In this document: positions 1 to 64,000 of the stretch, in pieces
How the letters are laid out: the number at the start of each line of letters is the position of its first letter
How positions within the stretch are numbered: position 1 is the stretch's first letter
Assembly (NCBI GenBank): GCA_017399305.1
Contig: JAFQDK010000005.1
Coordinates: 1-64,000 of the forward strand
Reading direction: 5' to 3'
From: Clostridia bacterium
GTDB lineage: Bacteria > Bacillota > Clostridia > Oscillospirales > CAG-272
Length of the DNA: 64,000 nt
Program-made: the position numbers and the translations under genes
Notes under the pieces: model-generated
The model's input: the letters and a program-made list of their open reading frames with translations, nothing else
What the model was told of the DNA's origin: nothing
The model's database searches: none

Positions 1-238
1 GGCGGCAAGCACAGTAGTAGACGTACCGATAGACTCAATCGCAGTAAAGGACCTCCGTCAGACAATCACCGGAGCAATTTACGATGCAAATGGCAACAAG
101 GTATCTGAGACATGTGACTTCAGCTTTGAGTGCTATGCAAATGGTGCATACACCAACTCTACAAATGTAAACGATAAGCTTGTAGCAGCAGCAGTAATCA
201 ACTTCTGTGACAAGGCAATCGAAGTATTTGCTGAGTAA
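1..238 (+). CDS. C-terminal end of a probable large surface or secreted protein (5' truncated)
   Basis: The frame is open from base 2 to a TAA at 236-238 and gives 78 residues; the start lies outside the window. The fragment contains YDANGNKVSET followed by a short helical tail. This resembles the terminal domain common at the end of very large secreted or dockerin-bearing proteins of gut Clostridia, where a YDA-G-x-VS core is followed by a helix. A rho-independent terminator lies 17 bases after the stop, so this gene ends its own transcript and is not part of the peptide locus downstream. I cannot say what the rest of the protein does. Confidence 0.6.
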   Translation, partial: AASTVVDVPIDSIAVKDLRQTITGAIYDANGNKVSETCDFSFECYANGAYTNSTNVNDKLVAAAVINFCDKAIEVFAE

Positions 239-255
239 TTAGCTAACTAAATAAA

Positions 256-282
256 AAAACCACCCATTTGGGTGGTTTTTTT
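256..282 (+). terminator. Rho-independent terminator after the truncated surface-protein gene
   Basis: A perfect 10-bp stem (AAAACCACCC with GGGTGGTTTT) closes an ATTT loop and runs into a T tract. It separates the upstream gene from the peptide locus. Confidence 0.9.
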
Positions 283-293
283 ATGAAAAACTA

Positions 294-321
294 TTGACAA
301 ATTAAAAAATAGCGGTATAAT
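294..321 (+). promoter_or_regulatory. Consensus sigma-A promoter of the small peptide gene
   Basis: TTGACA at 294-299 and TATAAT at 316-321 are separated by 16 bases, so both boxes match the consensus fully. Transcription would start near 328, about 40 bases before the peptide start codon. No operator is evident. Confidence 0.85.
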
Positions 322-366
322 GATAATGTACTTATTGATGGATATTTGCACGGAGGTAAATCACCA

Positions 367-486
367 ATGAAATACACTACTCCTGTAGCTGAGCTTCTCG
401 CTCTTGAGGCAGTTTCTGTAATCCTTTCTTCTACCGAAGAAGAGGGTTGCTTGACCGACTGCGAAGATATGCTCGAAGAGTTCTAA
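367..486 (+). CDS. 39-residue small peptide, candidate RiPP precursor
   Basis: ATG at 367 follows GGAGG (352-356) and gives 39 residues. The N-terminal part (KYTTPVAELLALEAVSVIL) resembles the many short clostridial peptides beginning K-Y-x-x-P that sit beside radical SAM genes. Then come SSTEEEG, two cysteines spaced CLTDC, and the acidic end EDMLEEF. There is no signal peptide. The gene has its own consensus promoter and a terminator directly after it. Downstream are an HPr-kinase-like gene and two radical SAM/SPASM genes, the usual company of a ribosomally made, post-translationally modified peptide. The final seven residues are nearly identical to the end of the next protein, EDELEEF. The open frame and RBS are seen; the RiPP role is inference. 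Cys, Ser, Thr and Glu residues are possible modification sites. Confidence 0.8.
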   Translation: MKYTTPVAELLALEAVSVILSSTEEEGCLTDCEDMLEEF

Positions 487-493
487 GAAAACT

Positions 494-522
494 AAAAAGG
501 AGGCAATTATTGCCTCCTTTTT
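494..522 (+). terminator. Rho-independent terminator or attenuator between the peptide and SLH-protein genes
   Basis: A 12-bp stem (AAAAAGGAGGCA with TGCCTCCTTTTT) carries an ATTAT loop. It lies 7 bases after the peptide stop. With the strong upstream promoter it would give abundant short peptide transcripts, with partial read-through into the modification genes. Confidence 0.85.
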
Positions 523-568
523 AACTTTCAAGTGATTGTTTTAATTATATACAATGGAGAATAATGTT

Positions 569-1363
569 ATGAAGAAAGTATTGTTTTTAGTTTCTTGTAT
601 TGCTATCATTCTTGCAGTTACTGTTGTTGCTTTTGCCGGCAGTTTTACCGATGTTGCAGATGATGCATATTATGCAGATGCGGCTGAGCGTATGGCCGAA
701 AAGGGAATCCTTTCTGGATTTGGCGATGGTCGTTTTTATGGTGATTGGGAGCTTACCCGTGCACAGTTCGCGGCTCTTGCATGCAAAATGCTTGGCAAAG
801 TAAACGAAGCTACTGCGCTTGCAGGAAAGACAAGCTTTATGGATGTTCCTGAAACTCACTGGTCTACAGGATATGTAAATTATGCTGCTGCTAACAAGAT
901 CATTAACGGAGACGGAGATGGAAACTTCCGTCCTGATGATCCTGTTAAATATGAGGAAGCTATCAAGGTTATTATTTGTGTAATTGATCCTGACAATAAT
1001 ATCAAGGTTGATTCTTCTGATTGGTCAAAGAATTACATTGCGGAAGCAAAAAAACTCGGTCTGACCAATAATCTTATTGGCAAAAAGGGTGAAACTTTAA
1101 AGAGAAGCGATATCGCTGTTCTTGCTGATAAGGGTATGTCATTAATGGAAAATGAGAGTAAGGTTGATACAACAAAGAAACCTTCTGCGCATACTCCTTC
1201 TACTACCACTAAAGCACCCGAGACCGAAGTGCCTAAGACTACAACTGCTGCTACTACACCGGCTCCTATTGTTGTTACTCTTCCTCAGATTCAAATACCT
1301 GATGAAGACGAAACTACAACGATTGTTACCACAAGAAGAGAAGACGAGCTTGAGGAGTTTTAA
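569..1363 (+). CDS. Secreted three-SLH-domain surface protein with Thr-rich tail ending EDELEEF
   Basis: I use ATG 569 (MKKVLFLVSC) rather than ATG 554, because GGAGA at 556-560 is correctly spaced only for 569. The 264 residues start with a signal peptide (about 1-25, ending VAFAG). Three SLH domains follow: FTDVADDAYY, FMDVPETHWS with the FRPDDPV signature, and a weaker third near residues 150-200. SLH domains bind pyruvylated cell-wall polysaccharide, so the protein should sit on the outer wall. The last 65 residues are rich in Thr, Pro and acidic residues and end in EDELEEF, nearly the same as the small peptide upstream (EDMLEEF). That match and the downstream radical SAM genes suggest the tail is handled by the same machinery. 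Alternatively the tail is only a wall-spanning spacer. Confidence 0.88.
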   Translation: MKKVLFLVSCIAIILAVTVVAFAGSFTDVADDAYYADAAERMAEKGILSGFGDGRFYGDWELTRAQFAALACKMLGKVNEATALAGKTSFMDVPETHWSTGYVNYAAANKIINGDGDGNFRPDDPVKYEEAIKVIICVIDPDNNIKVDSSDWSKNYIAEAKKLGLTNNLIGKKGETLKRSDIAVLADKGMSLMENESKVDTTKKPSAHTPSTTTKAPETEVPKTTTAATTPAPIVVTLPQIQIPDEDETTTIVTTRREDELEEF

Positions 1364-1399
1364 GTCTTTTGTTTGATAACTGAATGGAAGGTTGGCATT

Positions 1400-2131
1400 A
1401 TGGTATATAAAATAGCGGATTTTAATATAGAAATCAATTCGGTTTATCCCAATATACATGATTTCTGCGCGGACTATCTATGTAAAGAGAACACTAATGT
1501 TGACTTTTCTATAACTACTACATATGATGATATCAAGTTTGAACTTGATAACGGGCGAAAGAACGGCGCAACGGGTGTCTGCACTAAAACTTATTTAGAA
1601 GAGCTAGCTGTGTATCGTAAGATTTGTTCAAGCGTTCTTCAATATGATGCATTTCTTATGCACGGTGCATTAATAGAGCATGACGGTAAGGGATATCTTT
1701 TTACTGCCAAAAGTGGAACCGGAAAGACAACCCATATAAATCTATGGAAAGAATTATTTGGTGATGACAAGGTTACAATAGTAAACGGTGACAAGCCAAT
1801 AATTCGTTTTATAGATGGCAAAGCTTATGCGTACGGAACGCCTTGGTGCGGTAAAGAAGGGTATAATGTAAATACGAGGGTAGAACTTTGTGCAATCATT
1901 TTCCTTGAACGCGCGGTGGATAATTCTATTTTGAAGATTTCAAGTGATGTTGCGCTGCCCAGAATTCTTTCTCAAATAATGCTTACAGATTCTCCGAATC
2001 TTGGCAAGCAACTCGAATTGATTGATAGATTGTTCAGTAGTGTTAATACATATTTATTGAAATGTAATATGGATATTGAGGCTGCGAGAGTTGCATATGC
2101 AGGCATGTCTTCTGACGATGGGAGAGAATAA
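1400..2131 (+). CDS. HPr-kinase-like P-loop protein of the peptide-modification locus
   Basis: Start ATG 1400 (MVYKIADF) has GGAAGG at 1386-1391; an in-frame TTG at 1373 lacks a good site. The product is 243 residues. A P-loop, AKSGTGKTTH, lies near residue 105 and is followed by VNGDKPII and YGTPWCGKEG. This is the layout of HprK-like proteins found in peptide-modification clusters, which keep the HPr kinase fold but not the full HPr kinase/phosphorylase. HprK relatives in lasso-peptide clusters phosphorylate the precursor (established); whether this one phosphorylates the small peptide, binds it, or does something else is unknown. The stop overlaps the next start (TAATG), indicating translational coupling to the first radical SAM gene. 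Confidence 0.8.
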   Translation: MVYKIADFNIEINSVYPNIHDFCADYLCKENTNVDFSITTTYDDIKFELDNGRKNGATGVCTKTYLEELAVYRKICSSVLQYDAFLMHGALIEHDGKGYLFTAKSGTGKTTHINLWKELFGDDKVTIVNGDKPIIRFIDGKAYAYGTPWCGKEGYNVNTRVELCAIIFLERAVDNSILKISSDVALPRILSQIMLTDSPNLGKQLELIDRLFSSVNTYLLKCNMDIEAARVAYAGMSSDDGRE

Positions 2132-3492
2132 TGGAAATAATTAAAGGTGCTTCGTCTGTATTTTCTAAACTTATTGGAAAGCAAGAAATTGTTGCAGGGA
2201 CAAGATATAGGCCTATTAGTTTTCTAATCTTTGCAGATGATGCCGGGACTAAACTTGTATACAACACGTTTACAAATATGTTTTCCCGAATTAATGAAGA
2301 AGAAACAGGCGTTTTGAAAGGAAGTATTCCTGTTGATATTGACCGAGATAGGAAACTTATAGAGAATTGGTTTTTGATTTCTCAGGACAATGATGATTAT
2401 GATCTTTGCGAACAGACGAGAGCATTGATCAAGTTTGTCACTTCTGCCGGTAAGCCTAAATATGATTCATATACAATACTGACAACTACTGATTGCAACG
2501 CCAGATGTTTTTATTGTTACCAGTTCGGACGCGATAATTCAAGGGCACATATGTCTACACAGACAGCGGCAGACGTAGCAGAGTTTATCATTCGTAATTC
2601 CGATCCCAAACAGCCGACACATATAACATGGTTTGGTGGAGAACCTCTGTATAATGATAAGGTTATAGATATTATTTGTAACCGTCTTACAGAAAGAGGA
2701 ATGCGTTTTTCATCCAGCATGATAAGCAATGGATATTTGCTTAGTCAGGATGTGGTAGACAAAGCTATAAATAAGTGGAATCTTAAATCTGTTCAGATTC
2801 CTCTTGACGGTACAGAAGTCGTGTACAATAAGGTCAAGGCGTATATTTACAGAGATGATCCTAATCCGTATAAGAGAGTTATCAGTAATATAAAGACGGC
2901 TTTAGACGGTGGGCTTAAGGTCGTTGCTCGTGTAAATGTTGATAATCATAACCTTGACGATATCTTTTCTCTTGCAAAGGAACTGGCTTCGCATTTTGCG
3001 TCGTATAAGAAGTTTCATATTTACTGCCATGTTTTATATGAAAATGCCGGTGCTAAATTGATACAGCGCAATGATCTGGAACGTATGAAACTTGCTGAAG
3101 ATCTTATTAAGTTTGAAGAGTATTGTAACAGTCTGGGGATCTTTTCATCCCGTTCAGTTCCTGACTATTTTAGAACTGTTGCTTGTGCCGCTGATAATCC
3201 TCATGCAGTATGCATAGGTCCTGATGGTAGACTAGGTCTTTGCAGTCATGTAATGGCAACAGATACTTTTGGAAGTATATATACTGATGAGGAGGATATA
3301 GCACTTTTAGATTCCTGGAGAAAGTATATTAATTGCAAAGACCTTTGCAACGGATGTCCTTTTGTACCGGTTTGTCTTAGAGTTGAGAGATGTTCTGAAA
3401 AAGGCAGTGCTCCTTGTGATGAATCTTATAAAAAACAAAAGATGCATCATTTCGTTGCTGCGATGCTAAGAGATAATAAAACTGAAAATTAA
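2131..3492 (+). CDS. Radical SAM/SPASM peptide maturase-like enzyme 1
   Basis: The 453-residue protein has an N-terminal region of about 110 residues (with VYNTFTNMF, a pattern typical of peptide maturases). The radical SAM core carries CNARCFYCY, so C122, C126 and C129 would bind the 4Fe-4S cluster that cleaves S-adenosylmethionine. A GGEPL motif follows. The C-terminal SPASM region (about 350-440) has many cysteines (CAADNPHAVC, GLCSH, CKDLCNGCPFVPVC, CSEKGSAPCDES) for auxiliary clusters. Such enzymes install thioether, C-C or C-O bonds or epimerise residues in ribosomal peptides. Its start overlaps the HprK-like stop. The reaction and substrate are not determinable; the nearest candidates are the 39-residue peptide and the SLH-protein tail. 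Confidence 0.88.
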   Translation: MEIIKGASSVFSKLIGKQEIVAGTRYRPISFLIFADDAGTKLVYNTFTNMFSRINEEETGVLKGSIPVDIDRDRKLIENWFLISQDNDDYDLCEQTRALIKFVTSAGKPKYDSYTILTTTDCNARCFYCYQFGRDNSRAHMSTQTAADVAEFIIRNSDPKQPTHITWFGGEPLYNDKVIDIICNRLTERGMRFSSSMISNGYLLSQDVVDKAINKWNLKSVQIPLDGTEVVYNKVKAYIYRDDPNPYKRVISNIKTALDGGLKVVARVNVDNHNLDDIFSLAKELASHFASYKKFHIYCHVLYENAGAKLIQRNDLERMKLAEDLIKFEEYCNSLGIFSSRSVPDYFRTVACAADNPHAVCIGPDGRLGLCSHVMATDTFGSIYTDEEDIALLDSWRKYINCKDLCNGCPFVPVCLRVERCSEKGSAPCDESYKKQKMHHFVAAMLRDNKTEN

Positions 3493-3502
3493 TAATTATA
3501 TA

Positions 3503-3531
3503 ACAGCAAACAGTATCAAACTGTTTGCTGT
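3503..3531 (+). other. Perfect hairpin without T tract between the two radical SAM genes
   Basis: ACAGCAAACAG pairs perfectly over 11 bp with CTGTTTGCTGT around a 7-base loop. There is no T run after it, so it is not a standard terminator. It could be an mRNA-stabilising or processing element that sets the ratio of the two enzymes. Confidence 0.55.
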
Positions 3532-3562
3532 TGGCATATAATCTGCTAAGGAGAAATGGTTT

Positions 3563-4924
3563 ATGAAAACCATAAAAGACGCATTTAAGCATGTAACCGG
3601 ACTACTTGGAGAACAGGATATATCTATAGGTAGCGAGTATCGCCCAATATCCTTTTGTGCGCTTGTCAGTGGTGATGGATATCGTGCGGCATACAATTCA
3701 CTCACAGGAGTACTGTTGCTTCTGGATGAAGCAGAGTTTACTATTCTGAATTCGGAAAAAGTTGTGGCGGATGATAGCACTGACTGGTTTATAAAGAACT
3801 GGTTTTTAGTTCCTGTTGCTCACGATGATATGCAACTCAGAAATGAGATAGTTGATTTTATCAGAACCATAAATGTGAGTGACGGCAAACTAAGAACGTA
3901 TACTATTTTTACAACCACGGATTGCAATGCCCGTTGTTTTTATTGCTTTGAAAAAGGAAGAAAATATTTACACATGAGCGATGAAATTGCTGAGGATGCG
4001 GCAGTCTATATTCTTCGCACGTGTATGGATAAGATTAATCTGAGTTGGTTTGGCGGCGAACCGCTATATAACGATAGTGCTATAGATATAATAACTGATC
4101 GTGTGCGGGCTGCTGGTATTGAATTTAACAGTACCATGGTCTCAAATGCATATCTTTTTGATGATGAAATTGTCAAAAGAGCGGTTGAAAAATGGAATCT
4201 TAAACGTGTTCAGGTAACTTTAGACGGAACCGAAGAAGTATATAATAAGGTAAAGGCGTACATATATAATGATGGCAGAAGCCCTTATAAAGTGGTGCTC
4301 GACAATATTGACAGACTTCTTGATGCCGGCATAAGTGTAAATGTGCGACTTAACATGGATAACTACAATTATGAGAACCTCAAACTTCTTATAGACGAGC
4401 TTTATAATAGATTTGGATCTGAAAAGAAGTTTGCTATTTATAGCAATATGCTTTTTGAAATTTCCAGTCAACCGGGATCTTGCCGATCTGAAATTGAACG
4501 CAAAGAACTCGAACAAAAATGGATGGATTTGGAGGAACGTATTTTCAAACTTGGCAAGAGACATATAAAAGCATTACCAAGTAGTATTTCTTTAAATCAG
4601 TGCATGGCGGATTCAGAGAATGCTGTAACTATACTTCCAGACGGTCATCTTGGTAAATGCGAGCACCATACTGAAGACAGATTTATCGGTGACATTTACA
4701 GCGGTATTACTAATACCAATGAGGTTGAACTTTTTAAAGTAAGAGTGGACTCAGCTCCGATATGTAAGGGATGTAAGATTTACCCTTCCTGTGTCAGAAT
4801 AAAGGAATGCACTACCTTGAAGATATCAGGGATGTGCGATGAATCGACACGTTATCACAGAGAAAAAATGTTGTATCAAAGCATTGCAAAGTATGTTGAG
4901 GATTACATTTCAAAAAGCGAATAA
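3563..4924 (+). CDS. Radical SAM/SPASM peptide maturase-like enzyme 2
   Basis: Also 453 residues and clearly paralogous to the preceding enzyme. It shares the N-terminal YRPISF and YNSLTG patterns, the core CNARCFYCF (C121, C125, C128), WFGGEPLYND, and a conserved VYNKVKAYIY stretch. The SPASM region differs: it has QCMADSENAV, HLGKCEHHTED and ICKGCKIYPSCVRIKEC. The auxiliary-cluster ligands and the substrate-facing parts have therefore diverged, which suggests two different modifications or two substrates. GGAG at 3550-3553 precedes the start. A strong terminator follows the stop at once, so this gene closes the locus. No peptidase or exporter gene for the product is present in the window. 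Confidence 0.88.
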   Translation: MKTIKDAFKHVTGLLGEQDISIGSEYRPISFCALVSGDGYRAAYNSLTGVLLLLDEAEFTILNSEKVVADDSTDWFIKNWFLVPVAHDDMQLRNEIVDFIRTINVSDGKLRTYTIFTTTDCNARCFYCFEKGRKYLHMSDEIAEDAAVYILRTCMDKINLSWFGGEPLYNDSAIDIITDRVRAAGIEFNSTMVSNAYLFDDEIVKRAVEKWNLKRVQVTLDGTEEVYNKVKAYIYNDGRSPYKVVLDNIDRLLDAGISVNVRLNMDNYNYENLKLLIDELYNRFGSEKKFAIYSNMLFEISSQPGSCRSEIERKELEQKWMDLEERIFKLGKRHIKALPSSISLNQCMADSENAVTILPDGHLGKCEHHTEDRFIGDIYSGITNTNEVELFKVRVDSAPICKGCKIYPSCVRIKECTTLKISGMCDESTRYHREKMLYQSIAKYVEDYISKSE

Positions 4925-4957
4925 AGAAAAAGCTCCAATAGCGGAGCTTTTTCTTTA
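4923..4957 (+). terminator. Rho-independent terminator closing the radical SAM locus
   Basis: A 14-bp stem (AAAGAAAAAGCTCC with GGAGCTTTTTCTTT) has a 6-base loop. Its first bases overlap the stop codon of the second radical SAM gene. Confidence 0.9.
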
Positions 4958-5037
4958 CATAGATTTTACAAACAATTTTTATAAAAGTATAGCTTTTTTA
5001 AAATCTTTATGTTATACTAAACTGAATACTTAAGAAA

Positions 5038-5215
5038 TGGAGGATAATAATAACCATGGGTGACGGCAGCTTAGCTGACGGGAACTTGCGAGAGAATAAG
5101 TTTTACATTGCGTACTTTGAGCTTTGCTTAAAGCCGCAGCTTTTTCGTTTTCTCCAAACCTGTCTGATTAGTTGATCGTCGTTTTTTTGTATAAAACGAG
5201 ATTAACTATCTATGA
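5038..5215 (+). ncRNA. Structured 5' leader of unknown class upstream of the CorC/HlyC gene
   Basis: The 312-base gap between the terminator and the CorC-like gene contains a likely -10 box (TATACT 5013-5018) and then dense potential RNA structure. I see a CAGC-TTA-GCTG hairpin (5067-5077), a long-range helix 5077-5082 with 5159-5164, AACTT with AAGTT (5083-5087 with 5098-5102), a 5-bp stem with a CGCA loop (5130-5143), and an outer pairing 5062-5065 with 5177-5180. An imperfect long hairpin (5169-5208) then ends just before the GGAGG at 5221. This looks like a metabolite- or ion-sensing leader. It does not match the M-box, yybP-ykoY, ydaO, SAM or T-box patterns I know, so I leave the class open. 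Confidence 0.5.
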
Positions 5216-5236
5216 TTATTTGGAGGAAAAATTTAA

Positions 5237-6553
5237 ATGACTATCTTTTTGCAGCTTTTACTGCAATTTATACTTATTGGACTTAATGCTTTTTTTGCAT
5301 GCGCAGAAATCGCAGTGCTTTCTGTCAACGATGCTCATCTTGCACAACTCATTGAGCAGGGCAACAAAAGAGCTATGCGTCTTGCGCGGTTTAAAAATGA
5401 TTCAGCAAGATTTCTTGCAACTATACAGGTTGCTATTACGCTTTCAGGCTTTTTAGGAAGTGCGTTTGCAGCAGACAGCTTTTCAGGTATTATTACAGAT
5501 GCACTTGTTAAAGTGATTCCGATCAGCCCTGAGGTTATCGACTCTATATCGGTAATTCTTGTTACATTGATACTTTCGTATTTCACATTGGTGCTTGGTG
5601 AACTTGTGCCCAAGCGTCTTGCAATGAAGCGCGCGGAATCTTTGGCACTTTCTATGTCAGGTATAATCAGCGCGATATCAGTATGCTTTAAACCGATTGT
5701 TGCTTTCCTTTCGCTATCTACCAATATCGTACTTCGTCTTTTCGGCATTGATCCTAACGCTGAAGAAGAACCTGAATTTGAGAATGATATCAAGGATCTT
5801 GCAGACCAGGGTAGCCGAACCGGCGAGATAGATAGCGACGAAAGAGAGATTATACATAATCTCTTTGAGTTTGATGATATTACTATCGGTGAACTTTCGA
5901 CTCACCGTACAGATCTATCCGTATTGTATCTTGAAGATGATATGGAAGAATGGCATAAAACTATAATTGAGAAACGTTTTTCACACTATCCGGTTTGCGG
6001 TGATACAGTGGATGATGTTGTTTGCGTACTTTCTACTAAGGACTATTTTGCACTTGATGACAAGAGCCGCAAAAATGTTATGAAGAAAGCTGTTGCTCCT
6101 GCATATTTTGTACCTGAGGGCGTGCGCGCCGATGTACTCTTCAAGCATATGAAGAAGAGCCGCAATCATTTTGCTGTCGTAATGGATGAATACGGTGGAG
6201 TTACCGGTGTAGCCACAATGAAAGACTTGCTTGCACAGATAGTCGGCGACTTTGATGATGATGCCGATGATACTCCCGATGTTGTAAACGTTTCGGAGAA
6301 TACCTTTGAGATAAAAGGCGTTGCTCCTCTTTCTGCTGTTTGCGAGCAGCTTTCAATAGAACTCCCTGTTGATGAATATGATACTTTCGGTGGTTACATA
6401 ATGGGACTTTGTGGATCCATCCCCGAGGATGGCGAGGCAGAGGTACCCGAAACAGATGATTTATGCATTGAAAAATGTACTGTGGTAAATCATCGTGTAG
6501 TCAGTGCGGTTGTTGTTAAAAAAGAAAAATCTTCTGAAGAGGAAGATGACTGA
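5237..6553 (+). CDS. CorC/HlyC (CNNM-like) family membrane protein with DUF21, CBS pair and CorC_HlyC domains
   Basis: The 438 residues begin with a DUF21/CNNM membrane domain (about 1-190, four hydrophobic segments). A CBS-domain pair follows (about 205-330, including HFAVVMDEYGGVTGVATMKD). The C-terminal CorC_HlyC domain spans about 345-425 (FEIKGVAPLSAVCEQL ... YDTFGGYIMGLCG). The order and length are standard for the family, whose members are linked to Mg2+ or other cation efflux; old 'hemolysin' names are misleading. GGAGG lies 11 bases before ATG 5237. The long structured leader upstream suggests RNA-level control, plausibly by a cation. The DUF368 gene follows after 20 bases and is probably cotranscribed. 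Confidence 0.9.
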   Translation: MTIFLQLLLQFILIGLNAFFACAEIAVLSVNDAHLAQLIEQGNKRAMRLARFKNDSARFLATIQVAITLSGFLGSAFAADSFSGIITDALVKVIPISPEVIDSISVILVTLILSYFTLVLGELVPKRLAMKRAESLALSMSGIISAISVCFKPIVAFLSLSTNIVLRLFGIDPNAEEEPEFENDIKDLADQGSRTGEIDSDEREIIHNLFEFDDITIGELSTHRTDLSVLYLEDDMEEWHKTIIEKRFSHYPVCGDTVDDVVCVLSTKDYFALDDKSRKNVMKKAVAPAYFVPEGVRADVLFKHMKKSRNHFAVVMDEYGGVTGVATMKDLLAQIVGDFDDDADDTPDVVNVSENTFEIKGVAPLSAVCEQLSIELPVDEYDTFGGYIMGLCGSIPEDGEAEVPETDDLCIEKCTVVNHRVVSAVVVKKEKSSEEEDD

Positions 6554-6573
6554 ATTTAGGACTCAGGTGGTTT

Positions 6574-7410
6574 ATGGCGAAGGAGAAAAATGAAAAAATA
6601 GGCGGTGCAGTGCTCAGATTCTTTCAAGGCTTGATACTGGGAGGCAGTGGAATTCTTCCGGGGGTCAGCGGCGGTGTACTTTGTGTGGTTTTCGGATTGT
6701 ACAAGCCTTTAATGGAGGTACTTGCCGCTCCTTTTAAAAAGATAAAAGAACATTGGAGAATGTTGATTCCGGTGGGATTTGGGGCTTTGACAGGCCTGCT
6801 TTTACTTGTCCATGCGCTTGGTGCTGTTCTCGAGAATTATAAATCTTTTGCTGAGTGTGCCTTTGTAGGACTCATTATAGGAACATTACCGGCTTTGGTT
6901 AGAACAGCAGGGAAAGATAAGCGCACCGGTGGATCTTATGCGGCTTTTTTGGTGAGTTTTACGCTTGTATTTTCATTGCTTACCTACCTTAAATTTGTTG
7001 CAAAAATGTCAATAGAGCCGTCTTTCTTTTGGTTCATGATTGCCGGAGTAATTTTTGGTATCAGCATTGTCATGCCAGGCATGAGTGCATATACGGTTCT
7101 TGAGTTCTTTGGGCTGTTTTCTCCACTTGTACTTGGGGCAAAGTCGTTTGATTTGGGAGTGCTTTTGCCCGTTGTGGTTGGTGGTGCGGCTGCACTGATT
7201 CTGCTTGCAAAGCTTATAAATATACTTTATGAAAAACATTTTTCTATTATGTCGCATATAATAATCGGCATTGTTGTAGCTACTACGATTCCGCTTATAC
7301 CAACACAGTTTAATGGTGCAGTTGATATTATTATAAAGCTTCTGCTTATGGCAGGCGGTTTTGTGATAGCCTTGCTTTTTGATTTCCTGGGAAATAGAGT
7401 AAAATCCTAA
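6574..7410 (+). CDS. DUF368 family polyprenyl-phosphate translocase (PopT-type)
   Basis: The 278-residue integral membrane protein has the DUF368 signature near its start (GLILGGSGILPGVSGGVLC) and a second related glycine-rich segment (GISIVMPGMSAYTVLEFFG), giving the two-fold repeat of the family. DUF368 proteins have been shown to return undecaprenyl phosphate across the membrane for cell-wall and polymer synthesis. About eight hydrophobic segments are visible. An AGGTGG site precedes ATG 6574. It sits 20 bases after the CorC-like gene and is closed by a terminator. Confidence 0.88.
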   Translation: MAKEKNEKIGGAVLRFFQGLILGGSGILPGVSGGVLCVVFGLYKPLMEVLAAPFKKIKEHWRMLIPVGFGALTGLLLLVHALGAVLENYKSFAECAFVGLIIGTLPALVRTAGKDKRTGGSYAAFLVSFTLVFSLLTYLKFVAKMSIEPSFFWFMIAGVIFGISIVMPGMSAYTVLEFFGLFSPLVLGAKSFDLGVLLPVVVGGAAALILLAKLINILYEKHFSIMSHIIIGIVVATTIPLIPTQFNGAVDIIIKLLLMAGGFVIALLFDFLGNRVKS

Positions 7411-7446
7411 AAAATAAAACAGCTTTTTTAGCTGTTTTATTTTTTT
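7411..7446 (+). terminator. Rho-independent terminator after the DUF368 gene
   Basis: AAAATAAAACAGCT pairs with AGCTGTTTTATTTT around a T-rich loop, followed by a T tract. Confidence 0.88.
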
Positions 7447-7481
7447 TAGTTTCTGCATACAATCCAACAGGAGGTGAATTT

Positions 7482-7778
7482 ATGGACAGAAAACAGAGAT
7501 TTGAGGGCGGTATACTTGCTACGTTGTCGATAGTACTTGTCAGTGTTTTTGTATTGTCGGTACATATGTATGATTATCTTGAACAAGGAACAAGTGATGG
7601 AGCGCTTGCCGTGTTCGCAGATAATGTACGCAATTTTATAGATAACAATGAAGCAGTTGCTGTTTTTTTAGGTACTGAAGAAACCGAAGCACCGGAAGAA
7701 ACTGATAGTGTGGCAATCGCTGAAGAGGCAGCTTTATATATCGAAAGGTATAACAGTATATATGAAAGTCTTAAATAG
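7482..7778 (+). CDS. Small single-pass membrane protein of unknown function
   Basis: ATG 7482 has an excellent AGGAGGTG site. The 98-residue product has a short cytoplasmic start (MDRKQRFEGG), one hydrophobic segment (about 11-30) and an acidic outside part rich in Glu and Thr (TEETEAPEETD). Its last 17 bases overlap the next gene, an M50 protease, so the two are translationally coupled. In sporulating bacteria the protease SpoIVFB is paired with the regulator SpoIVFA, which is much larger and has an M23-type domain. This protein has no such domain but could be a partner or substrate of the protease. I do not recognise the family. Confidence 0.75.
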   Translation: MDRKQRFEGGILATLSIVLVSVFVLSVHMYDYLEQGTSDGALAVFADNVRNFIDNNEAVAVFLGTEETEAPEETDSVAIAEEAALYIERYNSIYESLK

Positions 7779-8358
7779 AGCATTGCATATATTCATATGT
7801 GCAATGCCGCCGATTCTGTTTTGTATATGTAGCGGAGAATTAATGTTACCAATGGCAATCGCAGTGATTTTACACGAATTAGCTCATCTGGCAGTGCTTC
7901 ATATACTGAATGGAAGAATAAAGAGCTTTGGCGCTGCACCGTTTGGACTATGTATAGAATATGATTCAAGCTCGCTTTCTCTCAAAGGGGAAGCTTTGGT
8001 AAATGCCGCAGGGGGTATAATTAATCTGTTTTTTGCAGCGGCATCAGTGGTATTATATTGTATTTTTAGAGTTGATTTGCTGAATTTTGGTATAGTTAGT
8101 TTTCTTGTTGCACTTGTGAATCTTATCCCTGCAGAGCCGCTTGATGGCGGTAAACTTTTGCATCTTGGTATAGCGTCGGCATTTAATCCATTTGTTGCTT
8201 GTAAGGTATCGGCGATAGTAACCTATGTTTTTGGATTTATGATATTTCTTTTTTCATCATATATGTTGCTCACATCGGTAAGCGGGATATATCCGTTACT
8301 ATTTTCGGTGTATATTTTTGTGTGTAATTCAAAAACACTTGAAAAAGTATATTTGTGA
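7762..8358 (+). CDS. M50 family (SpoIVFB-like) intramembrane metalloprotease
   Basis: I chose ATG 7762 (MKVLNRALHIF), inside the end of the preceding gene, giving 198 residues; the frame is open further upstream but without a ribosome site. The zinc motif HELAH appears near residue 38, and the second ligand motif LVNLIPAEPLDGGK near residue 125. This is the site-2 protease arrangement, and the short length with no PDZ domain resembles SpoIVFB, which activates a sporulation sigma factor. Five or six hydrophobic segments are visible. Since only motifs are seen, a housekeeping M50 role remains possible. Confidence 0.82.
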   Translation: MKVLNRALHIFICAMPPILFCICSGELMLPMAIAVILHELAHLAVLHILNGRIKSFGAAPFGLCIEYDSSSLSLKGEALVNAAGGIINLFFAAASVVLYCIFRVDLLNFGIVSFLVALVNLIPAEPLDGGKLLHLGIASAFNPFVACKVSAIVTYVFGFMIFLFSSYMLLTSVSGIYPLLFSVYIFVCNSKTLEKVYL

Positions 8359-8490
8359 GAAAAAAAGAGAATTACAGAGGATTTTAAAGGAAAACGGAGC
8401 TTTTCGAAAGATAATCGCGCTAAATTGTGGCAGATTTAGACGATTTGCGAAAAAATCCGCAAAAAACAAGATTATTTTTGCTTAAAACTA

Positions 8491-8519
8491 TTGCAATTTG
8501 TATGCGTTTTTAATATAAT
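8491..8519 (+). promoter_or_regulatory. Promoter of the pot operon
   Basis: TTGCAA (8491-8496) and TATAAT (8514-8519) are separated by 17 bases. Transcription would start near 8526. The 130 bases between the M50 stop and this promoter show no gene or clear terminator. Confidence 0.75.
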
Positions 8520-8601
8520 GAGTATCGACACAAATAATATGGGGGAGTCTTCCTCTGTACTATTTAATCGGTTAAAAAGGATGTGTATAAACTTTAAGGA
8601 A

Positions 8602-9717
8602 ATGAGCAAGCTTATTGAACTTGTAAATGTAGCAAAATCTTATGATGAGGCTGTTGTGCTTAAGGGCATAAACCTTTATATCCGTGATAAAGAATTTGTT
8701 ACTCTCCTGGGTCCTTCAGGATGCGGTAAAACCACTACACTTCGCATTATCGGCGGTTTTGAAACTCCTGACGAGGGCGATGTTTTATTTGATGGCAAGA
8801 AAATTAATAATTTGCCTCCTTATAAGCGTACCGTAAATACGGTATTCCAGAAGTACGCACTTTTCCCACATCTTAATGTGTATGAAAATGTTGCGTTTGC
8901 ACTTCGGCTTGCAAAGAAAAGCGAAAAGGAAATTTCCGCAAAGGTAAAGGAGATGCTACGCATCGTCAACCTTGAAGGCTTTGAGCGTCGTAGCGTTGAA
9001 AATCTTTCAGGTGGACAGCAGCAGCGTGTTGCAATTGCACGTGCTCTTGCAAGCGATCCGAAGGTTCTCCTTTTGGATGAACCCCTTGGTGCACTTGATT
9101 TGAAACTCCGCAAGGATATGCAGGTTGAGCTGAAGAAGATACAGCAAAGACTTGGTATTACCTTTGTTTATGTAACTCACGATCAGGAAGAGGCATTGTC
9201 GATGAGTGATACTGTTGTTGTTATGGATAACGGTGTTATTCAGCAGATAGGTACTCCTGAGGATATATATAATGAACCGGCAAATGCTTTTGTTGCCGAC
9301 TTTATCGGTGAAAGCAATATTCTTGACGGAATTATGCACGCAGACGAGCTTGTCGAGTTTGCAGGGCATACTCTCCGCTGCGTAGATAAAGGATTTGCAA
9401 AAGATGAGCCGGTAGACGTCGTTATACGTCCTGAAGACGTTGATATGGTAGATGTTGACAGCGTTCCGATTCACGGAGTTGTTGATACCGTTACTTTCAA
9501 GGGCGTTCATTATGAGATAATTGTGGATGTAGACGGCTTTAAGTGGATGATTCAGACTACAGATTATGCCGAGCCTGGAAAGGTAGTCGGACTTCGCATT
9601 TTGCCCGAAGAGATCCATGTAATGAAGAAGTCTAAGTACTCGAATCTGTACGGTGACTACTCGACCTACTTTGATGAGCTTGACAGCTCCGAGGAGGGTA
9701 CGGGGGATGCAGAATAA
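8602..9717 (+). CDS. potA: Spermidine/putrescine ABC transporter ATP-binding protein
   Basis: The 371 residues from [10 protein letters not shown] contain Walker [10 protein letters not shown] (about 37), the ABC signature LSGGQQQR (about 135), Walker B VLLLDEP (about 155), and a C-terminal TOBE-like regulatory domain. This matches PotA. It powers polyamine uptake with the two permeases and binding protein encoded next. The start is uncertain: ATG 8602 is where family members begin, but AAGGA is only one base away. ATG 8581 and ATG 8539 are in-frame alternatives lying after the predicted transcription start. The 3' end overlaps potB by 11 bases. Confidence 0.92.
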
Positions 9718-10534
9718 GCCACTTATGGCGCGACTCATGGCTGCGCCTCATATCGTTTGGTCGATACTCTTTATAGTTGCGCCAATGCTTTTTGTGTTTT
9801 ACTATGCTTTTACGGACAAGAGCGGCGCATTTACCATGAGTAATATTTTGGAGCTTGGCAGCCCAAGTTATCTGACTATTTTTGCACGCTCAGGCGCGTT
9901 TGCACTTGTTGCTACAGCAATCTGTTTGCTTATTGCTTATCCGCTTGCTTATGCAATTTCTCGTGCAACTCCTCGTATGCAAAAGGTTTATATCATGCTT
10001 ATCATGCTTCCCATGTGGATGAACTTCCTCATTCGTACGTATTCCATCATGGCTATCATTGAGGACACCGGATTTGTGAATAATATTCTGATAAATCTCG
10101 GTCTTGATCCTATCCATATGATAAATACTGATGGCGCAGTTATATTCGGTATGGTGTATAATTATCTGCCGTATATGGTTTTGCCGATACACACTGTTCT
10201 TTCAAAACTTGACAAACGCCAACTGGAAGCGGCAGCTGACCTCGGTTGTACGCCTGCGCAGACCTTTTTAAAGGTAGTATTGCCGCATTCACGTTCCGGA
10301 ATTATTTCTGGAATTACGATGGTTTTTGTACCTTCTGTAAGCACCTTTTATATTTCCCAAAAACTCGGCGGCTCAAGCTTTGATCTTATCGGCGATACCA
10401 TTGAGCGTCAGTTCCAGACTGCTTATAATTATAATCTTGGTGCTGCAATGTCGCTCGTGCTGATGGTTATAATACTTATATCAATGGCGATAATGAACCG
10501 TTATTCTGACGAAGAGGGGAGCGTGGTCGCGTGA
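9707..10534 (+). CDS. potB: Spermidine/putrescine ABC transporter permease PotB
   Basis: ATG 9707 ([10 protein letters not shown]) overlaps the end of potA. The product is 275 residues with six hydrophobic segments. The permease-ATPase contact loop is visible as [25 protein letters not shown], the EAA motif of binding-protein-dependent permeases. It forms the channel with PotC. Its end overlaps the GTG start of potC by 4 bases. Confidence 0.92.
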
Positions 10535-11340
10535 AAGCATTGTCTAAAGTTTATACTGCGATTATTTTCCTTATTCTTTATGCCCCCATTGCTGTTATGG
10601 TGTTGTTTTCGTTCAACTCCAGTAACTCAACAGGCGTGTTTACGGGTTTTTCAACTTATTGGTATAAGGAACTTTTCAATGATCCTGCAACCCTTTCGGC
10701 ACTCAAGAATACGCTCATTCTCGCAGTGCTTTCTTCCTGCATCGCAACGCTTATAGGCACCGTTGCGGCAGTGGGAATTTCAAAACTTAAAAGCAAGTAC
10801 ACACAGAATACCATTACCACTGTTACCAATATTCCGATGATGAATCCCGATATTGTAACAGGTATCTCAATGATGCTTCTGTTTGTGTTTGTCAGCACAA
10901 CACTTGGTATGTCGCAGAGCCTCAGCTTCAGCACTGTACTTATCGCGCATATCACATTTAACTTGCCTTATGTTATTCTTTCAGTAACGCCAAAGATTAG
11001 ACAGATGGACAAGCATCTCACTGAAGCTGCAATGGACCTCGGATGTACTCCTTTTCAGGCATTTTGCAAGGTAGAGCTTCCTGCGATAATCCCCGGTATA
11101 ATTTCAGGATTCATCATGGCATTCACACTCTCTCTTGATGATTTTGTTATTAGTTATTTTACTACAGGTAATGGTTTTGAGACTTTGCCGATACGTATTT
11201 ACTCAATGACAAAGAAGCGTGTTACCCCTGATATGTATGCACTTTCTACCCTTATTTTTATCGCGGTGCTTGTATTGCTTATTCTTTCTAATATAGCACA
11301 GGGGGATGGCAATAAGAAGAAAGCGAGGGCGAGAAAATGA
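10531..11340 (+). CDS. potC: Spermidine/putrescine ABC transporter permease PotC
   Basis: GTG 10531 overlaps the potB stop and has GAGGGG just upstream. The 269 residues give six hydrophobic segments and an EAA loop (EAAMDLGCTPFQAFCKVELP). The segment SLDDFVISYFTTGNG is typical of PotC. The stop overlaps the potD start (ATGA). Confidence 0.92.
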   Translation: MKALSKVYTAIIFLILYAPIAVMVLFSFNSSNSTGVFTGFSTYWYKELFNDPATLSALKNTLILAVLSSCIATLIGTVAAVGISKLKSKYTQNTITTVTNIPMMNPDIVTGISMMLLFVFVSTTLGMSQSLSFSTVLIAHITFNLPYVILSVTPKIRQMDKHLTEAAMDLGCTPFQAFCKVELPAIIPGIISGFIMAFTLSLDDFVISYFTTGNGFETLPIRIYSMTKKRVTPDMYALSTLIFIAVLVLLILSNIAQGDGNKKKARARK

Positions 11341-12557
11341 AAAAGCTTTCTTTGATATTTACATTGCTTATTTGCCTTTTGCTTTGCAGTTGCGGAGAGC
11401 AGAGAGCTAAAAAGGTGGTAAATGTCTATAACTGGGGTGAATATATCTCTGACGGCAGTGAAGGTTCACTTGACGCTAATGCTGCTTTCGAGGAGTATTA
11501 TTACGAAACTTATGGCGAAAAAATAGATGTAATCTATACCACATACGCCTCGAATGAGGATATGTATGCAAAGCTTAAGAGCGGCGCAAGCGGATATGAT
11601 GTTGTTATTCCTTCAGACTATATGATTGCTCGTCTTATTGAAGAGGATATGCTTGAAAAGATAGATTTTTCAAACATTCCAAATTACGCAAACATAAGTG
11701 ATGATTTTCGCGGACTCTATTATGATCCAAATGATGAGTATTCTATTCCTTATACCTATGGTATGGTCGGCGTTATCTATAATTCCACTGTTGTAGATGA
11801 ATCTGATACAGGAAAATGGGATCTTATGTGGAACGAAAAGTATAGCGGACGTATTCTTCAGTTTAACAATTCCCGTGATGCGTTTGGTACAGCAATGTAC
11901 AAGCTCGGAATAGATGTTAATACCACCGATGTCGGCGAGTGGAGAACAGCGCTTGAGGAACTCAAAAAGCAGCAACCTGTAGTTCAGGGATATGTCATGG
12001 ATGAGATCTTTAATAAGATGGAGTCGGGCGAGGCGTCTGTTTCTGCATATTATGCAGGAGATTATCTCTGCATGATAGAGAACAACGAAGACCTTGCTTT
12101 CTACTATCCCACAGATGACGAGGGCAATTATGCAACCAACCTTTTCGTAGATGCATATTGTATTCCCAAAGGCGCCGCAAACAAGGAACTTGCAGAAATA
12201 TATATCAATTATATGCTTTCTGAGGAGCCGGCAATAGCGAATGCTGAATACATTTATTACGCCAGCCCCAATTCAGCAGTTTATGACAGCGAAGTTTATA
12301 TTGAAGATATGGGAGAAGAAGCAATGGATATTTTGTATCCGGAAGGCTTTAATTTCCATGATAACTATAATAAGATGAGTTATCATAATCTTGATTCTGA
12401 TACGCTTTCGCTTGTTAATAATCTATGGGAAGAACTTAAGATCAGCAGTGCAACAGGTGAGACGGTCTATATTCTTGCCGTTGCTATAATTGTTGGACTT
12501 GTTGCTTATGCTGTATTCCATGCACTTCGCAAACGTAAGCGCGCAAAGTATTATTAA
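11337..12557 (+). CDS. potD: Polyamine-binding protein PotD with an added C-terminal membrane segment
   Basis: ATG 11337 overlaps potC. The N-terminus (LLICLLLCSCGEQ) is a lipoprotein signal with the modified cysteine near residue 19. NVYNWGEYISDGS and IPYTYGMVGVIYN are typical of PotD, whose mature domain binds spermidine or putrescine outside the cell. The length, 406 residues, exceeds the usual 340-360. The extra end is a strongly hydrophobic segment (ETVYILAVAIIVGLVAYAVF) followed by basic residues RKRKRAK. The protein would thus be held at both ends, by lipid and by a membrane helix. A bidirectional terminator follows. Confidence 0.9.
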   Translation: MKKLSLIFTLLICLLLCSCGEQRAKKVVNVYNWGEYISDGSEGSLDANAAFEEYYYETYGEKIDVIYTTYASNEDMYAKLKSGASGYDVVIPSDYMIARLIEEDMLEKIDFSNIPNYANISDDFRGLYYDPNDEYSIPYTYGMVGVIYNSTVVDESDTGKWDLMWNEKYSGRILQFNNSRDAFGTAMYKLGIDVNTTDVGEWRTALEELKKQQPVVQGYVMDEIFNKMESGEASVSAYYAGDYLCMIENNEDLAFYYPTDDEGNYATNLFVDAYCIPKGAANKELAEIYINYMLSEEPAIANAEYIYYASPNSAVYDSEVYIEDMGEEAMDILYPEGFNFHDNYNKMSYHNLDSDTLSLVNNLWEELKISSATGETVYILAVAIIVGLVAYAVFHALRKRKRAKYY

Positions 12558-12587
12558 AAAAAGGACACCGAAAGGTGTCCTTTTTAG
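12555..12587. terminator. Bidirectional terminator between potD and nadE
   Basis: AAAAAAGGACACC and GGTGTCCTTTTT form a stem with a GAAA loop, with A and T tracts on either side, so it serves both convergent operons. Confidence 0.9.
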
Positions 12588-12588
12588 T

Positions 12589-13320
12589 TTATATTTTAGG
12601 TTTAAAACTTGGCATAAGTTGTAGCTTGAACAGATTGGCCGCGTGCTTTTTGTCAATGATCTCTTTTTTTGCCTTGTCCTCTATTACGCCGGTGCGGATG
12701 TAAACATCAAGTTCAGCGTAGGTGAAACCGAGATTCTCTTCATCTGTTTTTCCGCAAAGACCGTCAATCGGCACTTTGTCAACAAGTTCGCTTGGAAGTC
12801 CCAGCAGTCTGCCGATTTCTTTCACTTCGGTTACCGTAAGATTTGACATAGGAGAAAAGTCGCCTGCTGCGTCACCGTATCTTGTAGAATACCCAACCCA
12901 GTCTTCAGAGAGATTACAGGTATTTACAACTCTTCCGTTCAAAGATTGGCTCACTGCATAAAGTGTTGCCATTCTGATTCTTGGCGGAATGTTTATTTTT
13001 GTCTGGTCGGTAACTTCAAGGTCACTTGGGAAACTCTTCATAAGTCCGTCTACAGCATCCTTTATGTTTACTACATAATGTTTTATTCCAAGGTGGTTAA
13101 CAAGCATATATGCCATATCAATATCATGCTGTTCTCCTTTGGGCATCAGAACACCAATTACTCTGTCTTTGCCCAAAGCCTCAACGCATAGCGCTGCCGC
13201 AATAGAGCTATCCTTGCCTCCTGAAATTCCTATTACGGCGTTGCATCCCTTGCCGTTTTTCTCAAAGAATTCTCTTATCCATTCAACACAATCATTTTTT
13301 ATTTTTAAAGCATCAAACAT
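12589..13320 (-). CDS. nadE: NH3-dependent NAD+ synthetase
   Basis: I use the ATG at 13320 (MFDALKIKND), giving 243 residues; a CAGGAG site lies just upstream within the end of the AraC gene. The ATP pyrophosphatase loop SGGKDS is at about 33-38. RVVNTCNLSEDWVGYSTRYGD and GDFSPMSNLTVTEV are typical of the synthetase, which amidates deamido-NAD in the last step of NAD synthesis. No glutaminase domain is present, so ammonia is the nitrogen donor. The gene begins one base after the AraC-family stop and is probably cotranscribed with it, an odd pairing of a housekeeping gene with a sugar regulator. Confidence 0.93.
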   Translation of the reverse strand: MFDALKIKNDCVEWIREFFEKNGKGCNAVIGISGGKDSSIAAALCVEALGKDRVIGVLMPKGEQHDIDMAYMLVNHLGIKHYVVNIKDAVDGLMKSFPSDLEVTDQTKINIPPRIRMATLYAVSQSLNGRVVNTCNLSEDWVGYSTRYGDAAGDFSPMSNLTVTEVKEIGRLLGLPSELVDKVPIDGLCGKTDEENLGFTYAELDVYIRTGVIEDKAKKEIIDKKHAANLFKLQLMPSFKPKI

Positions 13321-13321
13321 A

Positions 13322-14125
13322 TTATTTATCTCCTGTTGTTTTGTGTTTTTTATATTCGCTTGGTGTTTTTTCCGCGTGCTCTTTAAATACTCTGTTAAAG
13401 TTGCGTATGCTTGTAAAACCGCAGGCAAAGGCTATTTCGGTCATGCTTTTGTCTTGCTTTAAAAGTTGTTTTGCTTCTTGTATACGCAGCGAGTTTATAA
13501 AATCTGTAAAACCAATTTTGAATTTTTCATTGAAAATGCGCGAGAAGTATGTAGGGGAGTAGCCGAATTCGTCTGCGAGGTTTTTTAGTGTTATAGGCTT
13601 GTTATAATTGTCAGCACAGTAGCGTATAAGGCGATATTCAACATTTTGCGTTATAAGCTTTTTTTCTTGCATCGGTACACGCGGGAGAATCTTGCTTAGT
13701 AAAATTGAAGTATACCCCTGTTTAGCACCTTCTATAAACTGTATGTTTTTTTTGAATGTAGTTTGAAAAGCTTCTTTGAAAATTCTCTCAAGCTCGTCAT
13801 CTTCGCCTATGTGAACAACAGGGCATGTCGGCAACATGTTTGCGAAAACACTGTCGTATATAGGGATATCAGGCAGAAAAATAAGTGCATAGTTTTCGAG
13901 GTCGCCCATCATATCAATATAACTGTGGAGTTGCTCCGAAAAAACAACAAGCAGATCTCCCGCGTTCAGTTCGTATTCGATAAGGTCAACCGTGCATCTG
14001 GTATGTCCTTTTTTCAGCCATATTATTTCAATATTTCTGTGCATATGCTGTGGCATATACGGCATAACGTGTCGGTGCCATATATTAAAGCCGTCACGAT
14101 ATTCCAATTGATACTGTATAGCCAT
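13322..14125 (-). CDS. AraC family regulator divergent from the first permuted GH3 gene
   Basis: The 267-residue protein starts at ATG 14125 with GGAGGAG upstream. An N-terminal cupin-like sensor part (HRHVMPYMPQHMHRNIEIIWL, residues about 17-90) precedes two helix-turn-helix motifs in the last 100 residues (ITLKNLADEFGYSPTYFSRIF and MTEIAFACGFTSIRNFNRVF). This is the AraC layout in which a sugar bound to the N-terminal part controls a nearby promoter. It faces the secreted GH3 gene across a short symmetric promoter region. A paralogue faces the second GH3 gene. Confidence 0.9.
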   Translation of the reverse strand: MAIQYQLEYRDGFNIWHRHVMPYMPQHMHRNIEIIWLKKGHTRCTVDLIEYELNAGDLLVVFSEQLHSYIDMMGDLENYALIFLPDIPIYDSVFANMLPTCPVVHIGEDDELERIFKEAFQTTFKKNIQFIEGAKQGYTSILLSKILPRVPMQEKKLITQNVEYRLIRYCADNYNKPITLKNLADEFGYSPTYFSRIFNEKFKIGFTDFINSLRIQEAKQLLKQDKSMTEIAFACGFTSIRNFNRVFKEHAEKTPSEYKKHKTTGDK

Positions 14126-14173
14126 GATTTCTCCTCCGAGTGCAATATACTGCCAGAAAACGATACTATCTTG

Positions 14174-14207
14174 CTTGAATTATATCATATTTTTGCTATA
14201 ATTCAAG
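14174..14207. promoter_or_regulatory. Palindromic bidirectional promoter between AraC-1 and GH3-1
   Basis: CTTGAATTATA (14174-14184) and TATAATTCAAG (14197-14207) are perfect inverted copies separated by 12 bases. Because of the symmetry each strand reads TTGAAT, 16 bases, TATAAT, giving a promoter for GH3-1 on the plus strand and for AraC-1 on the minus strand from the same DNA. It may also be an operator. Confidence 0.75.
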
Positions 14208-14233
14208 TATAAGGATAAAATTTGGAGGCCTGT

Positions 14234-17200
14234 ATGAATAAAATAACAGCGTTACTTTTATCACTTGTGCTTTTATGTGTTTCTTTCTCGTTTGCTGCAA
14301 ATGCATTTACCGTTTCTGACGGTTCAGATATTTCATATGCAGCGGCAAGTGAAAGTATGGTACTTTTAAAAAACGATAATGATGCTTTGCCGTTGAAGAA
14401 TACCGACAAAATAGCCATTTTCGGCGAAGGTCAGGTTTTCACAGACGGACGCACAGGCGGATTTATTTTCATGGGACAAGGAAGCGGAAGCTTCAGATTT
14501 GATGGCACGATCAAAAATCCTTGCGACGTGCTTGCATCTTATGTAGATAATGGGAAACTCGGCGGAGTTTATACTACATTATCTGCATCATATAAAAATG
14601 TGGCAGCTACAGGCAGCGACTTTTCGTATTCACCCACCGATGCAGAATATACTGCGGCAGCAGCATATGCAGATAAAGCAGTATATATAATTAACCGAGT
14701 TGCACATGAAGGCGCAGATGCTGACGAGAGCCTTTTTGAACTCACCTCTAAAGAGCAGTCTGAGCTTACAAAGCTTTGCTCTGCTTTTGGAAATAAGTCT
14801 GTTATTGTAGCCGTAAACAACGGTGTTGCACTGAATATGGGATTTGCCAAGGGCAGAGTAGCGGGAATAGATGTTGATGCCGTAATTGCCGTTCCGTATA
14901 TGGGTATATGCGGCGTAGACGTATTCTGCGAAACTCTTGTAGGCGACATCAACCCCTCGGGCAAGAGCACAGACACTTATGCTAAAAAACTTACCGATTA
15001 TCCGAGTTATAAAGGTTTTTACGAAAATGCATATTATTCGCATTATTATGAAGATATCTATGTAGGCTACCGTTATTTTGAAACTTTCAATGTAGATGTT
15101 GATTATGAGTTCGGCTACGGACTTTCGTATACAACTTTTGATATTTCCGATGTTACGTATTCCGAGGATGGCGGCAATATATCCGTTACCGCAAAGGTTA
15201 CCAATACAGGTGACGTCAGCGGTAAAGAGGTAGTTCAACTTTACTTTGGCGCACCTCAAAAGGGCACAAATGGCGCAGTTCTCTCTAAGGCTTCAAAAGA
15301 ACTTTCCGGATTTGCAAAAACTTCACTTCTTGTGCCCGGTGCAAGCGAAACGGTATCTATAACATTTGATATTGACACTATGGCATCCTACGATGACCTT
15401 GGCACGACAGGTAAAAAGTCCGCATACGTTATGGAAGCGGGCGACTATACCGTCTATGTAGGTAACTCTGTTAAAAATACTGTTGTAGCGGGTGTTCATA
15501 CCGAAGAAACACTTCGTGTAACAGAGCAACTTTCAACACTTTGCGAGCCTTTTATGGTTTTTGACCGTATGACCTTTGACGGAAGCGAAAAGGTCGGCGT
15601 AGATTCAAAGCGTAATACCTCTATACTTCATACGCCTGAAGTTGCAACGATGACTTACCCGAGTGAGCCGATTCAGTTTTCCGAGGTTGTAAACGGTAAT
15701 GCCACTGTAGAAGAGTTCCTTTCTCAAATGTCAAATTTTGAACTTTGTACACTTGCAGGCATGGAAAAGGCATTGCTTGTAGGTTCGTGGGGAGGTAGCG
15801 AAGAGGTACAGGAAAAGTATGGAATCGCACGTGCAGATACTACAGACGGTCCCCAGGGAATAAAGCCAAGTACTATATGCACCGGTATTCCTTCGGCAAG
15901 TGCACTTGCTTGCACATGGAATCTTGACCTTCTGGCAAATCTCGGCGATATGATAGGCAGAGAAGCGCTTATCAGCGATACTGACGTATGGCTTTCTCCC
16001 GGTGTAAATATTCACCGTTTCCCGCTTTGCGGACGTAATTTTGAATACTTCTCAGAAGATCCGTATCTCACAGGTGCAATGGCAGCCGTGATAATCAAGA
16101 ACGTTGAGAAAAACGGCGTTCCTTGCTCAATAAAGCACTTTGTTGCAAATGAGCGTGAGTATTACCGCTCTACAATGGATTGCCGTGTTTCCGAGCGTGC
16201 ACTGCGCGAGATATATCTTCTCCCGTTTGAGATGGGTGTAGAAGCCGGTGTCAGCACCGTAATGACCTCGTATAATAAGCTCAACGGAAAAGAAACCGCA
16301 GAAAGTGCAGAGCTTATCCGCGGAATTCTCCGCGGCGAATGGGGCTTTGACGGTCTTGTTACCACCGACTGGTCAAATGACTCTAACCTTAAAAACGAAG
16401 TAATTGCTGGCAATAATGTTCATTCATCTGTAAACTTTGAGCATCAGGCAAAGAGATATGAACAGCTTGTTGCCGCTGTAAAGGACGGTTCTGTCAGCCG
16501 TTCATTGCTCATTGAAAACTCAACGTATGTTATAAATCTTCTCCTCAAAACTCCTGCCGCAAGAACTCTTGCAAATCCCGAGGTTTGCGTGGTTAAAGCA
16601 AGCGGTGAGAGCAAATTTGAAGCAGAGGACTATTCAAACAAACACAATTTCCCGAGATTTGAGCAAATCAGTTCCGGTACGGCAATGTCATACACACGTT
16701 TCGAGGAAGGCTACACACCTTGGCTGGAATATACGCTTGATGTAGAAGAAGCCGGCAGTTATATTCTGCATGTAAATATGTCAAACGGCTCTACTACTTA
16801 TAATGGCAACGCTCTTCGTGTTTTTGTAAACGGCGAAGAGCAGCAGATGACATATCAGGCGGCAAATACTGGCTCATGGACGACATACACCGTAAAAGAA
16901 GTTGGCAGAGTTGATTTGCCAAAAGGTAAGGTTACTCTTAAGATTAAGTGTAACGATAATGCCAATTGCGGCAACTTCGATTACTTTACGCTTACACCTA
17001 TTACAGAGTGCTATATCGCAATATCTACCGCAGATGAACTCGTTGCACTTATGAGTGATAGCACAAAGTGGAGCGGTAAATACTATCTTACAAACGACAT
17101 CGACCTTACAGGAAAGGCACAGTACCCGATAGGCACATATGCTACCAATTTCAAGGGCATATTTGACGGTATGGGACATAGCATAAAGGGGATTAACCTT

Positions 17201-18337
17201 TCAACATCCTCCGAGCGTGATTTTGGTCTTTTCGGTAAAATCGCATACGCTGTCATCCGTGACCTTAAGGTATACGGCGAGGTTTCTTCTACCTATCCGA
17301 ATGCAGTTGTAGGCGGTATTGTCGGAACTGTCGATTACGGCGCAATAGTTTCGGAATGTGAAAATTATTGTACTGTCACTCACGATAACAGCACAAGGAG
17401 TGCAAAAGGTGTTGGTGGCATATCGGGTTACATCTATTCTGGCGGAGTAAAGCAGGGCTCGATAGTTAAAAACTGTATAAACAACGGTGCAGTTACCTCC
17501 GAAACTCACGGTAACTCAGCAACCGTCGGCGGTATCACCGGTGCGCTTCAGAATGACGGCGCAGGTGCAAGCTATGTTACACATTGTATAAACAACGGCA
17601 CCGTATACGGTGGCGGAGTATCTGTAGGCGGTATTGTAGGATATATGGGACAGGCAAAGGCAACAGGCGGTGCAAACCGTGTTGAATATTGCCTAAACAA
17701 TGCAGCTGTAACAGGCGCAAAGGGACGTGTCGGCGGTATTGTTGGTTTCTCATATTCCAAGTGTGAAACTGTAGCGAACTCAAATCTAATTGAGTTCTGC
17801 ATTAACAACGGTGCAGTTCACAGCGGCACAGGCTACGAGGTTGGCGGAATTGTTGGCATCAATGTTGCAATTGTAAATGAATGTGTTAACTTTGGCAAGG
17901 TAAGCGCGGAGGATACAAAAGAAGTTGCCGGTGTTATCGGCAGAAACGCTTCGCTTGTAACTGCCATGCAGTACACTATAACAAATTCATATACTATTGC
18001 TTATACTCCCATTGCTGTAAATCTTGAAGCAAACTATACAATAACAAACTGTGCTATAGCAAGTGAAAGTGATATAGCAACCGGTCAGACCTCACTTACT
18101 TACGGCGAAGGCGGATTTGTATATCTTGGTGGCAAGCTTTCTCTTGCAAAGGTAAACGGTATTCCTTCGCGTTACGACGTGAACGGAGACGGATCTATCA
18201 GCGTTTACGATGCGTTGCAGGTTCTGAAAGCAATGGTTAACCATTGCGGTATTCCCAACCGCTTTGTCGCTGACATAAACGGTGACGGCGAACTTACACT
18301 TATGGATGCCCTTGCGCATTTCAAGTCTCTTGTATAA
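14234..18337 (+). CDS. Secreted GH3 glycosidase with permuted domains, carbohydrate-binding-like module, GLUG repeats and dockerin
   Basis: ATG 14234 follows GGAGG. The 1367 residues begin with a signal peptide (about 1-25). The GH3 C-terminal sandwich domain comes first (about 30-290), then an Fn3-like domain (about 315-425), then the GH3 TIM-barrel domain (about 460-790). This is the reverse of the usual order, an arrangement known from some rumen beta-glucosidases. The barrel has DTTDGPQGI, CGRNFEYFSEDP and the nucleophile motif TTDWSND (Asp near 711). A CBM6-like module (about 795-930) follows. GLUG-type repeats with GGI-GxV patterns (about 935-1290) come next. The last part is a type I dockerin with two calcium loops (DVNGDGSISVYDA and DINGDGELTLMDA). 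The substrate is probably a beta-glucoside or beta-xyloside. The next GH3 gene is a close paralogue. Confidence 0.88.
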   Translation: MNKITALLLSLVLLCVSFSFAANAFTVSDGSDISYAAASESMVLLKNDNDALPLKNTDKIAIFGEGQVFTDGRTGGFIFMGQGSGSFRFDGTIKNPCDVLASYVDNGKLGGVYTTLSASYKNVAATGSDFSYSPTDAEYTAAAAYADKAVYIINRVAHEGADADESLFELTSKEQSELTKLCSAFGNKSVIVAVNNGVALNMGFAKGRVAGIDVDAVIAVPYMGICGVDVFCETLVGDINPSGKSTDTYAKKLTDYPSYKGFYENAYYSHYYEDIYVGYRYFETFNVDVDYEFGYGLSYTTFDISDVTYSEDGGNISVTAKVTNTGDVSGKEVVQLYFGAPQKGTNGAVLSKASKELSGFAKTSLLVPGASETVSITFDIDTMASYDDLGTTGKKSAYVMEAGDYTVYVGNSVKNTVVAGVHTEETLRVTEQLSTLCEPFMVFDRMTFDGSEKVGVDSKRNTSILHTPEVATMTYPSEPIQFSEVVNGNATVEEFLSQMSNFELCTLAGMEKALLVGSWGGSEEVQEKYGIARADTTDGPQGIKPSTICTGIPSASALACTWNLDLLANLGDMIGREALISDTDVWLSPGVNIHRFPLCGRNFEYFSEDPYLTGAMAAVIIKNVEKNGVPCSIKHFVANEREYYRSTMDCRVSERALREIYLLPFEMGVEAGVSTVMTSYNKLNGKETAESAELIRGILRGEWGFDGLVTTDWSNDSNLKNEVIAGNNVHSSVNFEHQAKRYEQLVAAVKDGSVSRSLLIENSTYVINLLLKTPAARTLANPEVCVVKASGESKFEAEDYSNKHNFPRFEQISSGTAMSYTRFEEGYTPWLEYTLDVEEAGSYILHVNMSNGSTTYNGNALRVFVNGEEQQMTYQAANTGSWTTYTVKEVGRVDLPKGKVTLKIKCNDNANCGNFDYFTLTPITECYIAISTADELVALMSDSTKWSGKYYLTNDIDLTGKAQYPIGTYATNFKGIFDGMGHSIKGINLSTSSERDFGLFGKIAYAVIRDLKVYGEVSSTYPNAVVGGIVGTVDYGAIVSECENYCTVTHDNSTRSAKGVGGISGYIYSGGVKQGSIVKNCINNGAVTSETHGNSATVGGITGALQNDGAGASYVTHCINNGTVYGGGVSVGGIVGYMGQAKATGGANRVEYCLNNAAVTGAKGRVGGIVGFSYSKCETVANSNLIEFCINNGAVHSGTGYEVGGIVGINVAIVNECVNFGKVSAEDTKEVAGVIGRNASLVTAMQYTITNSYTIAYTPIAVNLEANYTITNCAIASESDIATGQTSLTYGEGGFVYLGGKLSLAKVNGIPSRYDVNGDGSISVYDALQVLKAMVNHCGIPNRFVADINGDGELTLMDALAHFKSLV

Positions 18338-18372
18338 ACAGTAAAGGGCGGTAAATCCGCCCTTTACTGTTT
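18338..18372. terminator. Bidirectional terminator between GH3-1 and AraC-2
   Basis: AACAGTAAAGGGCGG pairs perfectly with CCGCCCTTTACTGTT around TAAAT. The stop codon of the minus-strand AraC gene lies inside the stem. Confidence 0.85.
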
Positions 18373-19140
18373 TATACTTCTATACTCACTCGGAGTCTTT
18401 CCTGTAGCTTCTTTGAATACACGGTTAAAGTTTCGCATACTGCCAAAACCGCAGTCGAGTGCAATCTGTGTTATCTTTTTATCACCTCTGAGCATCTTTT
18501 TTGCATCCTCAATACGCATGGTTGAAATAAACTGCGAGAATCCGGTTTTGAATTTGTCGGAAAACAGATGCGAAAGATGCGTTGCGGAATACCCGAGTTC
18601 TTCTGCCACCGATGTAAGCGATATTGGCTCCTTATAATGGGCAGAGCAGTACTCTATCAGCCTTTCTTCAATAGTAGCTTCGGTTTTGCTTGCCGCATAA
18701 AGCTCTATTCTTGGCAAAAGGTTGCCGAGAATTAGCGATATATATCCTTGAGCCATTCCTTTGTAATATATATTGCCGCTTTCATAGGTGTCAGTCGCTT
18801 TGTAAAAAAGACTATCTGTCTCCTCATCTATTCCGCAAATCACAGGCGATTTGGGGAGCATGTTACAAAATACACCGTCGAATATCGGCAGATTTTTTGG
18901 AAAAAGCAGAGCAATATTTTCAATGTCTGCTGCTTCGTGTGAGTGTATTTGTCCCGGAAATACCAAAAGTACATCGCCTTTATTAAGTTTGTATTCTTTA
19001 AAGTTAATGTAGCATATCCATTCGCCGCCTCTTGCATAAAGCATTTCGACATAATCATGGGCATGTTGTTGCATAAAGCCTGCTTTTTGTCTGTGCCATG
19101 CATGTATTCCGTTCCATCGTGTTTCGTAAACAACAGCCAT
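18364..19140 (-). CDS. AraC family regulator divergent from the second permuted GH3 gene
   Basis: I use ATG 19140 (MAVVYETRWNG), which has GGAGG upstream; the frame is open to 19194 without a site. The 258 residues have a cupin-like N-terminus (HAHDYVEMLYARGGE) and two C-terminal HTH motifs (ISLTSVAEELGYSATHLSHLF and ITQIALDCGFGSMRNFNRVF). It is clearly paralogous to the AraC protein at 13322-14125, so regulator and enzyme were duplicated together. Its effector is probably a product of plant polysaccharide breakdown. Confidence 0.9.
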   Translation of the reverse strand: MAVVYETRWNGIHAWHRQKAGFMQQHAHDYVEMLYARGGEWICYINFKEYKLNKGDVLLVFPGQIHSHEAADIENIALLFPKNLPIFDGVFCNMLPKSPVICGIDEETDSLFYKATDTYESGNIYYKGMAQGYISLILGNLLPRIELYAASKTEATIEERLIEYCSAHYKEPISLTSVAEELGYSATHLSHLFSDKFKTGFSQFISTMRIEDAKKMLRGDKKITQIALDCGFGSMRNFNRVFKEATGKTPSEYRSIKQ

Positions 19141-19188
19141 ACATCCTCCATTGTCGCAAAAAATGTCTACTATAATATGGTATTTTTC

Positions 19189-19220
19189 TTTCATTATAGC
19201 ATATTTTTGCTATAATACAA
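19189..19220. promoter_or_regulatory. Symmetric promoter region between AraC-2 and GH3-2
   Basis: ATTATAGC (19193-19200) and GCTATAAT (19209-19216) are inverted around ATATTTTT. The plus strand has TATAAT (19211-19216); the minus strand has TATAAT (19198-19193) with TTGTAT (19220-19215) 16 bases upstream. The core CATATTTTTGCTATAAT is shared with the AraC-1/GH3-1 promoter. Confidence 0.7.
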
Positions 19221-19247
19221 GTAGATAATTATTTTTTGGAGGTATAT

Positions 19248-22200
19248 ATGAAAATCAGAGCTTTAATTTCTATTATGCTCGTAGCATTGCTTGTATGCAG
19301 CGTATTGCCTTTTACGGCAAGTGCATACGCCGTTACAGATGGCGCGGACAAGTCATATGTTGCGGCATCCGAGGCGATGGTGCTTCTCAAAAACGAGAAC
19401 AATGCACTCCCGTTTACATCCTCGGATAAAATTGCCATTTTTGGCGAAGGTCAGGTCTATACCGACGGTAAGACCGGCGGCTTCTTCCTTATGGGACGCG
19501 GAAGCGGATATTTTGTACCGTCAGAGACACCTAAGAACCCCTGTGATGTGCTTGCTTCTTATGTAAGTGCAGGTAAACTCGGCGGTGTTTATACTGCACT
19601 CTCCGATTCATACAAAGCGGCGGCTGTAACAGGTGAGGATTTTTCGTATTCTCCTACCGATGCAGAGTATACTGCGGCGGCTGAATATGCCGATAAAGCA
19701 GTTTACATTGTAAACCGCACATCCAGTGAGGGCGCAGATATTTCAAAAGCAAATTTCTATCTTACCTCGGCAGAGCAGGCGGAACTCAAAAAGGTTTGTA
19801 CTGCATTTAACGGTAAGCCTGTTGTAGTTGTGCTTAATACAGGTAGTATGATAAACTGCGGTTTTGCAAACGGACGTGAGGACGGAATTTATGCAGATGC
19901 GGTTATCACCGCAACCTATCTCGGTATCCGCGGCGTTGATGCGCTTTGTGCTGCACTTGTCGGCGATGTTAACCCCTCAGGTAAAACCGTTGATATTTAT
20001 GCAAAGACACTTGAGGATTATCCCAGCTACAACGGATTTTATGAGAGCAAAGATTATACCACCTACTATGAAGATATTTACACAGGTTATCGCTATTTTG
20101 AGACTTTCAATGTAGATGTAGACTATCCTTTCGGCTACGGTCTTTCTTATACAACGTTTGACATATCCGATGTTACATATTCAGAGGCAGGCGGCAAGAT
20201 CACCGTTACTGCAAAAGTAACAAACACAGGTAGCGTAGCTGGTAAAGAAGTAATACAGGTATACTTCGGCGCACCGCAGAAGGGAACAGGCGCTGCTGTT
20301 CTCTCTAAAGCTTCAAAGGAGCTTTGCAGCTTTACAAAGACTTCACTTCTTGCTGCAGGCGCAAGCGAAACCGTATCTGTAACATTTGACATTGATACCA
20401 TGGCATCCTATGATGACCTCGGCGCGACAGGTAATAAGTCAGCGTACGTTATGGAAGCGGGCGACTATACAGTTTATGTAGGCAATTCTGTCCGCAACAC
20501 CGTAGTTGCAGGCAAGCATACCGAGAATGAACTTCGCGTTACCGAGCAGCTTACAGAGCTTTGCGAGCCCACAACTGCATTTGAGCGAATGACGTTTGAC
20601 GGTACAGAAACCGTTGGAGAAAATTCTTCATTCAGAAGTGACCTTTTGCATACTCCTACAGAGGTAAAGCAGACAAATCCTGTAACACCCATTAAATTTG
20701 CAGATACTATCAGCGGCAAAGCTACAATAGATGAATTCCTTGCGCAGATGACAAATGAGGAACTTGCTACCGTGGCGCTCATGACCAATGCATCCCCCAC
20801 AAATACAGGTGCATGGGGCGCAAGTGCGGCAGTTGCTGAAAAATATACCATTCCGCTTGCATATACCTGTGACGGCCCTGCAGGAATCCGTCATACAACA
20901 AAGGGTACAGGTCTTCCTTGTGCGACTGCGCTTGCATGCACATGGAACAAGGATGTTGTAGCCGCTCTCGGCGATGTTATTGGCAGAGAGTGTGCAATGA
21001 CCGATATTGACGTGTGGCTTGCTCCCGCGGTAAATCTCCACCATTATCCGCTTTGCGGACGTAACTTTGAGTACTTCTCCGAAGACCCATATATTTCGGG
21101 TGTAATGGCGGCTGAGCTTATCAAGGGCGTTGAAGCAAACGGCATTGCTTGCTCTATAAAGCATTTTATTGCTAACGAAAAAGAGCAGAACCGTAATCAG
21201 GTTGACTCACGTATGTCCGAGCGTGCGCTCCGTGAAATCTATCTTGTTCCTTTCAAGATGGCAGTTGATGCAGGTGTAGGCACGGTAATGACATCCTATA
21301 ACTTCTTAAACGGCACAGAAACCTCGGAGAATGCAGAACTTCTCCGCGGAATTCTTCGCGGTGAATGGGGCTTTGACGGAGTTGTAACTACCGACTGGTC
21401 AAACGACTCCAACCTTGCAAAAGAAGTTATTGCCGGTAACAACGTTCACTCCTCCATGCACTATGGAGCAGACGGAAGTGCATACGAGTACCACATGGAG
21501 AATAAGTATGCAGAGCTTATGGCAGGTGTTGAAGACGGCACGGTTAGCCGTTCGCTACTTATTGAAAATGCTACTTATATGATGGAACTGCTCACAAAGT
21601 CAATGGCGGCAGACCGTCTTGGAAGTCCCGCTATCTGGACAGTAGACGCTTCCGGCGAGAGCAAATTTGAAGCAGAAAACTATACATATAAGCACGGCTA
21701 TGCACGTCCTGAAACATCAGGTAGCCGTACAGTAATGTCCTATGTGCGCGCTACAGGTATGCATGTTCCTTATCTCACATATACACTTGATGTAAAGGAA
21801 GCAGGAACCTATATCCTCACTGCAGGATATGCAAATGCATCGGCTGATGCAAATGCAAATGCTGTCCGTGTGTTTGTAAACGGTGCAGAGCAGCTTACAA
21901 ACTTTAATGCAACCGCTACAGGCGGCTGGTCAAAGGTTGTAGATGCGGAGATAGGCACGGTAACACTTCCCAAGGGAACAGTAGAACTCAAGGTAAAGAG
22001 TGCGGTAAACCGTGCATGCGGTAACTTTGATTACTTTATCTTAACTCCTATTGAAGAAGCATATACTGCGATTTCCACACCTGCTGAACTTATTGCACTT
22101 ATGGGCGACAGCACAAAGTGGAGCGGCAGCTACTATCTCACAGATGATATTGACCTCACCGGTGTAGAAGGTCAGGGACCTATCGGTACAAATGCTACCA

Positions 22201-23420
22201 AATTCACAGGTAAATTTGACGGTATGGGTCACTCTATAAAAGGGCTTTCGATTACTACGTCTACCGAACAGGATTTCGGTCTTTTCGGCAAAACTATGTA
22301 TGCAAGAATTCGCAATCTCACAGTTTACGGCTCGGTTACATCGACAACAGCAGGTAACGCAGTTGTAGGCGGCATAGTAGGTACACTTGACCCCGATTCA
22401 TTTGTTGTAAACTGTACAAGCTATGTAAATGTTACATATAACAATACCACTAAAGCCGCAAAGGGTGTCGGCGGTGTAGCGGGATATCTTTATGCAGGAA
22501 GCTCCAATACAGGCACTGTGGTAAAGAATTGTACAAACTATGGCACAGTTAAGTCTATTACCGGCGGCAAAGAGGCTATTGTCGGCGGTATCACAGGTAT
22601 CATCAACGACAACGGTGCAGGTGTAGTTGAACTCAAATACTGTCAGAACTTCGGCGATGTATACGGCGAAGGAATAAAGGTCGGCGGTATTGTCGGTTAT
22701 CTTGCTCAGGCAGCCGCAGGCGGCGGTGCGGATGTTGCATACTGTGCAAATCACGGTAGCGTAACCGCAACCAAGGGCACGCAGGCGCGTATGGGCGGTA
22801 TTGTAGGCTATGCAAATTCTTCAAGCGTTACCGACGGAAAAGAACCTAATATTACATTCTGCATTAACTACGGCAATGTAACAACAGATATTAGTTATGA
22901 ATCCGCAGGTATTCTCGGATACAATGTTGGCGTAAACCTTGATAACTGTGTAAACCTCGGTACGCTTACTGCTCTTGACAGTGCGACAACTACAAAGCCG
23001 ATGGGCGGTGTAGTAGGAAAGACCTATACAGCAAAGACTGCCATCGTTTATGAGATTACAAACTGCTATACAACTGTTGGTGATGTTATTCCCACAGTGG
23101 GCTATGAAAAACCCAATTATTACACATTTACCGATTGTGCAGCCGTAAGCGAAAGTGCTCTGATAAACGAGAAGACCACTCTTACATACGGCTATGACGG
23201 TTATAGTGTAATCGAAAACGAACTTAAGATTTCGGCTTTTGAACAGGATTATACCCTCGGTGATGTAAACGGTGACGGAAATATAACTCTTATTGATGTT
23301 ATCCGCTCATTGAAGCTTGTTCTTAACGGAGGCGGATATTTACCGGTTGCAGACATGAACGTAGATAACGTAGTAAATCTTCTTGATGTAATTAAACTTT
23401 TTAAACTTCTTGCAAACTAA
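19248..23420 (+). CDS. Second secreted permuted GH3 glycosidase with GLUG repeats and dockerin
   Basis: ATG 19248 follows TTTGGAGG; 1390 residues. The domain order is the same as in the preceding GH3: signal peptide, GH3 C-terminal domain, Fn3, TIM barrel with TCDGPAGI and TTDWSND (nucleophile Asp near 715), CBM6-like module (about 800-930), GLUG repeats, and a dockerin. Its calcium loops are DVNGDGNITLIDV and DMNVDNVVNLLDV; the second is imperfect. Many stretches match the first copy almost exactly (for example GYRYFETFNVDVDY), showing tandem duplication. The acid/base and pocket regions differ more, so the two may prefer different sugars. The cytoplasmic GH3 gene starts 12 bases later. Confidence 0.88.
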   Translation: MKIRALISIMLVALLVCSVLPFTASAYAVTDGADKSYVAASEAMVLLKNENNALPFTSSDKIAIFGEGQVYTDGKTGGFFLMGRGSGYFVPSETPKNPCDVLASYVSAGKLGGVYTALSDSYKAAAVTGEDFSYSPTDAEYTAAAEYADKAVYIVNRTSSEGADISKANFYLTSAEQAELKKVCTAFNGKPVVVVLNTGSMINCGFANGREDGIYADAVITATYLGIRGVDALCAALVGDVNPSGKTVDIYAKTLEDYPSYNGFYESKDYTTYYEDIYTGYRYFETFNVDVDYPFGYGLSYTTFDISDVTYSEAGGKITVTAKVTNTGSVAGKEVIQVYFGAPQKGTGAAVLSKASKELCSFTKTSLLAAGASETVSVTFDIDTMASYDDLGATGNKSAYVMEAGDYTVYVGNSVRNTVVAGKHTENELRVTEQLTELCEPTTAFERMTFDGTETVGENSSFRSDLLHTPTEVKQTNPVTPIKFADTISGKATIDEFLAQMTNEELATVALMTNASPTNTGAWGASAAVAEKYTIPLAYTCDGPAGIRHTTKGTGLPCATALACTWNKDVVAALGDVIGRECAMTDIDVWLAPAVNLHHYPLCGRNFEYFSEDPYISGVMAAELIKGVEANGIACSIKHFIANEKEQNRNQVDSRMSERALREIYLVPFKMAVDAGVGTVMTSYNFLNGTETSENAELLRGILRGEWGFDGVVTTDWSNDSNLAKEVIAGNNVHSSMHYGADGSAYEYHMENKYAELMAGVEDGTVSRSLLIENATYMMELLTKSMAADRLGSPAIWTVDASGESKFEAENYTYKHGYARPETSGSRTVMSYVRATGMHVPYLTYTLDVKEAGTYILTAGYANASADANANAVRVFVNGAEQLTNFNATATGGWSKVVDAEIGTVTLPKGTVELKVKSAVNRACGNFDYFILTPIEEAYTAISTPAELIALMGDSTKWSGSYYLTDDIDLTGVEGQGPIGTNATKFTGKFDGMGHSIKGLSITTSTEQDFGLFGKTMYARIRNLTVYGSVTSTTAGNAVVGGIVGTLDPDSFVVNCTSYVNVTYNNTTKAAKGVGGVAGYLYAGSSNTGTVVKNCTNYGTVKSITGGKEAIVGGITGIINDNGAGVVELKYCQNFGDVYGEGIKVGGIVGYLAQAAAGGGADVAYCANHGSVTATKGTQARMGGIVGYANSSSVTDGKEPNITFCINYGNVTTDISYESAGILGYNVGVNLDNCVNLGTLTALDSATTTKPMGGVVGKTYTAKTAIVYEITNCYTTVGDVIPTVGYEKPNYYTFTDCAAVSESALINEKTTLTYGYDGYSVIENELKISAFEQDYTLGDVNGDGNITLIDVIRSLKLVLNGGGYLPVADMNVDNVVNLLDVIKLFKLLAN

Positions 23421-23432
23421 AAGGAACTATTT

Positions 23433-25709
23433 ATGGAAAACAAAATCAAAGAACTACTTTCGCAAATGACAATAGAGGAGAAAATCTCCTTTTGTTCAGG
23501 ACATGATGCATGGCATGCTGAGTCGCTCCGGCGACTCGGCATACCCGAGATTATGATGTGTGACGGACCTCACGGACTCCGCAAGCGCGATAAGAATGAG
23601 CAGGGCGAGTATTATACCGTAAAGGCTACATGCTTCCCGCCGGCATCGGCTATGGCTAATTCATGGGATCCATCACTTGCCGGCAGAGTAGGCAAGTATA
23701 TAGGCGAGGAATGTAAAGCAGAGCAGGTTTCCATACTGCTTGGTCCCGGTATGAATATTAAGCGTTCTCCCACATGTGGACGTAACTTTGAGTATTATTC
23801 AGAGGATCCGTATCTTTCCGGTAAGGTTGCCGCAGGTTTTATAAACGGACTTCAGGGAGAGGGTATTGCGGCTTGCGCAAAGCACTTTTGTGTAAACAAT
23901 CAGGAGACACGTCGTTTCTCTACAAGTGCAAATGTTTCTGAGCGCGCGCTTTATGAGATTTATCTCCCGTCTTTTGAAATTGCTGTCAAAGAAGCAAATG
24001 TGCAGACTATTATGCACTCATACAACCGTATCAACGGTCATTATGTAAGTGAGGATAAGGAGCTTATTACCGACACTCTTCGCGGCAAATGGGGCTTTAA
24101 CGGCTATGTAATGAGCGACTGGAATGCAATGAGCAGCCGTGTACCTGCATATAAGGCTGGCACCGATGTTGAGATGCCTCCTTGCAGCGGTCTCCGTGAT
24201 GCCGAGGTGCTTGAGGCGTATAAAAACGGTGAAATCACCATGGAGGAGATTGACAACTCAGTTACAAACGTTCTCCGTGTTATCTTCCGTCACTTGCCAA
24301 ACGGCGAGAAGGGAACATTCTCTGTAGACGAGCATCACTCCGCAGCCGCAAAGGCTGCAGAGGAATGCATGGTGCTTCTCAAAAATGATAATAATGTTCT
24401 TCCTTTTGAGAGCGGAAAGCCTCTTGCAGTTATAGGCGGCTTTGCTAAAAAGCCTAGATTTCAGGGCGGCGGTTCAAGCCATGTAGAACCTCTTCGCGTT
24501 GACGATATAACAGAATATCTTAATGCGGAAAATGGCATCGAGATTACATACGCTGACGGCTATGACGAAAAGCATACTACCAATCCCGAGCTTATTGCAG
24601 AGGCAGTTGAAGCTGCAAAAAAGTGCGGACGTGCTGTGATTTTTGCAGGCATGCCCGATTCCTACGAAACAGAGGGACGAGACCGTAGACACATGAAGCT
24701 TCCTCCTGCGCATAATGAGCTTATTGAAGCTGTATGTACTGCTTGCGAAAATGTTGTTGTAGTGCTTATGGCAGGCAGTCCGAATGAGCTTCCTTGGGTG
24801 GATAAGGCTCCCGCGATAATGCATGCATATCTTGGCGGTCAGGCACTTGGTGGAGCGGTTGCACGTATTCTTTTCGGCAAGGTAAATCCCTCCGGTAAGC
24901 TCGCAGAAACACATCCCGTCCGCTTTGAGGATAACCCCGCATACCTCAATTTCCCCGGTGACGGCGATGAATGCTTCTACGGCGAGGATATTTATGTAGG
25001 CTATCGCTACTACGACAAAAAGAAGATGGATGTTCTGTTCCCATTCGGACACGGACTTTCTTATACAAGGTTTGAGTATACATCAATTAACGCAGACGGC
25101 AATACCGTCACTGTGACAGTTAAAAATATTGGTGCCCGCGTTGGCAAAGAGGTAGTACAGCTTTATGCATCCGCATTACCGCATCCCGTTACTTCCACAT
25201 ACGTCGGCGAAAGTTCATTTGGATTTGCACGTCCCGAAAAATGGCTTGTAGGCTTTGACAAGATAGAGCTTGCACCGGGCGAAGAAAAGGAAGTTGCTTT
25301 TGAACTTTATGACCGTGTATTTTCGGTTTATGATGCAAAAGTAAAGGACTTTCGCGTAATCGGCGGCGACTATGCTATAAGTGCGGCGGCATCAAGCAGA
25401 GATATCCGCATAAGCACTACTGTAAGTGTAGAGGATGATACATCCTTTGTTCCTGTGATTACAAAGAACACCGTATTTGAGGACTTGTTTGTTGACAAGC
25501 GCTATCCCAAGGCTATTGTCGATGAACTTGTAAAAGAAGTGCTTCCACAGTTTGAAGGCGACGGAGAAGAAGGTCTTAACTTTGACGAAATGCGCAGACA
25601 TAACGGATACGTGCTTCGCCAGAAATTAACAACCGTTAAGAGCATCGAAAAGCTTGACGAAATTATCGAAAGAGCAAATAAAAAGCTCCGTGAATACTAC
25701 GGCAAATAA
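23433..25709 (+). CDS. Cytoplasmic GH3 family beta-glycosidase
   Basis: The 758 residues start directly with the GH3 barrel (MENKIKELLSQMTIEEKISF) and have no signal peptide. The order is normal: barrel (about 1-290, with CDGPHGLRK, CGRNFEYYSEDP and nucleophile motif MSDWNAM, Asp near 228), C-terminal sandwich (about 310-560), and Fn3-like domain (about 575-670). A helical end follows. Length and order are typical of intracellular beta-glucosidases or xylosidases that cut imported oligosaccharides. It lies 12 bases behind the secreted GH3 gene, suggesting one transcript for outside and inside steps. Confidence 0.9.
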   Translation: MENKIKELLSQMTIEEKISFCSGHDAWHAESLRRLGIPEIMMCDGPHGLRKRDKNEQGEYYTVKATCFPPASAMANSWDPSLAGRVGKYIGEECKAEQVSILLGPGMNIKRSPTCGRNFEYYSEDPYLSGKVAAGFINGLQGEGIAACAKHFCVNNQETRRFSTSANVSERALYEIYLPSFEIAVKEANVQTIMHSYNRINGHYVSEDKELITDTLRGKWGFNGYVMSDWNAMSSRVPAYKAGTDVEMPPCSGLRDAEVLEAYKNGEITMEEIDNSVTNVLRVIFRHLPNGEKGTFSVDEHHSAAAKAAEECMVLLKNDNNVLPFESGKPLAVIGGFAKKPRFQGGGSSHVEPLRVDDITEYLNAENGIEITYADGYDEKHTTNPELIAEAVEAAKKCGRAVIFAGMPDSYETEGRDRRHMKLPPAHNELIEAVCTACENVVVVLMAGSPNELPWVDKAPAIMHAYLGGQALGGAVARILFGKVNPSGKLAETHPVRFEDNPAYLNFPGDGDECFYGEDIYVGYRYYDKKKMDVLFPFGHGLSYTRFEYTSINADGNTVTVTVKNIGARVGKEVVQLYASALPHPVTSTYVGESSFGFARPEKWLVGFDKIELAPGEEKEVAFELYDRVFSVYDAKVKDFRVIGGDYAISAAASSRDIRISTTVSVEDDTSFVPVITKNTVFEDLFVDKRYPKAIVDELVKEVLPQFEGDGEEGLNFDEMRRHNGYVLRQKLTTVKSIEKLDEIIERANKKLREYYGK

Positions 25710-25719
25710 TTAAATAAGT

Positions 25720-25754
25720 TTTATGGGGCTGCTTTGCAGCCCCTAAAATTTTTA
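25720..25754 (+). terminator. Terminator after the cytoplasmic GH3 gene
   Basis: GGGGCTG and CAGCCCC form a 7-bp GC-rich stem around CTTTG, extended by A/T pairs and followed by a short T-rich run. Confidence 0.75.
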
Positions 25755-25762
25755 TATTTCTA

Positions 25763-25791
25763 TTGACAAAATAACTTTACCGTGATATATT
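25763..25791 (+). promoter_or_regulatory. Promoter of the lysine-riboswitch transcript
   Basis: TTGACA (25763-25768) and TATATT (25786-25791) are 17 bases apart, placing the transcript start just before the aptamer. Confidence 0.85.
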
Positions 25792-25802
25792 ATTGAAGTA
25801 AT

Positions 25803-25958
25803 GATAGAGGTGCGATGTTTAAGAGTAGCATTTTTTAAATGTACGGTGCATAAATGTGAAAGGGAACATTGCCGAAGCGGTTCGATTGCCGAAAAGTCGA
25901 ATACGCTGGGGCGTATCAAAATATGATGCGAACTGTCACCGAAAGGTGGAGAGCTGTC
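25803..25958 (+). ncRNA. Lysine riboswitch (L-box) aptamer
   Basis: The sequence follows the L-box consensus closely: GATAGAGGTGCGA, AAGAGTA, GTGAAAGGG, TTGCCGAAG, GCTGGG and AACTGTCACC occur in order. The closing helix pairs GATAG (25803-25807) with CTGTC (25954-25958). L-box RNAs bind lysine and usually switch off lysine synthesis or import genes. The element precedes a polar amino acid ABC transporter, which identifies that transporter as a likely lysine importer. Confidence 0.95.
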
Positions 25959-25973
25959 AAGGTTACAATGTTA

Positions 25974-26020
25974 CCATGTCACTTTTCATTTTTTGGTGAA
26001 AATTAGACATGGCTTTTTTA
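25974..26020 (+). terminator. Riboswitch-controlled intrinsic terminator
   Basis: CCATGTC (25974-25980) pairs with GACATGG (26006-26012), with an inner TTTTCA/TGAAAA pairing and a following T run. It lies directly after the lysine aptamer and should form when lysine is bound. Confidence 0.88.
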
Positions 26021-26167
26021 TTTAATTAAAATCCCGTTTTCTGGCGGACATGTGCCGACCGAAAAACTCCTTGAAAGTCGCGAGCGGTGAGCGAGTCGCG
26101 AGACTTGCGACTTATTCCATTCGAAAAAATGCTTTTTTCGAATGATTTATTACATGGCTTTTTTATT
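26007..26167 (+). repeat. 129-base hairpin-rich segment bounded by a 16-bp direct repeat
   Basis: ACATGGCTTTTTTATT occurs at 26007-26022 (the terminator's 3' arm and T run) and again at 26152-26167. Between them are AGTCGCGAG repeated twice (26076-26084, 26094-26102), AAGTCGC with GCGACTT, and the hairpin CATTCGAAAAAATGCTTTTTTCGAATG (26118-26144). This could be a small mobile hairpin element or a local duplication. It lies in the untranslated leader between the riboswitch terminator and the first transporter gene. Confidence 0.55.
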
Positions 26168-26201
26168 GCAAAAAATATATATTTTTAAGGAGAAAAACAC
26201 A

Positions 26202-27122
26202 ATGAAAAAGATTCTTGCACTTGCACTCAGCATGATGATGCTGTTTGCTCTCTGCGCATGCGGCGGCGAAACTGTTGTTACCACCGATGACGCAGCAACC
26301 ACTACTGCTGATGCAGTAGCAACCGAAGAGGTGGCAGACACCACCGCTGAAGTGGTAGACGACCAGCCCGAAAAGAAGACATTCCGCGTAGCTATGGAAT
26401 GTGCTTATGCTCCCTACAACTGGGCGCAGGAAACCGACGCTAACGGCGCAGTTGCTATTGCAGATACCAATATGTTTGCATATGGCTATGACGTTATCAT
26501 CGCAAAGAAGATTGCAGAAGCTAACAACTGGGATCTCGAAATCGTAAAGCTTGACTGGGACTCTCTTATTCCCGCACTTCAGTCAGGCACTGTTGACGCT
26601 GTTATCGCAGGTCAGTCCATCACTGCAGACCGCCTCGAGCAGGTTGACTTCTCTACACCTTACTACTATGCAACTATCGTTACTCTCGTTAAGAACGACA
26701 GCGCATATGCAGCAGCTCAGTCCGTTGCAGACCTCAAGGGCGCAACCGGTACTTCTCAGCTCGGTACCATCTGGTATGACAACTGTCTTGGCCAGATTCC
26801 CGAGGTAAATCAGCTTCCCGCACAGGAGACTGCTCCTGCAATGCTCGTTGCACTTAACGCTGGCACATGTGACGTTGTTGTTACCGACCGTCCCACTGGT
26901 TCCGCTGCACTCGCTGCATATGACAACTTCGTAATGCTCGACTTCTATGGCACCGATGGTGACTACGAAGTATCTGATGAGGATATCAACATCGGTATCT
27001 CTGTTCAGAAGGGTAACACCGAGCTTCTCGATGCTATCAACGCAGTTCTCGCTGAGATGACTGCAACCGACTATGATGAGCTCATGAACGAAGCTATCGC
27101 AGTTCAGCCTCTTTCCGAGTAA
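26202..27122 (+). CDS. Amino-acid (probably lysine) ABC transporter substrate-binding lipoprotein
   Basis: ATG 26202 follows AAGGAG; the longer open frame from 26142 covers the leader. The 306 residues start with a lipoprotein signal (MMMLFALCACGGE). A Thr/Glu-rich linker follows, then a type 3 solute-binding domain. The family's ligand motif is intact: ITADRLEQVDFSTPYY has the Arg that grips the amino-acid carboxylate, and VVVTDRPTG has the Asp that grips the amino group. The lysine riboswitch upstream points to lysine as the ligand. A hairpin (27139-27163) after the stop may set a higher level for this protein than for the downstream genes. Confidence 0.92.
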   Translation: MKKILALALSMMMLFALCACGGETVVTTDDAATTTADAVATEEVADTTAEVVDDQPEKKTFRVAMECAYAPYNWAQETDANGAVAIADTNMFAYGYDVIIAKKIAEANNWDLEIVKLDWDSLIPALQSGTVDAVIAGQSITADRLEQVDFSTPYYYATIVTLVKNDSAYAAAQSVADLKGATGTSQLGTIWYDNCLGQIPEVNQLPAQETAPAMLVALNAGTCDVVVTDRPTGSAALAAYDNFVMLDFYGTDGDYEVSDEDINIGISVQKGNTELLDAINAVLAEMTATDYDELMNEAIAVQPLSE

Positions 27123-27138
27123 TATAATTTGTACATAG

Positions 27139-27163
27139 AGTGACGGGATATACTCCCGTCACT
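27139..27163 (+). other. Intergenic hairpin between binding protein and permease genes
   Basis: AGTGACGGGA pairs perfectly with TCCCGTCACT around TATAC, without a long T run. It is typical of hairpins that protect upstream mRNA or reduce downstream expression in ABC transporter operons. Confidence 0.6.
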
Positions 27164-27190
27164 TTGTGATGTTTTAAGGAGTTGAATTTT

Positions 27191-28849
27191 TTGTTAAAGA
27201 AACTCTCGGTCATCGCTCTTGTGATGTTAATGCTTTTGACCTGCTCAATTGGCATTTTTGCAGATGAAGCAAAAGAAGTGCTTAAAGTCGGCATCACTTG
27301 CGACAATCTTCCGTTCTCGTGGGAGCAAGAGGCAGATGGCAACGCGAAACTTGTAAAAATTAACGATTCCGAACTTTATGCGTATGGCTATGATGTTATT
27401 ATCGCAAACCGTATGGCAAATAAACTCGGCTATACGCTTGAGATAGTAAAGCTTGACAGCAATGACTTCGTAAATGCACTTGAAGAAGGGAAAGTTGATG
27501 CTGTTATGTCGGGGCTCGTTAATAATGATGAGAACAGCGAAAAGGTAGACTTCACCGTTCCTTTTTACTATAACAATGTAGTAACTCTTGTAAAAGCAGA
27601 TGGCGAATATGTATCTGCCGCATCTGTATCCGATCTTGCCGGTGCAAATGTTTTTGTTGCTGCTGAGTATATTGATTGCCTTGCAAGTATTCCTGATGCT
27701 AACGCGATTGAGTATGACGATATGTCTGCAATGCTTGAGGCGATAGTCAGCAATGAGTGCAATGCGGCAATTGTAAACCGCTCATATGCAAAGGCGGCGC
27801 TCACTACATATACAGAGCTTGCTATGCTTGATTTCTATGGCACTGACGGAGACTATTCGGTTCCAGCTGAGCAGGTAGAGATCTGTATGGCAGTTAAAAA
27901 GGGCAACGCTGAGCTTCTTGAAGCGCTCAATGTTGAACTTAACAAGCTTTCTCTCGGTATGAACAAGGAGTTCACGTTTAAGAACTTTGATAGTTCAATG
28001 CATACTGCAATTACTCTTAATCCTGATTTTATCTATGCCGAACCCGAAACTGCCTCTTTTATTGACAACATCGTTAAGCTTTGGAACCGTTTCGGAATTA
28101 CATATCTTACAGGAGCAGGCACCACATTGCTTATTTCGGTCGTCGGTACATTCTTCGGATGTGTCATAGGCTTTCTTGTCGGTGTTGTGCAGACTATCCC
28201 TGTTGATAAAAAACGCGATTCACTTTTAAAGCGTGCGCTTCTTAATGTGGTTCGTGCAGTAATGCGTGCATATGTTGAAATATTCCGCGGTACACCTATG
28301 ATAGTTCAGGCAGTATTCATCTATTACGGTGCACAGATGATGTTTGATATCAAGATGGATATGTGGACAGCGGCGTTCTTTATAGTGTCGATTAATACAG
28401 GTGCTTACATGGCAGAGACTGTTCGTGGCGGTATCATGTCTATCGACATTGGCCAGACAGAAGGCGCTAAGGCTATCGGTATGACTCATGTGCAGACGAT
28501 GATGAGTGTTATTCTGCCACAGACATTCCGTGTCATTATTCCTCAGATCGGAAATAACTTTATCATCAATATCAAGGATACATCTGTTCTTTCCGTTATT
28601 TCCATCAGTGACCTGTTCTTCTCACATAAGGCGGCAGTTGGTGCGCTTTATACTTATTTCGAATCGGCTACTATCGTTATGTTGATATATCTCACCATGA
28701 CAATGGTTACCTCGGTGCTTCTCCGCAAGCTTGAAAAGAAGTTAGGCGGCGATGCTAACTACGATGTTGCAACTACAGATACACTTGCACTTACAAGCGG
28801 AACATATAATTTTCCTGATAAAAAGAAAACAAAGGAGGACTTCAGATGA
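27191..28849 (+). CDS. Fused solute-binding domain and permease of the lysine-type ABC transporter
   Basis: I choose TTG 27191 ([13 protein letters not shown]), 9 bases after AAGGAG; TTG 27182 is too close. The 552 residues contain a signal-type hydrophobic start, an extracytoplasmic type 3 binding domain (about 25-270), and a HisM/GlnP permease domain (about 300-540) with the EAA loop [21 protein letters not shown]. Compared with the free binding protein, the fused domain has lost the ligand residues: [11 protein letters not shown] replaces the Arg position, and AAIVNRS replaces the Asp of VVVTDRP. It may therefore dock the free lipoprotein instead of binding lysine. The stop overlaps the ATPase start. 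Confidence 0.9.
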
Positions 28850-29586
28850 GCGAGCCTATTCTTCAGATAAAGCACCTGTCCAAGTCCTTCGGTACACATC
28901 AGGTACTTACAGATATTGATTTCAATGTATGTCCCGGTGACGTTACAACAATTATCGGTGCATCCGGTAGTGGTAAATCCACTTTGCTTCGTTGTATCAA
29001 TTTACTTGAGGAGCCTACCTCAGGTGAGATACTCTACAATGGTAATGATATTACAGCAAAGAGTGTAAATCCTGCATCCTACCGTTCAAAGGTTGGTATG
29101 GTGTTCCAGTCCTTCAATCTTTTTAATAATATGAGCGTGCTTAAGAACTGCATGATCGGCCAGACCAAGGTTTTGAAGCGTTCTAAAGAAGAGGCAGAGG
29201 CAAATGCCATGAAGTTTTTAAAGCATGTAGGCATGGATCCGTACATTAACGCAAAGCCTGCACAGCTTTCCGGAGGTATGAAGCAGCGTGTGGCAATTGC
29301 CCGTGCGCTTGCGATGGATCCGGAAATTCTGCTCTTTGACGAGCCTACAAGTGCGCTTGACCCTCAGATGGTGGGCGAGGTTCTTGCAGTAATGCGCGAC
29401 CTTGCAAAGAGTGGTATGACAATGCTTATTGTAACTCATGAAATGGCATTCGCACGTGACGTTTCTTCCAGAGTTGTCTTTATGAAAGACGGAGTAATCT
29501 GTGAGGATGGCGCACCTGAGCAACTTTTTGGTAACCCACAGCAAGAAGCTACCCGCGAATTCCTTTCGAGATTTATGAATAACTAA
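28846..29586 (+). CDS. Polar amino acid ABC transporter ATP-binding protein
   Basis: ATG 28846 overlaps the permease stop and has AAAGGAGG upstream. The 246 residues show Walker [10 protein letters not shown] (about 39), signature LSGGMKQR (about 144), Walker [16 protein letters not shown] (about 164) and the switch histidine in VTHEMAFA. Length and sequence are typical of GlnQ/ArtM-type ATPases. It completes the riboswitch-controlled importer. Confidence 0.94.
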
Positions 29587-29588
29587 TT

Positions 29589-29628
29589 AAAAATCCTTGC
29601 AAAACAAAGTTTTGCAAGGATTTTTTTA
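29589..29628. terminator. Bidirectional terminator between the ABC operon and the LysR gene
   Basis: AAAATCCTTGCAAAAC and GTTTTGCAAGGATTTT form a perfect 16-bp stem with an AAA loop and flanking A and T runs. Confidence 0.92.
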
Positions 29629-30489
29629 TTATTCAATCGGAGCATAGCCGTTTTTACGGAAGTATTCTTGTCCAAAGTCAATAAATGTTTTCGCGGCATC
29701 GTTGAGTGCGGCTCCTTTTTTATAGGATACATAGATCGTGCGACGGCAATCAAACTCTGCAAACGGACGTATAACTATATCCGCTCCCGCAACTCCCGAC
29801 CAGGAAAGCTCAGGGAAGAAAGCTATGCCAAATCCGTTTTTAACATATTCTGCAATTGTTGTACTGTTTCCACTTGAAACTACGATATTGGGGGTGTAAT
29901 CCATCAAATCAAAATGAGATTTCAACTGACGGTACATTTTCGAACCGTGAAGCAAACCGATTATCGGCTGATTTCTTATATCTTCAATAAAAATGGAATC
30001 CTTTTTTGAAAGCGGATTATCTTTGGGAAGAGCAACCATAATTCTTTCGGTAAAAAGAGGTATAGTGATGTATTTATCCTCTTCTTCAAAAGGGCGGGAC
30101 CTGATTATAAGATCGGCTTGTTGGTTTTCGATAAGTATGATTTCTGTATCGGGATATTGCTTTTTGAAGTCTGCTATCATCGGTATAAGAACGATCGAGC
30201 CCTCAAACATCAGTACCTTAACGGTGTTTTCTTTCATGTTAAGTATCCGCCGCTTTCCTCGTTCAAGCCGTTCAAGTGCGGCTTCTACGTCTTCATAAAA
30301 AGCCTCGCCGTGTTCATTGAGTGTGACTCTGTTTCCGCTACGGTTAAACAGCTTTACACCAAGTTCCTTTTCAAGTTTTGATATTGTATGACTGACAGCA
30401 GGCTGTGCAACATAGTGCTTTTGTGCTACTTTTGAGAAGTTTTCAAGCTTTGCCGCATCACGAAAATATGTGAGTTGTAACAGTTCCAT
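29629..30489 (-). CDS. LysR family transcriptional regulator
   Basis: The 286-residue protein starts at 30489 with GGAGG upstream. The winged HTH fills residues about 1-60 (QLTYFRDAAKLENFSKVA and AQPAVSHTISKLEKELG). An effector-binding domain follows (about 90-280). It faces the amino-acid transporter end-on and is not divergent from an obvious target, so its regulon cannot be read from position; it could control its own gene or the dockerin phosphoesterase gene that diverges from it. Confidence 0.92.
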   Translation of the reverse strand: MELLQLTYFRDAAKLENFSKVAQKHYVAQPAVSHTISKLEKELGVKLFNRSGNRVTLNEHGEAFYEDVEAALERLERGKRRILNMKENTVKVLMFEGSIVLIPMIADFKKQYPDTEIILIENQQADLIIRSRPFEEEDKYITIPLFTERIMVALPKDNPLSKKDSIFIEDIRNQPIIGLLHGSKMYRQLKSHFDLMDYTPNIVVSSGNSTTIAEYVKNGFGIAFFPELSWSGVAGADIVIRPFAEFDCRRTIYVSYKKGAALNDAAKTFIDFGQEYFRKNGYAPIE

Positions 30490-30540
30490 TCTTGCCTCCG
30501 CTATAACTTGTAGTTTATGCTATTATACACTATCATGCAG

Positions 30541-30569
30541 TTGACGTTCAAGTGGTTTTATAATAAAAT
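30541..30569 (+). promoter_or_regulatory. Promoter of the dockerin phosphoesterase operon
   Basis: TTGACG (30541-30546) and TAAAAT (30564-30569) are 17 bases apart. It lies in the divergent gap with the LysR gene. Confidence 0.65.
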
Positions 30570-30608
30570 TATGTTAGGAATCAAATTATAATATAAGGAG
30601 TGAACCAT

Positions 30609-32348
30609 ATGAAAAAGACAATCGGCATTTTACTGATATTTGTTCTTGCCGCTATGCTTGTCACTACCGCTTTTGCGGCAGATGAAGGCATGACATTTAA
30701 AAATTACGGCATTTACAAAACAGAAGCACCTTATATCGAGGTTGCGGCAACGTATGAAGCATGGGTTAAAATCCCAAGCGGTGAGAGCGGTGTTATTTTA
30801 GGCAGTATAAAATCCACCACATTTCATGCGATGAGATTTGCTATTTCCAGTGATGGGTATCCTTTTGTGAAGTTTGTAGATAAGGAACCTAACTGCGTAG
30901 GGGCTCACAAGACATATACCTTCGATTCGGTTAAGGTTGAGTCGGGTGTGTGGACACATGTTGCTATTTCCTTCGATTTTGAGACAGGCGTTTTCTCCTG
31001 CTACATAAACGGCGAACTAACCGGAACAAAAACCTCGGATTTTGTTCCTAAAGCATCTCCTATGTGTACTGTTCTTGGCGGCGATAACACATCCGGTAAC
31101 TCCGGATATTTCAAGGGTGAGCTCCGTAGCGTAACTCTTTTCTCTGATGTCAGAAGTGCAGAAGAAATAAAGGCGGATATGAATGCTGTTAATGTAAACG
31201 ATGCAAACATTATGGCGCATTATGACCTTTCAGGTAAGAACTTCGGCGATGAAGTAGCCGATATGGCAGGCAAGTGCGACATGGTTTATGACCCCATGTG
31301 GTATGATGATGTAAGCAATGAGCCCGAGGATTACGCATATTCGTTGGCACTTATCGGTGACCAGCAGATAGTTGTTTGCAATGAGCCGGATATGCTTCAC
31401 AATATCTACGATTGGATTTTAGCTAATAAGGACTCCAAGAAAATAGGCTATGTAATAGCTCTTGGTGACATTGCTCAGACACGTGATAATCTTAACGAGT
31501 GGGCTCTTGTGCAGAGCCAGTTCAAGCGTCTTGCAGGTGTTGTTCCGCTTGCAGCGTGCAGAGGCAATCATGACCGTCCTTACAGTGCAACCACGGGTAT
31601 GAATTATGAGGGGTATATCTCTGATATTGCAGGTCGCTATGATGACGGTCTTGAAAACATCTATAAGACCGTAAGACTCGGCAAAACAGATTATCTTATC
31701 ATTACTCTTGATTACGGTCCCGCTGACGAAGTGCTTGAATGGGCATGCGAGGTTACTGCGGCGCATCCCGACCACAAGGTTATTGTTGTAACACACAGCT
31801 ATATGGCAGATGACGGAACAACTACCGATGATACAGACCCTGTAAATCCCATTTCAACATTCCCTAAACTCGGCTTTGGCTACAACAACGGTGATGATAT
31901 CTGGGAAAAGTATGTCTGCAAGTACGAAAATATCGTGCTTGTGCTTTCGGGACATATAGACTCCGATGAAATCCGTGCAACAAAGGCTGTCGGCGACCAC
32001 GGCAATGTTGTTACGCAGATGCTTGTAAATCCTCAGGGTATTGATGTTGATACCCCAACAGGCATGGTTACCATGCTTTACTTCAACGAGGACGGAAATA
32101 TTATGACTGCTGATTGCTATTCAACCATAAGAAATCAGTATTATAATATCAAACAGAATCAGTATACAATATACGTTGGCGAGCGTAGCGGCGATATGGA
32201 CGGTGACGGAAGAATTACAGTTTCTGATGCTATGTCAGCACTCAATGCATGGCTTGACAAGGAAGAAAACACCAATGCGGATATAAACGGCGACGGCGAG
32301 ACTACTCTTGCCGAGGTTGTGAATATTCTGAAGCTCACAGTTCAGTAA
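30609..32348 (+). CDS. Secreted calcineurin-like phosphoesterase with LamG-like and dockerin domains
   Basis: ATG 30609 (MKKTIGILL) is 8 bases after AAGGAG. The 579 residues have a signal peptide (about 1-24) and a LamG/concanavalin-like domain (about 25-210; ESGVWTHVAISFDFETG is typical). The metallophosphatase domain (about 230-500) has GDQQ in place of the usual GDxH, then ALGDIAQT, CRGNHDRP, VVTHSYM and VLSGHID. The end is a dockerin with loops DMDGDGRITVSDA and DINGDGETTLAEV. A dockerin on a phosphoesterase is less common than on a glycosidase. The substrate could be a phosphorylated polymer, nucleotide or lipid. The GLUG-repeat gene follows by 12 bases. Confidence 0.88.
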   Translation: MKKTIGILLIFVLAAMLVTTAFAADEGMTFKNYGIYKTEAPYIEVAATYEAWVKIPSGESGVILGSIKSTTFHAMRFAISSDGYPFVKFVDKEPNCVGAHKTYTFDSVKVESGVWTHVAISFDFETGVFSCYINGELTGTKTSDFVPKASPMCTVLGGDNTSGNSGYFKGELRSVTLFSDVRSAEEIKADMNAVNVNDANIMAHYDLSGKNFGDEVADMAGKCDMVYDPMWYDDVSNEPEDYAYSLALIGDQQIVVCNEPDMLHNIYDWILANKDSKKIGYVIALGDIAQTRDNLNEWALVQSQFKRLAGVVPLAACRGNHDRPYSATTGMNYEGYISDIAGRYDDGLENIYKTVRLGKTDYLIITLDYGPADEVLEWACEVTAAHPDHKVIVVTHSYMADDGTTTDDTDPVNPISTFPKLGFGYNNGDDIWEKYVCKYENIVLVLSGHIDSDEIRATKAVGDHGNVVTQMLVNPQGIDVDTPTGMVTMLYFNEDGNIMTADCYSTIRNQYYNIKQNQYTIYVGERSGDMDGDGRITVSDAMSALNAWLDKEENTNADINGDGETTLAEVVNILKLTVQ

Positions 32349-32360
32349 GGAGGAAAAACA

Positions 32361-35003
32361 ATGAAAAAGTTTATATGTTTGGCATTATTCTTACTGGTTT
32401 TAACAGTTTCCGCATTTGCGGCGGATATCTCTACCGCAGATGAACTACTTACCCTTATGAACACAGAGTCGATGTGGGCAGATGATTATACACTTACTGC
32501 AAACATTGACCTTTCAACCGCTACAAACGGTCTTTCGCAAAAGCCCATCGGCTCTGCAAATACTCCCTACAGCGGCACATTTGACGGAAACGGCTATGAG
32601 ATAAGCAATATCAACCTTTCAGGTAATCAATATGTTGCACTTTTCGGATATGTTAACGGCGGAACCATCAAGAATCTCACCGTAAGCGGCAGTGTTACCG
32701 CAAGCAGCTATTACTCGGGCGGTCTTGTTGCTTATGCAAAAGAGGCTATTAATATTTCAAGATGCCATAACAAATGTAATGTTACGGGAATTGAATATAC
32801 AGGCGGTATCTGCGGCTACGCATACGGCTCGGACAAGAGTACCACCACTCCTAAAATGAACATTACCGAGTGTATGAACAGCGGAACTATCACCTGCCTT
32901 GACACTGTGCAGAGTGACGCAGGCGGTATCGCAGGCTCAATTTACGCAGTAGGTAATGTCAGCGACTGCTTGAATATCGGACTTGTTACAACCGGTGATA
33001 TCTCTCTTGATAAGCCTTATATTGGCGGTATCTGCGGAAAAACCGGCTCATACGGCAAGGTTACAAACTGCTATAACACCGTTGCCCCCGAAACTCCCTC
33101 TGAGGTAACAACTTATGTACGAGCAATTGTAGGCCGTCCCAATGTAAAGAACGGCTTAAACAACTTTTTCAAAGACGGTCTCGGAATGAGCGATAAGAAC
33201 TACGGAAGCGTATACTCCGAAGCATCCTTTGATGCGCTCAATGCAAACGGTCTCTGGGTAAATGCAGAAGACCCATTCCTTGCATATTTCTATGTAGCTC
33301 CCGAAGGACCTGATGTTCCTGATGTTCCCGACGAACCTGAGGTTCCCGAAGTGACTCTCGATTCAAACATCGAAACAGCAGACGAGCTCCTCACTCTTAT
33401 GAATTATCCGAGTCTTTGGAACGCAGACTATACACTCGCCGCAGATATCGACCTTTCAACCGCTACGAACAGACTTTCGCAAATGCCTATCGGTTCTGCT
33501 GAAACACCTTACAGCGGCACATTTGACGGTGCAGGCCATGCGATAAGCGGAATTAATATTTCTGGCGACCAATATGTTGCACTTTTCGGATATGTAAATA
33601 ATGCAACTATCAAGAATCTCACCGTGAGCGGCACAATTACCGCAAGTAGCTATTACTCTGGCGGCATCATTGCTTACGCAGGTGCGGATGCGGTTACTGT
33701 TGAAAGATGTCATAACAAGTGTAATGTTACCGGCATTGAATACATCGGCGGTATCATAGGTTACTTCAAGGGCACAGACACTGTCAACACAGCCGAGCCG
33801 AAGTCTGTTATTTCCGAATGCAAAAACAGCGGAACTATCACCTGCCTTGACACCGTACAAAGTGACGCAGGCGGTATCGTAGGCTCCGCATGGAATATCG
33901 GCGGCATACGCAACTGTCTTAACACAGGACTTGTTACAACAGGCGATGTTTCTCCTTCAAAGGCATATGTAGGCGGTATCTGCGGCAAGACATATTCCTA
34001 TGTACAGATTGATAATTGCTATAATGCAGTTTCACCGACTACTGCATCTGAAAGCAAGGGCTATGTAAGAGGCATTGTAGGTTATCCTGCTGCAAAGAAC
34101 GCTTCCAATTGCTACTATAAAGACGGTCTCGGAATGAGCGATCTCGCATGCGGAAGTGCATATTCTCAAGCAGAATTCTCACTCCTCAATGTTTACGGCG
34201 CATGGGTAGATAAAAACGAGCCCAAACTCGCCGCATTCTATGAATGTGACCATGCGGACGTAAGATACGAGACAATTACTGCTTCTACCTGCGAAAAAAA
34301 TGGAAGCGCAAATAAGGTTTGCGAAATATGCTTTGAAGACCTCGGAACCATAGAACTTCCGCTTGATGAAAATGAGCATACTTCATATCAGTGGGAACGG
34401 GGCGTTTACGCATGTAACGGCTGCGGAGAAAGTTTTGAAAATCTCGAAAGTACATATCTCGCATCGCCTTTGTTTGTTGTTACAGGTGAAGGAAAAATTA
34501 CCATTACCGTAAATATTTTCGCAAGCGAGCCTGTTCTTGCGGCAGGTTTTGAGGTGAAGGCTCCTACAGGCACAACTCTTGTAAATGTCGTTTCCGATAC
34601 TGACAGTGAATTTGCATTTGTTGGCGCAACCGAATATGCTAACCCCTACAGGATGTCTGTTATCAGCAATACCGGTATTGCTGATACTGTTGACATGACA
34701 GTAACCCTTACTTATGCAGTTGAAAATGTTACAAATAGCGATGAGTTCAATTTTGAAATCTGTGAACTTGAAGCATATGACGAAAAGGGTGCAGTCGCAT
34801 TTACAACTGCAAATGCAGCAGTAACATATGCAGAATCTATAGTAGGTGATGTGGACGGAGACGGAAGTGTTTCCGTGATTGATGTTATGTTAGTTCTCAA
34901 TGCGGTTACAAACGGTAAAAAGATTGTGAATTCCGATATGAACGGTGACGGAAGTCTCAGCCTTATAGATGTGTTGCAACTTTTGAAAAAAACAGTACAG
35001 TAA
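32361..35003 (+). CDS. Secreted protein with two copies of a GLUG-repeat unit, a cohesin-like domain and a dockerin
   Basis: AAGGAGG precedes ATG 32361; 880 residues. After a signal peptide (about 1-21) come two highly similar units of about 290 residues (about 22-315 and 335-625). Both start TADELLTLMN and contain SGTFDG, YVALFGYVN, KNLTVSG, RCHNKCNVTGIEY and GGI-x-G repeats, as in GLUG beta-helix proteins. A Pro/acidic linker (DVPDVPDEPEVPE) joins them. A small Cys-rich part (HADVRYETITASTCEKNG, CNGCGE) follows. Residues about 695-820 form a beta-sandwich pattern like a cohesin (GKITITVNIFASEPVLAAGFEV). The end is a dockerin (DVDGDGSVSVIDV, DMNGDGSLSLIDV). No catalytic domain is recognised; an adhesin or adaptor role is possible. 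Confidence 0.82.
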   Translation: MKKFICLALFLLVLTVSAFAADISTADELLTLMNTESMWADDYTLTANIDLSTATNGLSQKPIGSANTPYSGTFDGNGYEISNINLSGNQYVALFGYVNGGTIKNLTVSGSVTASSYYSGGLVAYAKEAINISRCHNKCNVTGIEYTGGICGYAYGSDKSTTTPKMNITECMNSGTITCLDTVQSDAGGIAGSIYAVGNVSDCLNIGLVTTGDISLDKPYIGGICGKTGSYGKVTNCYNTVAPETPSEVTTYVRAIVGRPNVKNGLNNFFKDGLGMSDKNYGSVYSEASFDALNANGLWVNAEDPFLAYFYVAPEGPDVPDVPDEPEVPEVTLDSNIETADELLTLMNYPSLWNADYTLAADIDLSTATNRLSQMPIGSAETPYSGTFDGAGHAISGINISGDQYVALFGYVNNATIKNLTVSGTITASSYYSGGIIAYAGADAVTVERCHNKCNVTGIEYIGGIIGYFKGTDTVNTAEPKSVISECKNSGTITCLDTVQSDAGGIVGSAWNIGGIRNCLNTGLVTTGDVSPSKAYVGGICGKTYSYVQIDNCYNAVSPTTASESKGYVRGIVGYPAAKNASNCYYKDGLGMSDLACGSAYSQAEFSLLNVYGAWVDKNEPKLAAFYECDHADVRYETITASTCEKNGSANKVCEICFEDLGTIELPLDENEHTSYQWERGVYACNGCGESFENLESTYLASPLFVVTGEGKITITVNIFASEPVLAAGFEVKAPTGTTLVNVVSDTDSEFAFVGATEYANPYRMSVISNTGIADTVDMTVTLTYAVENVTNSDEFNFEICELEAYDEKGAVAFTTANAAVTYAESIVGDVDGDGSVSVIDVMLVLNAVTNGKKIVNSDMNGDGSLSLIDVLQLLKKTVQ

Positions 35004-35006
35004 TAA

Positions 35007-35042
35007 ATAAAAAGTTCGGTGTAAAAACACCGAACTTTTTTA
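35007..35042. terminator. Bidirectional terminator between the GLUG-repeat gene and queT
   Basis: AAAAAGTTCGGTGT pairs with ACACCGAACTTTTT around AAAA, serving both convergent genes. Confidence 0.92.
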
Positions 35043-35043
35043 C

Positions 35044-35517
35044 TTAAAATATTCTTCTTTTCTCAAGTGCAAATAATAGCACCATGCCAAGTCCGTATAT
35101 CGAAATCACTTCGCCTATGCCGACAGTTAAAAGCAAAAACGGATATGCTTCTTCTGCGCCGTATGCAATAATCAAAACAGGCGGAATTATCGCCATGTTT
35201 GAGATAATGCTCGGCAGCGGCACAAGCCATTTGTTTTTGCGTAATATTCTTGCTAAAACTGCACCGATAAGGGTTGCCAGTGTGCCAAATACAATATCAA
35301 GCGCTGCGCTGCCTGTAAGAATGTTTGCAAGCAGACACCCAACCGTTACTCCCGGCACAGCCGCCGCGGTAAAATAGGGAAGTATACAAAGCGCTTCTGA
35401 AAAGCGCACCTGTACGACTCCGCTTGAGATGCCCATTACTGCTGCAAGATATGTCAGTACAACATAAAGCGCGGCGATAAGAGCCGCATGGCAAATAAAC
35501 TTAACCCTTTTGTTCAT
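35044..35517 (-). CDS. queT: QueT family queuosine-precursor transporter
   Basis: I start at ATG 35517 (MNKRVKFICHAALIAALY), preceded by AAAGGAG; the open frame runs into the riboswitch upstream. The 157 residues form five or six hydrophobic segments. VQVRFSEALCILPYFTAAAVPG and LANILTGSAALDIVFG are characteristic of the QueT/YqhA-like substrate-capture family that imports preQ1 or preQ0 for tRNA queuosine synthesis. A preQ1-I riboswitch overlapping the ribosome site supports this assignment. No other queuosine gene is in the window. Confidence 0.92.
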   Translation of the reverse strand: MNKRVKFICHAALIAALYVVLTYLAAVMGISSGVVQVRFSEALCILPYFTAAAVPGVTVGCLLANILTGSAALDIVFGTLATLIGAVLARILRKNKWLVPLPSIISNMAIIPPVLIIAYGAEEAYPFLLLTVGIGEVISIYGLGMVLLFALEKRRIF

Positions 35518-35526
35518 ATTAACTTG

Positions 35527-35568
35527 CTCCTTTAGTTTTGTTTTACGTGAGGAAGGTTTCGAACTCAC
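35527..35568 (-). ncRNA. preQ1-I riboswitch overlapping the queT ribosome binding site
   Basis: Read on the minus strand: GTGAG, the loop TTCGAAACCTTC, CTCAC, then an A-rich tail GTAAAACAAAACTA and AAGGAG. GTGAG/CTCAC is helix P1, and CCTT in the loop can pair with AAGG of the Shine-Dalgarno as the pseudoknot helix P2. That is the H-type preQ1-I fold with translational control: bound preQ1 hides the ribosome site. Confidence 0.82.
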
Positions 35569-35702
35569 AAGCGTTATTTTACCACTTTAAAACTTTTTAT
35601 GCAATATTCATACGAATATTTTACTAAAATAGTTAAAATGTTGTAGAAAATAATATATGTTATATGATATAATATACATATTCCATAAAGCGAGGTGCAA
35701 AT

Positions 35703-38700
35703 ATGAGAAAAATCATAAGTTTACTTTCGGTTATTGTTATACTTACCATGGCTTTGACCGTGGCGATATTTGCAGAAAACGTAGAGTATTTTTATGTCAA
35801 TTCTGTTACCGGTGACGACAGTGCTGACGCGCTTGATTTTGACCATGCGGTAAAGACTTTCACACAAGCATGCCGCTATGCCGAAAAGTCCGGTGCTGAC
35901 AAAGCATATATCGTTATTACAAACGAGTATGAAATTCCTTCAAGCGTTAATGAAATAGCGCATACCGTTCCTTTTGTTATAACCACAAAGGACGATACTA
36001 CAGATTATGCGGCGACCAAGGGGGCAAAACTTGTTTTTGGGTCGAAACTCAGATATGTACTTAAAGGCGATACCACCTTTGAGAATATTACAATTGAATA
36101 TACAGGCACACTTAACTGTGTAGCTCAGTATAATCATATCACTTTTGGCGACGGTGTTGTAACAAAGCGTCTTGACAGTGATGCAAGAGGACTTTATGTA
36201 GTTGGCGGTTGGCAGAGCCCGGAAAACTCTTTTGATGCAACTCTTGATTCACATATTACAATCAAGAGCGGCACTTTCCTCTATGTTATCGGCGGCTCAC
36301 GTCAGAAAGCAGCCGGTGCTGACGGGCTTGTTCTTACAGGTACACATCATATAGACATTCAGGGCGGCGAAATTGCTAATCTGCTTGGTGCATCCGCACA
36401 GCATAACTGGAGCCAGAATGCGGTAATCACCATGAGTGGCGGTAAAGTTGAAAACTTTTCTGTTGGCGGAGATGCTTCCCGCCGTCTTAACGGCACCGCA
36501 GATGTTACTCTCACCGGCGGTGAAATCGGTACTCTTAATGTCAACAATGTTGTCGGCAATGCAACAGTTAATCTTCTCGGCACAAAGGTAGGCAGCATGT
36601 CTGTTTCTTACTATAATGCCGATATTGAGGAGCTTAAAACAAAGGCAAAGTCGCAGAAGACTCTTATCTATGATGCTAACTATTATACCGAAGCTGAGAT
36701 TGATGCATTTACAGGATTTGATGCGAAGAAAAACAACGCTGTTATTTATGTAAAGGACGGCGCAAGCGGTAGCGGTCTTAGCGAAAGTGATCCTGCTTCT
36801 TATGCAGATGCACTTAAGATAGCTGCAGAGAACAAAGCAGTCGTAACAGTTATCGGAAAGCTTATTCTCAGTAATTTCAGCGAAGCAGAGCATGCAAATT
36901 CCATTACCGTAACAGGTAAAGAAGGCGCTTCGATTGAAATTAAGGGTACATATACTCTTGCAGGCGAAACCGCGTTTGCCGGTGTAAAGATAGTTGGCGG
37001 TAGCTTCAATGCTGATAATGGCAGGCTTGTAGTTTCAAAGAATGCTACAGTTTCAAACGTTAATGTAAGCGGAAATGCAGTCCTTGAAGCAGGTACTTAC
37101 GGCGCAATAACCAATGCAAAGAATATTGTAATTTTGGGAGCTACGGTTAATAGCATTACAGGCGGTAGTGACAGCTCTTCCGTAGAGATTCACAGCGGTA
37201 ATGTAGGTACTGTAAAGTCTACAGATACTGCTATAAATAACTTTGAGCTTACCGTCAGCGGCGGCAGTGTAGATAAAGTAATATTCAATAATGTTGCTAA
37301 ATCTCTCGCATATACTCTTATGGGCGGCGAGGTTAAGGTTTATGAAGTTAGTGGCAACAACGCTCAGGGTAAGCTTGTTATCAATGAACAGCTTTTCAAA
37401 TCCGATTCTCTCGGAGCAGCGGCGACTCTGTTTACTGAGGGCGGAGAAAAGGTATTCTTTATCGCTGACGGTGCTACCGGTAGCGGTGCAAGCGTAAGCT
37501 CTCCTTCAAACTCTCTTGATGCGGCATATGCAGCAATAGGTGAAAGTGGCGGTACTATTGTAGTATGTGGTAATTTCACAGTTGCCAAAGCATTTAACAC
37601 AGGCAAAAACAACGGTAAGATTACCTTTACTTCTGTTTATGACGGTGTCGATTATCAGAAGACAAACGATGCTAAAATGCTGTTCACAGCAAATTTCTAC
37701 TGTGGCGGCGAAACAGAGTTCAATAATATAACCATTAAGAATAATGCTCATTATCGCAGTATTTATGCAAATACTCATAAGCTTGTGATGGGTGAGAACA
37801 TTACATCCTATGCAGATGATGTTAACAACAGTTACATGTCTATTATGGGTGGTGCTCAGGCAACACTCACTGATAAAACTACTGACATTACCATAAACAG
37901 CGGTATCTGGCAGAGGGTTCGCGGCGGAGCTGCGGCAGATGGAAACAAGAATGTAAAAGTTAATATCACCATAAACGGTGGTAGATTTATAGATCCTCTC
38001 ACTCTCGGTTCTTCACTTTCACATGACGGTGATATTACCGCAACAATAAACGGCGGTGTATTCCAGAGAGGTATCTATGCATCCACTCTCACCAAGGACA
38101 CACATTACTTTAACAGCAATGTTAAACTTACCATCAACGGTGGTACCTTCTATGGCAACATCGCTCCGGCAAATTCTGAAAAGGGAACCTACAACGGTTC
38201 TTTCGATGTTACTGTAAACGGCGGTTATTACGCACATCTCACCGATCTTAAGGGTACAAAAGGTGTTGGAAACATGACAAGTGCGCTTCATGTTTCAGAT
38301 GAAATAAACCTTGATGCTGAGATAAAGGGTACATATTCATTTACAAACCCGATAAGAAGTAACGGTGCAGACCCGTGGCTCTTCTACTGTGACGGTTACT
38401 ATTATTACACTGCAACAGGAGCGAATACCGTAGGTCTCTGTAAGACCGCGAATATCGGTGATATGCAGTATGCAGAGTACAAGACCATTTACGACCCCGA
38501 AGACGGACACGAATGGTCAAAGAACCTCTGGTCGCCTGAAATCCACTACTACACTGATGAGGAAATCGGAGAGGGCAACGGCGGCTGGTATCTTTTCCTT
38601 GCATGCGATGACGGAGATAATGTAAATCACCGTATGTATGTTGTGAAGTGTCTTGACGGCAACAATCTCCTTGGACGTTGGGGCAATCCGATTACCGGTG

Positions 38701-39986
38701 AAGTTAATGTTCCTCAGCGTGTTGTAGCTAAAGATATTCCCGATTTTGACAATCTTTGGGCGGCAGGCATGAGCGAGATCCGTATTAACGGCAAACTCTA
38801 TATGCTTTATATTACAGAGGCAGGCAGAGGCACTCCCGATATGCACCAGACAATTAATATTGTTGAGATGACCAATCCTTGGACTATTGTAGGTCAGTCA
38901 AAGGTCATCTGCCGTTCTGAATATGATTGGGAAATGGGCGGATATGCACTCAATGTTAACACAGGCGAGTATTGGCCCAAGGTAGTTGAGGGTTCTACTG
39001 CAGTTTATGCCGAGGACGGAAGTGTATATATCATCTATTCCGGTTCCGGTTATTGGACAAAACATTATAATCTTGCACAGCTTAAGTACATTGGCGGCGA
39101 TCCGCTTGAGATTACAAGCTGGGAAAAGAAGTCTGAGCCTATTCTTTATATGTCTGACAGTATCAACGGTTGCGGTCACGCATCTTATGTAACCGATACC
39201 GACGGTCAGGGCTGGGTATGCTATCACGCATATATCGGTAAGGATACCACGAGCGGCAGATACGCGTTTGTAGAGCCTTATTTCGTCGATAAGAATGGCG
39301 TTGTTATCGCTGACGGAAGTGGACATCCCGCACCTATCGAAACCGAATATACAGTAAACGTTAACCCGCTTCCTCTCGGTAAGCGTATCAGCGGCTTTGA
39401 CACTGTTAACGCTTCAACAGGTAAATTCCTTACTATACGTGAGTATGACGGACGTTTTACAGATGTAACAGATGCTCATTGGTTTGCATCCTATGTGAAG
39501 AATGCATACGAACTTGGACTTGCAAACGGAACTTCACAGACTAAGTTCAGTCCCGATAATAACTTTACCGTGGCACAGGCGCTCACTGCGGCGGCAAATA
39601 TCCACACCATTTATACAGGCAAGACCGTACGTGCGGCACAGAGCGGCGAGGCTTGGTATGTTCCTTATGTTGAATACTGTACAGAAAATGGCATTATTTC
39701 TAAGGGACAGTTTACAAACCTTGATGCAAATATTACACGCGGAGATATGGCTATTGTATTTGCAAATATTCTTCCCGATGAAGAATACGCTGCAATCAAG
39801 GAAGGCTCAAATCCTGACGTAACAAGTGATATGGCTTGCTACAGTGCAGTTGCTAAACTGTATAAAGCAGGTATCGTAGGAGGCGATGCAGGTACAGGAA
39901 ATTACAGACCGGGCGACTCTCTCAAGAGAAGCGAGGCATGCGTAATCTTCACTCGCATTGCAATGAAGTCTGCAAGAGCATATTAA
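35703..39986 (+). CDS. Surface beta-helix/GH43 glycosidase anchored by SLH domains (copy A)
   Basis: ATG 35703 follows GAGGTG; 1427 residues. After the signal peptide (about 1-24) come three beta-helix-like blocks (about 25-350, 355-575, 580-875) full of SGGT and NGGTF turns. The GH43 five-blade domain follows (about 880-1240): GADPWLFYCDG (general base Asp), LWSPEIHYY and VVEGSTAVY (candidate acid Glu). The last 175 residues are three SLH domains (FTDVTDAHWF, FTNLDANITRGDM, GTGNYRPGDSLKRSEA). GH43 enzymes release arabinose, xylose or related sugars from plant polysaccharides; here the enzyme would be tethered to the cell wall. Copy B (44715) is nearly colinear, and three relatives use dockerin-like tails. 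Confidence 0.88.
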   Translation: MRKIISLLSVIVILTMALTVAIFAENVEYFYVNSVTGDDSADALDFDHAVKTFTQACRYAEKSGADKAYIVITNEYEIPSSVNEIAHTVPFVITTKDDTTDYAATKGAKLVFGSKLRYVLKGDTTFENITIEYTGTLNCVAQYNHITFGDGVVTKRLDSDARGLYVVGGWQSPENSFDATLDSHITIKSGTFLYVIGGSRQKAAGADGLVLTGTHHIDIQGGEIANLLGASAQHNWSQNAVITMSGGKVENFSVGGDASRRLNGTADVTLTGGEIGTLNVNNVVGNATVNLLGTKVGSMSVSYYNADIEELKTKAKSQKTLIYDANYYTEAEIDAFTGFDAKKNNAVIYVKDGASGSGLSESDPASYADALKIAAENKAVVTVIGKLILSNFSEAEHANSITVTGKEGASIEIKGTYTLAGETAFAGVKIVGGSFNADNGRLVVSKNATVSNVNVSGNAVLEAGTYGAITNAKNIVILGATVNSITGGSDSSSVEIHSGNVGTVKSTDTAINNFELTVSGGSVDKVIFNNVAKSLAYTLMGGEVKVYEVSGNNAQGKLVINEQLFKSDSLGAAATLFTEGGEKVFFIADGATGSGASVSSPSNSLDAAYAAIGESGGTIVVCGNFTVAKAFNTGKNNGKITFTSVYDGVDYQKTNDAKMLFTANFYCGGETEFNNITIKNNAHYRSIYANTHKLVMGENITSYADDVNNSYMSIMGGAQATLTDKTTDITINSGIWQRVRGGAAADGNKNVKVNITINGGRFIDPLTLGSSLSHDGDITATINGGVFQRGIYASTLTKDTHYFNSNVKLTINGGTFYGNIAPANSEKGTYNGSFDVTVNGGYYAHLTDLKGTKGVGNMTSALHVSDEINLDAEIKGTYSFTNPIRSNGADPWLFYCDGYYYYTATGANTVGLCKTANIGDMQYAEYKTIYDPEDGHEWSKNLWSPEIHYYTDEEIGEGNGGWYLFLACDDGDNVNHRMYVVKCLDGNNLLGRWGNPITGEVNVPQRVVAKDIPDFDNLWAAGMSEIRINGKLYMLYITEAGRGTPDMHQTINIVEMTNPWTIVGQSKVICRSEYDWEMGGYALNVNTGEYWPKVVEGSTAVYAEDGSVYIIYSGSGYWTKHYNLAQLKYIGGDPLEITSWEKKSEPILYMSDSINGCGHASYVTDTDGQGWVCYHAYIGKDTTSGRYAFVEPYFVDKNGVVIADGSGHPAPIETEYTVNVNPLPLGKRISGFDTVNASTGKFLTIREYDGRFTDVTDAHWFASYVKNAYELGLANGTSQTKFSPDNNFTVAQALTAAANIHTIYTGKTVRAAQSGEAWYVPYVEYCTENGIISKGQFTNLDANITRGDMAIVFANILPDEEYAAIKEGSNPDVTSDMACYSAVAKLYKAGIVGGDAGTGNYRPGDSLKRSEACVIFTRIAMKSARAY

Positions 39987-40026
39987 ACAAAAAAACAGAT
40001 GGCTTTCGCCATCTGTTTTTTTGTTT
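39985..40026. terminator. Bidirectional terminator after GH43 copy A
   Basis: AAACAAAAAAACAGATGGC pairs with GCCATCTGTTTTTTTGTTT around TTTC. Confidence 0.92.
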
Positions 40027-40036
40027 AATACTAAAT

Positions 40037-42181
40037 CTACTTAATCAATGTAGCTGTACTTGTTGTACCGTCCCAAACGATATTGTCATTTGAAACACCA
40101 AGTGCATTTGCAATCGCACGAACAGGGAGGTATGTGCGGTTGCTTTCGATTATAGCAGGGGAGTCAAGAGCAACCGACTGACCGTTTACAGTCATGGTAG
40201 GTGCGTCTATTGTAACAACAATAGTAACATTGCTGTTAGTGAGAGTTGCAGTGCGCGTTGCCGCATCCCATTTGATGCCGTCGTTTTCAATGCCAAATGC
40301 ATTTGCAAGGAAGCGGACGGGGAGCATTGTACGATTGTTACGGTTAATGGGAGCTGCATCAAGAGTGTGAGCCTTGCCGTTAATGTATGCGGTCTCTGAG
40401 CCGATGGTAAGTTCAACCATTGTGTTTGTTCCGAAATAGTGGTTGATGATATCACCGTAACCTTCATTATAGGTGATGAGGGTTCCTTCGCCTGTAATTG
40501 TTAGTTTACTTTGTGCTTCTTTGGAAATAAGCGCAATTGCACCTTTATCGACAGTAAGTTTATATCCGCCTTCGAAAGATACGGTATCGGTTATTGTCAA
40601 TGTCGCTCCGTTTGTGACACGGATAGAAGCTTGTTCTTCATCCGAGGAGAAAACGATATTGTCAAATGTTACGTCACTTGAAATCACCAATGTATTTCCG
40701 CCGTTTACTTTGAAGTTTGCGGAGCTTCTGTAGTCATTACCGCCATAAACCGAAGTAAATGTGACAGGCTTGACAAGAATAGGCATAGTGTATTCTTTAT
40801 TTGTACCGGATCCTGCAATGTAGGATTCGCCACTTACAACAACAGTACCGCCGAATACCATGCGCTTAAATACTCCGTCGCTGTAGCTCTTTACTGCATT
40901 GCTTGCACTTTCGCCCATGTTTGCATTGTCACCGTTTTGGTAGTCAATAAAGCATACGATAGGCTCGCGTTTGGGTGCTTCTTCTTTTACAATTTCTTCA
41001 GCTTCGCCTAAAACAGTAGCTTTTTCGCCGATTATAATTTCGCCTTCGCCGCTTACAGATGAGAAAGTACCGCCGTTAATGACAGCTTTGCCTCCTTTGG
41101 CAACAATTACTCTCATGAAATGCTCTTTGTTTGACATGGCGATAACATTTTCGTTAACAGTAAATGTAGCACCGTTTGCAACAATAATAGTGCATTGTGC
41201 ATTCTCCTGGAAAAGGATCATGTCATCAAGTGTGAGGTCGCTTGCTACTGTGAAAGTTGAGGCTGGTTTCATTTTCATTACACCGCTTGCAGGATTGGAT
41301 GCAGGTTCGGTATTCTTGTAGTCTTTGCCGCCGTAGTTTGCAGTAATAGTAATCTTACCCTTGGTGTTTAATGTGTAGCTCGAACCGACATACATTTTGC
41401 CGGATATTACGAGAGTACCGCCATTTTTAAGAATGCCTATAACACCTGTACCGTCGACAGATCCAAGTCCCTGCTTGGGAGTCGCCTCGGAAAGACCGTC
41501 GTTTGTATTCTTACCGCTATTGTAGGAAATGTAAGCGTAAGTGCCGTTGTTTTCCATAAGAGACTGTTTGCTGACCGTAACATCGCTGTCAAGTATAATT
41601 TCGCCGTCTCCTGTTACGGAAGAATAAGTACCGGCATTGATAACTGCTTTTGCACCCTTTTCAACTACGATGTTGAAATTATAAGTGCTCTTTGTCATTG
41701 TAATAACAGAATCGGTGATTGTGAGGGTTGCACCGTTAGTAACAATGATAGTATCTTTGGTTCCCTCAGAAAAGAGGATCATGTCGTCAAGAGTGAGGTT
41801 ACTCTTGACTGTTATAGCACAACCGGGCTTTATTTTTAAAACACCGCTTGCAGGGTTGTTTGCAGGGGATGTGTTTTTATAATCCTTGCCGCCGTAATTT
41901 GCGGTAATTGTAGTATCGCCGTTTGCATACCATGTATAGTTGTCACCGAAATAAAGCTTTTCGGAAATAACCATTGTGCCACCGTTTGCAATAACGCCAA
42001 ATGCGCCATTGCCGTTTGCAGTGCCAAGGCTCTTCTTGGGTGTTGAATCGGTGAGACCGTCGTACGAGTTGATACCTTTGTTGTAGGAGATATATACAAC
42101 GTCATCGCTTGCGAAAATAGCGATGGAAAGCATAGACACCGCTAACAGAGTTATAAGAAGAAAAGAAATAATTTTTTTCAT
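40037..42181 (-). CDS. Secreted beta-helix-like repeat protein with copper-amine-oxidase-N-like C-terminal domain
   Basis: ATG at 42181 has AAAGGAG upstream. The 714 residues have a signal peptide (about 1-24) and three repeats starting YISYN-G or FIDYQNGDN with NGGT and TLDDMILF motifs, like the beta-helix blocks of the neighbouring GH43 proteins. The last 120 residues match the copper amine oxidase N-terminal-like domain: INGKAHTLDAAPINRNNRTMLPVR and a second half LDSPAIIESNRTYLPVR. That domain is common in secreted clostridial proteins, where it is thought to bind surfaces rather than copper. There is no recognised catalytic domain. It follows the GH43-dockerin gene by 13 bases, so the two form one operon. 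Confidence 0.8.
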   Translation of the reverse strand: MKKIISFLLITLLAVSMLSIAIFASDDVVYISYNKGINSYDGLTDSTPKKSLGTANGNGAFGVIANGGTMVISEKLYFGDNYTWYANGDTTITANYGGKDYKNTSPANNPASGVLKIKPGCAITVKSNLTLDDMILFSEGTKDTIIVTNGATLTITDSVITMTKSTYNFNIVVEKGAKAVINAGTYSSVTGDGEIILDSDVTVSKQSLMENNGTYAYISYNSGKNTNDGLSEATPKQGLGSVDGTGVIGILKNGGTLVISGKMYVGSSYTLNTKGKITITANYGGKDYKNTEPASNPASGVMKMKPASTFTVASDLTLDDMILFQENAQCTIIVANGATFTVNENVIAMSNKEHFMRVIVAKGGKAVINGGTFSSVSGEGEIIIGEKATVLGEAEEIVKEEAPKREPIVCFIDYQNGDNANMGESASNAVKSYSDGVFKRMVFGGTVVVSGESYIAGSGTNKEYTMPILVKPVTFTSVYGGNDYRSSANFKVNGGNTLVISSDVTFDNIVFSSDEEQASIRVTNGATLTITDTVSFEGGYKLTVDKGAIALISKEAQSKLTITGEGTLITYNEGYGDIINHYFGTNTMVELTIGSETAYINGKAHTLDAAPINRNNRTMLPVRFLANAFGIENDGIKWDAATRTATLTNSNVTIVVTIDAPTMTVNGQSVALDSPAIIESNRTYLPVRAIANALGVSNDNIVWDGTTSTATLIK

Positions 42182-42194
42182 CGTTGTTTCTCCT

Positions 42195-44444
42195 TTACTT
42201 TATTTTTTCGATTATGGCAACAACGTCGCCCATACCGATAGAACCGTTAGCATCTACATCGTAGTAGCCGCTATAATCTGCGGAAGAAGTGATTTGTTTA
42301 AGCACAACCATAGCATCTGCGAGAGTTACCTTGTTGTCACGGTTAACATCAAAGCGATACTTGTTTGAAGGCATCTTCTTAGGAGTGCTTGAGGGACCGT
42401 CCACAACAAGAATGTCGGGACCTCCGTCGGGATCCTTTACAAATTCAACAAGTGCGATACAAGTATCTCTCTGGCTACCACCGTTATCGGGAGTTCTGTG
42501 GCGGTGGTGAACCATGTAAATCTCTTCACCGTCGGGCGATGGAATCATAAGTGAATCGCCGGGGCCGTCGATTATGTAGTTCCAGTTAAGAATGGGGTTG
42601 TAGTCATACTTTTCGTATGGGCCAAGAGGGTTTTTGGAAACTGCAACTGCTTCTCCGTAATGACGAGAGTAAGAGCCTGTTGCATAAATGAGGTAGTAGT
42701 AGCCGCCGTGCTTCCATACAAAGCCGCCTTCGCAAAGACGAAGTGCACCGTCGTTATCCCATTCTCTGTCGGAAACAACAACTCTGGTTGCGGTTTCGGG
42801 CTTTGCGGTAATAACGCCGTCCTTGATAATTACTTCTTCAAACCAGATGGTACCGCCCTCATCGTAACGGGAGAAAGACATGTAGGTCTTTCCGTCATAA
42901 CCGGTGAAAGCATGTCCGTCAATCTCGTTTACATCGGGGTTAATGGGCGTAAGCGGACCTTCGTGAACAAAAGGACCAAACGGGGAGTCGGAGTGAGCGT
43001 AGTAAATACGTCTTGTGTCATTTAGACCGTTCTGTTCTGCCGCAAAGGTAAGGTAGAAGAGACCGTCGCTCTCGTTGTAGAACACGTTAGGGCTCCAGGG
43101 AGTATTGCTGTTTACATTGCTGTAATTTACGGGGTCCCAAGTAAAGATGTAGTTTCTCTTTGTGAAATGTACTAGGTCAGGGGAAGTGTAGAGTCGGAAG
43201 TAATTGAAACCGCTGTTCTCGTAAACGTAGAGGTAATATGTGCCGTTGTAGTAAAGTACATCGGGGTCAGCACCGCTGTTTACGGGATTGATGAAATATT
43301 CATCGGGAATTTCCACTTCGCTTTCACCGACACTCAAAAGCTGAACAGAACCGCCGTTCAGCCACATGCCAAACTTGCCGTCGAGATTTTCAAGATAAAA
43401 CTCGACTTTGGGCATTGTGTCTTCATCAAGGAAGAAGTTGTTATAAAAAATAGAAGCAATTCCATCGTGAATATCTATTACAAGGTCGCAATAGCCCTCA
43501 CGGATAATGAAAGCTCTCTTGGAGAGGATGGAGAAAGCGCCATTCTCAATTTTAAAGAGGGTGATTTCCTGCTCTTTCTCATCAAGCTCTAAAGCGTAAC
43601 CGTTCTTTGTATCGCGCATGCCAAAGTAGAAACGGGAAACGTTCTTGTTTGCAACAGAATACTCAATTCTGTAATCGCCGCTAAGTGCTTTTTCAGAAAG
43701 CATCGCGCCGTTTCCACTAACAACACCGTCTTTAACTTTAAGGCCGTTTGCCTTAAATGCGGTATCGCCAAGCTTTACAGAAGTTGACAGAGAGGGGATA
43801 ACATCGTCCTCAATTACTGTTACCTTGAAGTTGTCAAAGTAGCCTGCATCAGCATAATACTGACGAATACCTACAGTAGAGGTGAAAGTGTCGTAAATGT
43901 CATTTTCATGGTCACCGGGTTCATATCTGAACTCCTGAATAAGCTTGCCGTCAAGTGTTGTTGCGCGGAATGTCATTGCGCCTTTATAAACCATAACGGA
44001 CATATGAAAATCGTCAACGGTTATGTTGTTGGTACCGGGGGCAAAATTTCCACCCCAACCGGTTTCGCTGAAATAAGCGATATAAACCTTTTCGCCGGAG
44101 CTATTAGTAGTTGCGGTATAGCCGGAGAAATAGGTGGGCTCTTGCGAAAGCTTGTCGCTTGTTGCACCGATAAGCAGACCGCCCATGTTGTTTGAACCAT
44201 AGTAGTCAACTTCAACACGGTAGTCCATGCCCTGATACTGTACAGGCAAGTCATATGCGATATACGCCGATGAACCACTGCCGACTGCTTTAAGCGTGCC
44301 ATCTTCAGCCTTCATTGTGCCCTTCATTGTGAAGTCTGAAAGACTGCTGTTTGAAAAGTCATTTTCATATATGACCGTTTCTTTTGCAAAAGCAGTCATG
44401 CAGAGACAAGCCAAAATCAGCAGTGTGACAAAAATTTTTTTCAT
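42195..44444 (-). CDS. Secreted GH43-family glycosidase with N-terminal jelly-roll domains and dockerin
   Basis: I use ATG 44444 (MKKIFVTLLIL), 8 bases after AAAGGAG. The 749 residues have a signal peptide (about 1-20) and two concanavalin-like regions (about 22-195 and 200-375), which in such proteins bind or grip sugar chains. A GH43 domain (about 380-690) contains NSGADPDVLYYNG, TPWSPNVFYN and LCEGGFVWKHGGYYYL (candidate acid Glu). The dockerin has loops DVNRDNKVTLADA and DVDANGSIGMGDV. It belongs to a different GH43 lineage from the five beta-helix GH43 proteins around it. It leads the minus-strand operon divergent from copy B. Confidence 0.87.
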   Translation of the reverse strand: MKKIFVTLLILACLCMTAFAKETVIYENDFSNSSLSDFTMKGTMKAEDGTLKAVGSGSSAYIAYDLPVQYQGMDYRVEVDYYGSNNMGGLLIGATSDKLSQEPTYFSGYTATTNSSGEKVYIAYFSETGWGGNFAPGTNNITVDDFHMSVMVYKGAMTFRATTLDGKLIQEFRYEPGDHENDIYDTFTSTVGIRQYYADAGYFDNFKVTVIEDDVIPSLSTSVKLGDTAFKANGLKVKDGVVSGNGAMLSEKALSGDYRIEYSVANKNVSRFYFGMRDTKNGYALELDEKEQEITLFKIENGAFSILSKRAFIIREGYCDLVIDIHDGIASIFYNNFFLDEDTMPKVEFYLENLDGKFGMWLNGGSVQLLSVGESEVEIPDEYFINPVNSGADPDVLYYNGTYYLYVYENSGFNYFRLYTSPDLVHFTKRNYIFTWDPVNYSNVNSNTPWSPNVFYNESDGLFYLTFAAEQNGLNDTRRIYYAHSDSPFGPFVHEGPLTPINPDVNEIDGHAFTGYDGKTYMSFSRYDEGGTIWFEEVIIKDGVITAKPETATRVVVSDREWDNDGALRLCEGGFVWKHGGYYYLIYATGSYSRHYGEAVAVSKNPLGPYEKYDYNPILNWNYIIDGPGDSLMIPSPDGEEIYMVHHRHRTPDNGGSQRDTCIALVEFVKDPDGGPDILVVDGPSSTPKKMPSNKYRFDVNRDNKVTLADAMVVLKQITSSADYSGYYDVDANGSIGMGDVVAIIEKIK

Positions 44445-44478
44445 AAACAAGTCTCCTTTTATTTATTTTGCTGATACA

Positions 44479-44508
44479 AGTATAACATATTAAAAATGCG
44501 TACTGCAA
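44479..44508 (-). promoter_or_regulatory. Promoter of the minus-strand GH43/beta-helix operon
   Basis: On the minus strand TTGCAG (44508-44503) and TATACT (44484-44479) are separated by 18 bases. Confidence 0.6.
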
Positions 44509-44646
44509 TATAAAAAAACAAAAAACTACTTGCAAAAATCAAAACAAAAAACAAAAAGGAAAATAGCAAATGTGAAAAAAACAAGCATAAAGTATATTTT
44601 TACACCGTGTGTACTAAATTTTACTGAAAAATAAAAAGTTTTTGCG

Positions 44647-44675
44647 TTGATTATTGACACAAGGCGTGATATAAT
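44647..44675 (+). promoter_or_regulatory. Promoter of GH43 copy B
   Basis: TTGATT (44647-44652) and TATAAT (44670-44675) are 17 bases apart. The rest of the 270-base divergent gap is A/T rich and shows no other clear element. Confidence 0.7.
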
Positions 44676-44714
44676 GGCATTGTAGACAAATATTGCAAAA
44701 GGAGAGGTGCTAAT

Positions 44715-47700
44715 ATGCATAAATCTACCAAATTTAACATTCGTTTGTTTGTGGCGGCGGTATTGACAATGGTTCTTCTCTGCGCGACGATGCTCGTGGG
44801 TATCAACGCAGAAGAATGGGTCGAATACTACTATCTCAACGGCGATACCGGTGTTGATACCAACAGCGGTTATACTGCTGATGAAGCAGTCAAGACCATG
44901 ACACGTGTCATGAACCTTGCAAAAGGTTCACGCGCAGACAAGGCGATTATCGTTGTAACTAACGCTTATAAGTTAGGTAGCGGTATTAAGGAAGTTGTTC
45001 ATGAGATTCCTTTCGAAATCACTACCAACGACGGTCAGGTTGACTATGGAAAGACTGAAGGCGCAGGTCTTGTTTTCGGTACTACCAAACGTTATTATTT
45101 CAATGGTGATACAACATTCAAGAATATTGATATCAAATATGATAACTCAATCGTTTTTGTAGGTCAGTATCACAATGTTGTATTTGATGAAGGCATTACT
45201 ACAGGTCCTGTAGGCGAAAAGAACGCCGGTATCTATGTACTTGGCGGTTATCAGAGTCCGCTTGATGACTGTGTGAATGATCTTGACTCACATATCACTA
45301 TCAAGAGCGGTACATTCCAGTTTGTTATCGGTGGTTCCCGTCAGAAGGGTACCGGCGCAAAGGGTATTACCTTTACCGGTACACATTACATCGACATCAG
45401 CGGTGGTACTATCGGCAAGGTATACGGCGGCTCGGTTTCTAACCAGATTTCTACTGCTGTTAATATTAATATTACCGGCGGTACTATCGGTGAGTTCTAT
45501 ACCGGCGGTGAAGTTACAAGACGTCTTGAAAAGGACGCAGTTGTTAACTTTGTCGGTGGCGAAATCGGTTCTGTAAACATTAATAATGTTGTCGGCTCTG
45601 CTCAGATTTATCTCCTTGGCACAAAGATTGGTTCTCTTACCACTTCATTTGCAAGCACCGAGATTGCAACAATGGAGCGCAAGGCTAATAAGGACGACGT
45701 TCTCTATTACGATGCAGCTTACTATACCAAAGAGCAGATTGAATCTTTCGGTACAGGATTTGAAAAAGTTGAGAATGTTTCCAAGGTGTTTGTAAAGAGT
45801 AACGGTAATGGTGATGGTTCTTCCGAAACTACTCCTGCATCTTTTGCAGACGGTTTTGCAACTGCTGCTAAAAATGAGAGTGTAATTGTTATTCTCGATA
45901 CTGTAACCGTTACTGATTTTGTTGCTCCTGAACACGACTCTAAGGTAGTTATCGAGGGCAAGACTGCGACAACTACTCTTAAGCTTGAAGGCAATGTTGT
46001 TCTCGGCGGCACAGTTGTTTTACGTGATATGCGTGTTTCCGGTGCTGCAACGATTGATGCAAGCAAGGGTAACTTTGTTGTTGAAAGTACAGTCGGCGGT
46101 ACAAATTCATTTAAGCTTATTGGTTCCGCAGAACTTTTTGCAGGTGAGTTTGCATCTGTAAGCGGTGCAGGCAAGCTTTATATCAACGGTGCAAAGGTTG
46201 GTTCTATCACCGGTGGCACCGAGGAACTTAATGTCGAGATTGCAAACGGCAGCGTTGGTACAATCAAGACAACCGATACATCTATTAAAACTGTAAACAT
46301 TTCTGTCAGCGGTGGTACTGTTGATAAGATTATCTTTAACAATGTAACAGAGGAGCTCTCATATCTCCTTTACGGCGGCGCAGTTAAGGCTTATGAAGTT
46401 GCCGGCAACAATGTTAAGGGCACACTCAAGATGGACACTGAAAAGTTCACCGCAGAGAGTCTTGGTGCAGCTGCAAACCTCTTTGAGATTGATAACACAG
46501 TTGTTTACTTCCTTAAGGATGGCGGTACCGGTAACGGTACAAGTGCAACTGCAGCAGGCAATAGCCTTGCAGACGCATTTGCTACAATCGGCGATAACGA
46601 TGGCGTTGTAGTAGTTTGCGGTTCTTATGACATTCCCGTATTCTCTTCGACAGGTTCGGGCTTTATCGTTCCTGACCACAAGGGAGAAATCCTTATCACA
46701 TCTGTATACGAGGGTGTTGACTATCGTAAGACCGAGGGTGCATGCATCAATATTCTTCAGAACATTTACCTCGGCGGCGATGTAGTTATTGACGGCGTTA
46801 AACTTATTAGCAAGAAGAGCTACGGTGGTATTCTTGCTGCATATCACAACCTCACTATCGGTTACGATGTAGAGTGTGCTTATGGCGGTAGCGTTACTAC
46901 ATATCCTTGTGTAGTAGGCGGTACTTATCAGGTGGTTGAAAATGTCAGCGGTAATGTTACTGTAAACAGCGGTACATGGCAGAGAACACGTCTTGGTAAC
47001 TCTACAGGTATTCCTGTGAACGCAGATCTTACCATGACAATCAATGGTGGTACGTTTGTAGAAAAGGTTATCCTTGGTACAACTACTTCTCATACAGGTG
47101 ACCTTACCCTTGTTGTAAACGGCGGTACTTTCAAGGCAGGTATCGTAGGTGCATCTATGAACGGTGCTTATACTTACGAAGGTGATATGAGTATCGTTAT
47201 CAACGGCGGTATAATTTACGGTAGAATTCTTCCTACAGACCTTAGCACCGGAACTCTTAACGGCACATATAACCTTACCATTACCGGCGGCAATCTCTCA
47301 CATGTTCCCGATATTAAGGGTACTGAGGGCGTTAACGGCAATATGACAAGTACCCTTTATGTAGGTGAAAACTTTGATATGAACAAAGAGTTCACAGGTA
47401 CACAGTCATTTACCAGCCTTGTAAGAAAGAGCCCCAACGGTGCAGACCCGTGGCTCTTCTACCACGATGGCTTCTATTACTATATTGCAACTGCAGCAGG
47501 TCAGGGTCTCCAGCTTGTAAAGGCTGCTAACCTTGCTGACATCGTTGATACTCCCAGCGTACAGATTTATAAGCCTGCAAAGGGCAAAGAGTATTCATCT
47601 CACCTTTGGTCTCCTGAAATCCACTATTTTAGCGCAGAGGAAATCGGTGAAGAATACGAAGGTTGGTACTGCTTCCTCGGAAGCCAGCCTGACGACGCAT

Positions 47701-49106
47701 GGCATGAAGTTAATGGCAAGGTTGATGACCCTGCAGGATTTGGCGAGCAGAGAGCATTTGTAATCAAGTGCCTTACCGATGATCTTACCGGTCCTTGGGG
47801 ACATCCGATTACAGGTGAACCTAACGTTCCCCAGAAGATTCAGTTCCCCGATAGTGACTTCAACGTGAATGAGCTCACCGGCGGTTGTTCTGTAATTACT
47901 ATTAATGGCGTTAAGTACATCACATTCATCAGCGAAGTTGGTAGAGAAACCAGCGGTACTGCTGATTACAACTTCTATCAGACTATCAATATTGCAAAGT
48001 TCACTAACCCCTGGACTATCGAGGGACAGCCTCAGGTTATTTGTAAGCCTGAGTATGACTGGGAAAAGGGCGGTTCCGAAAACGGAATTCACCCGCAGGT
48101 AGTTGAAGGTGCGACAGCAGTTTACGGTCCTGAAGGTGAAGTATTTATCATCTACTCCGGTTCAGGTTATTGGACTGCTAAGTATCAGCTCGGTCAGCTT
48201 AAGTACATTGGCGGACCTAACGGTGATCCCACTGATATTAAGTGCTGGGAAAAGAAACCCGAATCTATCTTCTCACAATCTTCACAGCTTACAGGTTGCG
48301 GTCACGCATCTTATGTAACCGATACCGACGGTCAGGGCTGGATCTGCTACCATGCATATCCTAAGGGAGACGGAAATCGTTATGCTTACATCGAACCTTA
48401 CTTTGTTGAAAATGGCAATGTAATTATCGGTGACAGAAGCGGTCATCCTGCAGATGTAGCAACTGTTTACACAACCAAGATCAATCCTCTTCCTGTTGCA
48501 GAGAGAATCAGCGGCTTCGACAAGACCGAGACAAAGAAGGATGTGTTCTCTGCAGCACGTAAGTATGAGAATAACTTTACAGATGTAACTGATGCACATT
48601 GGTTTGCATCATATGTAAAGAATGCTTACGAGCTTAAGCTTGCAAACGGTACTTCTGCAACTAAGTTCTCTCCTGATAACACATTTACAGTAGCACAGGC
48701 ACTTACCGCAGCGGCTAATATACACACTGTATATTACGGAACTTCTGTTCGTGCGGCGGCGCAGGGCGAGGCATGGTATGTACCTTATGTTGAATACTGT
48801 GTACAGAATGGTATTATTACCGACGGTCAGTTTGCAGATGTAAATGCAAATATCACTAGAGGTGATATGGCGGCGGTATTTGCAAACATTCTTCCTGATA
48901 GCGAGTACGGTGCAGTTCGCGAAGGTTCTAATCCTGACGTAACAAGCGATATGTCTTGCTATGCAGGTGTTCTCAAGCTTTACCGTGCAGGTATAGTTGG
49001 TGGCGACAGTGGCACAGGCAACTATCGTCCTAATGACTTTATCAAGCGCAGTGAGGCATGCGTAATCTTCACTCGTATTGCAATGAAGGGCGCACGCGCA
49101 TTCTAA
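44715..49106 (+). CDS. Surface beta-helix/GH43 glycosidase anchored by SLH domains (copy B)
   Basis: ATG 44715 follows GAGAGGTG; 1463 residues. The layout follows copy A: signal peptide (about 1-32), three beta-helix blocks, GH43 domain (about 900-1270, with GADPWLFYHDG, LWSPEIHYF and VVEGATAVY), and three SLH domains (about 1287-1463). The two proteins match closely in the SLH and GH43 ends and less in the beta-helix blocks. One 48-base stretch in the GH43 part is identical between the genes. Copy B has an insertion near WHEVNGKVDDPAGFGEQ, which may reshape the active site. It should be displayed on the wall like copy A. Confidence 0.88.
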   Translation: MHKSTKFNIRLFVAAVLTMVLLCATMLVGINAEEWVEYYYLNGDTGVDTNSGYTADEAVKTMTRVMNLAKGSRADKAIIVVTNAYKLGSGIKEVVHEIPFEITTNDGQVDYGKTEGAGLVFGTTKRYYFNGDTTFKNIDIKYDNSIVFVGQYHNVVFDEGITTGPVGEKNAGIYVLGGYQSPLDDCVNDLDSHITIKSGTFQFVIGGSRQKGTGAKGITFTGTHYIDISGGTIGKVYGGSVSNQISTAVNINITGGTIGEFYTGGEVTRRLEKDAVVNFVGGEIGSVNINNVVGSAQIYLLGTKIGSLTTSFASTEIATMERKANKDDVLYYDAAYYTKEQIESFGTGFEKVENVSKVFVKSNGNGDGSSETTPASFADGFATAAKNESVIVILDTVTVTDFVAPEHDSKVVIEGKTATTTLKLEGNVVLGGTVVLRDMRVSGAATIDASKGNFVVESTVGGTNSFKLIGSAELFAGEFASVSGAGKLYINGAKVGSITGGTEELNVEIANGSVGTIKTTDTSIKTVNISVSGGTVDKIIFNNVTEELSYLLYGGAVKAYEVAGNNVKGTLKMDTEKFTAESLGAAANLFEIDNTVVYFLKDGGTGNGTSATAAGNSLADAFATIGDNDGVVVVCGSYDIPVFSSTGSGFIVPDHKGEILITSVYEGVDYRKTEGACINILQNIYLGGDVVIDGVKLISKKSYGGILAAYHNLTIGYDVECAYGGSVTTYPCVVGGTYQVVENVSGNVTVNSGTWQRTRLGNSTGIPVNADLTMTINGGTFVEKVILGTTTSHTGDLTLVVNGGTFKAGIVGASMNGAYTYEGDMSIVINGGIIYGRILPTDLSTGTLNGTYNLTITGGNLSHVPDIKGTEGVNGNMTSTLYVGENFDMNKEFTGTQSFTSLVRKSPNGADPWLFYHDGFYYYIATAAGQGLQLVKAANLADIVDTPSVQIYKPAKGKEYSSHLWSPEIHYFSAEEIGEEYEGWYCFLGSQPDDAWHEVNGKVDDPAGFGEQRAFVIKCLTDDLTGPWGHPITGEPNVPQKIQFPDSDFNVNELTGGCSVITINGVKYITFISEVGRETSGTADYNFYQTINIAKFTNPWTIEGQPQVICKPEYDWEKGGSENGIHPQVVEGATAVYGPEGEVFIIYSGSGYWTAKYQLGQLKYIGGPNGDPTDIKCWEKKPESIFSQSSQLTGCGHASYVTDTDGQGWICYHAYPKGDGNRYAYIEPYFVENGNVIIGDRSGHPADVATVYTTKINPLPVAERISGFDKTETKKDVFSAARKYENNFTDVTDAHWFASYVKNAYELKLANGTSATKFSPDNTFTVAQALTAAANIHTVYYGTSVRAAAQGEAWYVPYVEYCVQNGIITDGQFADVNANITRGDMAAVFANILPDSEYGAVREGSNPDVTSDMSCYAGVLKLYRAGIVGGDSGTGNYRPNDFIKRSEACVIFTRIAMKGARAF

Positions 49107-49114
49107 TAAAATAA

Positions 49115-49143
49115 CAAAAAGACGGCGAGAGCCGTCTTTTTGT
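49115..49143 (+). terminator. Terminator after GH43 copy B
   Basis: AAAAAGACGGC and GCCGTCTTTTT form an 11-bp stem with a GAGA loop. Confidence 0.9.
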
Positions 49144-49237
49144 TTCATTTTTTAAACAGAATGTATACCATTTAACATTTAAAATAATATGATAATGCGA
49201 TACAATATAAATATATAGCAAATACGAGGTGAAAACT

Positions 49238-51196
49238 ATGTTGCTTAATGCCGGACGTTTAAACTTCAGAATTGACGGAAACGGACAAGACGCCCGCTTT
49301 TTTATCACTGGGAAAGAAGACAAAGCAGCTGTAGGTTCTGATTTTTTCAGACTTATTTTGGATGACGGTCTTCGCACTGAAATCCCTGTTGTTTCGAGTA
49401 TGCAAAAGGGAAACGTCACCGAAGAAAATGGAAAACTTATAATTACATATTCTAAGCTTGTTAGTGAGTATGGCGATGAGTATGACATATCTTTTACCGT
49501 GACTGCTGAGATTGATAATGGTTTTATCAAGTTCACACCTTCGCTTACAAACAATACAAAGTTTACAAGAGTAAATGAGTGCATGTGTCCTCTTGCTGAT
49601 TTTAACGAGCTTTTCGGCGATAAAGAAAAGGACGTTATCTATATGCCAAACGGCCTCGGTGAAAGAGTTGAGAACCCTTGGAAGTTTTTGAAAGGGCTTA
49701 CACAGACGTGGTATTACCATGACGAGAGAGAAGTGTTCTGGCATCTTCATTATCCTAAGGCGACAATGAGCTGGTTCGGCGTAGAGTCGGACGGACATTT
49801 CCTTTATGTAGGTAGACATGATGAAAAGGCGAGAGCGTGCTTCCTTACGGTAAAACAGCGTATTTACTCTGATCCGCTCAATATGATGGTCGGCGTTAAC
49901 AATATGCCTATGGCCCGTCCGGGCGAAAGCTTTGAACTTTCATCTACTGTTATCGGTATACTTGACGGTGACTGGAGAAGCGGTGCGGACGTATATCGAG
50001 CATGGGCAGATAAGACGTTTTATACTGTTTCCAAAAAAGAAAAGTGGGTAAAAGAACTCACAGGCTGGCAGCGCATTATTATGCGTTCACAGTACGGCGA
50101 GGATTACTATAAAGCATCCGACCTTCCAAGAGTGTACGAGGAAGGTGCCAAGCGTGGAGTACATACTATTTTCCTCTTTGCATGGTGGAAAGAGGGAATG
50201 GACCGTAACTATCCTGTATACACCGAACCTTACGAAGGCGCATGGGACGAGCTCCGTGAAAACATTCATAAGGTGCAAGAGATGGGTGGCAGAATCATTC
50301 TTGAATGCAACTGTCACTTTATGGACCCACAGATAGACTACTATAAAAAGTTTGGTAAGGAAGTTGCAATTGTTGATATTAACGGTAACGAATACCGTCA
50401 ATCATTTGTATATCCCGGCAGAGGAGAGTTCAGAGCTACATACGGTGCTGTTCAGTTTCCCCTTTGTTGTACAGGTTCCGAGAGATGGAGAAATCAAGTG
50501 CTTTCTCAGCTTGAACTTCTTAATTCCTTCGATGCTGACTGCCTTTTTACCGATTGCTATTGCGTAGCTCCTGTTCAGCCTTGCTTTAATAATAAGCATG
50601 ACCACGGTAACCGTGTTGATGAGGAATGGACTTGGAAGCGTGATTTTTTTGAAAAAGCCGCTGCATATTGTAAAAAGGAAAACAAGGTGCTTGCAGGCGA
50701 GATCGTCTGTGACGTTGCAGCGCCTTATACACAGTTTATCCATGGCGGTCTCAATAATTCAAATTGTGATGTAAAGAGCCGTCAGTTCCCGACACTTTTC
50801 CGCTATACCTTCCCTGAGGTTGTTACAACTGCAAGAGGTATAAGAGACAGCGAGGCATCATCGCGCAAAAATATGAAATTCTCACTTGTAATGGGACTTC
50901 GCCTTGATGCAGAACTTTATGTTTGCCGCCGTGACATTGGATGTGATGCAGGCTATTCCGAAATGATTGCATTCCACACCGAACACCTTGATAAATACGG
51001 GGATTTCTACTACTATGGTAAATTTACCGTAACCGATACACGTCCTATACCTAACTGTATCAAGCGCGCCGAGTATCTTAATAGTGACGGAACGAAACTT
51101 CTCCGCGTACTTTATAACTCCTCCGATACCGCACAGGATTATTACGGTTTGACCCTTGCTCCCGATGAAATAAGATATGATATTCAGAATATCTAA
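49238..51196 (+). CDS. Cytoplasmic glycosidase-like protein (DUF6259 type)
   Basis: ATG 49238 (MLLNAGRLNF) follows GAGGTG. The 652-residue protein has no signal peptide. An N-terminal beta-sandwich (about 1-240) precedes a probable TIM barrel (about 265-560) with WRSGADVYRAWAD, HTIFLFAWWKEGMDRNYP and FDADCLFTDCYC. A small C-terminal beta domain ends the protein. This resembles the DUF6259 group, which is distantly like alpha-galactosidase-type barrels; the substrate is unknown. The conserved Asp residues in DADCLFTDCYC are candidates for the catalytic site. Its place among secreted GH43 genes suggests it handles an imported oligosaccharide. Confidence 0.72.
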   Translation: MLLNAGRLNFRIDGNGQDARFFITGKEDKAAVGSDFFRLILDDGLRTEIPVVSSMQKGNVTEENGKLIITYSKLVSEYGDEYDISFTVTAEIDNGFIKFTPSLTNNTKFTRVNECMCPLADFNELFGDKEKDVIYMPNGLGERVENPWKFLKGLTQTWYYHDEREVFWHLHYPKATMSWFGVESDGHFLYVGRHDEKARACFLTVKQRIYSDPLNMMVGVNNMPMARPGESFELSSTVIGILDGDWRSGADVYRAWADKTFYTVSKKEKWVKELTGWQRIIMRSQYGEDYYKASDLPRVYEEGAKRGVHTIFLFAWWKEGMDRNYPVYTEPYEGAWDELRENIHKVQEMGGRIILECNCHFMDPQIDYYKKFGKEVAIVDINGNEYRQSFVYPGRGEFRATYGAVQFPLCCTGSERWRNQVLSQLELLNSFDADCLFTDCYCVAPVQPCFNNKHDHGNRVDEEWTWKRDFFEKAAAYCKKENKVLAGEIVCDVAAPYTQFIHGGLNNSNCDVKSRQFPTLFRYTFPEVVTTARGIRDSEASSRKNMKFSLVMGLRLDAELYVCRRDIGCDAGYSEMIAFHTEHLDKYGDFYYYGKFTVTDTRPIPNCIKRAEYLNSDGTKLLRVLYNSSDTAQDYYGLTLAPDEIRYDIQNI

Positions 51197-51226
51197 CAAA
51201 AAGACGGCTTCTGCCGTCTTTTTTGA
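51197..51226 (+). terminator. Terminator after the DUF6259-like gene
   Basis: AAAAGACGGC and GCCGTCTTTT pair around TTCT and run into T residues. Confidence 0.9.
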
Positions 51227-51256
51227 TTTTTGCAATGTATAATGTATTTTTTTGTA

Positions 51257-51285
51257 TTGTAAAATATCGGTATACTTGATATAAT
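51257..51285 (+). promoter_or_regulatory. Promoter of the beta-helix/GH43-dockerin gene (copy C)
   Basis: TTGTAA (51257-51262) and TATAAT (51280-51285) are 17 bases apart. Confidence 0.7.
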
Positions 51286-51315
51286 TGAAATGTTAATAAT
51301 ATTTGAGGTGGTAAT

Positions 51316-53718
51316 ATGAAACGTATAAATGCAATAATAATTTGCTTGCTCGTGTGCCTTTTGTCTTTTGCTACATATGCTGCAGAAGGTGATGCATACT
51401 ATCTTTGCGACAGCGGTACAGGCGATGGTTCAACTGCGGCAAAGGCAGGCGGAAGCCTTGCCGATGCATATAACGCACTACTTGACGGCGGTACTATTGT
51501 AGTATGCGGTCCGTATACGATTTCTGAGTCTTTTACAAGCATTGCCCATACCGGTAAAATCACCATTACAAGTGTCTACGGCGGCGTTGATTATCGCACA
51601 AAGAGTAATGCTGCGCTGATATTCGGTAACAACATGTATTGTGGCGGCGAAACGGAATTCTGCAATATTGTGCTTAACAGCTCAACATATTATCCGGCAA
51701 TTTATGCATATAACTATTCGCTTACCCTCGGTAACGGTATCGAATGCGGCAGAGTAAACGGCTCTGAGCAGAATGTTTCTGTTATGGGCGGCGGCAGAGG
51801 CGCATATAAAAATAAATCCACCAATGTTACAATCAACAGCGGTAAATGGCAGAGAGTTCGCGGCGGTACTGCTGCAGGCGGTAGCGAGAACTACGTCGTT
51901 AACCTCACTATTAACGGCGGTGAGTTTATTGAGAAGGTAACCCTTGGTTCCTCCGCATCGCACGGCGGTGACATTTACGCAACCATTAATGGCGGTACAT
52001 TCTATCAGGGACTTGTAGGTGCAACTCTTTCGGCAGATACAGATTATTTTTATTCCAACGTTTATCTCAATATCAATGGCGGTACCTTTTACGCAAAACT
52101 CAGCCTTGCGGCAAATAGCGTAGGTGTATATTCCGGCAGTTTTAACGTTTCAATTACCGGCGGTGAGTTCGCTCACCTTGTAGACTTTGAGGGAACATCT
52201 CACCTTGGCGGCAGCATGACCTCGATTCTTGACGGTACTATCAATTTTGGCGCACCCGAAACCGGCACGTATACGTTTACAAATCCGGTGCGTAATGACG
52301 GTGCAGACCCGTGGCTCTTCTATCACGACGGTTATTACTACTATACATCCACTACGAGCACATCGGCTGTAAAACTCACTAAGGTTACCAATATCGGTGA
52401 CCTTATGCGTTCAAACGGAACTACTATTTACACTCCCGAAGAGGGAAAGGCTTGGTCAAACAGTACATGGTCGCCTACTATCCTTCACTATACTGATGAA
52501 GAGGTTGGAGAGGGTAATGGCGGCTGGTATCTCTACTTTGGCGGCGAGGATGAAACCGACGTTACGGATGTAGGACACCGTATGTATGTTCTCAAATGTC
52601 TTGACGGCGACAATCTTTTGGGACGTTGGGGCAACCCCGTGACAGGCGAGGTCAACGTGCCTCAGCGTGTAAGCGCCCCAGATATCGAGGGCTTTGACGA
52701 TGTATGGGCGGCAGGACAGGGTGACGTTCGTATCAATGGTAAACTTTATACTATCTATGTTACCGAAGAGGGAAGATATACCTCTGCTTTTCATCAGACA
52801 ATAAATATTCTTCCCATGACAAATCCGTGGACTTTTGAAGGAACTCCAACAATCATATGTAAGCCTACATATGATTGGGAAATGCACGGATACGGAAAAA
52901 TTGATAATAATCTTTGGGCACCAAAGGTTGTTGAGGCTGTAACTCCTGTTTACGGTGATGACGGTTCGGTATTTCTTGTTTATTCTGGCTCTAACTATAC
53001 AACCGATTACTACTGTCTCGGTCAGCTTAAGTTCAAGGGCGGCGACCCCATGGTTGCAAGCAATTGGCAGAAAAAATCCACACCTATTCTTTCGCAGGGT
53101 AACGGCGTAAGAGGTACAGGCTCTGCTTCTTATGTAGTGGATACAAGCGGACAGGGCTGGGTGTGCTACAATGCATATCTTGACAGTGACGAAAGCCGCA
53201 CCCGACATGCCATGGTTGAACCTTATACTGCAACATCTAAAGGTGTTGTGATCGGTGACGGCAGCGGTATTGCCGCTCCTGAAACCAAGGTTTACACCGC
53301 AGCGCTTAATCCCCTTTCTCTGGCTGATAAGGCAAGCGGATTTACCGCGCTCAGTGTTTATGGCGAAGTTGTGAACAAGCAGGCAAAGCTTACGTTTACT
53401 CCTGTTGAGGGCGCTACTGCATATCTCGTTCGCCGCGACGGTAGATTACTTGGTTCTACAACCGACCTTGAGTATACAGATACCGAAATGCCTCAGGGTA
53501 TGCATACATACAAGATTGAAGCACTTGTAAGCGGCAAGATAATTTCAAACGATATTGTTCGTCTTGCAAACTATGACGGACTCGTTTACGGCGATATGGA
53601 CAGCGACAGCGATATTGATGTTAAGGATGCACTTATCCTTCTTAAGGATATTATTGATGAAAAGAATACCGAAGCATCACTGCTCGATGTTATGAAGCTT
53701 ATGAAGTGTATATTTTAA
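51316..53718 (+). CDS. Secreted beta-helix/GH43 glycosidase with Fn3-like and eroded dockerin tail (copy C)
   Basis: ATG 51316 follows GAGGTGG; 800 residues. A signal peptide (about 1-23) and one beta-helix block (about 25-320) precede the GH43 domain (about 325-670; GADPWLFYHDG, TWSPTILHY and VVEAVTPVYG). The usual LWSPEIH is TWSPTIL here, so the residue after Pro is Thr rather than Glu. An Fn3-like domain (about 680-755) and a dockerin-like end follow. The first calcium loop is DMDSDSDIDVKDA, but the second helix (ASLLDVMKLMKCIF) has no calcium loop. It lacks the SLH anchor of copies A and B. Confidence 0.86.
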   Translation: MKRINAIIICLLVCLLSFATYAAEGDAYYLCDSGTGDGSTAAKAGGSLADAYNALLDGGTIVVCGPYTISESFTSIAHTGKITITSVYGGVDYRTKSNAALIFGNNMYCGGETEFCNIVLNSSTYYPAIYAYNYSLTLGNGIECGRVNGSEQNVSVMGGGRGAYKNKSTNVTINSGKWQRVRGGTAAGGSENYVVNLTINGGEFIEKVTLGSSASHGGDIYATINGGTFYQGLVGATLSADTDYFYSNVYLNINGGTFYAKLSLAANSVGVYSGSFNVSITGGEFAHLVDFEGTSHLGGSMTSILDGTINFGAPETGTYTFTNPVRNDGADPWLFYHDGYYYYTSTTSTSAVKLTKVTNIGDLMRSNGTTIYTPEEGKAWSNSTWSPTILHYTDEEVGEGNGGWYLYFGGEDETDVTDVGHRMYVLKCLDGDNLLGRWGNPVTGEVNVPQRVSAPDIEGFDDVWAAGQGDVRINGKLYTIYVTEEGRYTSAFHQTINILPMTNPWTFEGTPTIICKPTYDWEMHGYGKIDNNLWAPKVVEAVTPVYGDDGSVFLVYSGSNYTTDYYCLGQLKFKGGDPMVASNWQKKSTPILSQGNGVRGTGSASYVVDTSGQGWVCYNAYLDSDESRTRHAMVEPYTATSKGVVIGDGSGIAAPETKVYTAALNPLSLADKASGFTALSVYGEVVNKQAKLTFTPVEGATAYLVRRDGRLLGSTTDLEYTDTEMPQGMHTYKIEALVSGKIISNDIVRLANYDGLVYGDMDSDSDIDVKDALILLKDIIDEKNTEASLLDVMKLMKCIF

Positions 53719-53721
53719 AAC

Positions 53722-53761
53722 AAAACCCGAACAAAAGAAAACTCTTTTGTTCGGGTTTTAA
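53722..53761. terminator. Bidirectional terminator between GH43 copy C and the PrsW gene
   Basis: AAAACCCGAACAAAAG pairs perfectly with CTTTTGTTCGGGTTTT around AAAACT. Confidence 0.92.
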
Positions 53762-53763
53762 TA

Positions 53764-54621
53764 TTAGAAATTGTTGAGTATATACTCTTGTGCTGTCGGA
53801 TATTTTTTCAGCAAAATAACCTTGGCATAATTGTGAGTGGGGGCGTCTTTCTTAGACATCTTTTTGATTTTTCCAAAGCAGTAAACATACATGAATACTA
53901 CAAATGCAAGAAGGATCAAAAGTGACCAACTGTCATCAATAGAGCAACTAAAATCGTAGAATCCGTGTGCTAGTGTGGGGATCAAGACGCAGGAGAAAAT
54001 ATATTTGCCATATGTGAAAGATGGTGTGCTTACAGGGACTATGCCGTTGCGTTTAAGCGTTTCCTCCATCATGCCGGCTTTCTTGTGAATGTGCCAGAGA
54101 CTGTAATAATAGCCCATCATTACCGCAAAGAACATATGCCCCGGAACCGAAAGTACGGCTCTCATAATAGCAACGTAAAAACCATTTTGAAGCACGTAAA
54201 GTATGTTTTCTAAAGCAGCAAAACCTAGTGATACAAATATGGCGTAAATCAGTCCGTCAAATAAACTGTTAAACTCTTTGTTGTTTTTTGTGATGAGGTA
54301 TAAGAACAGGAATTTGCCTGATTCTTCAATAAGACCGACGCCAACAAAGTTGGTAATCAAATGATAGAGATAATATAGGGTGTCTGGAAGAGTTATAGAG
54401 CCGTCTGCTCCTAAACTGCCGTATGGTATGAAATTCTGATCAATAATATCGCATACGGCCGATGATACTATGGCAATCGGAATGCATGATATCGCACCGA
54501 AAACAAGTAGTTTGATTAAAAGTCCGATAGGCTCTTTTTCAACTCTATCTTTTTTGAAAATGTATATACATAGTACAAGAGCTGGTAACAGCGCTGCTGT
54601 GATTAATATTGCGGTTGTCAT
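53764..54621 (-). CDS. PrsW family intramembrane metalloprotease
   Basis: I start at ATG 54621 (MTTAILITAALL), preceded by AAGGAG; 285 residues with about eight hydrophobic segments. The family motifs are in order: GLIEESGKF (about 100), LGFAALENILY, and VPGHMFFAVMMGYYYSL. PrsW proteases cut anti-sigma factors or related membrane proteins. No sigma or anti-sigma gene is adjacent, so the target is unknown. The gene stands alone in reverse orientation between GH43 genes. Confidence 0.9.
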   Translation of the reverse strand: MTTAILITAALLPALVLCIYIFKKDRVEKEPIGLLIKLLVFGAISCIPIAIVSSAVCDIIDQNFIPYGSLGADGSITLPDTLYYLYHLITNFVGVGLIEESGKFLFLYLITKNNKEFNSLFDGLIYAIFVSLGFAALENILYVLQNGFYVAIMRAVLSVPGHMFFAVMMGYYYSLWHIHKKAGMMEETLKRNGIVPVSTPSFTYGKYIFSCVLIPTLAHGFYDFSCSIDDSWSLLILLAFVVFMYVYCFGKIKKMSKKDAPTHNYAKVILLKKYPTAQEYILNNF

Positions 54622-54792
54622 GTTACGTCTCCTTCGTATAGCATTATGTAATATTATATTACAATATGGCAATCTTTGTCAATAGCTCTGACACACAGAA
54701 AAAGATTGGATTTTTGTGTAAAAAATTCGCTTTTTGAACTCAGAATACTGCACGGTGTATTAATATAATGTAAATAATGCGTTTTTTTTGTA

Positions 54793-54821
54793 TTGATTAT
54801 ACAATTCCGATATGCTATAAT
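54793..54821 (+). promoter_or_regulatory. Promoter of the GH43 copy D-E operon
   Basis: TTGATT (54793-54798) and TATAAT (54816-54821) are 17 bases apart; the box pair is like that of copy B. Confidence 0.75.
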
Positions 54822-54853
54822 AAAATGAATATTTTTGGCTTGAAGGAGTATTT

Positions 54854-57352
54854 ATGCGTATCTTTAAAAATTTACATTTTAATTATCTGATTTCAATTTG
54901 TATGATGATGCTCGTGCTTACTGTTTCTGCGTTCGCGGCCAACGTTGTGTATGTAAAAGATGGCGGCAGCGGTAACGGTAGCTCTGCTTCCGCACCTGTA
55001 GGCACGCTTACCGATGCTTTTAACGCGCTTGGTACTGAAGGCGGTACTATCGTCGTTACAGGTGTTTGCTCAATTACTGAGCAGTTTGAGGAACCTACCC
55101 ATACAGGTAAGGTAGTTATTACTTCTAAGTACGGTAGCACAAACTATGCTACCAAAAACAGTGCGGCGATTGAGTTCTATCATAACTATTTTCTAACTGG
55201 TGAAACTGAGTTTAAAAACATTACTCTCCGCGCTTGTACCAATGGAACAAAAACACATCCATACAATGCTATTTACGGCAGAGCAAACAATCTTACCTTG
55301 GGCAGCGGTGTTACAACAGAGCTTGGCGAGGGATGTAGTACATATCTTTCTATAATGGGTGGCTCTTATGCAAACTACAAGAATAAGACCGCTACTATTA
55401 CCATAAACAGCGGTACATGGCAGAGAATCCGCGGCGGCGCAACAAAGGGTGGTGCTGTAAACTATAACATCAATATTGTTATCAATAACGGTACTTTCCG
55501 CGAAAGAGTAGTTCTTTCCAGTGCGGCAGCAAGCATTCCTTCCTCATACGAGAGTGGCGCACTTTGCTCTCATTCCGGTGACATCAGTCTCACAGTAAAC
55601 AACGGTACATTTATTGGCGGTATTTTTACCACTGCGCATCTTGTTGAGGCAGATGCATTTAACGGTGATGTCAAGATTACGCTCAATGGCGGTACCTTCT
55701 ATGAAACTATCGAGGTTGCTGCAAATAACATAGGTAACCATAACGGTAGCTACACACTTGAGATAAATGGCGGTGAATATCAGCATCTTCTCGAAATTGT
55801 CGGCACAGATACACTTACAGGTTCGATGACATCAACTGTCGCATACGGTGATGACATTGACCTTGAGGCTAAGGAAACCGGCAATGTCCCTTTTACAAAT
55901 TATCTCCGAAAGAACAATGCCGACCCCTTTATGTTCTATCATGACGGATATTATTATTACACAGCGACAGGCGCAACTACCGTTTCGCTTATCCGTGTAA
56001 CAAATATTGCAGATATTCAGACTGTAACCGCACATACAATTTTAGAGCCTGAAAGTTACACCGACCTCTGGTCTCCCGAAATTCACTATTTCTCCGCAGA
56101 TGAAATAGGTGAGGAGAATGCCGGCTGGTATATGTTCGTTGGCGCAAAGGAAAAGGATTCTTCGGGAACAACAGCATCAAATCAGCGTCAGTATGTTGCA
56201 AAATGTCTTGACGGTGATAACCTCCTCGGTGAGTGGGGTGACCCTGTTACAGGTGAAGCAAATGTGCTTCGCAAGATGACATTTGAAAAAGGCGGATATA
56301 ACGAAGACGCGCTTTGCGGCGGTTCTTCTCCTATCCGTATAAATGGCAAGCTCTATATCACTTTTGTCAGCGAAGAGGGAAGAGGAACTTCCGAGTTCCA
56401 TCAGACTATCAATATCACCACTATTGAAAACCCTTGGACTGTTACAGGCACTCCTGTTGAGATCTGCCGTCCCGATTACGACTGGGAAAAGGGCGGATAC
56501 TGGTACGGCGAAAATGCTGACGGTGAAATGACATGGTGGCCTCAGGTAGTTGAGGGTGCGTCTGCAGTATACGGCCCGAGCGGTGAAGTTTACCTTATGT
56601 ATACAGGTAGCGGCTACTGGACAGTGGACTATGCTCTCGGCTATCTTAAGCTTACCGGAAGCAATCCTTTGTCAAAGAGCAGTTGGACAAAGAATCCGAA
56701 TCCTGTCCTCAGAAGAGTTGATAATCTTACCGAAGAAACTGTAAACGGTTGCGGACATGGCTCATATTTCACCGACCATGCAGGCCAGATGTGGGTAGCA
56801 TATCACGGCTACATCGGTGTTGATACGTCATCAAAGCGTTTCTCATTCGTTGAGCCTATTTATGTGACTTCAAGCGGCGTAAGCATCGGCAAAAAGACCG
56901 GTAATCCTGCGCCTATTGACACTGTTTATACAGTGACCGCAAACCCCATGACTCTCAGAGAAAAAATGAGCGGATTTGATACTTTATCGGTGTCTGCTTC
57001 TACAAATCTTGATAAAGGTGTAACTGTAAAATATAATCCTGTTGACGGTGTTACCGCATACATAGTTCGCCGCGACGGAAAACTGCTATATTCAGGTACT
57101 GCTATCAGTTGTGTTGATACCGAGGCTACTCCCGGTGCTCATACATATACTGTGCAGGCAATCAAGAGCGGCTCTATTCTCAGCAATCTTTCCGTAACTG
57201 AGATTGCACGTAACAATCTCACCTTCAAGGATGTAAACAGTGACGGAATATACAGTGTTCTTGATGCACTTATGGTGTTAAAGGATTTTGTAAACAGTAA
57301 CGAAAGAAAAGCAACTCTTATCGACATCATTCAGATGATAAGATGCATCTGA
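54854..57352 (+). CDS. Secreted beta-helix/GH43 glycosidase with Fn3-like and eroded dockerin tail (copy D)
   Basis: AAGGAG precedes ATG 54854; 832 residues. A signal peptide (about 1-32), beta-helix block (about 33-345, many NNGTF and NGGTF turns), GH43 domain (about 350-700; NADPFMFYHDG, LWSPEIHYF and VVEGASAVYG) and an Fn3-like domain (about 715-785) are visible. The dockerin-like tail has one calcium loop (DVNSDGIYSVLDA) and a second helix (KATLIDIIQMIRCI) without one. GH43 copy E follows after 27 bases without a promoter or terminator between them. Confidence 0.87.
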   Translation: MRIFKNLHFNYLISICMMMLVLTVSAFAANVVYVKDGGSGNGSSASAPVGTLTDAFNALGTEGGTIVVTGVCSITEQFEEPTHTGKVVITSKYGSTNYATKNSAAIEFYHNYFLTGETEFKNITLRACTNGTKTHPYNAIYGRANNLTLGSGVTTELGEGCSTYLSIMGGSYANYKNKTATITINSGTWQRIRGGATKGGAVNYNINIVINNGTFRERVVLSSAAASIPSSYESGALCSHSGDISLTVNNGTFIGGIFTTAHLVEADAFNGDVKITLNGGTFYETIEVAANNIGNHNGSYTLEINGGEYQHLLEIVGTDTLTGSMTSTVAYGDDIDLEAKETGNVPFTNYLRKNNADPFMFYHDGYYYYTATGATTVSLIRVTNIADIQTVTAHTILEPESYTDLWSPEIHYFSADEIGEENAGWYMFVGAKEKDSSGTTASNQRQYVAKCLDGDNLLGEWGDPVTGEANVLRKMTFEKGGYNEDALCGGSSPIRINGKLYITFVSEEGRGTSEFHQTINITTIENPWTVTGTPVEICRPDYDWEKGGYWYGENADGEMTWWPQVVEGASAVYGPSGEVYLMYTGSGYWTVDYALGYLKLTGSNPLSKSSWTKNPNPVLRRVDNLTEETVNGCGHGSYFTDHAGQMWVAYHGYIGVDTSSKRFSFVEPIYVTSSGVSIGKKTGNPAPIDTVYTVTANPMTLREKMSGFDTLSVSASTNLDKGVTVKYNPVDGVTAYIVRRDGKLLYSGTAISCVDTEATPGAHTYTVQAIKSGSILSNLSVTEIARNNLTFKDVNSDGIYSVLDALMVLKDFVNSNERKATLIDIIQMIRCI

Positions 57353-57379
57353 TTAAGTTATTATTTGTAAGGAGTTAGT

Positions 57380-59839
57380 ATGCAAGTTTTAAAAAAATCC
57401 AAATTGATTTGGTTTGCTGTTATTTGCATAACGATGTCTTTACTTTGCATTTCCATGTCTGCAGCAAGCGGAGTGGTTTATGTAAAAGACGGCGGAACAG
57501 GAGACGGTAGCTCTGCCTCCTCGCCGCTTGGCTCAATGCTTGATGCATACAATGTACTCGGAACCGATGGCGGAACTATTGTCGTGTGCGGTGTTTGCAC
57601 TGTAGGTGTACAGACTGATGCAGCAGACGATATATTCTATGCTCCTGCACATACAGGTAAAGTTACTGTTACTTCAAAGTATAACAGTGTAGATTATGCT
57701 TCAAAGAGCGGTGCAAGGCTCGATTTTTATGACGGTTATTGCTTTAACGGTCCTGCTGAGTTCAACAACATTACGCTCCGCGCATGCAACGACAGTGTAA
57801 ATTGTTATTTCTTTGGAAAGTATAAAGATATGACATTTGGTGCAGGTATTAAAAGCGAACTTGCCGATGGATGCACTCAGTACCTTTCTATTATCGGCGG
57901 CTCATATAAGTCTGCTAAAAATGTTACTGCAAATATTACTATAAAGAGCGGTACATGGTATAGACTTGTCGGCGGTTCGACAACCGGCGGCTCGTCTAAT
58001 GCAAATCTCAACATCAACATAAGTGGCGGTACGTTTATATTTAAAACTGTGCTTGCGAGTCTTGGTTCACATAGCGGAAACATTGCCTGCAAGATAAGCG
58101 GAGGCACATTTTACGGCGGTGTGTATGTCACAAATCCTGTTACCACAGGTTCATGCAGCGGTGATTTCGATCTGACCGTGAGCGGCGGTACATTTTATGA
58201 TGAAATTGCACTTGCTTATTCTCCAAGGGGAACTTACAGCGGCACTTATGATGTAGTAATCAACGGCGGTGATTTTTCTCACCTCACTGCAATTTGTGGC
58301 GGAGAGGGACTTGACGGCACTCTCGTGTCATCTCTTTCATACGGGACTAAAGTTGATCTTGAGGCGCCCGAAAAAGGAGATATAACTTTTACAAATTATT
58401 TGCGCAAGGGTGCAGACCCGTTTATGTTTACTCATAACGGTGACTATTACTATACTTCGACCGCATCTACAGCTGTTGGCCTTTGTCGCGTAGCTAATAT
58501 TTCAGATGTGAAAAATGCTGTTGCGCATATCGTATTTGATCCTGCAGGATACACCGACCTTTGGTCGCCTGAGATCCACTATTTCAGCGAAGAAGAGGTT
58601 GGTGCAGAATATGCCGGCTGGTATATGTTTGTTGGTGCTAAAGAGGAAGGCGCAGAGGGTACAACAGCATCAAATCAGCGTCAGTATGTTGCAAAATGTC
58701 TTAGTGGCGATAATCTTTACGGCTGGTGGGGCGACCCTGTGACAGGTGAGAAGAATGTTCTCCGTAAGATGACATTTGAAAACGGCGGCTATAATGAAGA
58801 TGAACTCTGCGGCGGTACTTCTGTTATTCATGTGGGCGGAAAGGCATATCTTACCTTTGTCAGTGAAGAGGGAAGAGGAACCGCAGAGTTCCATCAGACT
58901 ATAAATATTGCGCAGTTTGAAAATCCTTGGACAATTGTAGGCGATCCTGTTGAAATTTGCCGTCCCGATTATGAGTGGGAGATGCATGGATATTACAAGA
59001 GCACCGTTGAAGAGAATAAATGGTGGCCTAAGGTAGTTGAGGGTGCATCACCTGTTTATGGCGGAAACGGCGAGATCTATCTTATGTATACGGGCAGCGG
59101 ATACTGGACCACATGGTACGCACTCGGTTATCTTAAGTTTAAGGGCGGCGATCCACTTGTCGCTTCAAACTGGGTAAAGAATCCCGATCCCATACTTCAA
59201 AGAGAAGCTACGCTCACTGCTGATTCAATAAACGGTAGCGGACACGGCTCATACTTCACCGACCATGAGGGACAGATGTGGGTAGCATATCACGGCTACA
59301 TCGGCGTTGATACCTCTTCAAAGCGTTTTGCCTTTGTTGAGCCTATCTATGTTTTTTCTGACCGTGTAAGTATAGGCAATCATTCAGGACATCCGGCACC
59401 GCTTGAGACGGAGTATACTGTGCCTGTTAACCCTAAATCTCTCAGAGAAAAGATCCGTTATTTTGAAACGCTTACTGCAGTAGAAACTACCGACCTTGAT
59501 GACGGCATCAGCATTCGCTTTAATCCTATAGAGGGAGCAACAAAATACGTTATCAAGAGAGATGGAACGGTAATCTATACAGGAACTGACCTTTCGTTCG
59601 TCGATACTATTGCACATCCCGGATACCATGATTACACGGTTCAGGCGCTGAACGGCAATACAGTTATTGCAAGCGCCGAATTTACCGAAGTGGCTCGCAA
59701 CAATCTTCGTTTTAAGGATGTAAGCGAAAATGGTAAGTATACACTTGAGGATATGCTTATAGTGCTCAATGATTATGTTCACAGTAACACAATGAATGTG
59801 AGATTCATTGACATAATGCAAATGATTAATTGTATATAA
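57380..59839 (+). CDS. Secreted beta-helix/GH43 glycosidase with Fn3-like and eroded dockerin tail (copy E)
   Basis: AAGGAG precedes ATG 57380; 819 residues. It is a close paralogue of copy D: signal peptide (about 1-30), beta-helix block (about 31-335), GH43 domain (about 340-690; GADPFMFTHNG, LWSPEIHYF and VVEGASPVYG), Fn3-like domain and tail. The tail is the most eroded: DVSENGKYTLEDM has Asn where the fifth calcium position should be acidic, and the second half (VRFIDIMQMINCI) has no loop. Whether it still binds a cohesin is doubtful. A terminator follows. Confidence 0.87.
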   Translation: MQVLKKSKLIWFAVICITMSLLCISMSAASGVVYVKDGGTGDGSSASSPLGSMLDAYNVLGTDGGTIVVCGVCTVGVQTDAADDIFYAPAHTGKVTVTSKYNSVDYASKSGARLDFYDGYCFNGPAEFNNITLRACNDSVNCYFFGKYKDMTFGAGIKSELADGCTQYLSIIGGSYKSAKNVTANITIKSGTWYRLVGGSTTGGSSNANLNINISGGTFIFKTVLASLGSHSGNIACKISGGTFYGGVYVTNPVTTGSCSGDFDLTVSGGTFYDEIALAYSPRGTYSGTYDVVINGGDFSHLTAICGGEGLDGTLVSSLSYGTKVDLEAPEKGDITFTNYLRKGADPFMFTHNGDYYYTSTASTAVGLCRVANISDVKNAVAHIVFDPAGYTDLWSPEIHYFSEEEVGAEYAGWYMFVGAKEEGAEGTTASNQRQYVAKCLSGDNLYGWWGDPVTGEKNVLRKMTFENGGYNEDELCGGTSVIHVGGKAYLTFVSEEGRGTAEFHQTINIAQFENPWTIVGDPVEICRPDYEWEMHGYYKSTVEENKWWPKVVEGASPVYGGNGEIYLMYTGSGYWTTWYALGYLKFKGGDPLVASNWVKNPDPILQREATLTADSINGSGHGSYFTDHEGQMWVAYHGYIGVDTSSKRFAFVEPIYVFSDRVSIGNHSGHPAPLETEYTVPVNPKSLREKIRYFETLTAVETTDLDDGISIRFNPIEGATKYVIKRDGTVIYTGTDLSFVDTIAHPGYHDYTVQALNGNTVIASAEFTEVARNNLRFKDVSENGKYTLEDMLIVLNDYVHSNTMNVRFIDIMQMINCI

Positions 59840-59842
59840 AAT

Positions 59843-59875
59843 AAAAAACAACCTCGAAAGAGGTTGTTTTTTTAT
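59843..59875. terminator. Terminator between GH43 copy E and fhs
   Basis: AACAACCTC and GAGGTTGTT form the stem with a GAAA loop, flanked by A and T runs; it serves both convergent genes. Confidence 0.9.
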
Positions 59876-59884
59876 GTTTTAATC

Positions 59885-61558
59885 TTAGAACAAACCTGTG
59901 ATTGTGCCGTTTTCGTCAACGTCAATCTTTTCAGCCGCAGGAACTTTAGGAAGTCCAGGCATTGTCATGATGTCACCGGTGAGAACTACGATAAAGCCTG
60001 CACCTGCAGAGATCTTTACGTTCTTGATTGTAACTGTAAAGCCTTCGGGGGCGCCAAGCTTTGTCGGGTCATCGGAGAATGAATACTGAGTTTTAGCAAC
60101 GCAGATGGGAAGCTTGTCATATCCAAGCGCGGTAAGCGCATCTATCTGCTTCTTTGCGGCAGGAAGAACATTAATTCCGTCGCCGCCGTATACGTTTTTA
60201 ACGATAGCTTCAATTTTGTCCTCAATGCTGCCGTCAAGCTCATAGGAGAATGAGAAATCGTTTGGCTCTTCACAAAGCTTTACTACCTCTTCGGCAAGTT
60301 CCATGCCGCCTTCGCCGCCCTTTGCCCAAACATCGGAAAGAACAACATTAACACCGAGAGCCTTGCACTTTTCAATGATGAGTTCAACTTCTGCATCCGT
60401 GTCAGTGGGGAAGCGGTTAACAGCAACCACAGAGGGGAGCTTGTATACATTCTTGATATTGGAAACATGGCGGAGAAGATTCGGGAGACCTTTTTCAAGA
60501 GCTTCAAGGTTTTCACTGCCAAGCTCGGTCTTCGCAAGACCGCCGTGCATCTTGAGCGCACGGATAGTGGCAACGATTACAACTGCTGAGGGCTTGAGAT
60601 CTGCAAGACGGCACTTGATGTCAAGGAACTTTTCAGCGCCGAGATCTGCACCAAAGCCCGCTTCGGTAATTGCATAATCACCAAGCTTCATTGCAAGGCG
60701 TGTAGCGGTAACAGAGTTACAGCCGTGAGCGATGTTTGCGAAAGGACCGCCGTGAACAAGTGCGGGAGTGCCTTCAAGCGTCTGTACAAGGTTTGGCTTG
60801 AGCGCATCCTTGAGCAGTGCAGTCATCGCACCCTGTGCATTGATGTCGCCACAGCGAACAGGCTTATCATCGTAGGTGTAACCAACGATGATGTTTGCAA
60901 GTCGGTTTTTGAGGTCGGTAATAGAGGTGGAGAGGCAGAGAACCGCCATGATTTCGGATGCAACGGTAATGTCAAAACCGTCCTCACGCGGAACACCGTT
61001 AACCTTGCCGCCGAGACCGTCGGTAACGAAGCGAAGCTGGCGGTCGTTCATGTCAACGCAACGCTTCCATGTAATCTTGCGTACGTCAATACCGAGCTTG
61101 TTGCCCTGGTGGATATGGTTGTCAAGCATAGCTGCAAGAAGATTGTTAGCCGCACCGATAGCGTGAAAGTCACCGGTGAAGTGGAGGTTAATGTCCTCCA
61201 TAGGAACAACCTGTGCGTATCCGCCGCCTGCAGCACCGCCCTTAACGCCAAAAACAGGGCCGAGAGAGGGCTCGCGAAGAGCAACCATAACATTCTTACC
61301 TATACGGCGGAGACCGTCTGCAAGACCGATTGTTGTGGTAGTTTTTCCTTCACCTGCGGGAGTGGGAGTGATAGCGGTAACAAGAACAAGCTTGCCGTTG
61401 TCTTTTTTGCACTCGTTCATAATAGAGAGATCAACTTTTGCCTTATAGCGGCCGTACTGCTCGAGGTACTTGTCCTCAATACCTGCAGTCTTTGCAATCT
61501 CGGTTATAGGTTTCATTTTGCACTGTTGTGCAATTTCAATGTCAGAAAGGTATGCCAT
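59885..61558 (-). CDS. fhs: Formate-tetrahydrofolate ligase
   Basis: ATG at 61558 ([12 protein letters not shown]) follows AAGGAG; 557 residues, the usual length. [16 protein letters not shown] is the ATP loop, [19 protein letters not shown] and [11 protein letters not shown] are the family signatures. The enzyme makes 10-formyl-tetrahydrofolate from formate and ATP, for purine and one-carbon metabolism. In anaerobic Firmicutes it does not by itself imply acetogenesis. It stands alone with its own leader. Confidence 0.97.
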
Positions 61559-61706
61559 TTTTAACACTCCTTAGATGTATATTTGTTGCTAAATGTATAG
61601 TTAATTCTATTGTAACGAATTTTTATCGTTTTATCAAGATAAAAAACAAATTTTAACGGTCTATTTTTTTACAAACCGAATAGATTTGTAGAAAGGAGTG
61701 ATATAG

Positions 61707-62615
61707 ATGGATGAAAACTTGAAAAAAGAGTTTGATTATGATGCTTTAATGGAATGCGTAAGGAAATTGTCTGAGAAGCATTCGTTTTTGCAGTTTTCTT
61801 ATCTTACAGAAAGTGTTATGGGAAAGGGAATACCAATGCTTACGCTTGGTGCAGGAAAAAAGGAGATATATTATGTAGGTGCTCATCATGGAGCAGAACG
61901 GATAACTGCAGCAGTGCTTATATGCTTTTTAAATGACTTTTGTGCTCTTGCAAGTGCCGGCGCAACCGTGTTTGGAATGAACCTTGAATATATAATGAAA
62001 AGCCGCACGCTTCATATAATTCCAATGCTAAATCCTGACGGCGTAGACATTTCTGCCGGAAAACTATCGCGTGACAGTTTGTGGTACGAAAGACTTGTAA
62101 GAATGAATAATGCCTCAGACGATTTTTCACTTTGGCAAGCCAATGCCAACGGAGTTGACTTAAACCATAATTATGATGCAGGCTTTGAAGAATATAAACA
62201 AATTGAAAATTCGCTTGGTATAAATGTAGGCTGTGCCACGCGTTACTCCGGCGAAAGACCCGAAAGCGAGCCTGAAACAGGGGCGCTATGCAATTTTCTG
62301 CGTTTTAATTCTCCTACAGCGCTTATGACATTGCATACACAGGGAAAGGAAATTTATTACAAAAGCGGTTCTACATGCCCTACCGCTTCAAAGTTTGCAG
62401 CTGTTAGATTGGCACGTCTGACAGGCTACACACTTTCTACGCCTGTAAAAGAAGCTGCGTTCGGTGGCCTTACGGATTTTTGTATACAAAAGCTTGGAAT
62501 ACCGGCATTTACCATTGAGTGCGGACGGGGCAGGAATCCTCTTCCACCGCGTGATCTTTCTCTTATCTATGCAAGTCTTCGAGAAGCGCTTTTTACTTTT
62601 CCTACAATGTTTTAA
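61707..62615 (+). CDS. M14 family zinc carboxypeptidase, probably cytoplasmic
   Basis: AAAGGAG precedes ATG 61707; 302 residues. The zinc motif HxxE is visible as H61-G-A-E64 in AHHGAER, and the third ligand is in LMTLHTQGKE. HIIPMLNPDGVD and GVDLNHNYD are conserved substrate-side motifs, and FTIECGRG carries the catalytic Glu. There is no signal peptide. M14 relatives of this size often cut gamma-D-glutamyl-diaminopimelate bonds in cell-wall recycling; a different peptide substrate is possible. Confidence 0.9.
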   Translation: MDENLKKEFDYDALMECVRKLSEKHSFLQFSYLTESVMGKGIPMLTLGAGKKEIYYVGAHHGAERITAAVLICFLNDFCALASAGATVFGMNLEYIMKSRTLHIIPMLNPDGVDISAGKLSRDSLWYERLVRMNNASDDFSLWQANANGVDLNHNYDAGFEEYKQIENSLGINVGCATRYSGERPESEPETGALCNFLRFNSPTALMTLHTQGKEIYYKSGSTCPTASKFAAVRLARLTGYTLSTPVKEAAFGGLTDFCIQKLGIPAFTIECGRGRNPLPPRDLSLIYASLREALFTFPTMF

Positions 62616-62651
62616 CAAAGGCGCTCCCATAAGTGCTATCCCACCGGGTAA

Positions 62652-62691
62652 TAAAAAAATCCGATCTCTAAATGGAGAACGGATTTTTTTA
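62652..62691 (+). terminator. Terminator after the M14 gene
   Basis: AAAAAAATCCG (62653-62663) pairs with CGGATTTTTTT (62680-62690); the inner bases form a short imperfect stem. Confidence 0.85.
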
Positions 62692-62749
62692 TATCGTTCA
62701 TTTATAAACATATCACTTGTTACTTGTAACGAATATTTATGAGTGCTTT

Positions 62750-63403
62750 TTATATACCAAGCAGCAAAGATGCTATCATAAAGTATACGCATAAAGTTAT
62801 AGTGTCGACAAGTGTTGTTATAAATGGGCTTGCCATTACAGCAGGGTCAAACCCAAGTTTGCTTGCGCTAAGCGGAAGTATTGCTCCTATAATTTTTGAA
62901 AAAAACACCGTCAAAACAAGAGTTAGTGAAACTGCAAGTGCTACGAGTATATCTATACCTTTGCCAAATAATACACGGTCCAATGTGATTATTTTTATAA
63001 ATTCAAAAACTGCAAGACTTATTCCGCAAAGTAATGATACGTGGAATTCTTTAAGTAAGACGCGAAAAGTATCTGACAGCTTGATTTCTCCAAGCGACAG
63101 CGCACGTATAACCGTAGTTGAGCTTTGAGAACCGCAGTTCCCGCCTGTTCCCATAAGCATAGGTATAAATATTGTCAAAGCAACTTTTGTGGCTAGCGCA
63201 TCTTCAAATTTTGATATCAAAAAACCTGTTATAGTTGATGTTACCATCATTAGTAAAAGCCAAGGAATACGCTTTTTAAAAAGGCTTTGGGCAGTTTTTT
63301 TTAGGTAAGGTGTGCGATGTTGAAAAGACAGTGCTTCATTATCCGCTTCCCATGTCAGCGTTTCTTCTATCATATCTGAAGAATATGACTTGTCATACAA
63401 CAA
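62750..63403 (-). CDS. MgtE-type Mg2+ transporter membrane domain only
   Basis: The 217 residues start at a TTG (63403 or 63400) with AAGGTGG upstream. The MgtE membrane signature GTGGNCGSQSSTTVIRALSLGEI is clear, with about five hydrophobic segments and LGFDPAVMASPFITTLVD. Ordinary MgtE has about 450 residues: an N-terminal domain and a CBS pair that close the channel when Mg2+ is high. Both are absent; only about 50 residues precede the first membrane segment. No remnant of them is visible upstream, so this seems a natural short form, not a fresh truncation. Regulation by Mg2+ would have to differ. Confidence 0.85.
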   Translation of the reverse strand: MLYDKSYSSDMIEETLTWEADNEALSFQHRTPYLKKTAQSLFKKRIPWLLLMMVTSTITGFLISKFEDALATKVALTIFIPMLMGTGGNCGSQSSTTVIRALSLGEIKLSDTFRVLLKEFHVSLLCGISLAVFEFIKIITLDRVLFGKGIDILVALAVSLTLVLTVFFSKIIGAILPLSASKLGFDPAVMASPFITTLVDTITLCVYFMIASLLLGI

Positions 63404-63420
63404 ACAGCACCACCTTTATA

Positions 63421-64000
63421 CTATTTTAAGTATACTTCTATTTCTTTACGGGTGGCAGAAACGCTGCCGCATATCATTTCGGGAGAACCACCGCCGCGAC
63501 CATGTAAAGCTTCGCCGATTTCTTTAGACTTTGCTTTAAGATCAATACTTTTACTTGCCATACAAAAAGTATATGCGCCGTCTTCGCCCGAAAATGCGGC
63601 ACAAATGCCGTCGCATTTTAATACAGCACCGTTAACCAATGTACGCAAGGAAGCGACATCAAGCAGTGATGTAAAGAAAATGAGATTGCCGCTTGTTGGT
63701 AAAGTGTTTTTAATTATTTCATCTATAAGTGCGCGTCTTAGAGCGCCTGATTCGTGTTTTGTTTTTTCATTTTCGGTTTTCAAGCGTTCAACTGCATCGA
63801 AAACTTCGCTTTGCTTGGCTGAAAGAAGATTGGATATTTTTAATACGGAAGCATACTTTTTTTGATAATCTTCAAGTGCGCGTATGCCACAAAGCATGTG
63901 TATACGCACTCCGCCTTTATAATTTGCAAAATCAAGGAGTTTTATTACACCTATTTGTCCGCTTCTTTTTACATGCGGTGCACAGCAGGCACAGATATCG
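63421..64000 (-). CDS. Alanyl-tRNA editing protein with SAD and DHHA1-like domains (5' truncated)
   Basis: The frame stays open to the window edge; the first visible residues are DICACCAPHVKRSGQIGV, so the start lies beyond 64000. CACCAPH holds the Cys and His zinc ligands of the second additional domain, and YKGGVRIHMLCG is typical of AlaX-type proteins. A coiled region (about residues 60-95 of the visible part) is followed by a DHHA1-like end with GRGGGSPEMICGSV. Such proteins hydrolyse mischarged Ser- or Gly-tRNA(Ala). It lies just upstream of the MgtE-domain gene (17 bases), on the same strand. Confidence 0.88.
   Translation of the reverse strand, partial: DICACCAPHVKRSGQIGVIKLLDFANYKGGVRIHMLCGIRALEDYQKKYASVLKISNLLSAKQSEVFDAVERLKTENEKTKHESGALRRALIDEIIKNTLPTSGNLIFFTSLLDVASLRTLVNGAVLKCDGICAAFSGEDGAYTFCMASKSIDLKAKSKEIGEALHGRGGGSPEMICGSVSATRKEIEVYLK

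Follow-up and report, generated by a model that had tools for sequence, protein, structure and literature searches.

A candidate radical SAM peptide-modification locus in which a precursor peptide and an S-layer homology protein end in nearly the same tail

The window, a stretch of 64,000 nucleotides from a Clostridia bacterium (contig JAFQDK010000005.1), carries close to its start five genes for a small peptide, an S-layer homology (SLH) protein, an HprK-like kinase and two radical SAM/SPASM enzymes (Table 1). All five were found where the first-pass annotation had placed them, from the peptide through the second radical SAM enzyme, and its description of the locus as radical-SAM RiPP-like is supported. 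The hairpins on either side of the peptide gene were spotted by eye and then folded (the terminator scan had listed neither). Weaker sigma-70-like sites are not enriched in the region (23 versus 17.7 in shuffles).

Table 1. Features of the locus and its flanks (positions in the window)
Feature	Position	Strand	Details
UP-domain secreted-protein gene, 3' end only	2..238	+	gene cut by contig start
Terminator-type hairpin, UP/peptide intergenic	251..284	+	-20.7 kcal/mol, z -6.5
Sigma-70-like promoter upstream of peptide	294..321	+	TTGACA-16-TATAAT, 12/12 matches
Precursor peptide, 39 aa	367..486	+	YxxP 373-384; Ser-Ser 427-432; two Cys; tail EDMLEEF 463-483
Hairpin 3' of peptide gene, terminator or attenuator	493..523	+	-21.8 kcal/mol, z -7.4
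SLH protein, 264 aa	569..1363	+	signal peptide, SLH repeats, Thr-rich spacer; tail EDELEEF 1340-1360
HprK-like kinase, 243 aa	1400..2131	+	P-loop SGTGKTTH; HprK/PEPCK fold
Radical SAM/SPASM maturase 1, 453 aa	2131..3492	+	family profiles, cluster/SPASM Cys
Radical SAM/SPASM maturase 2, 453 aa	3563..4924	+	family profiles, cluster/SPASM Cys
Terminator-like hairpin at locus end	4922..4957	+	terminator scan

The 39-residue peptide (MKYTTPVAELLALEAVSVILSSTEEEGCLTDCEDMLEEF) shows no match to a Pfam or NCBIfam family. Its reading frame is very likely a real gene, because the ATG is preceded by GGAGG, a sigma-70-like site matching at 12 of 12 positions lies upstream, strong hairpins flank the gene, and three of the five remaining genus genomes (G001, G002 and G004) encode peptides of this leader pattern. 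The leader contains Y3TTP6, followed by the conserved Ser21/22, whereas HQxIxFET, the remainder of the Bacilli consensus YxxPxVLxHQxIxFETxxS, is absent. Among the 44 peptides of the set (those with leader E > 0.11 were left out), 31 carry [YFWH]xxP, and 27 of these have Ser at +17 to +20 (22 at +19), a count that owes something to selection and lacks an independent control, since the first 28-30 residues served to train the leader profile. A core Cys is present in 15 of 16 peptides at radical SAM loci versus 8 of 28 elsewhere (Fisher 2.8e-5), the counts being drawn from related loci and thus not independent.

The two radical SAM/SPASM enzymes are 40% identical to each other, and both retain the CX3CX2C motif and the SPASM cysteines (C122, C126, C129, C352, C371, C406, C409, C415, C421 and C429 are invariant in all eight aligned sequences). 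The architecture and the Cys-containing core are common to the ranthipeptide/SCIFF maturases (PapB, CteB, TIGR04463, CefB, Clo7bot); unlike for those, the cross-link is here only predicted and the scores lie far under the family cut-offs (156.8 versus 525 for TIGR04463, 91.7 versus 340 for PapB). For the two enzymes, the best 25 of 62 and 49 matched families all stay under their cut-offs. The solved structures nearest to the model of enzyme 1 are 5why/5wgg (thioether bond formation), which we take to be CteB, and TigE; the N-terminal region of this model appears RRE-like by our reading. The HprK-like protein matches ScmC and HprK profiles weakly. SynChlorMet cassettes group HprK-like, PqqD-like and radical SAM proteins, and the locus resembles them in these protein types (NCBIfam ScmC, ScmD, ScmE), but the ScmC score is only 26.8 against a cut-off of 125 bits. 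Among open PMC papers, none on SynChlorMet was found, and nothing relevant on a PqqD/HPr kinase/S24 grouping.

The SLH protein (Pfam SLH, E 5e-26) ends in REDELEEF and the peptide in CEDMLEEF. When the peptide tail is compared with 2398 ORF ends, the SLH protein ranks first, and different codons are used at four of the six shared residues. This match supports the inclusion of the SLH protein in the locus by the first-pass annotation, and it goes beyond adjacency. At the corresponding locus of G004, where the SLH protein is 68% identical to that of the window, the tails are CEWETPDL in the peptide and SQWETPDL in the SLH protein; both differ in concert, so that the co-varying peptide for which the first-pass annotation advised a search does occur. 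It is very improbable that such tails are functionless copies left by recent duplication or gene conversion. The genes are indeed adjacent, the L064 peptides are near-identical and in tandem, and L296 shows differences in just 4 of its 17 shared codons; copying at the DNA level is disfavoured, however, because the codons differ in the window, in L069 (3/6), and in L218 (4/8) and L085 (4/7), with L214 lower at 2/7 (manual count for the last three).

The tail EDELEEF of the SLH protein lacks Cys, Ser, Thr and Tyr, which makes the same cross-link impossible and leaves no hydroxyl for a phosphate within the tail; a role of the SLH protein as substrate for this Cys cross-link is thus disfavoured. 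In the genome, the motif E-D-x-(L/F)-x-x-F-stop has four matches, two of them being the peptide and SLH tails (one match in the control direction), and a genome-wide sorting signal was rejected on these numbers.

Across 198 loci, from which eight duplicates (L120-L123, L126, L127, L148, L157) had been removed, the best tail match lies in the own locus for 5 of 44 peptides versus 0.23 expected (ORFs of at least 100 aa, 15 residues), a result subject to discovery bias, as all five pairs had been noticed by eye before testing and the window, L064 and L069 prompted the idea. Over 12 settings the number of rank-1 peptides varies between 3 and 6 (Poisson 1.9e-3 to 4.0e-7); it is 4 of 44 with a Shine-Dalgarno filter, and 6 of 43 versus 0.27 expected when internal copies in secreted proteins are included. 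Composition-preserving shuffles (n=100) give at most two own-locus matches, none reaching five. Outside the genus the count is 2 of 36 (L214 and L231) versus about 0.19 expected by pro rata arithmetic. For the other 39 of the 44 peptides no rank-1 match is found in the own locus: in L068, of the same genus, the own-locus tail ranks 204 and 256 in two rankings, and the L218 peptide lacks the tail of its SLH protein (rank 440). Of the three L064 peptides, two come first among ORF ends, but second to third in the 44-peptide test. Pairwise tail scores of at least 30 show no within-locus excess (16/16914 within loci versus 60/40000 across), which is unhelpful to reading the tail as a tag; as orthologues are present in the across-locus control, these scores did not serve as a test.

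In the genus, the complete five-gene order is found only in the window among six genomes. Strict conservation, for which the first-pass annotation had suggested looking in relatives, was therefore rejected, order and content both being variable. Peptide, SLH protein and radical SAM enzyme are kept together on contig C37 of the window's own genome (peptide-peptide-SLH-rSAM-HprK-peptide) and on C76 of G004 (peptide-SLH-rSAM). They are not in G002 (peptide-HprK-rSAM), G001 (peptide-HprK-rSAM-rSAM), C30 of G004 (peptide-SLH-HprK, then the contig end), or G003 and G005 (SLH-HprK only); in the latter two genomes, 84% and 75% complete, no peptide of the leader pattern was found. L067 and L071 have peptide and radical SAM genes and no SLH protein at the locus. 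By the refuting condition of the first-pass annotation, under which these three genes should stay together in relatives, its proposal fails in part. Such variability would suit an ordinary radical SAM RiPP standing by chance beside an unrelated SLH gene, a disfavoured explanation to which we give hardly any weight: the dedicated SLH subfamily adjoins HprK or the peptide in all six genus cases, and the own-locus tail matches far exceed both expectation and shuffles.

The proteins that share the tail are SLH proteins or carry a signal peptide, their N-termini providing for secretion or anchoring. In addition, UP-type giant proteins with related C-termini are encoded upstream of the peptide in several loci, directly 5' of it in the window, on C37 and C2 of the window's genome, and in L183, L186 and L199 (two such proteins match no Pfam family, the sole match being ExtJ, sub-threshold). 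Both observations would suit a narrower form of the tag model, in which the mature peptide and the SLH protein dock onto one extracellular partner, such as the giant UP protein, and the enzymes do not read the tail; so would L069, which shares tails and shows no HprK match on its 9.4 kb contig. We regard extracellular docking as rather unlikely, given that in nine loci (L065, L066, L128, L129, L139, L144, L149, L156 and L161) an anchored protein stands directly 5' of HprK and the stretch contains no peptide matching the leader profile, and that at the end of C37 no peptide gene follows the UP gene.

The anchored protein could also be a decoy, an SLH protein or lipoprotein that shows a copy of the peptide tail and shields the producing cell from the peptide it exports. 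A matching epitope on an anchored protein fits this immunity role, and in L231 and L302 two anchored proteins even hold internal copies of the peptide core. It is nevertheless quite improbable, since a tail is common to two anchored proteins in L296, where no peptide was found, and in L085, whose two peptides lack that tail; moreover, two genomes have SLH-HprK and no detected peptide, and no toxic activity is known.

Two genes missing from the locus are present in trans. A PqqD/RRE gene lies at a separate site, with one match over the cut-off in each of the six genus genomes, and a signal-peptidase-like gene, recognised by similarity to the L072 protein (TIGR02228 24.4 versus a cut-off of 51.85), adjoins it in all six. 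The absence of a peptidase reported in the first-pass annotation thus holds at the locus and probably not genome-wide. In the stretch examined around 191 HprK loci, a PqqD gene occurs in 117 and an S24-type gene in 108. An NTP_transf_5 (PF14907) gene is found in two of the six genus genomes, not including that of the window (64% complete), and no MsbA-like exporter is among the five locus genes.

The best reading of these features is a branch, equipped with radical SAM enzymes, that is related to the linear polyphosphorylated peptides (LPPs), peptides with HprK, RRE and a SipW-like peptidase described in May 2026 (Popov et al., Nat Commun, PMC13381572, in the part of the text available). The class is therefore no longer wholly undescribed, as the first-pass annotation had proposed, LPPs being in print and the RRE and signal-peptidase-like genes existing in trans. 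Shared with LPPs, as far as this partial text goes (PMC13381572), are the HprK-like kinase beside the precursor gene, the YxxP leader and the conserved Ser near the core start, besides the discrete RRE and possibly the leader peptidase, for which the signal-peptidase-like gene is a candidate; in contrast, the window locus adds radical SAM enzymes, has its RRE and candidate peptidase encoded in trans, has an anchored protein that shares the tail, and lacks the HQxIxFET part of the leader. None of the terms radical, S-layer, SLH, surface or lipoprotein appears in the main text of PMC13381572, whose available part states the role of LPPs and paeninodins as unknown. A radical SAM relative, L214, has an NTP_transf_5 gene and, by eye, an apparent ABC transporter. 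In the paeninodin and pseudomycoidin lasso peptides such kinases phosphorylate a precursor Ser, there C-terminal, and in pseudomycoidin a nucleotidyltransferase homologue adds a hexose; unlike lasso peptides as presented in the accessible portion of that source (PMC9266682), the five genes include no macrolactam cyclase/synthetase or B2 protease, and the tail ends in Phe. What is new here is the C-terminal tail, nearly the same in a peptide and a surface-anchored protein. Among open PMC papers, tail sharing between a RiPP and an anchored protein was not found in print, nor any paper combining radical SAM, S-layer homology and RiPP.

On balance, the locus probably belongs to LPP-like RiPPs of a radical-SAM branch that is linked to the cell surface, with the tail as a shared recognition tag. 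The YxxP leader of the peptide would be bound by an RRE, either the one encoded in trans or the RRE-like N-terminal region of the enzymes, and the HprK-like kinase may phosphorylate the conserved Ser close to where leader meets core. Core Cys would then be cross-linked to other residues, perhaps Asp/Glu, by one or both radical SAM enzymes (PapB forms Cys to Asp/Glu links and tolerates Cys-Xn-Asp with n of 0 to 6, according to the available part of PMC9413430), and the signal-peptidase-like enzyme encoded in trans would cut off the leader. We infer that the tail serves as a recognition tag for a single partner common to both; peptide and surface anchor may then act on, or be acted on by, the same component; a locus-encoded enzyme is slightly favoured over an extracellular component as this partner. 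A further possibility, less probable than not, is that the tail works as a modular code specific to each locus and the anchors are substrates or docking partners of the RiPP machinery, with cores displayed on the surface.

If this last reading is true, a peptide-modification system is wired into the cell envelope. The shared tail further suggests that RiPP-type sequences may be displayed on S-layers. It offers a concrete lead on LPP-like peptides, namely to find what reads it, and common C-terminal tails beside HprK-like genes provide a search rule for the partners of orphan peptides. Tail sharing, in peptide-anchor or anchor-anchor pairs, is observed in five families of the order.

The five genes that the first-pass annotation had assigned to the start of the window are all present where it had placed them (table), with a promoter-like site at the peptide gene (12 of 12 matches) and two strong hairpins flanking it, as would be expected of a precursor produced in excess over its enzymes. 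The two radical SAM/SPASM enzymes are 40% identical to one another. The window begins at base 1 of contig C22 in a genome of 2.13 Mb that is 64% complete.

Coordinates of the features described (window positions unless a compared locus, L, is named)
Feature	Positions	Strand	Remark
Peptide	367-486		39 aa
SLH protein	569-1363
HprK-like protein	1400-2131
Radical SAM/SPASM enzymes	2131-3492, 3563-4924
Long leader	5041-5236		no Rfam family at gathering score
HlyC/CorC-like gene	from 5237		named by eye
Lysine riboswitch aptamer	25797-25964	+	106 bits
UP gene ends	2-238 and L064 14230-14349		98% identical over 40 aa, diverging past the stop
Lone peptide	L330 10665-10817 (contig C2, same genome)		leader as in the window's peptide; ends FTLPSETEMTFFKEKE; behind a giant UP protein, locus enzymes not adjacent

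The HprK-like gene was found in 117 of 394 sampled genomes of the order (62 of 169 genera; E 1e-25 or better), and its named relatives are mainly metagenome-assembled Clostridia, the ruminant gut being a frequent source. Within the stretches fetched around 191 HprK loci, a PqqD/RRE gene is present in 117, a signal-peptidase-like gene in 108, and an NTP_transf_5 gene in 24. Loci combining these genes with HprK resemble the set of linear polyphosphorylated peptides (LPPs; May 2026, PMC13381572), in which a kinase phosphorylates a core Ser and a SipW-like peptidase, assisted by the RRE, cuts off a YxxP leader. The window's peptide fits these features (Y3-T-T-P6, Ser21/22); the remainder of the Bacilli leader consensus is missing from it, and the locus is thus termed LPP-like and not classed as an LPP. 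RRE and peptidase genes are absent from the window's locus, and a PqqD gene with an adjoining signal-peptidase-like gene lies at another site in 6/6 genus genomes. Among the 44 peptides found by the leader profile, 31 carry an aromatic-or-His-xxP motif, followed after 17-20 residues by Ser in 27 (at +19 in 22), a count partly built in by the profile, which itself covers that region. Kinase-RRE-peptidase chemistry is already known from LPPs and lasso peptides, and the addition of radical SAM enzymes makes the window's locus a variant of it.

Close relatives of these radical SAM enzymes are found in few genomes (8 of the 394 sampled in the order, including the window's own; E 1e-45) and accompany LPP-like peptides in other genera too. 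A core Cys is present in 15/16 peptides at radical SAM loci versus 8/28 at other loci (Fisher 2.8e-5, which overstates independence, the loci being related and some peptides coming from one locus). This enrichment suggests that Cys in the peptide core is cross-linked. A Cys-containing group, C-x-TWSNQ-x-GV-x-C-x-YGLT, occurs at HprK loci L252, L259, and L267, without a close radical SAM gene.

The C-terminal tails of the window's peptide (CEDMLEEF) and SLH protein (REDELEEF) have six residues in common, with codons differing at four. Among 2398 ORF ends, the best match to the peptide is its SLH protein; the SLH partner is also best in L064 (three peptides) and L069, and ranks only 204th in L068. 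At the corresponding locus of a second genus genome (G004) the two tails differ together (CEWETPDL and SQWETPDL), the SLH proteins being 68% and a common downstream gene 60% identical to those of the window. The tail pattern occurs in the window's genome in the peptide, the SLH gene, and two further, unchecked places. In a different family of the order, L214 has the pair ELPIITV/ELPIIPVK, and in L231 and L302 the peptide core is carried within the spacer of an anchored protein (DNDIADPWG, SLH spacer, in L302). Two anchored proteins have a common tail in L296, L302, L085, and L218; in the first two, an SLH-type and a second membrane-anchored protein end nearly alike (DEGWTGIY).

Where no profile peptide was found, at least nine loci (L065, L066, L128, L129, L139, L144, L149, L156, L161) have, directly ahead of HprK, a protein of lipoprotein-like or SLH type that contains a low-complexity spacer. 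Anchored proteins in this position have a terminal motif conserved among related loci (e.g. REGENMNTELPGYTPPYP in L129, KENMLPFIPF in L065), and the window's SLH protein is one case of this wider anchor-spacer-tail pattern. UP-type matches are found at 5 places in the window's genome.

In an enlarged test (198 oriented loci after dropping 8 duplicates; 44 peptides, 1671 ORFs), the best match fell in the own locus for 5/44 peptides versus 0.23 expected (Poisson 4.7e-6), namely those of the window, L064 (one peptide), L069, L214, and L231, all five pairs having been noticed by eye beforehand. The window, L064, and L069 had prompted the idea; L214 and L231 emerged as the set was widened. The number ranged from 3 to 6 over 12 settings; in 100 composition-preserving shuffles it averaged 0.43 and never exceeded 2. 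Counting internal copies in secreted proteins gives 6/43 versus 0.27 expected, and outside the genus 2/36 versus about 0.19 by proportion. The other 39/44 peptides had no own-locus best match among the 1671 ORFs, two of the three from L064 reaching rank 2 to 3 there; an anchored protein or a peptide is missing from several loci. When all tail pairs were compared more crudely, within versus across loci, there was no within-locus excess. Tail sharing has support as a pattern that a minority of loci show; a tail common to a peptide and surface anchors was not found in the published literature searched.

Beyond the observed gene set, leader features, predicted folds, tail sharing, and tail co-variation, we infer a route in which the leader would be bound by the RRE, Ser phosphorylated, Cys cross-linked, and the leader removed in trans. 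The window's SLH tail contains no Cys, Ser, Thr, or Tyr, so a cross-link or hydroxyl phosphate common to both tails and inside them is unlikely. The simplest reading is that the tail serves as a shared docking tag; that it docks a locus enzyme stands slightly below an even chance, and docking of an extracellular partner is less likely.

Genes near HprK in L092 and L082 resemble capsule regulators of the CpsB/CpsD type, judged by eye. LPP loci close to capsule genes are reported in PMC13381572.
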